DNA of 28,042 nt from a virus. The translations under genes were made by a program, and so were the position numbers. The number at the start of each line of letters is the position of its first letter. Position 1 is the stretch's first letter. The DNA lies in IMG/VR virus record IMGVR_UViG_3300023284_000975, positions 1-28,042 of that record, one strand, 5' to 3'. Positions 1-28,042 of the stretch are shown piece by piece. Under the pieces are notes generated by a model that saw only the letters and a list, made by a program, of their open reading frames with translations, made no database searches and was not told where the DNA came from.

Positions 1-15
1 GTTGATGATAACATA

Positions 16-33
16 ACAGGCTTTGGGGCCTGT
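16..33 (+). other. small hairpin upstream of first gene
   Basis: ACAGGC (16-21) and GCCTGT (28-33) form a perfect 6-bp stem with a 6-nt loop, just before the ribosome binding site of the first gene. The sequence after it is GGTTTTGG, which is not a real T-run. It could be a weak terminator of an upstream gene outside the window or a chance stem. Confidence 0.25.
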
Positions 34-47
34 GGTTTTGGAGATCA

Positions 48-584
48 ATGATGAAGAAGATAATATGGGTCTATGCTGATGAGAGCTTCATGCTCGGGCA
101 TCTCATGAAGGGCGGGAGGCTTGTAGCTTCTGTGACTTGGGGGGACGGAAGGATCGAGGAATTTATGGCCCCCATAATGTTTTACATGGTTCAAGACAGA
201 CTCAGCAGGGATGCTGGCGCCACAGTTCAATACTTCGAGACGGAAATGGAGTGGGCAGAGCGTATAGCATCTTTGGATGCTCCGATGGATGCAGTTAGTG
301 CATTCATTTGTGAGATCGAGGATTTGCCACATGATAGGAATACAACTACGCTTAGAAGTGCTTGGCGTTGGCGTGGGGGAGAGTGTGTTGTGGACATTCC
401 AGAAGCAAAGGTCGCTCGAAAGAGAGCTGCTCGGAGTATGGCTATAAGACGAATGAGTAGGTCATTTTCTGATGCTGAACGCAGAACCGTGGAGGCTGAC
501 CTTTCATCCGATGAGGCTGATGTTGATGCGTTGACTACAGCTGATGAACTTGAAACCTTCCGGCCTAGAAAAGGAAGCTCATGA
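48..584 (+). CDS. hypothetical phage protein, late region
   Basis: This is a 178-residue protein that I do not recognise. There are two adjacent ATG codons (48 and 51). A GGAG at 40-43 fits the second slightly better (7 nt spacing), so the product may begin at residue 2. The N-terminal two thirds look globular, with a WVYADESF start and a WRWRGGECVVDIP segment. The last 60 residues begin with a basic stretch (VARKRAARSMAIRRMSR) and continue as an acidic, probably helical tail. No signal peptide or membrane segment is seen. It overlaps the next gene by ATGA, so the two are probably translated together. Its position ahead of holin-like and lipoprotein genes suggests the end of the late gene block, but no function can be assigned. 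Confidence 0.75.
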   Translation: MMKKIIWVYADESFMLGHLMKGGRLVASVTWGDGRIEEFMAPIMFYMVQDRLSRDAGATVQYFETEMEWAERIASLDAPMDAVSAFICEIEDLPHDRNTTTLRSAWRWRGGECVVDIPEAKVARKRAARSMAIRRMSRSFSDAERRTVEADLSSDEADVDALTTADELETFRPRKGSS

Positions 585-874
585 AATTAACCATTGTAAC
601 TTTCTTGGTGTTTTGTCTTCTGTCCCCGGGTTTGGCGTATGGTCAGTTCCAGGCTTTATGCTTGCCGAGAGACGTTTTAGTCGAGAGTCTTAAAACACGT
701 TATGCTGAAGATCAAGTGGGAGCTGGTCTACTTTGGCAAGGTGTGGTTTTAGAGATTTGGGCTGTGGATAAAGGGGAGACGTTTTCTGCTTTGTTATCGT
801 TCCCTTCAGGAGTGAGTTGTTTAGTCGCCAATGGAGAAGGTTGGAGCACCAAGGAAAAAGGAGAAAAACGATGA
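581..874 (+). CDS. small secreted protein with signal peptide
   Basis: The 97-residue product starts with a typical Sec signal peptide (one Lys, hydrophobic core TIVTFLVFCLLSPGL, likely cut after AYG). The mature part has two cysteines, in ALCLPRD and VSCLVANGEGW, which could form a disulfide in the periplasm. The pattern of an early Cys, a YxEDQVGxGLL turn, a strand pair and a late Cys before GEGW matches a small secreted family that I recall from alphaproteobacterial genomes and phages. No biochemical role is known to me. ATG at 581 lies in the ATGA overlap with the previous stop, and its own stop overlaps the next start by ATGA. Translational coupling to the holin-like gene fits a role around lysis or the envelope, which is inference. 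Confidence 0.75.
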   Translation: MKLTIVTFLVFCLLSPGLAYGQFQALCLPRDVLVESLKTRYAEDQVGAGLLWQGVVLEIWAVDKGETFSALLSFPSGVSCLVANGEGWSTKEKGEKR

Positions 875-1035
875 ATACGAAAGTTAACAAGTCAGTCTAC
901 GCGGTTGCTATTGGAGCGGGGATTACAGTGCTGCAGAATGTTTTTCCCGACTTGATGCCGATTGAGTTGTGGGGGAGTATAGAGGTGGCTGTTGTTGGTC
1001 TCGCCGTCTACTTCATCACAAACAAACCAGCGTGA
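871..1035 (+). CDS. putative holin (small two-helix membrane protein)
   Basis: This 54-residue protein starts at ATG 871, which is preceded by AAGGAG and forms an ATGA overlap with the previous stop. A longer reading from 817 has no better ribosome site. The sequence is a short basic N-terminus, a hydrophobic stretch (SVYAVAIGAGITVLQNVF), a short DLMPIELW link and a second hydrophobic stretch (SIEVAVVGLAVYFIT) ending in NKPA. Two helices with short charged ends are typical of class II and r1t-type phage holins, which make holes in the inner membrane to release endolysin. No endolysin lies in the window. The assignment rests on size, topology and position next to a lipoprotein and a membrane-anchored coiled-coil protein, not on a diagnostic motif. 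Confidence 0.6.
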   Translation: MNTKVNKSVYAVAIGAGITVLQNVFPDLMPIELWGSIEVAVVGLAVYFITNKPA

Positions 1036-1096
1036 TGTCTCCCTGCACGCTGAAACTTGAGAGGGGGTGGCCCTTCTCCTTTTGGAGTACTTAGCT

Positions 1097-1318
1097 ATGA
1101 GAAGCACCATTGTAATTCTTGTTGTGTTACTCACCGGGTGTTCGGTAGCGACGCAACAGATCGACCGTATTACCGGGACGGATATCAAACAGCGTTGTGT
1201 TGATTACCAAGGGGTTCTGACGACGGCCGTTGCCTTACAGGAAATAAGGCCTACTGCTGCAAGGGCTGAAAGAATTGTTGGGTACAGACTGTTCATGGCG
1301 GCCAACTGTTCGAAGTGA
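1097..1318 (+). CDS. small lipoprotein, lysis region
   Basis: Starting at ATG 1097 the product has 73 residues, with a short lipoprotein signal: hydrophobic IVILVVLLTGC with the lipobox LTGC placing the lipidated Cys at residue 15. A GTG at 1067 would extend it but puts a Glu inside the signal, so 1097 is preferred (GGAG at 1083-1086). The mature part (SVATQQIDRITGTDIKQRC onward) is about 59 residues with two further cysteines near its two ends. It is not proline-rich like lambda Rz1, but its size, lipidation and position between a holin-like gene and a membrane-anchored coiled-coil protein would suit an outer-membrane spanin subunit. That role is inferred only. Confidence 0.6.
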   Translation: MRSTIVILVVLLTGCSVATQQIDRITGTDIKQRCVDYQGVLTTAVALQEIRPTAARAERIVGYRLFMAANCSK

Positions 1319-1324
1319 GGATTG

Positions 1325-1368
1325 AGTGAAAGGTGGCATTCATCGGGACTTAAATGCCACCTTTCACT
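1325..1368. repeat. perfect 16-bp inverted repeat
   Basis: AGTGAAAGGTGGCATT (1325-1340) is followed, after a 12-nt spacer, by its exact reverse complement (1353-1368). Neither side has a T-run, so it is not a standard intrinsic terminator. It lies between two lysis-region genes, directly before the ribosome site of the gene at 1381. Fifteen of the 16 bases recur at 27955-27969 beside the leftward promoter. A protein-binding site or an RNA hairpin controlling translation of the next gene are both possible. Confidence 0.8.
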
Positions 1369-1380
1369 AAGGAGAAGGAG

Positions 1381-1686
1381 ATGTTCAAGATGTTAGGAGC
1401 ATTGACATCCGGTGTCACTATCCTTGGCTTGACCCTTGGTGGTGCCTTTTGGCTCGATGACCGTCACGCGAGTCAGGATGACTTCCTCAAACTTGACAAG
1501 GTTGGGGGGTTGTTGGAGAAGAGGATAGATAAAAAGATCGAACAGGATAAAATCGACGTCATCCGTCGGAAGTATGAATTCCTCCTTCTCCTCAAACGTT
1601 GTCGTCAGCCCGAGTTCCAGGGAGTATGCGCCGTGTGGAAGCGACAATCCGAGCAAATGCAGAAGGCTTTGGATAGGAAGAAGTGA
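1381..1686 (+). CDS. membrane-anchored coiled-coil protein, possible inner-membrane spanin
   Basis: ATG 1381 follows a strong AAGGAGAAGGAG site. An upstream ATG at 1354 lies inside the inverted repeat and is unlikely to be used. The 101-residue product has one N-terminal membrane segment (MLGALTSGVTILGLTLGGAFWL). A charged helical region follows (LEKRIDKKIEQDKIDVIRRK), then two Cys in RCRQPEFQGVC and a basic end. A single N-terminal anchor plus a charged helical outer domain is the architecture of an i-spanin such as Rz, and the preceding gene encodes a lipoprotein. This pairing is suggestive but unproven. Its last 95 nt overlap the end of the leftward kinase gene. Confidence 0.65.
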   Translation: MFKMLGALTSGVTILGLTLGGAFWLDDRHASQDDFLKLDKVGGLLEKRIDKKIEQDKIDVIRRKYEFLLLLKRCRQPEFQGVCAVWKRQSEQMQKALDRKK

Positions 1687-2200
1687 GTCTTCTGTCCACG
1701 TAGCTCTCAAGGTCGGAGATTGTCCCAGTGTTCCAGTACGTAACTTGGGTCAATATCGAGTCAATGAGAGCTTCACTTTCATGAGGACTTACCCTGTAAC
1801 CTTCCCTGTAAATTTTCCAAATCTTTCCTTGGCGATGCATTACCTCCTCAGCTTCATTTGGGAAGCGTAAGTCGTCAGCGACTACTTTCCCATCCTTTCC
1901 AAGTATCTTTTTTGCCTCCTCCCACCAAAGGTTAATCCACAGCCTGTCGTGAACCAGTCTCCTTCCCCATTCTGTTCCAAGAGTCTCCATGACATGACGA
2001 GGAGTTTCCCCACATAGGAGTTTGCAGGGGGCCTCCTTCAGGTTGCCGTAAAGGTGCGCCTCCGTTAACCCAAGGGCTAGGAGCATTTTCTTCAACGGGT
2101 CTGTAAAACTAACCCTAGTGTACCCGTACTTTGTTACCAAGTGGCGGGCGACTTCTGATTTTCCCGAGCCCTTGAAACCCGTTATAGCTATCAAACGCAT
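1592..2200 (-). CDS. deoxynucleoside monophosphate kinase
   Basis: This 202-residue P-loop kinase phosphorylates deoxynucleoside monophosphates to diphosphates. The Walker A motif ITGFKGSGKS is at residues 6-15. It is followed by the family's YxxVSFTDPLKKM segment, a METLGTEWGR motif near residue 73, VVADDLRFPNEAE (a lid/Walker B-like region) and a conserved HESE near residue 139. The start is supported by AAGGAG 8 nt upstream. The family usually ends shortly after the YVNxGTxxDL-type segment (here YWNTGTISDLESYVD). The last 30 or so residues are extra and are read antisense to the end of the rightward gene at 1381-1686. With ribonucleotide reductase and ThyX in the same operon it would feed dNTP synthesis for phage replication. 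Confidence 0.9.
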   Translation of the reverse strand: MRLIAITGFKGSGKSEVARHLVTKYGYTRVSFTDPLKKMLLALGLTEAHLYGNLKEAPCKLLCGETPRHVMETLGTEWGRRLVHDRLWINLWWEEAKKILGKDGKVVADDLRFPNEAEEVMHRQGKIWKIYREGYRVSPHESEALIDSILTQVTYWNTGTISDLESYVDRRLTSSYPKPSAFARIVASTRRILPGTRADDNV

Positions 2201-2495
2201 CTTGTGACTCCTTCACAGCATTTATGAGAAAAAGGGGCATGGTTGGAGGTTTCTTACGTCGAATGGCGTAATACTCGTAGTCGAACTCCCCCTTACGTGA
2301 CAAGGTGAGGAGAATTTGTTTTTCCTCCTCAAGCCAGAGCGCGAGTTCGGAAAGTGCGGTTATTCTCTGTCCGAGGAGGGTTAGTTCGTGGATGGATTTA
2401 AGATAGGCGAACGCACCAGTGAAGTAGATGAGGGTGTCTCCAGGTTTCATTCTTTGAACTGTGCCAAGGAATGTCGTTATATTCATCACCTTCAT
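2115..2495 (-). CDS. hypothetical phage protein
   Basis: This is a 126-residue soluble protein of unknown function. ATG 2495 has an AAAGGAGAA ribosome site 7-8 nt upstream. The N-terminal half contains VQRMKPGDTLIYFTGAFAYL and a predicted helix rich in Leu and Glu (LSELALWLEEEKQILL). A basic patch, YYAIRRKKPPTMP, follows. The last 28 codons overlap the start of the kinase gene by 86 nt in another frame, an unusually long same-strand overlap for this operon, where overlaps are normally 1-8 nt. The extended C-terminus may therefore be a recent extension. I recognise no catalytic motif. Confidence 0.65.
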   Translation of the reverse strand: MKVMNITTFLGTVQRMKPGDTLIYFTGAFAYLKSIHELTLLGQRITALSELALWLEEEKQILLTLSRKGEFDYEYYAIRRKKPPTMPLFLINAVKESQDAFDSYNGFQGLGKIRSRPPLGNKVRVH

Positions 2496-2508
2496 GGCGC
2501 GTTCTCCT

Positions 2509-2727
2509 TTAGGTCTGGTCGATGACTTTGGTACCGAGGACTTTTGCCATTGTGTTGGCGAGTTTCTTCGTTATGTCTCGACTTTGACTCGTTGCCGACC
2601 GCCACTGAATATTGTTAGTACCAGTGAGGACAACAACTGCGTAGTGGTCGCGCCCCACGTATGGAGTCGGTGGCTCCTTTAACACGACAGACAGTTTCGT
2701 CTCTTTCACTTTCGTTGTCTTCGCCAT
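2509..2727 (-). CDS. small basic hypothetical protein
   Basis: The 72-residue product starts at ATG 2727 behind a strong AGGAGGT site. It is lysine-rich at the N-terminus (MAKTTKVKETK), has a central strand-like HYAVVVLTGTNNIQW and a helical end with KKLANTMAKVLGTKV. No membrane segment or cysteine is present. It follows the ribonucleotide reductase gene by 9 nt, so it is co-transcribed with nucleotide metabolism genes. Function is unknown. Confidence 0.65.
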   Translation of the reverse strand: MAKTTKVKETKLSVVLKEPPTPYVGRDHYAVVVLTGTNNIQWRSATSQSRDITKKLANTMAKVLGTKVIDQT

Positions 2728-2736
2728 AGTGACCTC

Positions 2737-4500
2737 CTAGTCACAGGTTTTCTTGCCCGTCTTTAAATCGACGTAGCAAGCATCGCTTGAGTCCCCGACG
2801 TTCAGGATGCCGTACCTCTTCCCTTCAGGGTTAAAAGTCGTACACCCTTTTGCTCCTCCCCTCCAAGCAATGAGGTAAATCTCTCCGAAGTCCTCCCATT
2901 TCATCTTTGGGTTAACATTGCAGGTCTTACTCACCGCGCTGTCAACGTGTTTCGTCACGGCGAGGAGGGTTTTTAGATGATCCTGCACAGTGCACTTCGT
3001 GGCGACCTTTCCCTTCACCTTGAACACCCTGTAGCCGTAATCCAGTACTCTCTCTTTCCGTATCCCATCGAATTCTTGGATGTCTCTGGTGTAGGAATAG
3101 GAGAAGACGGGCTCTATCCCGGAGGATATGTTATCTGCAGCAAGGCTGATCGTTCCCGTTGGTGCAATGGAGGTTAGGTGGGAATTCCTGATCCCATAGA
3201 GCCGTATCATCTCCTGCACGAGCTTTGATCTCGTCTTTATAAAGTTTCCGGCGAGATATTTCTCTTTATCGAAGAGAGGAAAGGGGCCTTTCTCTCTTGC
3301 CAAATTGGTTGAGGCTATATAGCATCCCTCACATATCGCGTTCATTATTCTTTCTGTTAACTGTATAGCTCCCTTGGTCCCGTAGGGCTTACCGAGGGCT
3401 TCAATAGCATTGGCCAGTCCCGTTATCCCCAAACCCATTCGACGTTTCGATTTTGCCTCCACTTTTTGTTGAACAAGAGGATATGTTGCCACGTCAATTA
3501 TGTTGTCCATTGCTCGGACCACGACTTCAACGTCCTTCAAAAGTTGGTGCCAGTTGAAGTACCGTTTCTTTGATTTATCTGTCATTATGTACTTCACTAG
3601 GTTGAAGGAACCGAGAAGACATGCTCCGTATGGCGGGAGGGGCTGCTCTCCACAGGGATTTGTTGCAGCTATTGTTTCACAGTAGTAAAGGTTATTCATC
3701 TCGTTGACGCGATCGATGAAGATCACGCCGGGCTCGGCCCAATCCCAAGTGGACCGCATTATCATTTCCCAGAGATTCCGTGGGTCAATACGGCTGTGCA
3801 CTCGACCACCCCATTTGAGTTCAAAATCTGCCCCATTGATTACGGAGTGCATGAACTCGTCTGTGATAGCTATGGAGGTGTTGAAGCCTTTCAACTCCGT
3901 CGTGTTCTGCTTCGCGCGGATGTACTCTTCTATGTCAGGGCTATCTACACGGAGGACTGCCATCTGAGCGCCTCTACGATGCCCGGCGGAACTGACGGTG
4001 AGGCAGACGGCATTGAATATTTCCAGGAATGAGACCGGGCCGCTGGCGCCACTGTTCAACGTCTCTATGAGAGTTCCACGAGGACGAAGAGTGGAGAAAT
4101 CATAACCTATCCCTCCCCCCATCCGCATAGTCTGTGCGGCTTCAGCAGCCCTTGCCATAATACCACCCTCGGCGAAGAAATCCCCGTTCTCGATCCCTGC
4201 GACGAAGTTGTCCTGCAACGTCCCGGAGACAAAACAGTTGAAGGGAGTAATCCCTCGTGGAGAACCCACGGAGACTTGTGCTCGTCCGGCGAGAAGGAAG
4301 CGTTGGGCGAGGAGGATTTTCCGGAAGGTGTGGTAGTGTTCGGAGTTGTCGGCGAGAGCCGCGGCAATCCGGTTCATTCCCTCTGTGAAGGTCTCATTTT
4401 CGAGGAGATGTTTGGATTTTTGGATCTCTTGTGATACTCTGAGAGTTGGCCCCACTGGTTTTTCCTCATTCATTCGTGAGCTTTCCATCTTCTTCCTCAT
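2737..4500 (-). CDS. nrdJ: ribonucleotide reductase, class II (adenosylcobalamin-dependent)
   Basis: This 587-residue enzyme converts ribonucleotides to deoxyribonucleotides using a cobalamin-generated thiyl radical. Signs of the family are the N-terminal redox Cys in TPFNCFVSG (C89), the RMGGGIGYDFSTLRPRG segment, SAGHRRGAQ, the active-site NPCGEQ motif (N281, C283, E285) and SIAPTGTISLAADNISSGIEP near residue 450. Two cysteines near the C-terminus (C575 and C586) probably act as the shuttle pair. No small NrdB-type radical subunit is nearby, which agrees with class II. At 587 residues it is a compact single-chain form. The start overlaps the previous stop by ATGA; an internal ATG at codon 5 is an alternative. 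The phage would depend on host cobalamin. With ThyX and the dNMP kinase it makes a complete dNTP-supply set. Confidence 0.95.
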   Translation of the reverse strand: MRKKMESSRMNEEKPVGPTLRVSQEIQKSKHLLENETFTEGMNRIAAALADNSEHYHTFRKILLAQRFLLAGRAQVSVGSPRGITPFNCFVSGTLQDNFVAGIENGDFFAEGGIMARAAEAAQTMRMGGGIGYDFSTLRPRGTLIETLNSGASGPVSFLEIFNAVCLTVSSAGHRRGAQMAVLRVDSPDIEEYIRAKQNTTELKGFNTSIAITDEFMHSVINGADFELKWGGRVHSRIDPRNLWEMIMRSTWDWAEPGVIFIDRVNEMNNLYYCETIAATNPCGEQPLPPYGACLLGSFNLVKYIMTDKSKKRYFNWHQLLKDVEVVVRAMDNIIDVATYPLVQQKVEAKSKRRMGLGITGLANAIEALGKPYGTKGAIQLTERIMNAICEGCYIASTNLAREKGPFPLFDKEKYLAGNFIKTRSKLVQEMIRLYGIRNSHLTSIAPTGTISLAADNISSGIEPVFSYSYTRDIQEFDGIRKERVLDYGYRVFKVKGKVATKCTVQDHLKTLLAVTKHVDSAVSKTCNVNPKMKWEDFGEIYLIAWRGGAKGCTTFNPEGKRYGILNVGDSSDACYVDLKTGKKTCD

Positions 4501-5702
4501 TCTTTAGTAGCTTCAATTACAACTCTGTTCTCTACTTGCTTTTGTATTATCAAGTTGGCCCCTATTAACGATCGTAATATACGCTCGTAAGTATCGACGG
4601 TCATTACTTTAATGAAGTGTCTATAAAGGGTGGACTTCGTAAGGTTCTCTCCATTCTTCAGTCGGAGAAATTGCAGCACGTCTGCCGCTAATGTCATTTC
4701 AACTTCCTTATTCATCTGGCCGAAAACATGGGGCATGTCTGCTTCTAACTCAGTTATACGCTTGTTGGCAAGTTGTAACTCATCTGCTGTTATTACGAGA
4801 TCATTCTTAGTGGAGGCTGCAAGAACCATAGCGAGCTTATGAATATGGGTTTGTTTTCGGGCCAAGTAACCAGAGAACTTATCCCCAAGGAGTTCTTTAT
4901 TAGACCCTTCCTCATTGTGTCGTTCATACCAAGCAGTTCCCCACTCTATCGTATCAGGAGCAAGAGTGTAAGAGCCAACGAGGTTTGATATGACTTCAAG
5001 ATCATGGATTAAGGCGAGTTGTTTGTCTCGATGGTCTGGTGGTAAATGCAGGAAAGGATAGGCGACGAGTTTCCTCTTCTTCTCCGCGTACACGAAAATG
5101 GAACGAGAGGCCAAGCCTCCTCCATAGAAATAATCGGTGAAGTTTTCTGCAACCCAGGCCGGAGTCGTACAGCCTATAATGTTTATCCAAGGAGACTTAA
5201 TAACCTCTTCTCCATCCTTCTTCGTAATTTTCTTCCAGGCCCCAGGATCACCGTCCCACAGAGATGTAAGGACATCTATTAACTCTCTATTCCTGGGATC
5301 AAGGAAGGTTCCCAATTCAGATGCCACGATGGTTATTGCTGACATGTACATGGTCTCGTCGGTGTTGGGGAGGGGGATTTCTTCTCCAGACTTCGACATG
5401 ACTTGAACCAGCGCTTGCCATGTACTGGCTGCGGGGCCGAAATTAATGTAAGGAAGCTCACCGAGGAGTTTCATACCAATGGCTGCGGTCGTGGACTTTG
5501 ATACTATCCCTGCAGGAGAAACGAAGAAAATAAAGAAGTTAGGAGTCCATTCAAAGTAACCCATATGTAACCAGACCCGGCGGCGGAGTGCTCCTGCTAT
5601 AGCGCTGACGCCAGTCCAGAAGTGAAACCTCTCAGGGGCTTCAGAGTGTTGGGTGTATTCGAGGTATGCTTCTAGCCAGTTACTGATACATCGTTGTTCC
5701 AC
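4497..5702 (-). CDS. DUF3987-like primase/helicase-type ATPase
   Basis: The 401-residue protein begins at GTG 5702 with GAGGGG 5 nt upstream, inside the end of the polymerase gene. The N-terminus (NWLEAYLEYTQHSEAPERFHFWTG) and the P-loop-like segment VSPAGIVSKSTTA (about residues 61-73) resemble DUF3987-type phage proteins linked to primase/helicase functions. The Walker A is altered: the usual GKS/T reads SKS. A Walker B-like AITIVASELGTFLD (about 122-135) and a sensor-like INIIGCTTPAWVAENF (about 174-189) follow, and the C-terminus looks like a winged-helix DNA-binding domain. It lies between polymerase and ribonucleotide reductase and is probably the phage's replicative helicase or loader. 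That role is inferred from family and place. Overlaps are 23 nt upstream and ATGA downstream. Confidence 0.7.
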   Translation of the reverse strand: MEQRCISNWLEAYLEYTQHSEAPERFHFWTGVSAIAGALRRRVWLHMGYFEWTPNFFIFFVSPAGIVSKSTTAAIGMKLLGELPYINFGPAASTWQALVQVMSKSGEEIPLPNTDETMYMSAITIVASELGTFLDPRNRELIDVLTSLWDGDPGAWKKITKKDGEEVIKSPWINIIGCTTPAWVAENFTDYFYGGGLASRSIFVYAEKKRKLVAYPFLHLPPDHRDKQLALIHDLEVISNLVGSYTLAPDTIEWGTAWYERHNEEGSNKELLGDKFSGYLARKQTHIHKLAMVLAASTKNDLVITADELQLANKRITELEADMPHVFGQMNKEVEMTLAADVLQFLRLKNGENLTKSTLYRHFIKVMTVDTYERILRSLIGANLIIQKQVENRVVIEATKE

Positions 5703-6483
5703 TGTTGCCCCTCAACATTGCTGGTTTCCAAGTCCCTTCCGAAACCTCCATCTCCCAACAACCATTCATCTTCCTGTGGGGCTTAATATCCCCCCAGCTA
5801 ATTTCACTAACTGCGGTTGTTACGGGGATGGTTAGAGGGTCATCATATGGGACTGGGACTTCCATCTGTTCGATTATCTTGTCGAGGATTTCAGGATACG
5901 TTTCCATTGGTGCTTGCATTACGAGGGAGTCGTGGACTTGGAGGAGAAGTTGAACTTCGGGGAGGTTTGAGTCTATGTTGATCAGGCCTTGGTTGGTCAC
6001 GAGAGCTACTGTAGACTGTGGTATCCATGCTAGTGCTTGGTGGAGCGTTTCTGGGTTGAGTCTGTCAAAGAAAAATCTTCTAAAGCCGAATTTATTGCGG
6101 ATTGTACGAGTAGTTTCAAGGTCAAATTTAATTCGGGATTGCCAGATGGGGATTTTGGGGTGCGTGCCAAGCCAGCTATTAATGAATTGTTGTGCTTGTT
6201 GTGTAGTACCACCAATGTAGGTAGAGAGAGTGCGAGCGGAGACACCGTAGTTGACAGCATGGACGCCCTGTTTGGCCTGCTGGTAAGTACAGCCGATAGC
6301 TTTCGCATTCTCCTCATGAATATTGAGACCAGAGCGGAAGATATCCTTGAGCTCCTCGTCGTCAGCGTCCCAGGCCACGACTTGAGCGTCTGCGCGTTGG
6401 AGATCGGCATCTATGATTATGTATCCTGGGTCAGGGAGGAACATCCTCCTCAAATTCGGTAACTCTACTGTCGAGGCCACCAT
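5680..6483 (-). CDS. DNA polymerase I, C-terminal catalytic part (split gene)
   Basis: This 267-residue protein is the palm/fingers part of a family A DNA polymerase. It starts just before motif A (IIIDADLQRADAQ; D25 is the metal-binding Asp). It contains a motif B-like KQGVHAVNYGVSARTL (H75, Y79) and ends after motif C (LLQVHDSLV, H184-D185). Against E. coli Pol I, the K758 position reads His, F762 reads Tyr and the YG of motif B is missing. I recall the same pattern in other phage polymerases of this type. It is in the same reading frame as the N-terminal part upstream and is separated from it only by the HNH gene. ATG 6483 follows the HNH stop by one base, with no good ribosome site, so translation is probably coupled. 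Alone it lacks the thumb and exonuclease; activity would need association with the other half. Confidence 0.88.
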   Translation of the reverse strand: MVASTVELPNLRRMFLPDPGYIIIDADLQRADAQVVAWDADDEELKDIFRSGLNIHEENAKAIGCTYQQAKQGVHAVNYGVSARTLSTYIGGTTQQAQQFINSWLGTHPKIPIWQSRIKFDLETTRTIRNKFGFRRFFFDRLNPETLHQALAWIPQSTVALVTNQGLINIDSNLPEVQLLLQVHDSLVMQAPMETYPEILDKIIEQMEVPVPYDDPLTIPVTTAVSEISWGDIKPHRKMNGCWEMEVSEGTWKPAMLRGNSGTTMYQ

Positions 6484-6484
6484 T

Positions 6485-6994
6485 TTAATAGTCTCTTGGT
6501 ATACTAGGTTGTTGGTGCCCTCCAGAATAACTCCAGTGTTCTTTTCCTTTTATGTACGCTCCCTGTCTTTTATTTTCTGTTTTAATGTAATTGTACAAGG
6601 TACTTACGCTTACCTTCAAATATTGAGATATGTATTTAATGGAGCGCCCCTCGAAGCGCATTGCGTTTATTTGTTTTACAGCATCTGCAGTAATTTTCCT
6701 GTTAAAGCCCCCATCTCTTTGTCGTATAATCATGTCTCTTGTATTGTCTTTATGTGTTCCTAGAGTTAAATGGGAAGGTTCAAGGCATTCTGGAGTGTCA
6801 CAGGTATGTCTTATAATGAGATCTTTTGGAATGCTCCCGTTCAAAAGTTCCCAAAGGACTCTAGCTGCATGTCTGGTTTTTCCTTCATACCAGAATATGG
6901 GATACCCATCTTTATCTTTCCCACCTGTCCATTGAGTACATTCGGAGGAAGTTTCTACTACGTACTGCGCCATTCTATCTATAGTGTTCATCAT
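6485..6994 (-). CDS. HNH homing endonuclease inserted in the polymerase gene
   Basis: The 169-residue protein has an HNH_3-type nuclease core: RHAARVLWELLNG (H42), then IIRHTCDTPECLEPSHLTLG (H63, C65, C70, H75), and HKDNTRDMI with N84. After it, residues 100-137 (ITADAVKQINAM to STLYNYIK) form a helix-turn-helix that probably recognises DNA. Such enzymes cut an unoccupied allele and spread the gene by repair. The start ATG overlaps the TGA of the polymerase N-terminal part (GAATGATG), with GGAG upstream. The TAA stop is one base before the ATG of the C-terminal part. The insert is 510 nt, a multiple of three, and the ORF fills it completely, so no group I intron core can be present. Confidence 0.9.
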   Translation of the reverse strand: MMNTIDRMAQYVVETSSECTQWTGGKDKDGYPIFWYEGKTRHAARVLWELLNGSIPKDLIIRHTCDTPECLEPSHLTLGTHKDNTRDMIIRQRDGGFNRKITADAVKQINAMRFEGRSIKYISQYLKVSVSTLYNYIKTENKRQGAYIKGKEHWSYSGGHQQPSIPRDY

Positions 6995-8601
6995 TCTTTC
7001 TCCGTCCCGCGAGGTATGGTTTGTAAATTTCCTCCAGACCCAAATGCATCCTTTGAATACGAGAAACGATACGTGTTCGTCCCGCAGATATTAACCGATG
7101 ATCCTATCCTTTCATCATCTCGGAGAAGGGCGTCGGCGAAGTTTGACTTAAAGACTCGGATGGAGCGGTATTCCTCGACCTTTTCGAGAAGGGGTCGAAG
7201 GAGGCCATTTTCCCTTTTAATCTTTGTTATCGCTGCATCATTCATAGTGCGACCTTTGGTCTTCCGATCTCTTATTTCTTTAACTCCAAAGTCATCGTAA
7301 ATTAACGTCGTCATCTGTGGGTTAGAGTCGGGATTAAGGTCGTGTCCGAGAACTTCGTTGAACCACAATCGTCGGGAGTCTTTCGCTTCTTGTAATGACG
7401 TGGACAAACCGTCCTTGTATTTCTTATTAACCCTACAGCCGCGGAGCATCATTCTTAAGACTGGAGGAACTAACTTCATGAGAAAATTGTATTGCTCTCG
7501 TTGATCTAAATCATCTACTGCTTTATTTAAAGATGTGAAATCCTCAAAGGTGTAAGCGCAGTCATCGCAATTGTACGTCCAATGGGTATTAACATCATCG
7601 GTGACAGGGTTCCACTTCTTTCCTTCCTCTTTCCAAAATCGATAGTACACACAATGGAGGGAGGTTATAACTTCCAGGGCCTTGCGAAGCTCGGAGAAAC
7701 ATGTGTGGTGCATTATCATAATGTCGTCTGTGGTGTTTGGTAGATAACCCCAATCGTGAGCGAGGTACTGCATGTCGTAGAGGCAGTTCTGCCAAACCAC
7801 TCCGTTGGTTTTCATAACCTCCTTAATCTTCAGGACAATTGTGACCTCATCCTCCAAAGACCAGTAATTTGGATTGTCCTTTACGAATGAATTAAATGGA
7901 ATACAGATTACTTTATCTTTCGACGTGCCTATACCTATACAGTCTATTTGTCCTCCCCATGTCTCTGTATCTGCAACTATGGTCTGGTCCTTTATATCTC
8001 CGAGGAAATCCATAACAACGTCGAGACTAGGGGCAATAACGTACTCACGGTTTGGGTAACGGATTTCTGGAAATGCCGATTGCATCAAGCATCGTCGGAG
8101 ATCCTGTACTGCTAACCATCTCCAGGACCATTGGCGGGTGATGGCAGCGGGATTGAAAGTCGGGACGACTTTGACGTCATGAACGCCGTTAAGTATAGAA
8201 CCTCTCCATTTGGTGATGCCAATTTCACCACATAAGGCCCATAGAGGAGTGGCTCCGAGAGCGACAACAAGATTGGGCCGATGAAGCCCAATCTCTCTCC
8301 TAAGAGTTTCCCGACCAACAGAAACTGCGGTGTTAGGGTATTTTCCATTTATCCTTTCAACCCCAAAGCTCTTTGCGTCTTTAGCGGTGTAAAAGCAATT
8401 CTCAATCTTCCCATGAGGGGGGACGGCGTCGAGGACGTTGCACATGAATGTTTCATGGGGGAGGATGCCTACCTCCCCAAGCATCTTGCGAAGCTCCATC
8501 CCGGTGTAGCCGACGAAGGGCTTTTGCTGAGTCTTCTCATCCGGCCCGAGGGCTTCCCCTACGAGCCAGATCTTTGCGGATTGGGAGCCGGAAGAGATCA
8601 T
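6991..8601 (-). CDS. DNA polymerase I, N-terminal part: UDG-like and 3'-5' exonuclease domains (split gene)
   Basis: From ATG 8601 (ATGA overlap with the small zinc-protein gene) the product has 536 residues; a TTG at 8619 or GTG at 8616 would lengthen it slightly. Residues 1-175 resemble a family 4/5 uracil-DNA glycosylase: GEALGPDEKTQQKPFVGYTG, then NLVVALGATPLWAL. The usual HPA motif reads FNPAA, so the glycosylase is probably inactive. SPO1 polymerase has a comparable N-terminal domain. Residues 200-390 are a DEDDy exonuclease: VADTETWGG, QNCLYDMQYL and a YxxxD-type YNCDDCAYT. The rest is the polymerase thumb, up to GNLQTIPRGTEKE, where the reading frame meets TGA. The catalytic motifs A, B and C continue in the gene at 5680-6483. 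Confidence 0.9.
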   Translation of the reverse strand: MISSGSQSAKIWLVGEALGPDEKTQQKPFVGYTGMELRKMLGEVGILPHETFMCNVLDAVPPHGKIENCFYTAKDAKSFGVERINGKYPNTAVSVGRETLRREIGLHRPNLVVALGATPLWALCGEIGITKWRGSILNGVHDVKVVPTFNPAAITRQWSWRWLAVQDLRRCLMQSAFPEIRYPNREYVIAPSLDVVMDFLGDIKDQTIVADTETWGGQIDCIGIGTSKDKVICIPFNSFVKDNPNYWSLEDEVTIVLKIKEVMKTNGVVWQNCLYDMQYLAHDWGYLPNTTDDIMIMHHTCFSELRKALEVITSLHCVYYRFWKEEGKKWNPVTDDVNTHWTYNCDDCAYTFEDFTSLNKAVDDLDQREQYNFLMKLVPPVLRMMLRGCRVNKKYKDGLSTSLQEAKDSRRLWFNEVLGHDLNPDSNPQMTTLIYDDFGVKEIRDRKTKGRTMNDAAITKIKRENGLLRPLLEKVEEYRSIRVFKSNFADALLRDDERIGSSVNICGTNTYRFSYSKDAFGSGGNLQTIPRGTEKE

Positions 8602-8753
8602 GAATGGTTGCCCCACCAAGACCAGAATTTACTCCACCAGGATGCGGCTGTACAAATCATATGATGTGTTGGAGGGTTCCAGTCATCGATGAAAACTGAT
8701 CCACATTTTGGACAGGTTATTTTCTCTAAGGTTGGACTGCTACCCCAGGTCAT
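8598..8753 (-). CDS. 51-residue putative zinc-binding protein
   Basis: A short reading frame from ATG 8753 overlaps the preceding stop by ATGA and, at its end, overlaps the polymerase start ATG 8601 by ATGA. It encodes TCPKCGSVF followed by THHMIC, a CxxC plus HHxxxC arrangement able to hold one zinc, and a Trp-rich end (SWWSKFWSWWGNHS). Being coupled at both ends supports a real gene. It may act with the polymerase or its UDG-like domain, which is speculation. Confidence 0.6.
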   Translation of the reverse strand: MTWGSSPTLEKITCPKCGSVFIDDWNPPTHHMICTAASWWSKFWSWWGNHS

Positions 8754-8923
8754 TTCTCCACCTCAATCGGCCTTGCATCCATCGGCTCTCTATGGAAGGA
8801 GTAGTTGTACTTCGCCTTTAACTCCCCAGCGACGTCAAAGCCTTGGAAGTAGATGGTCACCTCCACACATTGATCTGCGACCTCGCGGAGTTGATCGAAG
8901 ATCCGTTCGAGGTTATCAGGCAT
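8750..8923 (-). CDS. small hypothetical protein
   Basis: ATG 8923 lies 4 nt after the stop of the nucleotidase gene, with GGGGA about 9 nt upstream. The 57-residue product begins MPDNLERIFDQLREVADQC, an amphipathic helix, followed by a strand pair (VEVTIYFQGFD, YNYSFHREP). A TTG-initiated longer form (from 8944) is less likely. No motif is recognised. It ends in the ATGA overlap with the small zinc-protein gene and belongs to the polymerase operon segment. Confidence 0.55.
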   Translation of the reverse strand: MPDNLERIFDQLREVADQCVEVTIYFQGFDVAGELKAKYNYSFHREPMDARPIEVEK

Positions 8924-8927
8924 CCTG

Positions 8928-9395
8928 TTAGATCCCCAAGTCAACTAATGCGTCGATGGTTTGGAGCGTGCTCCGATGGGTTATCCAGATCCCACCAGCA
9001 TCGATCCACAGGTCTCGATATATCTCCCGATCATCGATTAGAATGTCACCGGGGGTACAATAATGACTCTTGTCTCTAGAACGACAGCAGATAACCATGA
9101 CGGTGTCGTTGATATTCCTCTCGACCCATGAACGCTTATTGTTTTCGGCCTCAGGTACCAACGATGGAATGCCGGTCAGGATGATTGGGTTATGTGGGGC
9201 AATGTACCGCCACAACTCGATAAAATCTTGCATTGGAGGAATGTTAAGGTAGAAATCAGGTTCTTTACGAACCGCAGACCAATTCACACCATCGGTCAGT
9301 TTGTCGGGACGTATGCCGAAAACAGCCTCATAGTGGGTGTTGAAGTCTGTCAGGACACCGTCCATGTCTACGAACATCTGCATTTTTATTTTCAC
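8928..9395 (-). CDS. HAD-family 5'(3')-deoxyribonucleotidase-like phosphatase
   Basis: The 155-residue protein carries the HAD signature DMDGVLTDF (about residues 10-18, nucleophile Asp plus general acid Asp). Motif II is the Thr of ILTGIPS, a Lys in SRDKSHYC serves as motif III, and ILIDDREIYRDLW is motif IV. Size and motif spacing fit the small C1-type 5'(3')-deoxyribonucleotidase group, which removes phosphate from deoxynucleoside monophosphates. In a phage that also makes its own dNTPs such an enzyme may trim one dNMP pool to shift the balance; substrate is unknown. GTG 9395 overlaps the preceding TGA by GTGA and sits very close to GGAGGA; ATG 9383 is an alternative start. Confidence 0.75.
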   Translation of the reverse strand: MKIKMQMFVDMDGVLTDFNTHYEAVFGIRPDKLTDGVNWSAVRKEPDFYLNIPPMQDFIELWRYIAPHNPIILTGIPSLVPEAENNKRSWVERNINDTVMVICCRSRDKSHYCTPGDILIDDREIYRDLWIDAGGIWITHRSTLQTIDALVDLGI

Positions 9396-9679
9396 TTCCT
9401 CCCCACGTAAGGTGATATCATTTTAAGGCCCTTCTCTTGAAGAGCAGTCAGATGTACCGCGTGATCCAATATTATGGCGGAGATTTCCAGTCCCCTAAGT
9501 CTCAGGGGTCGTTCAAGTATCCGTGGCCCCTCTATTCTCAAATCTTCTCGGTCGTGCTTCCTGGCTAGATATCTTGGTATGGCGAGTGTATCATTTACCC
9601 AGACAAACATTGCATTACGTGGAGCACCCAACATTTGTAGTGTGGTACGGCCTGAGCCTCGAGCGTCATCATCCATCAT
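9392..9679 (-). CDS. small P-loop NTPase-like protein
   Basis: The start is ATG 9679, which overlaps the stop of the ParB-methylase gene by ATGA (a second ATG follows at once). The longer open frame to 9826 runs inside that gene and is not used. The 95-residue product has a Walker A-like GSGRTT at residues 8-13, a short VFVWVND-type strand near 26-30 and a hydrophobic strand ending in Asp (EISAIILDHA), a Walker B candidate. I recall similar mini-NTPases in phages and prophages, of unknown function. It is co-transcribed with the methylase and nucleotidase. Confidence 0.6.
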   Translation of the reverse strand: MMDDDARGSGRTTLQMLGAPRNAMFVWVNDTLAIPRYLARKHDREDLRIEGPRILERPLRLRGLEISAIILDHAVHLTALQEKGLKMISPYVGRK

Positions 9680-10983
9680 TCCAATCCCCTTATCCTGCTC
9701 GCTGCGAGCCCTGCTCCATGCCTGTCCTTCTCTATCCCCCAAGCCACCACTTTCAGTGAATTCGCTGCGGGAAACACCGGTCCCGATCCACAACAAGGGT
9801 CGAGAACGTAGTCTCCTGGAAGGCAAGATTGGAGGATCAAGTGTCTATATAACTCCACCGGTTTGGTGGCCGCACGAGCAACGTCTCTAATATGCGGGGC
9901 AGTTACGATGCAGTCTGGATAGAGGGCAGTGACCCTTCTATTTCCCTTGTTAGCGAAGAGAATTGCCTCATACGTCCGTCTCGGTCCGTGGTTTGGTTTG
10001 GGGGCTATGCCGGAGGTACTTCCTCGGAACCAAATCAACGGGCGTTCCCATACGTCCCAACCTTCCTCTGAGACAAGTCTCTTCACAAGGGAAAAACGAT
10101 TAACGTCACAGAATATATAAAGGTGGGCCTTCTTCTCCGTTATTCTGAAACCTTCCTTCGCTATCGCCATCACTATCGCGTTTGAGATCTCGGGGGTGTC
10201 CTCGTAAGTATGGCGATCAGCAGATTGAGCGGCGAAGGTGTCTGCATTTACGCCGTAAGGTGGGTCTGCAATGATACAGGAGAACATTTCTTCATCCAAT
10301 TCAGGGAGATGTTTAAATAAATCCCCCTGGATGAGGTTGTGTGGAGTGGCTGTTTTCGACACGTCAAATTCTTTGGCGAGACTTTCCATATGCTCCCTAT
10401 TCAGTTTTTTCTCAATTATCTTAACCGCTTCCTCTCGAGATTTGGCTTTCATTACTTCTGGATCGTCGGAGTAAGTCGCGACAATGAGGTCTTTCTTTAC
10501 GTCCTCAATTGCAGTACTAAGTACTCTTTCTTTCCCACTTAACTCATCCAACTCCTCTGCTGTGTCAGACTTTGTTTGAACTTCTCCCCTCTCCTCAGCC
10601 TCCCGCGTTCTTATTTCATGAAGTTCTGCAACTGCCTCTGCCTTTTCTCTCCAAGTTAAATTAATGCGGCGAATGTTCTCGTCGAGTTCAGCTTCCTTGT
10701 ATTGATTGATGGTGAGGTCGGACAGGTTTACTATAGGAATTAAACCAGGGGCTACTGGAATTCCATTGTAGTTGAATTGGAAATTTTGTTCTTGGAGATT
10801 TTTTATAGCGTGGAGACGTTGTTCTCCTGCGACTAAAGTCCTTCCATCTACCTCAACGACTAGGGCGTGCATGAGGCCGAATGTGTATATTGACGCAGAG
10901 AGGTTTGCCTCCTTCTCCACGTCAAACCTTTTGCGAATTCGATCTTCCTTTATTATGATTTCCTCTAAAGGTACTAATTCCAT
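9676..10983 (-). CDS. ParB-domain / DNA methyltransferase fusion
   Basis: The 435-residue protein joins two domains. Residues 1-115 are a ParB/Sulfiredoxin-type domain, with IKEDRIRKRF and the AGEQRLHAI motif (52-60) in place of the usual GERR box. A charged helical linker follows (about 110-215). Residues 215-435 are an amino-methyltransferase with the catalytic DPPYG (240-244) before the AdoMet-binding DPCCGSGP (395-402), the beta-class order of N4-cytosine or N6-adenine methylases. No restriction enzyme is nearby, so it is an orphan that could protect phage DNA from host restriction or mark origins. The start has TTGGAG 8 nt upstream. A terminator-like hairpin separates it from the gene at 11046, so it may also be separately regulated. 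Confidence 0.88.
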   Translation of the reverse strand: MELVPLEEIIIKEDRIRKRFDVEKEANLSASIYTFGLMHALVVEVDGRTLVAGEQRLHAIKNLQEQNFQFNYNGIPVAPGLIPIVNLSDLTINQYKEAELDENIRRINLTWREKAEAVAELHEIRTREAEERGEVQTKSDTAEELDELSGKERVLSTAIEDVKKDLIVATYSDDPEVMKAKSREEAVKIIEKKLNREHMESLAKEFDVSKTATPHNLIQGDLFKHLPELDEEMFSCIIADPPYGVNADTFAAQSADRHTYEDTPEISNAIVMAIAKEGFRITEKKAHLYIFCDVNRFSLVKRLVSEEGWDVWERPLIWFRGSTSGIAPKPNHGPRRTYEAILFANKGNRRVTALYPDCIVTAPHIRDVARAATKPVELYRHLILQSCLPGDYVLDPCCGSGPVFPAANSLKVVAWGIEKDRHGAGLAASRIRGLE

Positions 10984-11004
10984 TTAAGGCTCCAAGGTGG
11001 GAGG

Positions 11005-11039
11005 AAAAGTGGGGAAGGGATTTTAACTCCTCCCCCACT
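11005..11039 (-). terminator. Rho-independent terminator
   Basis: Read on the minus strand, AGTGGGGGAGG (11029-11039) pairs with CCTTCCCCACT (11008-11018) through 11 bp with one G-U pair, around a 10-nt loop. TTTT follows at once (11005-11008). It lies between the conserved gene at 11046 and the ParB-methylase gene, where it could stop or attenuate leftward transcription. Confidence 0.65.
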
Positions 11040-11045
11040 GTCAAG

Positions 11046-11525
11046 TTACGCAGCGAGTGGCGCCACTCTCTTAACCTCTGCGTATATGAGGCTTGAGTCA
11101 TTCTTGTCTGCCCGGTGGCTGACACGAACGAGTGCGGTTCCGTTCATGAGCATGACGGGCTGCCAGTTTCCCTTGGCTTTGTTTTGCCCGAGAGCTTCAC
11201 GGAGTGCGCCGAGGGATATGTTCTTCCCCTCGTCGAAGTCTAGAAGCACCTGGTTGTTCTCGGTCTTGAAGTCGAGCCAGTGGTCCTGCTTGACGAAGTT
11301 TTTCTCCTGTTTCGTCACTGCAGTGCACTTGGGATCTTCGATGCACCACTGGACGGAGAGGATTGCTCTGTCCACACCGTCCACGACTGTCTTTTTTGGG
11401 GAGAGTTTCGTGATGACTGCGGTCCAGTCTTGCGCTGGTACCAGGATGAGCTTCGTTGACATTGCCCCTTCGAAGTTCGTGTCGAGGAATGTCGTTACGT
11501 CGAACATTGAGAGTTCATCGGCCAT
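11046..11525 (-). CDS. conserved phage protein, possibly DNA-metabolism related
   Basis: The 159-residue protein starts at ATG 11525 behind AAAGGAA. It begins MADELSMFDVTTFLDTNFEG and continues as alternating strands: STKLILVPAQDW, VVDGVDRAILSVQWCIED. A KNFVKQDHWLDF segment, a KNISLGALREALGQNK helix and a last strand pair (TALVRVSHRADK, LIYAEVKRVAP) follow. I recall similar proteins in phages beside exonuclease and recombination genes. A beta-rich protein of this size could be an OB-fold single-strand binding protein, but no diagnostic motif is visible, so I leave the function open. It is followed by a terminator, suggesting that it is needed in larger amounts than the downstream genes. Confidence 0.7.
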   Translation of the reverse strand: MADELSMFDVTTFLDTNFEGAMSTKLILVPAQDWTAVITKLSPKKTVVDGVDRAILSVQWCIEDPKCTAVTKQEKNFVKQDHWLDFKTENNQVLLDFDEGKNISLGALREALGQNKAKGNWQPVMLMNGTALVRVSHRADKNDSSLIYAEVKRVAPLAA

Positions 11526-11577
11526 GAGGTTAGGTTCCTTTGGATTGATTAAGGGTTAGGGTTGTGGTCGTTATGAC

Positions 11578-11886
11578 CTAAAGAATAGCTTTTATCTTGC
11601 GAGCACAGTCAAGAGCGGAGGCATAGGTGCGCCCACCCTGAACTGCTACATCGGCAAGTGCGCGGGGCAACGTATGTTTGTTGCCTTCAGGATCTCTTTG
11701 CCACTTCCCGCCGCATGATTTGGTTGGGACGCCGCGCGTGCGAAAATAACGGTACAGCAAACAGTCTCTTGTATCGTAATAACTCCACTCCGTTTCCCCC
11801 GGCTGTGTTTCCAGCCATACGAGGAGACCGTCGAGGCTGAATACGTCGGGAGTTGTTTCGATGTAGGTTGTCTGGTCAAGTGGCAT
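11578..11886 (-). CDS. hypothetical protein
   Basis: ATG 11886 is preferred because GGAG lies 6 nt upstream; an ATG at 11898 lacks a site. The 102-residue product contains FSLDGLLVWLETQPGETEW, YYDTRDCLLYRYF, a basic KWQRDPEGNKHTLP and an alpha-helical end (ALDCARKIKAIL). No known motif is seen. It lies between the exonuclease and the gene at 11046, with a 52-nt gap downstream. Confidence 0.6.
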   Translation of the reverse strand: MPLDQTTYIETTPDVFSLDGLLVWLETQPGETEWSYYDTRDCLLYRYFRTRGVPTKSCGGKWQRDPEGNKHTLPRALADVAVQGGRTYASALDCARKIKAIL

Positions 11887-11906
11887 TGTCGTCTCCATGT
11901 GATGGG

Positions 11907-12479
11907 TTAACTTGCATAACCTAATTCCTCCAATTTATAATAAACCTCCCTACACGCCTTTACATCAGCAAGTGCATCATGAGCCCCTTCGAACCCTTCC
12001 TTCTCAACGAGGGAGACATAGGCTTCGGAGAGCTTGGGCCATTTGAAACCCCCACGAGGATTTGGGAGTTTTAGGACAAATGAGGAGGCCCGCATTGTAC
12101 AGAACACACCGGAAACCGTGTCAAATTCTCTGTCTATTCTGGAAAACTGCGCGGCCATCACATTCATGTCGAACTCTATATTATGGGCAATTATGCGGGA
12201 GGACATTTTCCGGAGGTTGGAGAGTATTGAGCAGACTACCTTGATCGGTAATCCGAATTCCTGAACCTCAGCGAGGCTAATTCCATGAACTTTGTATGCG
12301 CCTTCAGGTACTTGTTCTTCCAACCCAGAATTCACCCGGCAGTTTATAATGGCCTTTACATTCCTTTCCTCATCGTCGAGGATGGCGGCGAACTGAACGA
12401 GGTGGGGTTGGGAAAGATGGTCGGGAGGCTCCTTCATGTTGTAGAGACCGGAGGTCTCTGTGTCTATAAAGAGGGGCAA
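11907..12479 (-). CDS. DEDDh 3'-5' exonuclease (DnaQ/ExoX-like)
   Basis: The 190-residue enzyme has all three exonuclease motifs: FIDTETSGL (D6, E8), IIAHNIEFDMNVM near residue 100 (second Asp) and GAHDALADVKAC near 163-174 (His and Asp of DEDDh). It should remove nucleotides from 3' ends and may provide proofreading, recombination or nucleotide scavenging. The reading frame starts at TTG 12479. Because the catalytic D6 is so close to the start, and AAGGAA lies 7 nt upstream, this TTG is very likely the true start. TTG starts lower translation, which may be deliberate. Confidence 0.88.
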   Translation of the reverse strand: MPLFIDTETSGLYNMKEPPDHLSQPHLVQFAAILDDEERNVKAIINCRVNSGLEEQVPEGAYKVHGISLAEVQEFGLPIKVVCSILSNLRKMSSRIIAHNIEFDMNVMAAQFSRIDREFDTVSGVFCTMRASSFVLKLPNPRGGFKWPKLSEAYVSLVEKEGFEGAHDALADVKACREVYYKLEELGYAS

Positions 12480-12480
12480 G

Positions 12481-12672
12481 TTATTTTCCTTCCATTTCTA
12501 CAGCGAGTTTCAACATTTCCCTGGACACCAATGCAGTGTCCCATACCATTACTCCACCGCCGACCTCATCGGACCAGTAGGTGTGGCCCCCAACCTTATT
12601 ATCCTCAACGTATAGTTGATTGCCACGGCTGTCGGAGGCAATGTGGTTAAGAGTCATCTCCCTTTTGCCCAT
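12481..12672 (-). CDS. small hypothetical protein
   Basis: This 63-residue protein starts in a TGATG overlap with the upstream deoxyribosyltransferase-like gene. It looks like a small beta sheet (MTLNHIASDSRGNQLYV, GGHTYWSDEVGGG) ending in a helix (ALVSREMLKLAVEMEGK). No catalytic or metal-binding motif is seen. Its stop is one base before the TTG of the exonuclease, and its last codons (GAAGGAAAA) supply the exonuclease ribosome site. Confidence 0.6.
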   Translation of the reverse strand: MGKREMTLNHIASDSRGNQLYVEDNKVGGHTYWSDEVGGGVMVWDTALVSREMLKLAVEMEGK

Positions 12673-13106
12673 CAGTCCAACTTCTCGAAGAGTTCATCAT
12701 AGGTGAAGACAATCTCATTAAGCAAAAGATACATAAGGTCGGGTTCCTCTAATTCTCCTGGGAGGAACATAGTGGTGTGTTTCCCTGCCCCAGTCATCCA
12801 ACCGGCTTCGAGGTGAGCGGAGCGTCCACAGGGGAGTAGAAGGACGCAGGTGTCTGCCCACATCATTGCACGGAGGTCTTGTGTGAAACCTTGTGCGACT
12901 CGGGGGTGGCTTAAAAGGACAGTGCGGTATCTATCTTTATCCCAACTGTGCCATTCCTCATCGAGTTCGCCCCAAGAGAAACCACCTGGACCAAATGGAG
13001 GGTGGCGGAAGTCATGGACCTCATGGCCGACGGAGCGAAGTTCACCCACTGCAGTCGGTTGTTCCTCGTTTCGCCAGGAAGAGGCGAGGTAAATTCTTTT
13101 ACCCAT
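12672..13106 (-). CDS. nucleoside 2-deoxyribosyltransferase-like protein
   Basis: The 144-residue protein has the fold signature of the nucleoside 2-deoxyribosyltransferase superfamily: RIYLASSWRN at the N-terminus, GFTQDLRAMMWADTCVLLLP in the middle and CGRSAHLEAGWMTGAGK, whose Glu is the usual nucleophile position. It ends with EEPDLMYLLLNE. The family exchanges bases on deoxyribose or hydrolyses nucleotides. Whether this one is catalytic on nucleosides is unknown; many phages carry this version. A second, distant member of the same fold lies at 20505-20882. It overlaps the upstream gene by 8 nt and the downstream one by TGATG. Confidence 0.75.
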   Translation of the reverse strand: MGKRIYLASSWRNEEQPTAVGELRSVGHEVHDFRHPPFGPGGFSWGELDEEWHSWDKDRYRTVLLSHPRVAQGFTQDLRAMMWADTCVLLLPCGRSAHLEAGWMTGAGKHTTMFLPGELEEPDLMYLLLNEIVFTYDELFEKLD

Positions 13107-13500
13107 TTATTTGATTTCCATGGGGCTCTGGTGTGTTTTGTCTAATAACTTCTTCCTCTAGAAGTCTATCTACTTCGATTTTCTGCTCACGAAGAAGGCG
13201 AATTGCCATCTCGCAAGCACCCTCGTCCTTGCTCGGTCCTCCAAATTCCTGGAGCAAAACCTTGGCGAGGGACTCTATTTGTTCCTCTAGTGAAATGATA
13301 ATTCCTTTCAGGAGCCCGGGGACTTTGAAGTCTGGTAATGCCTCAACCCGCTTCACCACCTCCGCGATGGTTTCACCTTCATTTGTGGAAAGGCACTTGT
13401 CGCAGACCGTTCGACTGTCTTCATCTTCACAGTCCTTAACTGCCCCGATGCACCACCACAGTTTATTATTCTCATCCAAGTTCGCTCGAACCGTTTTCAT
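13099..13500 (-). CDS. hypothetical protein with Cys pairs and coiled coil
   Basis: The 133-residue product starts in the ATGA overlap with the Sak4-like ATPase gene. The first 40 residues hold four cysteines (WCIGAVKDC, then TVCDKCLS), a possible zinc site. The rest is highly charged and helical (IAEVVKRVEAL, LEEQIESLAKVLLQEF, RLLREQKIEVDRLLEEEV), consistent with a coiled coil. No enzyme motif is seen. Coupling to the ATPase suggests a partner protein. Confidence 0.6.
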   Translation of the reverse strand: MKTVRANLDENNKLWWCIGAVKDCEDEDSRTVCDKCLSTNEGETIAEVVKRVEALPDFKVPGLLKGIIISLEEQIESLAKVLLQEFGGPSKDEGACEMAIRLLREQKIEVDRLLEEEVIRQNTPEPHGNQING

Positions 13501-14279
13501 TTGCCTTCTCCATTGAAGATTTGTCCAAAACTCGGTTGCAGGTCAGCGGTCAGGGGGAGAACCCGTGACTTCAGGTCCATCTCCCCATCCAGGGTCTTCC
13601 ACCTGAATTTCTTATCATCCTTGTATGCTGCTATGACCTCGTCAAAGGGGATGATGACCTTTGGGGCCAGCTTCACTCCAATGGTGTCAATCGTTATATG
13701 CGTTCCTCCTGATATTTCATCCTTCTCCCTTGCTGTGTGGGAGATTAGGACAAAGTTACACTTGAGATCTGAACAGAGTTTATCGGTGAATGTTAAAAGG
13801 GTTTCTTGAGCAAGAAGGAACTCCGGAAGAGACATTATGATCTTCGGGCCGACGACGAGTTGGCGGGTTATTTTACTCAAACCTGTAAGGCCGTCGATGA
13901 CGAGGACTTTGTCTTCTTCGAAGTTATCAACCATCCCGAACTCTTTTCCCGTCCGGTCATCGACGAAGTTGGCACAGGTGGAAAGAAGTTCCAGGAACTG
14001 TTGGTATTCATGACGATTTGCGCCAGGGGTTTTTTGGAGGAAGTCGGCGTTTTGGGAGTTTACCAGCCGGGCATTCATCTCAATGGTCGCCCAATCGATC
14101 TTCGCTGGGGAGATATAATGCCAGTGACAACGGTCTTCGGGGAGGTCTTCAAGGATTGTTGCGATCCCCGGCTCCGTTGCGATGATGAAGAGTTCCTTGT
14201 CGGTCTCCTTGATGATTGTTCGGAGAGAGGTCGTTTTTCCTGTGGCGATTGGGCCTTCAACCAGTATGTTGTGTTTCAT
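13497..14279 (-). CDS. RecA-fold AAA ATPase, Sak4-like
   Basis: The 260-residue ATPase has Walker A EGPIATGKTT (8-17), Walker B KVLVIDGL (D129), a sensor-like NFVLISHT near residue 178 and a late LKSRVLPLTADL. Length and motif spacing fit the phage Sak4/AAA_24 group of single-domain RecA-like proteins that promote strand annealing or exchange with a single-strand binding protein. A Cas4-like nuclease and two exonuclease or helicase genes lie in the same operon, so a recombination or repair role fits. It starts in the ATGA overlap with a 28-residue membrane-peptide gene. Confidence 0.8.
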   Translation of the reverse strand: MKHNILVEGPIATGKTTSLRTIIKETDKELFIIATEPGIATILEDLPEDRCHWHYISPAKIDWATIEMNARLVNSQNADFLQKTPGANRHEYQQFLELLSTCANFVDDRTGKEFGMVDNFEEDKVLVIDGLTGLSKITRQLVVGPKIIMSLPEFLLAQETLLTFTDKLCSDLKCNFVLISHTAREKDEISGGTHITIDTIGVKLAPKVIIPFDEVIAAYKDDKKFRWKTLDGEMDLKSRVLPLTADLQPSFGQIFNGEGK

Positions 14280-14362
14280 GACAGTTTACTCCATAGAGAG
14301 AAGAGGTAGAATGAGGCGACAACTACTGCTATGAAGCAGAGAAGGAGGGTCCATTTCCACAT
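14276..14362 (-). CDS. 28-residue single-span membrane peptide
   Basis: ATG 14362 has GTGGAG 8 nt upstream, and its TGA overlaps the ATG of the ATPase gene (ATGA). The peptide is MWKWTLLLCFIAVVVASFYL plus FSLWSKLS, one clean membrane helix. It is too short for routine gene calling. The ribosome site and the ATGA coupling support it. Confidence 0.5.
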   Translation of the reverse strand: MWKWTLLLCFIAVVVASFYLFSLWSKLS

Positions 14363-14388
14363 TGAGTTTCTCCACTTGTTTGCCTATT

Positions 14389-14556
14389 TCATGGTTCTTT
14401 AATCCACATCACTCCAAAAACTATAACCATTGCTAATCCTATAAAGGCTAAAACAAAGGTAACTACTGTCGCAGCAGTGGGTCCAGTAATTGTACTACTC
14501 GTGGAGGAGGCACTTAATGCTAATCCAACCATCATTCTAACGAAATTGTCTTGCAT
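14389..14556 (-). CDS. 55-residue single-span membrane protein
   Basis: ATG 14556 shares its A with the TGA of the Cas4-like nuclease gene (TGATG), with AAGGGAG upstream. The N-terminus is MQDNFVRMMVGLALS, followed by a Ser/Thr-rich stretch (SASSTSSTITG) and a strong membrane helix (AATVVTFVLAFIGLAMVIVF) ending in WIKEP. It may be a membrane effector or anchor. No function is known. Confidence 0.6.
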   Translation of the reverse strand: MQDNFVRMMVGLALSASSTSSTITGPTAATVVTFVLAFIGLAMVIVFGVMWIKEP

Positions 14557-15467
14557 CAGTCTATCTCCCTTTTAAGAGGATTCCAATGATGTTCTTCATA
14601 CTCCGCCTCGATCCAGGGTTTTGGGTCTTGAGACGTACAGAGGGTGAGGTACTTACAACCTCCGTAATTTCCACAGGCCGTGTCTATTTCAAAATCGTAG
14701 TAATCCTGCTTCCACATACGGATCATTTTCTCCACGTCACGTTGGAGTTGTTTGAGCCAGCGGTTAATCATCCATCTTGGTCTCTGCTCAATCACCATCG
14801 CGAAGGTTATGTCCCTCTTCAACACCGCACAGCCGCGGATGATAACGCCTTGGATTTTGTATCCATATTCCTCCGCGGCCCAGACATATCCTGTCATCTG
14901 GGAAGCCAACTTCCATTGGTTCATCCAATACTCACCGAGGGAGGTTGCGGTCTTATCGTCGAGGACGAAGTTGGCATCAACATACTCCGCCATCATATCG
15001 AAGCGGCCGGCGTAGAGAATTGGCTCTCCAGTTTCAGGATGAACGACTCCAGGGATTGGGAGGGCGAAGGTCCACTCTACCGCTGGCTTTCCATCTATCA
15101 TCGCCGGCCGAACGGGGTCGTCAGCTAGGGGCCACTGGATGAAGTAGGATAAGAGGCAGTCAAGACAGGCATCGAGGGTTTTTTGGGAACCCGAGCCTGT
15201 TGCAGGGGGGTTGAAGTCACCCCAGTCGAGGATTATAGTTTTTGCGCCTCTAGCCAGCGCGTCGGGGAAAGGGAGTTTTTCCTCTCCGTAGAATGCCTTA
15301 CGGGTGACTTCTAAACCTCGGGCAAAACAAGCCCCAAAGACGAGGTGAACGTTTTGGCCTTTGGGGCGTAGGTGCTGAATGTGAGCGTAGTTTCCTAACT
15401 GCCCACAGGCGACGAAGTCTTTTCGGATCGTTGAGTCGATAAGGGTAGGGAATGGGAAAGCCGGCAC
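14556..15467 (-). CDS. Cas4/RecB-like PD-(D/E)XK nuclease
   Basis: The 303-residue protein has the nuclease core GRFDMMAEY (D157) and FVLDDKTAT (D170/D171 and K172), matching the D...DxK motif of the family. One cysteine near the N-terminus (C21) and three near the C-terminus (C255, C261, C267, in ACGNYGGCKYLTLC) give the 1+3 pattern of a 4Fe-4S cluster as in Cas4 and AddB. It probably degrades DNA ends to make single strands for the Sak4-like ATPase. GTG 15467 has TAGGAGA 8 nt upstream. It is preceded by a 157-nt leader with competing hairpins, so its expression may be attenuated. Confidence 0.85.
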   Translation of the reverse strand: MPAFPFPTLIDSTIRKDFVACGQLGNYAHIQHLRPKGQNVHLVFGACFARGLEVTRKAFYGEEKLPFPDALARGAKTIILDWGDFNPPATGSGSQKTLDACLDCLLSYFIQWPLADDPVRPAMIDGKPAVEWTFALPIPGVVHPETGEPILYAGRFDMMAEYVDANFVLDDKTATSLGEYWMNQWKLASQMTGYVWAAEEYGYKIQGVIIRGCAVLKRDITFAMVIEQRPRWMINRWLKQLQRDVEKMIRMWKQDYYDFEIDTACGNYGGCKYLTLCTSQDPKPWIEAEYEEHHWNPLKREID

Positions 15468-15500
15468 TTTCTCTCTCCTAGGTTTGTGGGGGAAGAAATC

Positions 15501-15607
15501 GGGGAGGGTCCAATGGGAAAAAGTCCCCTCCCCAATCGAGCACGCCAGGCAAGTCGGCTAAAACCCTACCTTGGTGCTCTGGGGAGCAGCTTCGCCGGTC
15601 TACTCCC
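15501..15607 (-). promoter_or_regulatory. attenuator-like leader with mutually exclusive hairpins
   Basis: In the leftward RNA four G/C segments occur in order: GGGAG (15603-15607), CTCCCC (15581-15586), GGGGAGGG (15526-15533) and CCCTCCCC (15501-15508). Segment 1 pairs with 2, 2 pairs with 3 (6 bp, stacked on a 6-bp GAGCAC/GTGCTC hairpin at 15538-15543 and 15574-15579), and 3 pairs with 4 (8 bp, 17-nt loop). These pairings exclude one another as in attenuators and riboswitch expression platforms. Only a poor T-run (GATTTCTT) follows segment 4. It fills most of the gap before the Cas4-like nuclease. Confidence 0.5.
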
Positions 15608-15624
15608 TTAGAGTTTCTTTAATC

Positions 15625-15744
15625 TTAATCATCTTTCCCATCCTCGCTTAATCTGTGGAAACTACCGATGACCTCGTTTCCACTCTGGGCCGTGAGGCTG
15701 CCAGATTTGCCGTGGCGGGGAGGCTTTTCATCGTCCACGAGCAT
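15625..15744 (-). CDS. 39-residue possible small protein
   Basis: An open frame from ATG 15744 begins 1 nt after the stop of the gene at 15746 (TAAGATG). It encodes a polar, charged peptide (MLVDDEKPPRHGKSG to LSEDGKDD). The ribosome site is weak. Only the tight spacing supports it; it could be part of the untranslated leader. Confidence 0.3.
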   Translation of the reverse strand: MLVDDEKPPRHGKSGSLTAQSGNEVIGSFHRLSEDGKDD

Positions 15745-15745
15745 C

Positions 15746-15931
15746 TTACTTAAAGAGGTCATCCAATTTAGCCGGCAGGTTCGACTCCCTCTTCGCCTTT
15801 TCCTTCTTCGTTGTCGTCGCTCGACGGCTCTGTCTGAGTCCGCTCAGAACCATCGAGTACTCGTCCGAGGGAACGTCCTCCCCCCGTAGGACTTTCGCCC
15901 TCAGATCCTGAAGTTGCGCTACTGCGTCCAT
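15746..15931 (-). CDS. small helical phage protein overlapping the RHH gene
   Basis: ATG 15931 has AAGGA 8 nt upstream. The 61-residue product contains LQDLRAKVLRGEDVPSDEYS and VLSGLRQSRR, followed by a lysine-rich stretch and the end LDDLFK. Similar short proteins with a GEDVxDEEY motif and a basic tail occur in phages, to my recollection; function is unknown. It overlaps the 3' part of the RHH gene by 164 nt in a different frame, so both proteins are read from the same DNA. Confidence 0.6.
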   Translation of the reverse strand: MDAVAQLQDLRAKVLRGEDVPSDEYSMVLSGLRQSRRATTTKKEKAKRESNLPAKLDDLFK

Positions 15932-16118
15932 CGGTGTTTTCCTTACGTTGTTTGTCTATCCAATCCCGGAGGAGGGTTGTCATTAACCCCGATAGTGTTC
16001 CATACCTGGTCCTGGCGTGGAGGGGGTCGAGTAGGAGTAGGTGTACCTGCTGGTGCAGACTTTCTGGAAGGCTGACTGTTACCTTCTTCGGTCGGTCTGT
16101 GTGAAGAGGTTTTACCAT
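15768..16118 (-). CDS. ribbon-helix-helix-like regulator with disordered tail
   Basis: The 116-residue protein has a basic N-terminal strand (KKVTVSLPESLHQQV) followed by two helices (LLLLDPLHARTRYGTLSGL, MTTLLRDWIDKQRKE), the layout of an RHH DNA-binding protein. The NPLxxRxxYGxLS-type segment is one I know from phage proteins. After residue 62 the sequence is low-complexity, rich in Ser, Gly, Glu, Asp and Pro, and is entirely overlapped by the gene at 15746-15931. The start is preceded only by a weak GGGA. A candidate promoter lies 23-51 nt upstream of the start. It may be an autoregulated repressor of the downstream operon. Confidence 0.6.
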   Translation of the reverse strand: MVKPLHTDRPKKVTVSLPESLHQQVHLLLLDPLHARTRYGTLSGLMTTLLRDWIDKQRKENTDGRSSATSGSEGESPTGGGRSLGRVLDGSERTQTEPSSDDNEEGKGEEGVEPAG

Positions 16119-16140
16119 TAGGGTTCCCGTGAATTATGGT

Positions 16141-16169
16141 ATTGTGGGCCTTTTTCCCCCAGATGTCAA
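16141..16169 (-). promoter_or_regulatory. candidate sigma70 promoter (leftward)
   Basis: On the minus strand TTGACA (16164-16169, a perfect -35) is followed after exactly 17 nt by CACAAT (16141-16146, four of six matches to TATAAT). Transcription would begin near 16134, about 16 nt before the RHH start. It lies just past the conserved tail of the gene at 16269. Confidence 0.45.
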
Positions 16170-16172
16170 CCG

Positions 16173-16268
16173 TTATTTGCACTTTTTAGGTTTTGCTGGA
16201 AGATTTTTGTGTATGGGCTCCAGGACCTTGAGAAGCGCGATGCAGAGGGCGAGGGCAGGGGTGGCGGC
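16173..16268 (-). pseudogene. orphaned conserved C-terminal tail after an in-frame TAA
   Basis: Directly after the TAA at 16269-16271, in the same frame, the DNA encodes AATPALALCIALLKVLEP and continues for 31 residues to TAA 16173-16175. In my recollection of the phage family to which the upstream ORF belongs, a TPALALCIAALxA segment is the normal C-terminus. So the TAA looks like a nonsense mutation or a read-through site. Confidence 0.6.
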
Positions 16269-16607
16269 TTATCCCTCTATAGGAGTCCCCAAGGTTGCGT
16301 CGTATCGTCTTGACCCACCCGAATACCTCCCCCCAGAAACTGAGTGCGGGCCACTTAGGCACCACCATTCTTCCTCTAGCATCAATTCCAACGCGGCATC
16401 TATTGAGGTAGTGTACGGTAGTATCTGATGAGAATCCTCGGCTACATTGGCCCAGCATATAAAATCATCGCCTTCTGTCATCCAAGCCAATGAGTCAGCA
16501 TCATGAAAACTCTTTTCAATTACTTTATTGCAGAGACGAAAGATCTCTACATCAAACTCCCGGCTACCCTCCGTGGCATTCTCAAGCCGCTTTATGAGGT
16601 CAGTCAT
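16269..16607 (-). CDS. conserved phage protein, shortened by an in-frame stop
   Basis: ATG 16607 follows GGGAGG and overlaps the thyX stop by ATGA. The 112-residue product starts MTDLIKRLENATEGSREFD and later has PYTTSIDAALELM. These match the start (LIxRLExATEGSRELD) and middle (YTTSLDAALTL) of a small protein very common in alphaproteobacterial phages, as I recall it. It ends early at TLGTPIEG, and the family's expected C-terminal TPALALC segment continues in frame after the stop. Function is unknown. It could make a shortened protein, be decaying, or be read through. Confidence 0.65.
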   Translation of the reverse strand: MTDLIKRLENATEGSREFDVEIFRLCNKVIEKSFHDADSLAWMTEGDDFICWANVAEDSHQILPYTTSIDAALELMLEEEWWCLSGPHSVSGGRYSGGSRRYDATLGTPIEG

Positions 16608-17284
16608 GACGAAGCCTCCCAGGCCGAAACACAAACCGGAGCTACCGACTTTGCCAGTTCGTGCATAGCATCGGCATATACTCGTATCTCATATTGGGCG
16701 TGTTCATCACACCTCAATGTCATGAAGCGGAAGAGATTGAGGAGGTTGACTGTGGCGAACATGTGGGAGTAGGTGTTGAGGGGGAGGACACAACGGGCGA
16801 GTTCGCGGGGCCAGCCACTTTCCAACAAATATCTGTATGTTCCGAATGCACTTTCGCAGAACGATGTTAATTCTCTTATCTCATTTTCTCTCTTCTCGTC
16901 GAATTCTTTTCTGTCTAAGAACCTGCCCTGTTTGTTTACAGTATCTTGTTCCCCTACATACTTCACGTCTGGAACGTAGAACACCTCCGGCAACGGACGA
17001 TAACGGGCGGAGAGCTCATTATAACTCCACGTCCGGTGTCGGTGCCACTGACGGAAGACGAAGATAGGAGCGTGAACCTCGAAGGTGAAGGTAACGGCCT
17101 CAAATGGCGTGGTGTGTTTGTTCCGCCAGAGATAACGGATTAGTTTCCTATCCCCCTCTTCATCCTCCCCTGCCCTCCACGCAGCGTCGTATGACACTCG
17201 GGCCGCGCGGACGACGGAGAGGTCGCCGCCCATTGAGGAGACTAGACGGACGAAGCCGTGGTCGAGGACGTTTATCTTTTGCAT
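16604..17284 (-). CDS. thyX: flavin-dependent thymidylate synthase
   Basis: The 226-residue enzyme makes dTMP from dUMP with FAD, NADPH and methylene-tetrahydrofolate. The ThyX signature RHRxxSxNExSxRY appears as RHRTWSYNELSARYRPL (R82, H83, R84, S92). Other family features are VRAARVSYD, TTPFEAVTFTFEVHAPIFVF ahead of the signature, and the C-terminal LPLNTYSHMFATVNLLNLFRF plus RCDEHAQYEIR. ATG 17284 has AAAGGAA 8 nt upstream; the longer TTG-initiated frame to 17305 is unlikely. Together with class II reductase, kinase and nucleotidase it lets the phage control thymidylate supply. Confidence 0.95.
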   Translation of the reverse strand: MQKINVLDHGFVRLVSSMGGDLSVVRAARVSYDAAWRAGEDEEGDRKLIRYLWRNKHTTPFEAVTFTFEVHAPIFVFRQWHRHRTWSYNELSARYRPLPEVFYVPDVKYVGEQDTVNKQGRFLDRKEFDEKRENEIRELTSFCESAFGTYRYLLESGWPRELARCVLPLNTYSHMFATVNLLNLFRFMTLRCDEHAQYEIRVYADAMHELAKSVAPVCVSAWEASS

Positions 17285-17297
17285 GATTAGTCTTCCT

Positions 17298-17693
17298 TTA
17301 TTCAAGGGGCTCTTGCATCAATTCCTCAGCAATCCATAACATTGCGGCCATGACACTTCGGAACTTTATCGACTCACGTGGGAATGACCTGTGTGGGTCC
17401 CAGCGTTCGTCCAGGACAATGATGTTACCTGGCTCACCACGGATACAAAATGCTCGCTCGTTCTCACCATCACGAGCGCTCGTCGTCCCACCTGGGTGCA
17501 CAGTTAACCATGCGGATGCCGCTCCCGGCGTTTGTTTTGCGTGGACGTCCCAATGGTTCGGATTTCTGTAGTGCACAGAAAATCCGAGTGGGTGAAATGG
17601 CTGTGCTTGGTCGAAGAAATGCTTCTCAGCCTCTATTTTACACGTCCGCGTTACCGCGCCGTCGGTTTTTCCCTCTAGGGTCAATTTGGTCAT
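17298..17693 (-). CDS. hypothetical protein
   Basis: ATG 17693 follows GGAGGAAAT. The open frame extends further upstream but that part overlaps the zinc-protein gene. The 131-residue protein includes EKHFFDQAQPFHPLGFSVHY, WDVHAKQTPGAASAWLTVHPGG, FCIRGEPGNIIVLDERW, DPHRSFPRESIKF and a C-terminal helix (MAAMLWIAEELMQ). The Gly/His/Asp content could suggest a beta-rich enzyme, but I recognise no family. It ends 13 nt before the thyX start. Confidence 0.6.
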   Translation of the reverse strand: MTKLTLEGKTDGAVTRTCKIEAEKHFFDQAQPFHPLGFSVHYRNPNHWDVHAKQTPGAASAWLTVHPGGTTSARDGENERAFCIRGEPGNIIVLDERWDPHRSFPRESIKFRSVMAAMLWIAEELMQEPLE

Positions 17694-17718
17694 ATTTCCT
17701 CCATTGTAAGTGTTTTCA

Positions 17719-17907
17719 TCATTCAGAGAACATACAGAGCCGCGACTCCGGGCATCCACAATTTGGAAATTGACAGTGCATACATCCGATGTGGATTTCG
17801 CCATCATCGGTCTCAATCGTCTCGTCGTTGCCGAGCGGGTAGCTACATTCACCGCAACACGGAAGCGGTTCTAATACTCGGTATATAAAGTTTTTCGGTG
17901 CATTCAT
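17719..17907 (-). CDS. Cys-rich putative zinc-binding protein
   Basis: The 62-residue protein contains PLPCCGECSYPLGND, then HIGCMHCQFPNCGCPESRLC. Nine cysteines in CxxC-type pairs can hold two zinc ions. ATG 17907 has AGGA 5 nt upstream and lies 5 nt after the stop of the upstream gene. It resembles other short zinc-ribbon proteins in this operon. Function is unknown. Confidence 0.6.
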   Translation of the reverse strand: MNAPKNFIYRVLEPLPCCGECSYPLGNDETIETDDGEIHIGCMHCQFPNCGCPESRLCMFSE

Positions 17908-17912
17908 CGATC

Positions 17913-18266
17913 CTATCTTCCTCTATTATACGCGCTTTTCAACGCGCTATACTGTTTCTCTGTAAGAAAACCCTTCTCCTCCCACCAAGTGTGAATTGAG
18001 TCTATGAACTCGGAGAAGGTTCCGCGGGCGCCAGCCATTACAACCGTGAACATTTCATTAATTTCATCTGCATCGGTGTGTTTGTCCTTGAGGTCAACTT
18101 CGGAAAAGGCCTCCTTCGGATACCTCCCCTTTATGAAGAGTTCCCAAGTCATATTCCTCGCGGCAAGCATAGCGTTAACCTTCCTGATCGCGACGAGACA
18201 CTCGTGATCGTTAGAGGAGGTTGTCATTGCGAGGAGCTTTGTGAGGGTTTCGATTTCTCTGGTCAT
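17913..18266 (-). CDS. DUF2786-like conserved phage protein
   Basis: The 117-residue protein begins with LTKLLAMTTSSNDHECLVAI and RKVNAMLAARNMTWELFI, which resembles DUF2786 (LLALAxSxNxHEAxxAxxKAxxLL). The C-terminal part, GTFSEFIDSIHTWWEEKGFL followed by TEKQYSALKSAYNRGR, matches a version that I recall from alphaproteobacterial phages. It is all helical apart from a charged central linker. ATG 18266 follows AAGGAG by 8 nt. The role of the family is not established. Confidence 0.7.
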   Translation of the reverse strand: MTREIETLTKLLAMTTSSNDHECLVAIRKVNAMLAARNMTWELFIKGRYPKEAFSEVDLKDKHTDADEINEMFTVVMAGARGTFSEFIDSIHTWWEEKGFLTEKQYSALKSAYNRGR

Positions 18267-18281
18267 TTTGCATCTCCTTGT

Positions 18282-18587
18282 CTATACTTTATCACCAAAG
18301 GAGGCAAGTCTTACCCTCCATCCTTGCTCTCCACCCTTCCTATCCTCTACGATAATCTGGGAGTCCTTCAAAGCTCTACGGATGGTGTCTGAGAGTTTCC
18401 AATTCTCTCTCTTCCTCGCCCATCTCCGAACGCGGAGTAGGTAGGTGACTAAACCTGTAAGGGCTTGTTCCACGGCGCTATTTCTCCTCTCAAGACCTAC
18501 AGTGTAGTCGAAAAGCCTGTCATATTCAGGTTTCCAATTAGCTGTCCCGTCGGGATTTCGTTTTATATGAGGCATCATTTCATCCAT
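18282..18587 (-). CDS. small protein resembling the cysteinyl-tRNA synthetase C-terminal helical domain
   Basis: The 101-residue protein ends with RRWARKRENWKLSDTIRRAL and KDSQIIVEDRKGGEQGW. This resembles the C-terminal region of cysteinyl-tRNA synthetase (RxxARKxKDWxxADxIRxxLxxxGIxxEDTxxGxxW). The rest of the synthetase is absent, and the first 55 residues are unrelated (MPHIKRNPDGTANWKPEYD, then a helix). It could bind RNA, or the likeness may be a common helix-hairpin pattern. ATG 18587 overlaps the helicase stop; ATG 18578 is an alternative start. Confidence 0.6.
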   Translation of the reverse strand: MDEMMPHIKRNPDGTANWKPEYDRLFDYTVGLERRNSAVEQALTGLVTYLLRVRRWARKRENWKLSDTIRRALKDSQIIVEDRKGGEQGWRVRLASFGDKV

Positions 18588-19803
18588 CCACTATGCAGAT
18601 TGAGTTTTCTGCCCGTGTAATTGCTGTATAAAGCCACTGCTTCCGCATCTCAGGATCTCTCCCAAAGATATGATCATCGAGGAGGAGGATGTTGGGCCAC
18701 TGAGAGCCTTGACTTTTATGGCAGGTTATCGCGTAACCAAAGTCAAATTGGTGAAAACCCTTCATGTCGTACTGAGTGTATTCCTTGAGGGTTTCAGGGA
18801 AACGATACTCGTCGAAGTAAGCGTTGAATGCTTCTACGGGGGTTTCGGTGCCCTCCTCATCTTTGACAAGAAGGTTTGTGTACGGGGAGCTTTCCTCGGA
18901 GTCGACTACAGAGAACAGCTGCCCGTTGAATATGGCGGTTGTTCTTGTCTTGTCTGTTTCCTCGTCGTGAAGTTCGATGACTGAGTTTTTGAGGCAAATT
19001 ACCTTCTCCCCTTCCATGGGATACGTGTCGATGAAGTCATGGTGGTATCTCCACTTCTTATTCTGCATTCTTCTAGTCTCGTTCTTCCCACAGATTATTT
19101 GGTTCGCCTCTTTAGCATGTTTGAGGCGGAATTGGGATAGACGGATCTTCATGCTTTCCCCGAAGGTTTCGAAGGGGATCTTCCTTCCTTCTCTGGCAAG
19201 CATGGAGAGTTGTATGATTGGATTGTCCAGGGCCTGCCGGTGGATTTCAGTGAGTAGCGTCTGTGGTGGATCACGAGTGAAGGCACCTTCTCCGGAAATT
19301 GGGGGGAGTTGGCCGGGGTCACCGAGGACGAGGATTGGAACGTTGAAGGAGAGGATATCCCGTCTATGCGCGTCGTTCAGCATGGAACACTCATCAAGGA
19401 CGATGAGTTTTGCCCTTCTCACCCCAGACTCAGGGTTCACCTCAAACTTCGGTTGGGAGAGTTCACGCATCTCCATCATTATTCTGTCAGCCTCCTCGGG
19501 ACTGGCGGTCTTCTTTTCCTTCTTCAACTCCCGCATCTTAATTTCATCCATTGGGACGAGGCGGTAGACCATTTTGTGAAATGTTGTGGCGTTTTCCACT
19601 CCGTTCTGCCTCATGACGAGGGCAGCCTTTCCAGTGTAGGCACCATTGAGGACGAGGCCGCTAATCCCCTCAACTAAATGTCGGGCTAGGGTTGTCTTTC
19701 CTGTGCCGGCGAAGCCGAAGAGACGGTAGATGAGTTCCTTGGGATTTTTCAACCAGGCTTTTACGTCGTTGAGGGCAGCTTCTTGTTGTGGGGACCATTT
19801 CAT
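18580..19803 (-). CDS. RecD/Dda-like SF1B DNA helicase
   Basis: The 407-residue helicase starts at ATG 19803, in the ATGA overlap with the upstream gene. Motif I is GFAGTGKTT (30-38), motif Ia AYTGKAA (about 55), motif II IVLDECSM (D137-E138) and motif III LGDPGQLPP (160-168). TEIHRQ serves as motif IV, YAITCHKSQGSQW as motif V and QWLYTAITRAE as motif VI. This is the full set for a 5'-3' SF1B helicase of the T4 Dda/RecD2 type, with an SH3-like insertion (TAIFNGQLFSVV). It likely helps start replication or recombination by removing proteins and unwinding forks. Confidence 0.92.
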   Translation of the reverse strand: MKWSPQQEAALNDVKAWLKNPKELIYRLFGFAGTGKTTLARHLVEGISGLVLNGAYTGKAALVMRQNGVENATTFHKMVYRLVPMDEIKMRELKKEKKTASPEEADRIMMEMRELSQPKFEVNPESGVRRAKLIVLDECSMLNDAHRRDILSFNVPILVLGDPGQLPPISGEGAFTRDPPQTLLTEIHRQALDNPIIQLSMLAREGRKIPFETFGESMKIRLSQFRLKHAKEANQIICGKNETRRMQNKKWRYHHDFIDTYPMEGEKVICLKNSVIELHDEETDKTRTTAIFNGQLFSVVDSEESSPYTNLLVKDEEGTETPVEAFNAYFDEYRFPETLKEYTQYDMKGFHQFDFGYAITCHKSQGSQWPNILLLDDHIFGRDPEMRKQWLYTAITRAENSICIVDG

Positions 19804-20042
19804 TTTCTTGCCTCTTTGATTAGTTTTCTGCCCACGGGGGTCAGCAAATTCACGAGTCTGTGCCAAGCTCCTGTACTTGAGTACACCCTTCTTGCATCTT
19901 TAATTAGAATGTTCCTGATGTCGTGTTTTCTTTCAACAAAGGCTAACTCTATTCCTCTCCTGATAAAGCTACACAAAACCTTTGTGGGAGTTCCGTCGTA
20001 GTCAGTCATCTCTATAATTATAACGTGCTTCTTCGGTCTCAT
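19800..20042 (-). CDS. small basic hypothetical protein
   Basis: The 80-residue protein begins MRPKKHVIIIEMTDYDGTPT, has KVLCSFIRRGIELAFVERKH and ends with a basic helix (LLTPVGRKLIKEARK). ATGA overlaps at both ends tie it to the upstream hypothetical gene and the downstream helicase. The basic surface suggests nucleic acid binding. No family is recognised. Confidence 0.6.
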   Translation of the reverse strand: MRPKKHVIIIEMTDYDGTPTKVLCSFIRRGIELAFVERKHDIRNILIKDARRVYSSTGAWHRLVNLLTPVGRKLIKEARK

Positions 20043-20452
20043 TCTCCCTCTCCTTCATGTTTCTCCGCGATCAGCCGTTCGATCTCGGAGGGATCATAGG
20101 CTTCCTCGGACGGGGTTAGTAGGGTCTCTTCCCTCTTCGGTATGTCATCCATCATTGCGAGCTCAATTGGATTGATGGAGAACGTAATGGTGACAGGGTC
20201 GTTGTCTCTGGCTTTTGAAGGAGAGATTGAAATCACCACGGTGTTTGCGGTGTCGGACAGACGGCGGGTGTAGTCATCTTTGTTGTATTCCTCCGCAAGG
20301 GAGCCAAAGAAGCGGTAGAAGTGGTGCCGGCGGGAGACGGCCTCCCTATATGTCATGTCTACAGATACACCGTCGCGGCCCTCTCCAAAGGCTTCTAAGA
20401 CTTTGAAGTAGGATGCTGGGTATTCTTTAGAGGGCTTTTTCTTTGGGGGCAT
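20039..20452 (-). CDS. hypothetical protein
   Basis: The 137-residue protein has a lysine-rich start (MPPKKKPSKEYPASYFKVLE), then SVDMTYREAVSRRHHFYRFF, two strands (TVVISISPSKA, PVTITFSINP) and an acidic tail. The start ATG 20452 shares its A with the TAA of an 18-codon ORF (TAATG) and has GGGAGA about 8 nt upstream. It is coupled to the next gene by ATGA. I recognise no motif. Confidence 0.6.
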   Translation of the reverse strand: MPPKKKPSKEYPASYFKVLEAFGEGRDGVSVDMTYREAVSRRHHFYRFFGSLAEEYNKDDYTRRLSDTANTVVISISPSKARDNDPVTITFSINPIELAMMDDIPKREETLLTPSEEAYDPSEIERLIAEKHEGEGE

Positions 20453-20508
20453 TAGAGAGATCTCCCGTGAAAGGCGGTGTTTATGGGAAAGTGAACGGTG
20501 GTGTTCAT
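20452..20508 (-). CDS. 18-residue coupled micro-ORF
   Basis: ATG 20508 overlaps the stop of the DUF1937-like gene by ATGA, and its TAA overlaps the next ATG by TAATG. The product would be MNTTVHFPINTAFHGRSL. It exactly bridges what would otherwise be the only gap here, so ribosomes could pass from gene to gene. It may be a translational linker rather than a functional peptide. Confidence 0.45.
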   Translation of the reverse strand: MNTTVHFPINTAFHGRSL

Positions 20509-20882
20509 AGTAGTCTAAATTCTCCTGTACTTGGATCCATTGTTTTAACAGACAGGTTGAATTCCTTAGCCCAAGTACGCTCCTTCAGAATACCCGCTGA
20601 AAGGTTCCAACCAGGAAGGAGTAGGATCACAAGGTCTGCTGAACTTTCAAGCATAGGTTTGTTATGCCAGTCCCAATTACTAGCTGCCCCCTTTAAGTCA
20701 TACATCTTAGCCACTGAATGAAAGTGGGCGATTGGAGAATATGCGACGGTGCGGACGAGGCCTGTGCGACTTGCTCTTGGCCTGCATAGTCTATCTAACG
20801 CTTTCAAGACCTCTATGTATCGGAACTCAACTACAGCTGGATCTGGATCGGAGTAGGGGGAGGCGAGGTATGAGTAGGTCAT
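20505..20882 (-). CDS. DUF1937-like, deoxyribosyltransferase-fold protein
   Basis: The 125-residue protein starts SYLASPYSDPDPAVVEFRY, the hallmark of DUF1937 proteins with the nucleoside 2-deoxyribosyltransferase fold. It continues AYSPIAHFHSVAKMYDL, NWDWHNKPMLESSADLVIL and LLPGWNLSAGILKERTWAKE, where the usual catalytic-region Glu follows the Gly. The family may act on nucleosides or nucleotides, but its reaction is not settled. It starts in an ATGA overlap, with TAAGG close upstream. It is the second member of this fold in the operon (the other is at 12672). Confidence 0.75.
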   Translation of the reverse strand: MTYSYLASPYSDPDPAVVEFRYIEVLKALDRLCRPRASRTGLVRTVAYSPIAHFHSVAKMYDLKGAASNWDWHNKPMLESSADLVILLLPGWNLSAGILKERTWAKEFNLSVKTMDPSTGEFRLL

Positions 20883-21052
20883 ACCTTACTCTCCACACAG
20901 AAGGTTCTGGTGAGCTTCCCTGGTTCTTTCTCAACTTGAATGAGGCCTTCTACCGGCCAGACAATATCGATACGAGTTATGTCGTCTTCTGGAGAGATGT
21001 CAAGCCTTTTCATCTGCTTCTCAACCTCGGTTTTGAAGGTGTTCCAGTTCAT
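20879..21052 (-). CDS. 57-residue hypothetical protein
   Basis: ATG 21052 has AAAGGAG 8 nt upstream, and the TGA overlaps the next start by ATGA. The product starts MNWNTFKTEVEKQMKRLDIS, continues DITRIDIVWPVEGLIQVEKE and ends TFCVESKV. It appears to have a helix followed by three strands. No family is recognised. The strong ribosome site and coupling support a real gene. Confidence 0.6.
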   Translation of the reverse strand: MNWNTFKTEVEKQMKRLDISPEDDITRIDIVWPVEGLIQVEKEPGKLTRTFCVESKV

Positions 21053-21053
21053 T

Positions 21054-21326
21054 TCATTTCTCCTTTATTACCCGTATGTGGAGGAAGTTTTCCGGGTCGT
21101 AGATGGTTAAGTTTGGATTGGATAAGGGAGGGTCCATTGGACCCCTCGTCGCTTCGTATGCATTCCGTTCAAACTCCGCAGCGACTCGGTGATGTTCACG
21201 GGCTTCCTCGGGATTGTCAGCGAGTTCGGCGAAGACCTTTCTGGCAAAGGCCCGACCGGACCATACGGAGCGTTGATACTTCGGGGGTTGAGTGGCAAGC
21301 CACTTTTCGTCAGTTAAATCACACAT
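21054..21326 (-). CDS. hypothetical protein
   Basis: The 90-residue protein is mostly helical and charged: WLATQPPKYQRSVWSGRAFA, KVFAELADNPEEAREHHRVA and EFERNAYEATRG. It ends in a strand-like LTIYDPENFLHIRVIKEK. AAGGGGA precedes ATG 21326, which overlaps the upstream gene by 8 nt. No known motif is seen. Its last codons supply the ribosome site of the next gene. Confidence 0.6.
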   Translation of the reverse strand: MCDLTDEKWLATQPPKYQRSVWSGRAFARKVFAELADNPEEAREHHRVAAEFERNAYEATRGPMDPPLSNPNLTIYDPENFLHIRVIKEK

Positions 21327-21513
21327 CGTCTTTCCCCTTCGTCAGTGTCATTCTAAGTTCAGGTTCAAGCCAAAGTGTCGCGTCAAGGACATCAACGTCT
21401 TGACAGGACTTCTCTTCCTTACAGAAGATACACCTTTTTATGCCTCGTGGCCAGTGCATTTCTAGTGCACTGACCGTTAAGGCTCCGGCGGCACAGAAGT
21501 TACAAAGCCACAT
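21319..21513 (-). CDS. small zinc-binding protein
   Basis: This 64-residue protein has LCNFCAAGALT and, after a short helix, RCIFCKEEKSC. Two CxxC knuckles separated by about 20 residues are typical of a zinc ribbon. ATG 21513 shares its A with the TAA of the upstream gene (TAATG). Function is unknown; DNA, RNA or protein binding are all possible. Confidence 0.6.
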   Translation of the reverse strand: MWLCNFCAAGALTVSALEMHWPRGIKRCIFCKEEKSCQDVDVLDATLWLEPELRMTLTKGKDDV

Positions 21514-21860
21514 TACAGGTTTACCGCTCGGTTTGAGACCACGTTCCAGATTTCCGGTGCCGCAGGAAGGTTCTGCGTTCCCATCAACACCCTGACGTCT
21601 ACGACTTGGCCCTCACGAAGCGAGTCAAAGTTATAGTAAATAAAGTTGTGAGCCTCTGCCATCGTCCTGTTATCCCACTCGTAAGGATCAACCGTGGCCT
21701 TCTGATCCGAGAGCTTCATCACAATGACGGCGGAGCCGGTGTCGAGGTATCCTTCCCGCCACAGGTATCTTGCCTCGATGGCGGTCGCACCCTTCATCTT
21801 GATTGCAAGGACGGGAATGCATGTCCCTTCATCTCGGATCTCAAACATCTTGGTTTGCAT
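21513..21860 (-). CDS. conserved phage protein
   Basis: The 115-residue protein begins MFEIRDEGTCIPVLAIKMKG after a short MQTK lead. It continues AIEARYLWREGYLDTG, VDPYEWDNRTMAEAHNFIYY and SLREGQVVDVRVLMGTQNLP. I recall the same order (EIRDxGTxIPxLA, YDPYxW, TMxxAHxYI, DGxVVDVEFIxGE) in small proteins of alphaproteobacteria and their phages, of unknown role. AAGGAAATG precedes ATG 21860, which overlaps the upstream gene by 20 nt. Confidence 0.65.
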   Translation of the reverse strand: MQTKMFEIRDEGTCIPVLAIKMKGATAIEARYLWREGYLDTGSAVIVMKLSDQKATVDPYEWDNRTMAEAHNFIYYNFDSLREGQVVDVRVLMGTQNLPAAPEIWNVVSNRAVNL

Positions 21861-22056
21861 CGTTCATTTCCTTTACATGACGTTCGATATCGGAAAGTTC
21901 CTCTTCGCTCAAACGTCGGATTGTGATTGACTCTCCAGGTTTTAGATACCTTACCCAATCCTGGGATCGGTCCTTTGCCTCTTCTGCAGTCCCTGTGGTG
22001 AATGATCCGGTAATTCCTGAAAAGTTCCCGGTGACTTCATACTCATCAATGGTCAT
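21841..22056 (-). CDS. small hypothetical protein
   Basis: The 71-residue protein starts at ATG 22056 behind TAGGAGAA. It has a strand-rich start (YEVTGNFSGITGSFTTG), a short helix and GESITIRRLSEEELSDIERH. The composition is acidic. It is probably a small alpha-beta protein. No family is recognised. Confidence 0.6.
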   Translation of the reverse strand: MTIDEYEVTGNFSGITGSFTTGTAEEAKDRSQDWVRYLKPGESITIRRLSEEELSDIERHVKEMNDANQDV

Positions 22057-22057
22057 C

Positions 22058-22528
22058 TTATTCTCCTATCTGCGTAGTGATTGACTTCACAGCAGCGGCA
22101 TCCCAAACACAACCGCTCGAACAATCCCATCCGTAGTACCAGTTGCATCCTTGATACAAACGACGTGCCCATTGATATGGAGCTATGATTATTCCTTGAT
22201 AACGACGTGCGACCGACCGCCAGTCTATCTGTAGATAGGAGTAGGGCGACTCCTGTATATTTTTATATTTAGCACTGAATGTATCGATGTCCTGGGGTGA
22301 GGAGAGCCGGAGGATTGAAGCGTCGGGTACGAGGATTACCTCGTGTTCTACCTTGAAGTCGTCGAGGCGGAACCCCTCACTTTCACACCAGTCCTTCCAA
22401 CCATCGCCATCCTCAACAGAAAACCAAAACCCTTCCGGCTTCATTTCAGAGGCAGATTTCTGCTCCACCGAACGTACCTTGTTGACCTGAGCCGAGGAAT
22501 AATGGATCAGCTTCGGGACCGTGTTCAT
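22058..22528 (-). CDS. conserved protein with HYS / GFWFSVED / WDCSSGCVWD motifs
   Basis: The 156-residue protein begins PKLIHYSSAQVNKVRSVEQ. It contains KPEGFWFSVEDGDGWKDWC, HEVILVPDASILRLSS, IDWRSVARRYQGIIIAPYQW and WYYGWDCSSGCVWDAAAV. I have seen this motif order in phage and bacterial proteins of unknown function. The HY near the start, the early substrate-pocket-like FWFS and the late YxGI segment recall ADP-ribosyltransferase-type folds, but I cannot identify a catalytic Glu with confidence. ATG 22528 follows GAGGAGAA in an ATGA overlap. Being an early gene, it could act on host proteins. Confidence 0.6.
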   Translation of the reverse strand: MNTVPKLIHYSSAQVNKVRSVEQKSASEMKPEGFWFSVEDGDGWKDWCESEGFRLDDFKVEHEVILVPDASILRLSSPQDIDTFSAKYKNIQESPYSYLQIDWRSVARRYQGIIIAPYQWARRLYQGCNWYYGWDCSSGCVWDAAAVKSITTQIGE

Positions 22529-22749
22529 TGCATTCTCCTCTTCTCAATATCCTTAATAAGCATTCCCATAGCCGCCGCCCCCGCACAGAAACCCAGGACG
22601 AAGGGCTCTTCCTCCATGTCGTAGGCGTGGGCGGGAGGATCCTCCAGTTTCAACATGTACTCGATGAGGACGTTCAGCGCCTTCTCGAAAGGGGTGTCAT
22701 TGCTGACTCCTCCTTCGAGAAGTTTCGCCCTGAGTTCTTGTGGGGTCAT
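22525..22749 (-). CDS. small helical hypothetical protein
   Basis: The 74-residue protein starts TPQELRAKLLEGGVSNDTPF, continues EKALNVLIEYMLKLEDP and ends with a moderately hydrophobic helix (PFVLGFCAGAAAMGMLI) and a basic end. The last helix could sit in a membrane but is short. GGTGAAG lies close before ATG 22749, which directly follows the lipoprotein stop. No family is recognised. Confidence 0.55.
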   Translation of the reverse strand: MTPQELRAKLLEGGVSNDTPFEKALNVLIEYMLKLEDPPAHAYDMEEEPFVLGFCAGAAAMGMLIKDIEKRRMQ

Positions 22750-22750
22750 G

Positions 22751-23155
22751 TTACTTCACCAGTTCTTGTACATCACCACGGAAATCGATGTCTGGCACGA
22801 TGGTCTGTGGCTTGAAGATCACTCGGTAGTGGTAGACGCTGACATCCTTTGCCGTCATTTGCTCGGCGAAGAACGTCACGTTGTCGGACAGACCGAGAAA
22901 ATGCTTCTTGAAAGCGTCAGGACCAGTCTTACACGTGACCGCAAGCTGTGTGCCACGTCCACCTGAGATGGAGCACCGTCCCTCGATGGTGAGGATATAC
23001 CTGTCGGTTATCCCATTGAGAAAGACGACACGCCGCTCGATCTCGAACATATCGGCAGCTTTCGATATGTTACGCGAGGCGATCGTTGCGTCGTCCTGGC
23101 ACGCAGTTAGTGTCAACGCGGCGAGCGCGGCGATTGCGATTGTAAGTTTGTTCAT
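22751..23155 (-). CDS. phage-encoded lipoprotein
   Basis: ATG 23155 follows AAAGGAAAG; the longer frame to 23224 lies in the upstream gene. The 134-residue precursor has a lipoprotein signal (MNKLTIAIAALAALTLTACQ, lipobox LTAC). The mature part contains ATIASRNISKAADMFEIERR, VVFLNGITDRYILTIEGRCS, VTCKTGPDAFKKHFLGLSDN and SVYHYRVIFKPQTIVPDI. I recall closely similar lipoproteins in other phages of Alphaproteobacteria. Two Cys in the mature part may form a disulfide. As an early surface lipoprotein it might block superinfection, which is inference. Confidence 0.7.
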   Translation of the reverse strand: MNKLTIAIAALAALTLTACQDDATIASRNISKAADMFEIERRVVFLNGITDRYILTIEGRCSISGGRGTQLAVTCKTGPDAFKKHFLGLSDNVTFFAEQMTAKDVSVYHYRVIFKPQTIVPDIDFRGDVQELVK

Positions 23156-23168
23156 CGGGTCTTTCCTT

Positions 23169-23495
23169 TTAGCTTTGGGTGTAAACGTTGATCTCGTCCT
23201 TGGGAAGCATCCCGCAGGTTGCACGGGGGATCATTTGGTACTTGACGAATTTGGAAGGAGTGTAACCTTTTCCAGGACCGATCATTTCTCCTGGAACAAG
23301 GTACCATTCATGTCCTGGAGAATGTTCTTGTACCTTCTCCTCCAGGATAACATCCTTGTCAGGAACGCCGGGGAGAGGTTCCCAGGCCATGCACTCTGGC
23401 CCGATACAGGGGTGCCCCAACCCAAAACCCCCAGGCGGAGAGGCCATTGACAATGGACATTTGTAGGCTGAGTATTCATCAGGATGAATAATCAT
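23169..23495 (-). CDS. Cys-containing conserved phage protein
   Basis: The 108-residue protein has YKCPLSMASPPGGFGLGHPC followed by IGPECMAWEPLPG. This CPxSM...CxGxxCMAW pattern is familiar from small phage proteins and could form a metal site. The rest is polar, with a late Cys in PRATCGMLP. GGGAGGGTGAG lies immediately before ATG 23495. Function is unknown. Confidence 0.6.
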   Translation of the reverse strand: MIIHPDEYSAYKCPLSMASPPGGFGLGHPCIGPECMAWEPLPGVPDKDVILEEKVQEHSPGHEWYLVPGEMIGPGKGYTPSKFVKYQMIPRATCGMLPKDEINVYTQS

Positions 23496-23496
23496 C

Positions 23497-24024
23497 TCAC
23501 CCTCCCATCGTCACATACGCTTTAACAACCAGCTTGCCGGTGTTCCGGTCCACCTTGAGCTTTGCGTCGCCTTTCGCCACCGCCTCGTTAATGGTGGAGA
23601 TGGCGAGGCGAAGTCGGCTCTCCGGCGAGCCCCCGTTGAAGGTGGACTTCTTCATCCCAACCACCTTTGCTCCGTGGTCGTCGGGAACGGTGGAGAAGAA
23701 GATTTCGGGAAGGGTGGTACATGGAGAAGGTTCAAGAGCGTAGGGGACTTCTCTACTTTTCCTGGTTGGTAGCTCCTTCATTCCCAGTTGTTCCAGGCTG
23801 AACCTGGCCTGTACATTGGGACTTTTCGGTACGTCAATGATGGTGGCTATCCGAGTACAGTATGGACCCTCGGGAGTCATGTCACCTGGGGGGACGAGGA
23901 GGTACAGTTTACTCTCCTCCCTTCTAACAGCGAGGTGACTTCCCAACTCTATTTTAAGTTCCCTTCGATCTCCCTCGTTGAAATAGAGGACCAGCTTGCC
24001 TTCGTTTGTGATTGAGGCCTTCAT
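23497..24024 (-). CDS. hypothetical beta-rich protein
   Basis: The 175-residue protein is rich in strands in its first 70 residues (GKLVLYFNEGDRRELKIELG, SKLYLLVPPGD). A central Pro/Ser-rich segment follows, and the end is helical plus a hairpin (LRLAISTINEAVAKGDAKLK, GKLVVKAYVTMGG). GAGGTGAAG precedes ATG 24024, in an ATGA overlap with the 58-residue gene upstream. The last hairpin resembles a short DNA-binding arm, but I recognise no family. Confidence 0.6.
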   Translation of the reverse strand: MKASITNEGKLVLYFNEGDRRELKIELGSHLAVRREESKLYLLVPPGDMTPEGPYCTRIATIIDVPKSPNVQARFSLEQLGMKELPTRKSREVPYALEPSPCTTLPEIFFSTVPDDHGAKVVGMKKSTFNGGSPESRLRLAISTINEAVAKGDAKLKVDRNTGKLVVKAYVTMGG

Positions 24025-24197
24025 AGCTTCACCTCTTCGATGGTGACGATAATGGACTCCGGGTAGGGACTGAGACCGAGCAGGTGCTTCGAAACGTAAA
24101 TGCTGCCGGCGATTATGTTCGGGACGCTTTTCTCTTTATAGACCACGGAGTACTTCTTCTCGGCGGCTAACTCAAACAGTGCAGTTGTCTTTTCCAT
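24021..24197 (-). CDS. 58-residue hypothetical protein
   Basis: ATG 24197 follows GAGAGGATGAA, and the TGA overlaps the next start (ATGA). The product begins MEKTTALFELAAEKKYSVVY, continues KEKSVPNIIAGSIYVSKHLL and ends ESIIVTIEEVKL. It looks like a small alpha-beta fold. The composition and coupling support a real gene. Confidence 0.6.
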   Translation of the reverse strand: MEKTTALFELAAEKKYSVVYKEKSVPNIIAGSIYVSKHLLGLSPYPESIIVTIEEVKL

Positions 24198-24221
24198 TTC
24201 ATCCTCTCGGGTTGGTAGAGC

Positions 24222-24515
24222 CTAAAGCTCCGGGTGATTATCATACTTCCCTGGGGGTTCAATCTCATACCCAGCGAAGGAATGCACCTCCGCTTCACAG
24301 CAGAATGAGACCCATTGAACATCTGTATGGGTGGAGACCACTCCCCAGGCCTCCGTAGTTCCAATGCCAAAGTCCACGAAGTCTCCCTCGCATGGGGAGT
24401 GACATAGGGAACAGATCTGGGAGGGTCCTGTGCATTCTCCGCCGTCTAACCTGTGGGGGAAAGAGTAGGCGGAGCATCGGCAGGTGTCCTGCGACCTTAA
24501 CTTCCTGGTTTCCAC
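24222..24515 (-). CDS. Cys-rich putative zinc-binding protein
   Basis: GTG 24515 has GAGGAGG 7 nt upstream and is the likely start. The 97-residue protein contains DTCRCSAYSFPHRLDGGEC, ICSLCHSPCEGDFVDFGIG and WVSFCCEAEV, nine cysteines in pairs that could bind two zinc ions. I recall a similar order (CxCxAYxFPHRxGGGxC, CxxCxxPC, CCEA) from phage proteins. Function is unknown. Confidence 0.65.
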   Translation of the reverse strand: METRKLRSQDTCRCSAYSFPHRLDGGECTGPSQICSLCHSPCEGDFVDFGIGTTEAWGVVSTHTDVQWVSFCCEAEVHSFAGYEIEPPGKYDNHPEL

Positions 24516-24655
24516 AGTCCGTCCTCCTCTTCAATCATCAATCCCCCTTCTCCTGGCCCTACACACTTACAGTCCTCCCCACGGTTTTTGCAGATCCTGC
24601 ATCTCGTGGGGCTCTTGGGGTCAAAGTACGCCGGCTCGTCACTTCGGTGGGACAT
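24497..24655 (-). CDS. 52-residue putative zinc-binding protein
   Basis: Three ATGs in a row follow AGGAG; the third (24655) has the best spacing. The product contains TRCRICKNRGEDCKCVGPG, a CxxC...CxC zinc-type pattern, and an acidic end (MIEEEDGLW). It overlaps both neighbours (17 nt and 19 nt). Its position among other short Cys-rich proteins supports it. Confidence 0.55.
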   Translation of the reverse strand: MSHRSDEPAYFDPKSPTRCRICKNRGEDCKCVGPGEGGLMIEEEDGLWKPGS

Positions 24656-24812
24656 CATCATCTCCTATTCCCATTACGTCTTTCCACTCTTTCGTCTCTT
24701 TATTTAAATTCTTGTTAAAGTTAATTGAGGCTCTGATTGTAAAGTAAACCACGATGGCGACCACGAGGATATAGAACCAACCTACTGCATTCTCCATCAC
24801 CACGTTTTCCAT
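24639..24812 (-). CDS. small single-span membrane protein
   Basis: ATG 24812 shares its A with the TGA of the upstream gene (TGATG), with GAGGGG 8 nt upstream. A second in-frame ATG at 24797 lies in a duplicated copy of the same 15 nt. The 57-residue protein has one membrane helix (AVGWFYILVVAIVVYFTI) and a charged cytoplasmic tail (NKNLNKETKEWKDVM, DDDVPPK). It may be an early membrane effector. Confidence 0.6.
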   Translation of the reverse strand: MENVVMENAVGWFYILVVAIVVYFTIRASINFNKNLNKETKEWKDVMGIGDDDVPPK

Positions 24813-24822
24813 CACCACGTCC
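24793..24822. repeat. 15-bp tandem duplication carrying a start codon
   Basis: TCCATCACCACGTTT (24793-24807) and TCCATCACCACGTCC (24808-24822) are tandem copies, identical over 13 of 15 nt. On the minus strand each contains GTGGTGATGGA, so the duplication gave the membrane-protein gene two possible starts five codons apart. Confidence 0.7.
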
Positions 24823-25195
24823 CCTCTTTAAATTCACTCTCCCATTCATCTGGGAAGTTGAAGGTTCGGGTTGGGAAACAGCTTTCACAAGCCACGGCCC
24901 CTTCAGTTAAGTGCAGGCTTTCCCTCTTAAGTCCATGGAATGAGGGGTGCCAGAACTTGATCTTCCGATGACTTCTACCAAAGCGGAGGAGAAGAACCCT
25001 ATTCGGACGGGAGTAAACCAATCCACATCCTCGACACTCCGTGTCAATGGTGATCTGGACCAGTGCTTCGGGGGGTTTTGTCGGTGCGGTGGGGAGGGGC
25101 TTCTCAGTGAGGAGTTCCTTCATGAAATCCTCAAGGGAGCGCCGTTGGTCGGCCTGTTCTTTTGCCTGGATGGTTAGTTCGGAGAAGGAGGTCAT
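24812..25195 (-). CDS. zinc-ribbon-containing phage protein
   Basis: ATG 25195 has GGAGAG just upstream and lies 1 nt after the stop of the upstream gene. The 127-residue protein has a helical start (SELTIQAKEQADQRRSLEDF), a Pro-rich linker and TECRGCGLVYSRPN. A basic LLLRFGRSHRKIKF and AVACESCFP follow. The two CxxC pairs form a zinc ribbon with a long insert. DNA or RNA binding is plausible but unproven. Confidence 0.65.
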   Translation of the reverse strand: MTSFSELTIQAKEQADQRRSLEDFMKELLTEKPLPTAPTKPPEALVQITIDTECRGCGLVYSRPNRVLLLRFGRSHRKIKFWHPSFHGLKRESLHLTEGAVACESCFPTRTFNFPDEWESEFKEGTW

Positions 25196-25196
25196 A

Positions 25197-25409
25197 TCAC
25201 TCTCCATGCATGTATCTGGGGTCTGTCTGAGCGAGACAGTCATTAACTACGCATCTGCCTGTATGGTCCACTAAGGTTAGCCCACACTGTTCACATAATA
25301 CAAGTGAATACCTTTTATATAGAGTATGTATAGGCTTGCTCAACCCTTCCATATCTCCAAAGTCCTCTCCGAAGGTATCTATGGAGCATTGTTTGCAGAA
25401 GTCAGCCAT
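25197..25409 (-). CDS. small two-zinc-knuckle phage protein
   Basis: ATG 25409 lies in a TGATG overlap, with GAGAGGG upstream. The 70-residue product starts MADFCKQCSIDTFGEDFGDM and later has SLVLCEQCGLTLVDHTGRC and NDCLAQ. The order FCKQC..FGEDFGDL.GL...LCEGCG..VD..G.C...DCL is one I know from phages and prophages of Alphaproteobacteria. It can bind zinc with CxxC, CxxC and CxxxxC groups. Function is unknown. Confidence 0.7.
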   Translation of the reverse strand: MADFCKQCSIDTFGEDFGDMEGLSKPIHTLYKRYSLVLCEQCGLTLVDHTGRCVVNDCLAQTDPRYMHGE

Positions 25410-25648
25410 CACCCTCTCTCCTTCAAATATTCCGGCACCTTGTTTGTCCTGAAGCCGAGGGAGTACAGGCACTCCTGAACCGCGGTGTTGCCTTCATCGG
25501 TGTCCATCTGGAGACGGTCTGTGACTTTACAGAGGAAAAAGGTTAGGGCCAGTTCATATTCATCAGAGCCGTTGAAGCCTATGCTCTTGGCTTTCATCGC
25601 GGCGCCGAGGCCCGTTATTGTGTCTTCTGTGAATTCCATGAAGTTCAT
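25409..25648 (-). CDS. small hypothetical protein
   Basis: The 79-residue protein starts at ATG 25648, which shares its A with the upstream TAA (TAATG) and follows AAAGGAAAA. It is mainly helical: FTEDTITGLGAAMKAKSIGF, YELALTFFLCKVTDRLQMD and GNTAVQECLYSLGF. No family is recognised. Confidence 0.6.
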   Translation of the reverse strand: MNFMEFTEDTITGLGAAMKAKSIGFNGSDEYELALTFFLCKVTDRLQMDTDEGNTAVQECLYSLGFRTNKVPEYLKERG

Positions 25649-25800
25649 TACTTTTTCCTTTCTGTTTCCAAGGAAGCATTAAGCTTCTCAAGGATCGTTT
25701 CCGTACTCAACGTACAGTCTCCTTCACAAACCTCACAGTACTTTCCATCTTCAATGGCTAGTACAGTTCCGACTAGATAACAGTAGACGTAGATCACCAT
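25648..25800 (-). CDS. 50-residue Cys-containing small protein
   Basis: ATG 25800 has GAGGG 7 nt upstream and overlaps the upstream gene by 7 nt; the TAA overlaps the next start (TAATG). The product starts MVIYVYCYLVGTVLAIEDG, has KYCEVCEGDC (a CxxCxxxC motif) and ends with a charged helix (TILEKLNASLETERKK). A zinc-binding role is possible. Confidence 0.55.
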   Translation of the reverse strand: MVIYVYCYLVGTVLAIEDGKYCEVCEGDCTLSTETILEKLNASLETERKK

Positions 25801-26033
25801 GAGATTTCCCTCATCCTTTCTGGCACCCTCGTCGTGATGTCCTTAACGTCCGCCAGGGCGAAGCCTATAGCCTCCTCCGGAGAGGTTCCAAACCCATTCC
25901 CGTTGAGGGAAGAATTCCCCCTCCCCCAGATTGTGGCCCACCAACCATCCAAACCTCGACGCTGGCCGACGGAGTGGAGGTAGAGGTTCCTGGGGTCGAG
26001 GGTGATGGAGGTGAAAACGGTCTCAAGGGGCAT
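25794..26033 (-). CDS. small hypothetical protein
   Basis: The 79-residue protein starts at ATG 26033 behind GGGAGTTAATTC. It contains FTSITLDPRNLYLHSVGQRR, LDGWWATIWGRGNSSLNGNG and a terminal helix (SPEEAIGFALADVKDIT). The alternating strand and helix pattern with a Gly/Asn-rich turn suggests a small substrate-binding fold. The ending SPEEAIxxAL is common to a group of short phage proteins. Function is unknown. Confidence 0.6.
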   Translation of the reverse strand: MPLETVFTSITLDPRNLYLHSVGQRRGLDGWWATIWGRGNSSLNGNGFGTSPEEAIGFALADVKDITTRVPERMREISW

Positions 26034-26036
26034 GAA

Positions 26037-26132
26037 TTAACTCCCGGTACGATAGACACTTCCGGTACTCATCTTTGTCAGACGCCGTCTGCGCCTTCTC
26101 TCCACACCAGCAGACTTCAGTGTCTCACCCAT
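26037..26132 (-). CDS. 31-residue basic peptide (possible)
   Basis: ATG 26132 overlaps the upstream stop by 8 nt, and the TAA ends 3 nt before the next start. The peptide is very basic (VERRRRRRLTKM). It would fill the space between two genes, but its ribosome site is not strong. It may bind nucleic acid or be a chance frame. Confidence 0.35.
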   Translation of the reverse strand: MGETLKSAGVERRRRRRLTKMSTGSVYRTGS

Positions 26133-26451
26133 AATCCGGCCTTTCTCCATCATTGTTCGCGTAGACCTCGGAACAGGCGTCGAGGATTTTACTTGTTGCT
26201 ATGGCGAGTTGCTTTTGTGTTACAGGGAGTCCTGCTAAAGATTGGTTCCAAAGCTCCGCGTAGTCAAAAGCGGTTTCGAGAACTGCGATGTCTGCTTCGC
26301 CGATTTTGACCGAGTGAAAGCCCCATCGCTGGCGCCAGACGTAGATCCTTGATCTGTCAATCCCAAACCTCCGGGCGAGGAGGTCGGCGGAGCCGGGGAG
26401 CCTTGCGATCATCTTGGAGGTCTCCAGACCAAGTTTGAGACCTCGGCTCAT
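26125..26451 (-). CDS. helix-turn-helix DNA-binding protein
   Basis: ATG 26451 has GGAGGGAG upstream and an ATGA overlap with the preceding gene. The 108-residue protein contains ADLLARRFGIDRSRIYVW and RQRWGF (about residues 22-45), a clear helix-turn-helix of the type in which the second helix begins after a G-I-D/S turn. The rest is helical (ADIAVLETAFDYAELWNQSL, VTQKQLAIATSKILDACSE). It is the only clear HTH protein among the first early genes and is a candidate for binding the GGTGGCATT sites near the leftward promoter, which is inference. Confidence 0.65.
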   Translation of the reverse strand: MSRGLKLGLETSKMIARLPGSADLLARRFGIDRSRIYVWRQRWGFHSVKIGEADIAVLETAFDYAELWNQSLAGLPVTQKQLAIATSKILDACSEVYANNDGERPDYG

Positions 26452-26708
26452 GTCTCCCTCCAATATAAATGCCAGACGAAGGGGTGGGAGATGCAGGTTC
26501 CGACGTATTTTGTTGAAAGCACTGGTCTTTGATTGCCGGTTCCTACGATGTAGAATTTGATATCATAGAGGGAATTATCTGACTCGACTTCACACCAGAC
26601 AGTAAGTTGGTAGGATTGGTACCCGAAGTGAATTGGTTTTCCGTACTCTGGAACCTTTATCGTTTGGTGGTCAGTCAACTTCAAAGGATACTTCCAGATT
26701 GTTTTCAT
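26448..26708 (-). CDS. conserved small protein (DUF7352-like)
   Basis: The 86-residue protein starts MKTIWKYPLKLTDHQTIKVP and continues YQLTVWCEVESDNSLYDIKF, then YIVGTGN, KYVGTCI and FVWHLYW. The pattern KTIxKYxLxxTDxQxIxxP...WxxVD...RxFxIxGTGxxI...YxGTxxxxxxVxHvF is that of a small beta-barrel-like domain common in phages. Function is not known. GGAGGGAG precedes ATG 26708, and ATGA overlaps occur at both ends. Confidence 0.7.
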   Translation of the reverse strand: MKTIWKYPLKLTDHQTIKVPEYGKPIHFGYQSYQLTVWCEVESDNSLYDIKFYIVGTGNQRPVLSTKYVGTCISHPFVWHLYWRET

Positions 26709-26878
26709 TGCTCCCTCCCCTTCACCACCGAGGTAAAGATGCCCTCGGCCCGAAGCTCCTCTCGGAGTTCCTCCGTGGTGAACTTCCTATTATACCAGTC
26801 GAGATTGTGATACCCTCGCCGGCGCATTTCGCGGAGGAGGGTGGCTTTGCTCAGGTGTGTGTATTTATCCATGTTCAT
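26705..26878 (-). CDS. small SAP-like helical protein
   Basis: ATG 26878 has GGGAG 8-9 nt upstream; the longer TTG frame is unlikely. The 57-residue protein has LSKATLLREMRRRGYHNLDW and TTEELREELRAEGI, two helices joined by a turn as in SAP-type DNA-binding motifs. The end is basic. A DNA-binding role is a weak inference. Confidence 0.55.
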   Translation of the reverse strand: MNMDKYTHLSKATLLREMRRRGYHNLDWYNRKFTTEELREELRAEGIFTSVVKGREQ

Positions 26879-26909
26879 CGTCTCAACTCCCAATCTATGG
26901 ACTTAACGA

Positions 26910-27080
26910 TCAGCCTCGTCCGGTCTGGGTCATCTTGGTCTCCGCCTCGGCGGTCTTGTCCAGCGCTCCGTCCACGGTGACGAATGTCGGCATAATCTTA
27001 ACTCCCATCGGTTGTGTTGCTTGCCAAATTGGCCAAAGGCCCGTGGGGCTGAGAGGAGGTTTGTTTCGCTTCGCTTCCAA
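26910..27080 (-). CDS. small protein with uncertain start
   Basis: An open frame from TTG 27080, about 9 nt after GGAGGA, encodes 56 residues ending MPTFVTVDGALDKTAEAETK plus MTQTGRG. A shorter form from ATG 26993, behind GGGAGTTAAGATT, is equally possible. A competing 61-codon frame (26930-27115, GTG start) covers the same DNA. I prefer the first for its ribosome sites and composition. Confidence 0.4.
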   Translation of the reverse strand: MEAKRNKPPLSPTGLWPIWQATQPMGVKIMPTFVTVDGALDKTAEAETKMTQTGRG

Positions 27081-27136
27081 AAGGGGGTCTCCTCCCTATA
27101 CGCCCTGAATTTCACAGCGTGGGGACAAAGCCCCTG

Positions 27137-27301
27137 TTAAGTTTCCCTAACTCCGCTGGCATTATTACCTCCATGTTTGCTTCTATCCTTGTCCTGCGCC
27201 GATCGTGCCGGCGTTATCGAGGATAAAAGCAAGGGGCCATCAGGATTTGCAATGACCAAAGGGCGCGAGTGGCGCCTAAAGTAACGCTTCCCTTCCTCCA
27301 T
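27137..27301 (-). CDS. possible 54-residue protein; otherwise sparse region
   Basis: A frame from ATG 27301 encodes 54 residues with FRRHSRPLVIANPDGPLLLS and a polar end. Its ribosome site is weak and it overlaps the zinc-protein gene. Between it and 27080 only a 16-codon frame (MPAELGKLNRGFVPTL, 27119-27169) is seen, behind a perfect GGAGGT. The region 27081-27275 otherwise shows no convincing gene. Confidence 0.3.
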   Translation of the reverse strand: MEEGKRYFRRHSRPLVIANPDGPLLLSSITPARSAQDKDRSKHGGNNASGVRET

Positions 27302-27494
27302 ACTCGAACAGGCAGTCCTCGGCGCAGTCCTTGCAGACGTTGAAGGTACCACAGGAAGTTTTCACCGGGATGATAAACCCGGCGGCGAACTTGGACGCTC
27401 CATATTTGTGACCAGGATTGCCGTTGGGGGACAGTTTGAATGGTCCCCCGTGCTCGTGGCAAACGTGCTCGCATTCACAGGCAAATATGGTCAT
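27276..27494 (-). CDS. Cys-rich putative zinc-binding protein
   Basis: ATG 27494 lies 4 nt after the upstream stop, within TGGTGATGCTATG. The 72-residue protein has FACECEHVCHEHGG near the start and TSCGTFNVCKDCAEDC near the end, with a hydrophobic middle (SKFAAGFIIPVKT). Seven cysteines and two His can bind two zinc ions. It is one of several such proteins in the early cluster. Confidence 0.6.
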   Translation of the reverse strand: MTIFACECEHVCHEHGGPFKLSPNGNPGHKYGASKFAAGFIIPVKTSCGTFNVCKDCAEDCLFEYGGREALL

Positions 27495-27498
27495 AGCA

Positions 27499-27696
27499 TC
27501 ACCACGCCTTCTGCCCGACATCGACTTTTTCCAGATTGACCCGAATGCGCTGGGCTACTTGTTGCACACGTTCGAATTCACTGTAGATCATCATCCAGTT
27601 GTCTTCCACCAAATGCGACATGCAGTGAATGCTCGTGGAGCTCAACAGAACCAAGTCAGTCTTGAGCTTGTTCTTCTCATACGCTGATAATTCCAT
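27499..27696 (-). CDS. early helical hypothetical protein
   Basis: The 65-residue protein starts at ATG 27696 behind GGGAG (9 nt), directly after the structured element at 27714-27770. It is helical: LSAYEKNKLKTDLVLLSSTS and EFERVQQVAQRIRVNLEKV, with IHCMSHLVEDNWMMIY between. No family is recognised. As one of the first leftward genes it may be made in large amounts early. Confidence 0.6.
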   Translation of the reverse strand: MELSAYEKNKLKTDLVLLSSTSIHCMSHLVEDNWMMIYSEFERVQQVAQRIRVNLEKVDVGQKAW

Positions 27697-27713
27697 TATC
27701 TCTAACTCCCATT

Positions 27714-27770
27714 GGATTGGACAGGAATGTCCTAAAGAATGTCGGTGCGGGGTCCGACTCCCCCCAATCC
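27714..27770 (-). ncRNA. structured leader RNA element with pseudoknot potential
   Basis: In leftward RNA a perfect 7-bp stem GGATTGG/CCAATCC (27764-27770 with 27714-27720) closes a 57-nt element. Inside are GGGG AGTCGGA CCCC (4-bp stem) and a hairpin GGACA TTCC TGTCC, whose lower pairs compete with the closing stem. GTCGG in the first loop is complementary to CCGAC 8 nt further on, giving a possible H-type pseudoknot. The element ends 4 nt before the GGGAG of the gene at 27499-27696 and overlaps the last codons of the ORF at 27732. It is not a tRNA (too short). Confidence 0.55.
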
Positions 27771-27845
27771 GTGTTTACATGGGCCGATCGTTGCTGGACT
27801 CCATAATGGCTGGCCTGCTAATTCGTAAGTCGGCTGGATAGTCAT
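27732..27845 (-). CDS. 37-residue promoter-proximal leader peptide or small protein
   Basis: ATG 27845 has CGGAG 6 nt upstream and is the first start after the promoter at 27889. The peptide begins MTIQPTYELAGQPLWSPATI, then has GPCKHGLGGV and ends TDIL. Its final codons lie within the structured RNA, so ribosomes finishing it could open or refold that RNA. This layout resembles a regulatory leader peptide. Confidence 0.5.
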   Translation of the reverse strand: MTIQPTYELAGQPLWSPATIGPCKHGLGGVGPRTDIL

Positions 27846-27879
27846 CGCAACTCCGTGAGGTTTCTTTTCCCAATGTGAC

Positions 27880-27969
27880 AATGCCACCATTATACACGAA
27901 ACTGGAATGGAAGGCAAGAAAAATCGACCAGTTGAGCGAAGCCGACGAAGACCCAATGCCACCTTTCAC
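27880..27969. repeat. GGTGGCATT sites flanking the early promoter
   Basis: The minus strand carries GTGAAAGGTGGCATT at 27955-27969, upstream of the promoter. GGTGGCATTG recurs at 27879-27888, touching the -10 box and the start site. The copies are 75 bp apart, about seven helical turns. The longer one is identical over 15 nt to both arms of the palindrome at 1325-1368. They look like operator sites for one regulator. Confidence 0.55.
27889..27917 (-). promoter_or_regulatory. strong sigma70-like early promoter (leftward)
   Basis: On the minus strand TTGCCT (27912-27917, four of six to TTGACA) is followed by exactly 17 nt and a perfect TATAAT (27889-27894). Transcription would start near 27882, about 37 nt before the first start codon. 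No gene lies to its right in the window. It can drive the long leftward early operon. Confidence 0.75.
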
Positions 27970-28042
27970 CCTCTAACCCATTGATTTCATTCAATTTACC
28001 CGTTAGGGTTTAGACCAAAACGGTCCTACAGCCAAAACCAGT
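27918..28042. other. non-coding right edge
   Basis: No gene is seen. The region is AT-rich and holds the 15-nt repeat at 27955-27969, a short GACCAAAACGGTC hairpin and two CCAAAAC direct repeats near the edge. It probably separates the leftward early operon from rightward genes beyond the window. Confidence 0.4.

Follow-up and report, generated by a model that had tools for sequence, protein, structure and literature searches.

The closest described counterpart of the locus reported here is found in Vibrio phage vB_VspS_VS-ABTNL-3 (MF497422), where a 184-aa ORF (PVS_28) lies between an exonuclease/polymerase ORF (PVS_29) and one deposited as “DNA polymerase I” (PVS_27). As in the window (the whole stretch of DNA analysed here, a 28-kb viral contig of 28,042 nucleotides from IMG/VR), the uracil-DNA glycosylase (UDG)-exonuclease-thumb part and the palm/fingers part are two genes parted at the same loop (NLQNLPKGDG* / ...QLPNIKKLF) with a single, exactly fitting ORF between them, but in the Vibrio phage the insert is a 184-aa protein of phrog_8380 and not an HNH protein. 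No paper on the VS-ABTNL-3 split was found. In Methylophilales phage MEP401/402 the family A polymerase PolA is again encoded by two ORFs that flank a small third one, and its authors suspected an intron (PMC10580990); the cut there, however, is some 10-15 residues later, directly ahead of motif A, and the polymerase has no UDG and belongs to another lineage. The polymerase gamma-like ORF86/85 of Microcystis phage Mic1 are likewise of the family A type and broken near motif A, but they are separated by a 298-bp gap which the authors call an intron and in which no ORF is described (PMC7156551). The earlier note on this DNA had considered a family A polymerase split in this way to be a new case, a view which we have given up, as VS-ABTNL-3 was deposited with the same split and both MEP401 and Mic1 are split nearby.

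Replicative polymerases in two genes are also known from the T4-like Aeromonas phages 25 and 44RR, which carry gene 43A/43B with a homing endonuclease gene in one of them; the phage 25 endonuclease is suspected to have entered a gene that was already split, and the two phage 25 halves co-purify and are active (reviewed in PMC2988022). Those polymerases differ from that of the window in being of family B, and the endonuclease in being of the GIY-YIG (seg) type. A free-standing HNH gene, mobE, lies between the two halves of nrdA in phage Aeh1, and these halves are reported to form an active enzyme, but here the split enzyme is a ribonucleotide reductase and the insertion is regarded as the cause of the split (PMC2988022). 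HNH genes also interrupt the family A polymerase genes of SPO1, Bastille, phiL7 and Pf-WMP3, the phiL7 site (676) being near the split loop described here, but in these phages they are carried in group I introns, which are spliced (PMC3428280), whereas the window has no intron.

We read the locus in the window as a heritable two-gene, two-chain family A polymerase whose split junction is open to passenger genes, here an HNH homing-type gene, and give this reading a probability of roughly 0.73. Split family A polymerases as such are already on record; what is new is a recurrent, clade-wide split at one loop with interchangeable cargo, and no paper on this clade or its recurrent split was found in the openly searchable literature (subscription papers lying outside the search).

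Organisation of the polymerase locus

Three minus-strand ORFs make up the locus, and their Pfam matches confirm a family A polymerase in two genes. The N-terminal half (6991..8619, minus strand; 542 residues from a TTG at 8619, or starting at the ATG at 8601) comprises UDG, 3'-5' exonuclease and thumb (Pfam UDG, 4e-16; DNA_pol_A, 1e-9). It ends NLQTIPRGTEKE, its TGA being at 6993-6991 and the C-terminus of its protein GNLQTIPRGTEKE, and it holds all of the exonuclease motifs DTET, NCLYD and YNCDD (from a motif tally and a Klenow alignment of the family profile). The C-terminal half (5680..6483, minus strand) starts at an ATG at 6483 and encodes 267 residues of palm and fingers (DNA_pol_A, 1e-24), with the N-terminus MVASTVELPNLRRMF and the leader MVASTV; the motif tally places motifs A (DADLQRAD), B (AKQGVHAVNYG) and C (QVHDS) in it, and the catalytic Asp of motifs A and C and the Lys of motif B are kept, as befits a family A polymerase. 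The match to DNA_pol_A (PF00476) is collinear over both halves, with profile positions 11-136 in the N-terminal half and 139-374 in the C-terminal half.

Between the halves lies a free-standing gene of 169 aa (6485..6994, minus strand), which fits the gap exactly. At Junction 1 (6991..7014, minus strand) its ATG at 6994 overlaps the TGA of the N-terminal half (GAATGATG), and the tail of that half, IPRGTEKE, codes for a Shine-Dalgarno-like GGAG directly ahead of the overlapping stop and start; at Junction 2 (6481..6500, minus strand) its TAA is one base from the ATG of the C-terminal half, with a weak AAGAGA upstream. If the insert is left out, the loop from NLQTIP to LPNLRR is 13 residues long, comparable to the 11, 12 and 18 residues of fused relatives, and so no polymerase segment is missing at the junction. 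Promoter and terminator scans of 5600-8700 gave no more matches than expected by chance.

The inserted gene is an ORF of its own outside any intron or intein, with an intact HNH_3 motif (Pfam, 8e-10) including the conserved His and Asn, a C-terminal helix-turn-helix by Pfam and a match to phrog_1872 (1.6e-26). Its relatives in named phages are 30-39% identical among the matches listed, and no solved structure matching it by sequence was found. A single-sequence scan of IMG/VR returned one weak match, and a two-sequence profile returned 35 relatives.

The same split recurs across a phage clade

Three profile scans of IMG/VR, with duplicates removed, gave 121 sequences with both polymerase halves, the window included. 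The polymerase is split at the same loop in 67 of these distinct relatives and fused in the other 54, making the split far wider than the earlier note had held: it is clade-wide and recurrent. In nearly every split genome gene 1 stops a few residues past NLQNIP (typically IPKGDEE*) and gene 2 begins a few residues ahead of LPN(I/V)RK. Among named phages, a tblastn search identified two fused relatives (Microcystis phage Mel-JY34 and phage ctMlz233) and one split at the same loop, VS-ABTNL-3, but found no close DNA relatives of the window, and three contigs from bacterial genome bins comprised two split and one fused polymerase.

The gap between the halves ranges from -4 to 2899 nt and is below 100 nt in 11 of the 67. 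In 17 gaps there is a gene of the dUTPase cluster (one member was checked by Pfam) and in three a ribonucleotide reductase; further cargo includes a DnaQ-type exonuclease, a Lon-type protease domain, a methyltransferase-like gene and small ORFs of no assigned family. An HNH-type gene was detected in only five gaps, those of the window and of relatives L013, L062, L224 (assigned by homology) and L071, the last being recovered by tblastn because a longer overlapping ORF had masked it in the cargo list, which may therefore miss other small HNH genes. No endonuclease gene was detected at the junction of the other 62 split relatives, and hence the split is not confined to endonuclease-carrying genomes as a split of the Aeh1 nrdA/mobE type would be. 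That the insert in the window keeps both halves in one frame is correct, but this has no meaning as a signal, since the second half is offset from the first by 0, 1 or 2 in 19, 19 and 18 cases respectively (56 split relatives with gaps of at least 100 nt), which is a random distribution.

The closest of the 35 IMG/VR relatives of the window's HNH protein is a shorter HNH protein (50% identical) in L071, a distant phage lineage in which it occupies the same polymerase junction, and RHTCD...SHLxLGTxxDNxRD is conserved between the two. This makes it likely that the HNH gene in the window homes specifically to the polymerase junction, although instances are few, with HNH genes there in five of 67.

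Split first or endonuclease first

One alternative is that the polymerase was still fused in the window's lineage until the HNH gene inserted and split it, and that other relatives were split likewise, with their endonuclease later lost or replaced. We consider this unlikely. The AU test rejects a tree on which all split forms are one clade (p 2e-68) and parsimony with equal costs gives 14 gains and 1 loss of the split, which together make a recurrent, site-specific agent plausible; HNH genes at the polymerase junction in five lineages would fit such an agent, as would relative L272, split at a different site, where two HNH genes of the wider family part the exonuclease from the polymerase. 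However, the 66 split relatives other than the window include only four with an HNH-type gene at the junction, which does not support the view of the earlier note that insertion of the HNH gene was the splitting event here; and relative L159 is split within a fused clade with a gap of only 26 nt. The start of the window's C-terminal half also matches that of split relatives with no HNH gene: an MVAxT leader ahead of LPN is common to 11 split C-terminal halves, the window's and ten others, and thus this start looks inherited rather than made by HNH fragmentation. On the tree, eight changes are needed to explain the distribution of this leader, so that recombination of C-terminal halves may confuse the order of events.

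Two further comparisons favour a junction that was split beforehand. Relatives L062 and L063, both split, share about 88% DNA identity, but L062 has a 146-aa HNH-type ORF between its halves (PHROG matches to 3e-36; a different gene from the HNH gene of the window) whereas those of L063 overlap by ATGA, with no endonuclease gene between them. The endonuclease gene can therefore come or go while the junction stays split, and the pair is comparative evidence in family A for an endonuclease entering an already split gene, as was suspected for phage 25. Identity between the two drops to 75-80% over the last 120 nt ahead of the junction and to 60% over the first 60 nt after it, which is what co-conversion of the flanks would give, in this one case. 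Secondly, L010, which the palm tree places nearest to the window, has a split polymerase whose gap holds five other genes and no HNH gene; this grouping has a support of 95 on the C-terminal half alone and 85 on both halves, and was not recovered on the tree of thumb plus palm. From L010, the common MVAxT leader and the L062/L063 pair we infer that the split preceded the HNH gene in the window's own lineage, and the HNH gene most likely sits at a junction that was already split.

The direction of change over the clade is not fixed by parsimony, since the equal-cost counts reverse to 3 gains and 14 losses when a gain costs twice a loss. Fission and fusion of the polymerase genes have probably both happened, with L159 split inside a fused clade and L220 fused inside a split one. 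More tentatively, and as a possibility to which we give less than even odds, the loop may be a recurrent docking site which homing endonucleases cut and enter, spreading the split junction between lineages by co-conversion before being lost or replaced by dUTPase, ribonucleotide reductase or DnaQ genes, to leave a two-subunit replicase able to re-fuse.

Dead gene, intron and read-through

The split, together with variant residues in the polymerase (Tyr at the position of E. coli R754 and His at that of F762), could be taken as signs of a dead, decaying gene, but this is very improbable. His is present at the 762 position in all 121 clade members (by alignment to Klenow and Bst) and Tyr at 754 in 38 of the 121, both split and fused; moreover, the dN/dS values that could be estimated for close split pairs lie at 0.04-0.17 in either half, which shows strong purifying selection on both.

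Still less probable is that the insert is a group I or II intron with an HNH ORF, spliced out to give a message for a fused polymerase. The well-known HNH ORFs in group I introns of other phage family A polymerases, and above all the phiL7 intron close to the split loop (PMC3428280), make this an obvious thought, but the insert consists of ORF throughout, Rfam recognised no catalytic core and no intron either over the whole window at gathering thresholds or over 6300-7200 at E up to 10, as the earlier note had predicted, and the same place in relatives has gaps of 0 to 26 nt or several unrelated genes. An intein or split intein, also rejected in that note, finds no room in either half, as the N-terminal half stops 6 residues past NLQTIP and the C-terminal half begins 7 before LPN, and the HNH gene is in another frame. 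Ribosome bypass is known from T4 gene 60, adjoining a MobA insertion. That a full-length polymerase is still produced in the window by bypass, frameshift or read-through, for which the shared frame of the two halves might speak, is equally remote, given that the polymerase frame is interrupted by 16 stops over the length of the insert, with two TGA codons in succession, and that the same-frame state is at chance level across the clade.

A proposed polymerase of two chains

With intron, intein and read-through set aside as routes for rejoining the halves, the locus would imply a two-chain polymerase, as had been proposed for it. Chain 1 would carry the uracil-DNA glycosylase, the proofreading exonuclease, the thumb and the NLQNIP motif, and chain 2 the palm, the fingers and the catalytic motifs; the two would most likely be held together across the palm by non-covalent contacts, at a flexible loop that separates NLQNIP from motif A. 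For L001, a fused relative, an AlphaFold2 model (mean pLDDT 93.6) has a Pol I fold matching Klenow, Bst and Taq (TM, target-normalised, about 0.8), and its split point, residues 551-561, has a pLDDT of 64 and no secondary structure, being the sole internal block of low confidence.

A single transcript probably gives both chains, through reinitiation coupled between stop and start, which a Shine-Dalgarno sequence within the tail codons of the N-terminal half would help. The anti-Shine-Dalgarno duplex at Junction 1 of the window has -6.6 kcal/mol, and the medians are -8.4 kcal/mol for split relatives versus -5.4 kcal/mol at the same place in fused ones (P = 5e-6, relatedness not being corrected for); of 66 cases, 27 have the start of the following gene at the overlapping stop (-3) and 12 have it at 0. 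Coupled reinitiation is supported by the stronger Shine-Dalgarno sequences of split junctions together with these starts at overlapping stops. A junction once split would tolerate other genes; in the lineage of the window the occupant is a free-standing, homing-type HNH endonuclease gene that probably spreads to junctions from which it is absent. We infer chain association, polymerase activity, coupling and homing activity, the activity of the two chains by precedent from gene 43A/43B of phage 25 and from the NrdA halves of Aeh1.

Split replicative polymerases have so far been isolated curiosities, and here about half of a sampled phage clade is cut at one loop. The fused relatives are natural controls and three questions therefore become directly testable: how an enzyme split beside its active site reassembles, how genes go back and forth between fission and fusion, and whether selfish endonucleases are the cause or the colonisers of splits. 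The clade does not have the Phe, Tyr or Leu at position 762 of the usual phage PolA survey groups, and because one such survey retained only sequences with Phe, Leu or Tyr there (PMC9069017), this often split, His762 clade would escape its filter. The residue at position 762 is no defining feature of family A itself.

Active-site residues of the clade polymerase

The predicted active site of the clade polymerase is unusual for family A, judging from an alignment of the 121 relatives that carry both polymerase halves (the window included, with its C-half at 5680-6483). At the position equivalent to 762 of E. coli PolI all 121 members have His, which falls outside the scheme of Phe, Leu or Tyr at 762 used in PolA surveys. 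Position 754 is occupied by Arg in 83 members and by Tyr in the other 38, the window being among the latter, and the position of Glu883 in motif C is mostly Ser across the 121.

Breaks at other sites and neighbouring genes

In the related contig L272 (3304-6937) two HNH genes lie between a related UDG-exonuclease gene and the polymerase gene, and this gap is a second split site, separating the exonuclease from the polymerase domains. The polymerases of Kuura (L006:4989-8393) and ctLwi270 (L008:1727-4364) are intact (fused) at the loop where the window's polymerase is split, and are broken 3' of the exonuclease domain. HNH-type genes were also found immediately 3' of the fused polymerase gene in three relatives (L033:5614-6006, L049:5792-6046 and L149:4861-5103), as expected of endonuclease genes located next to their target.

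At the junctions of three split relatives (L080, L190 and L230) a ribonucleotide reductase gene, of at most 582 amino acids, separates the polymerase halves; the window has a reductase gene at 2737-4500, two genes downstream of the polymerase C-half. The window also encodes a ParB-like N-terminal domain and an N6/N4 DNA methylase as one fused gene (9676-10983), and several relatives have genes annotated as methylase or ParB upstream of their polymerase gene. A candidate flavin-dependent thymidylate synthase ORF (16604-17305; RHRTWSYNELSARY) was picked out by eye alone, from its resemblance to such enzymes.
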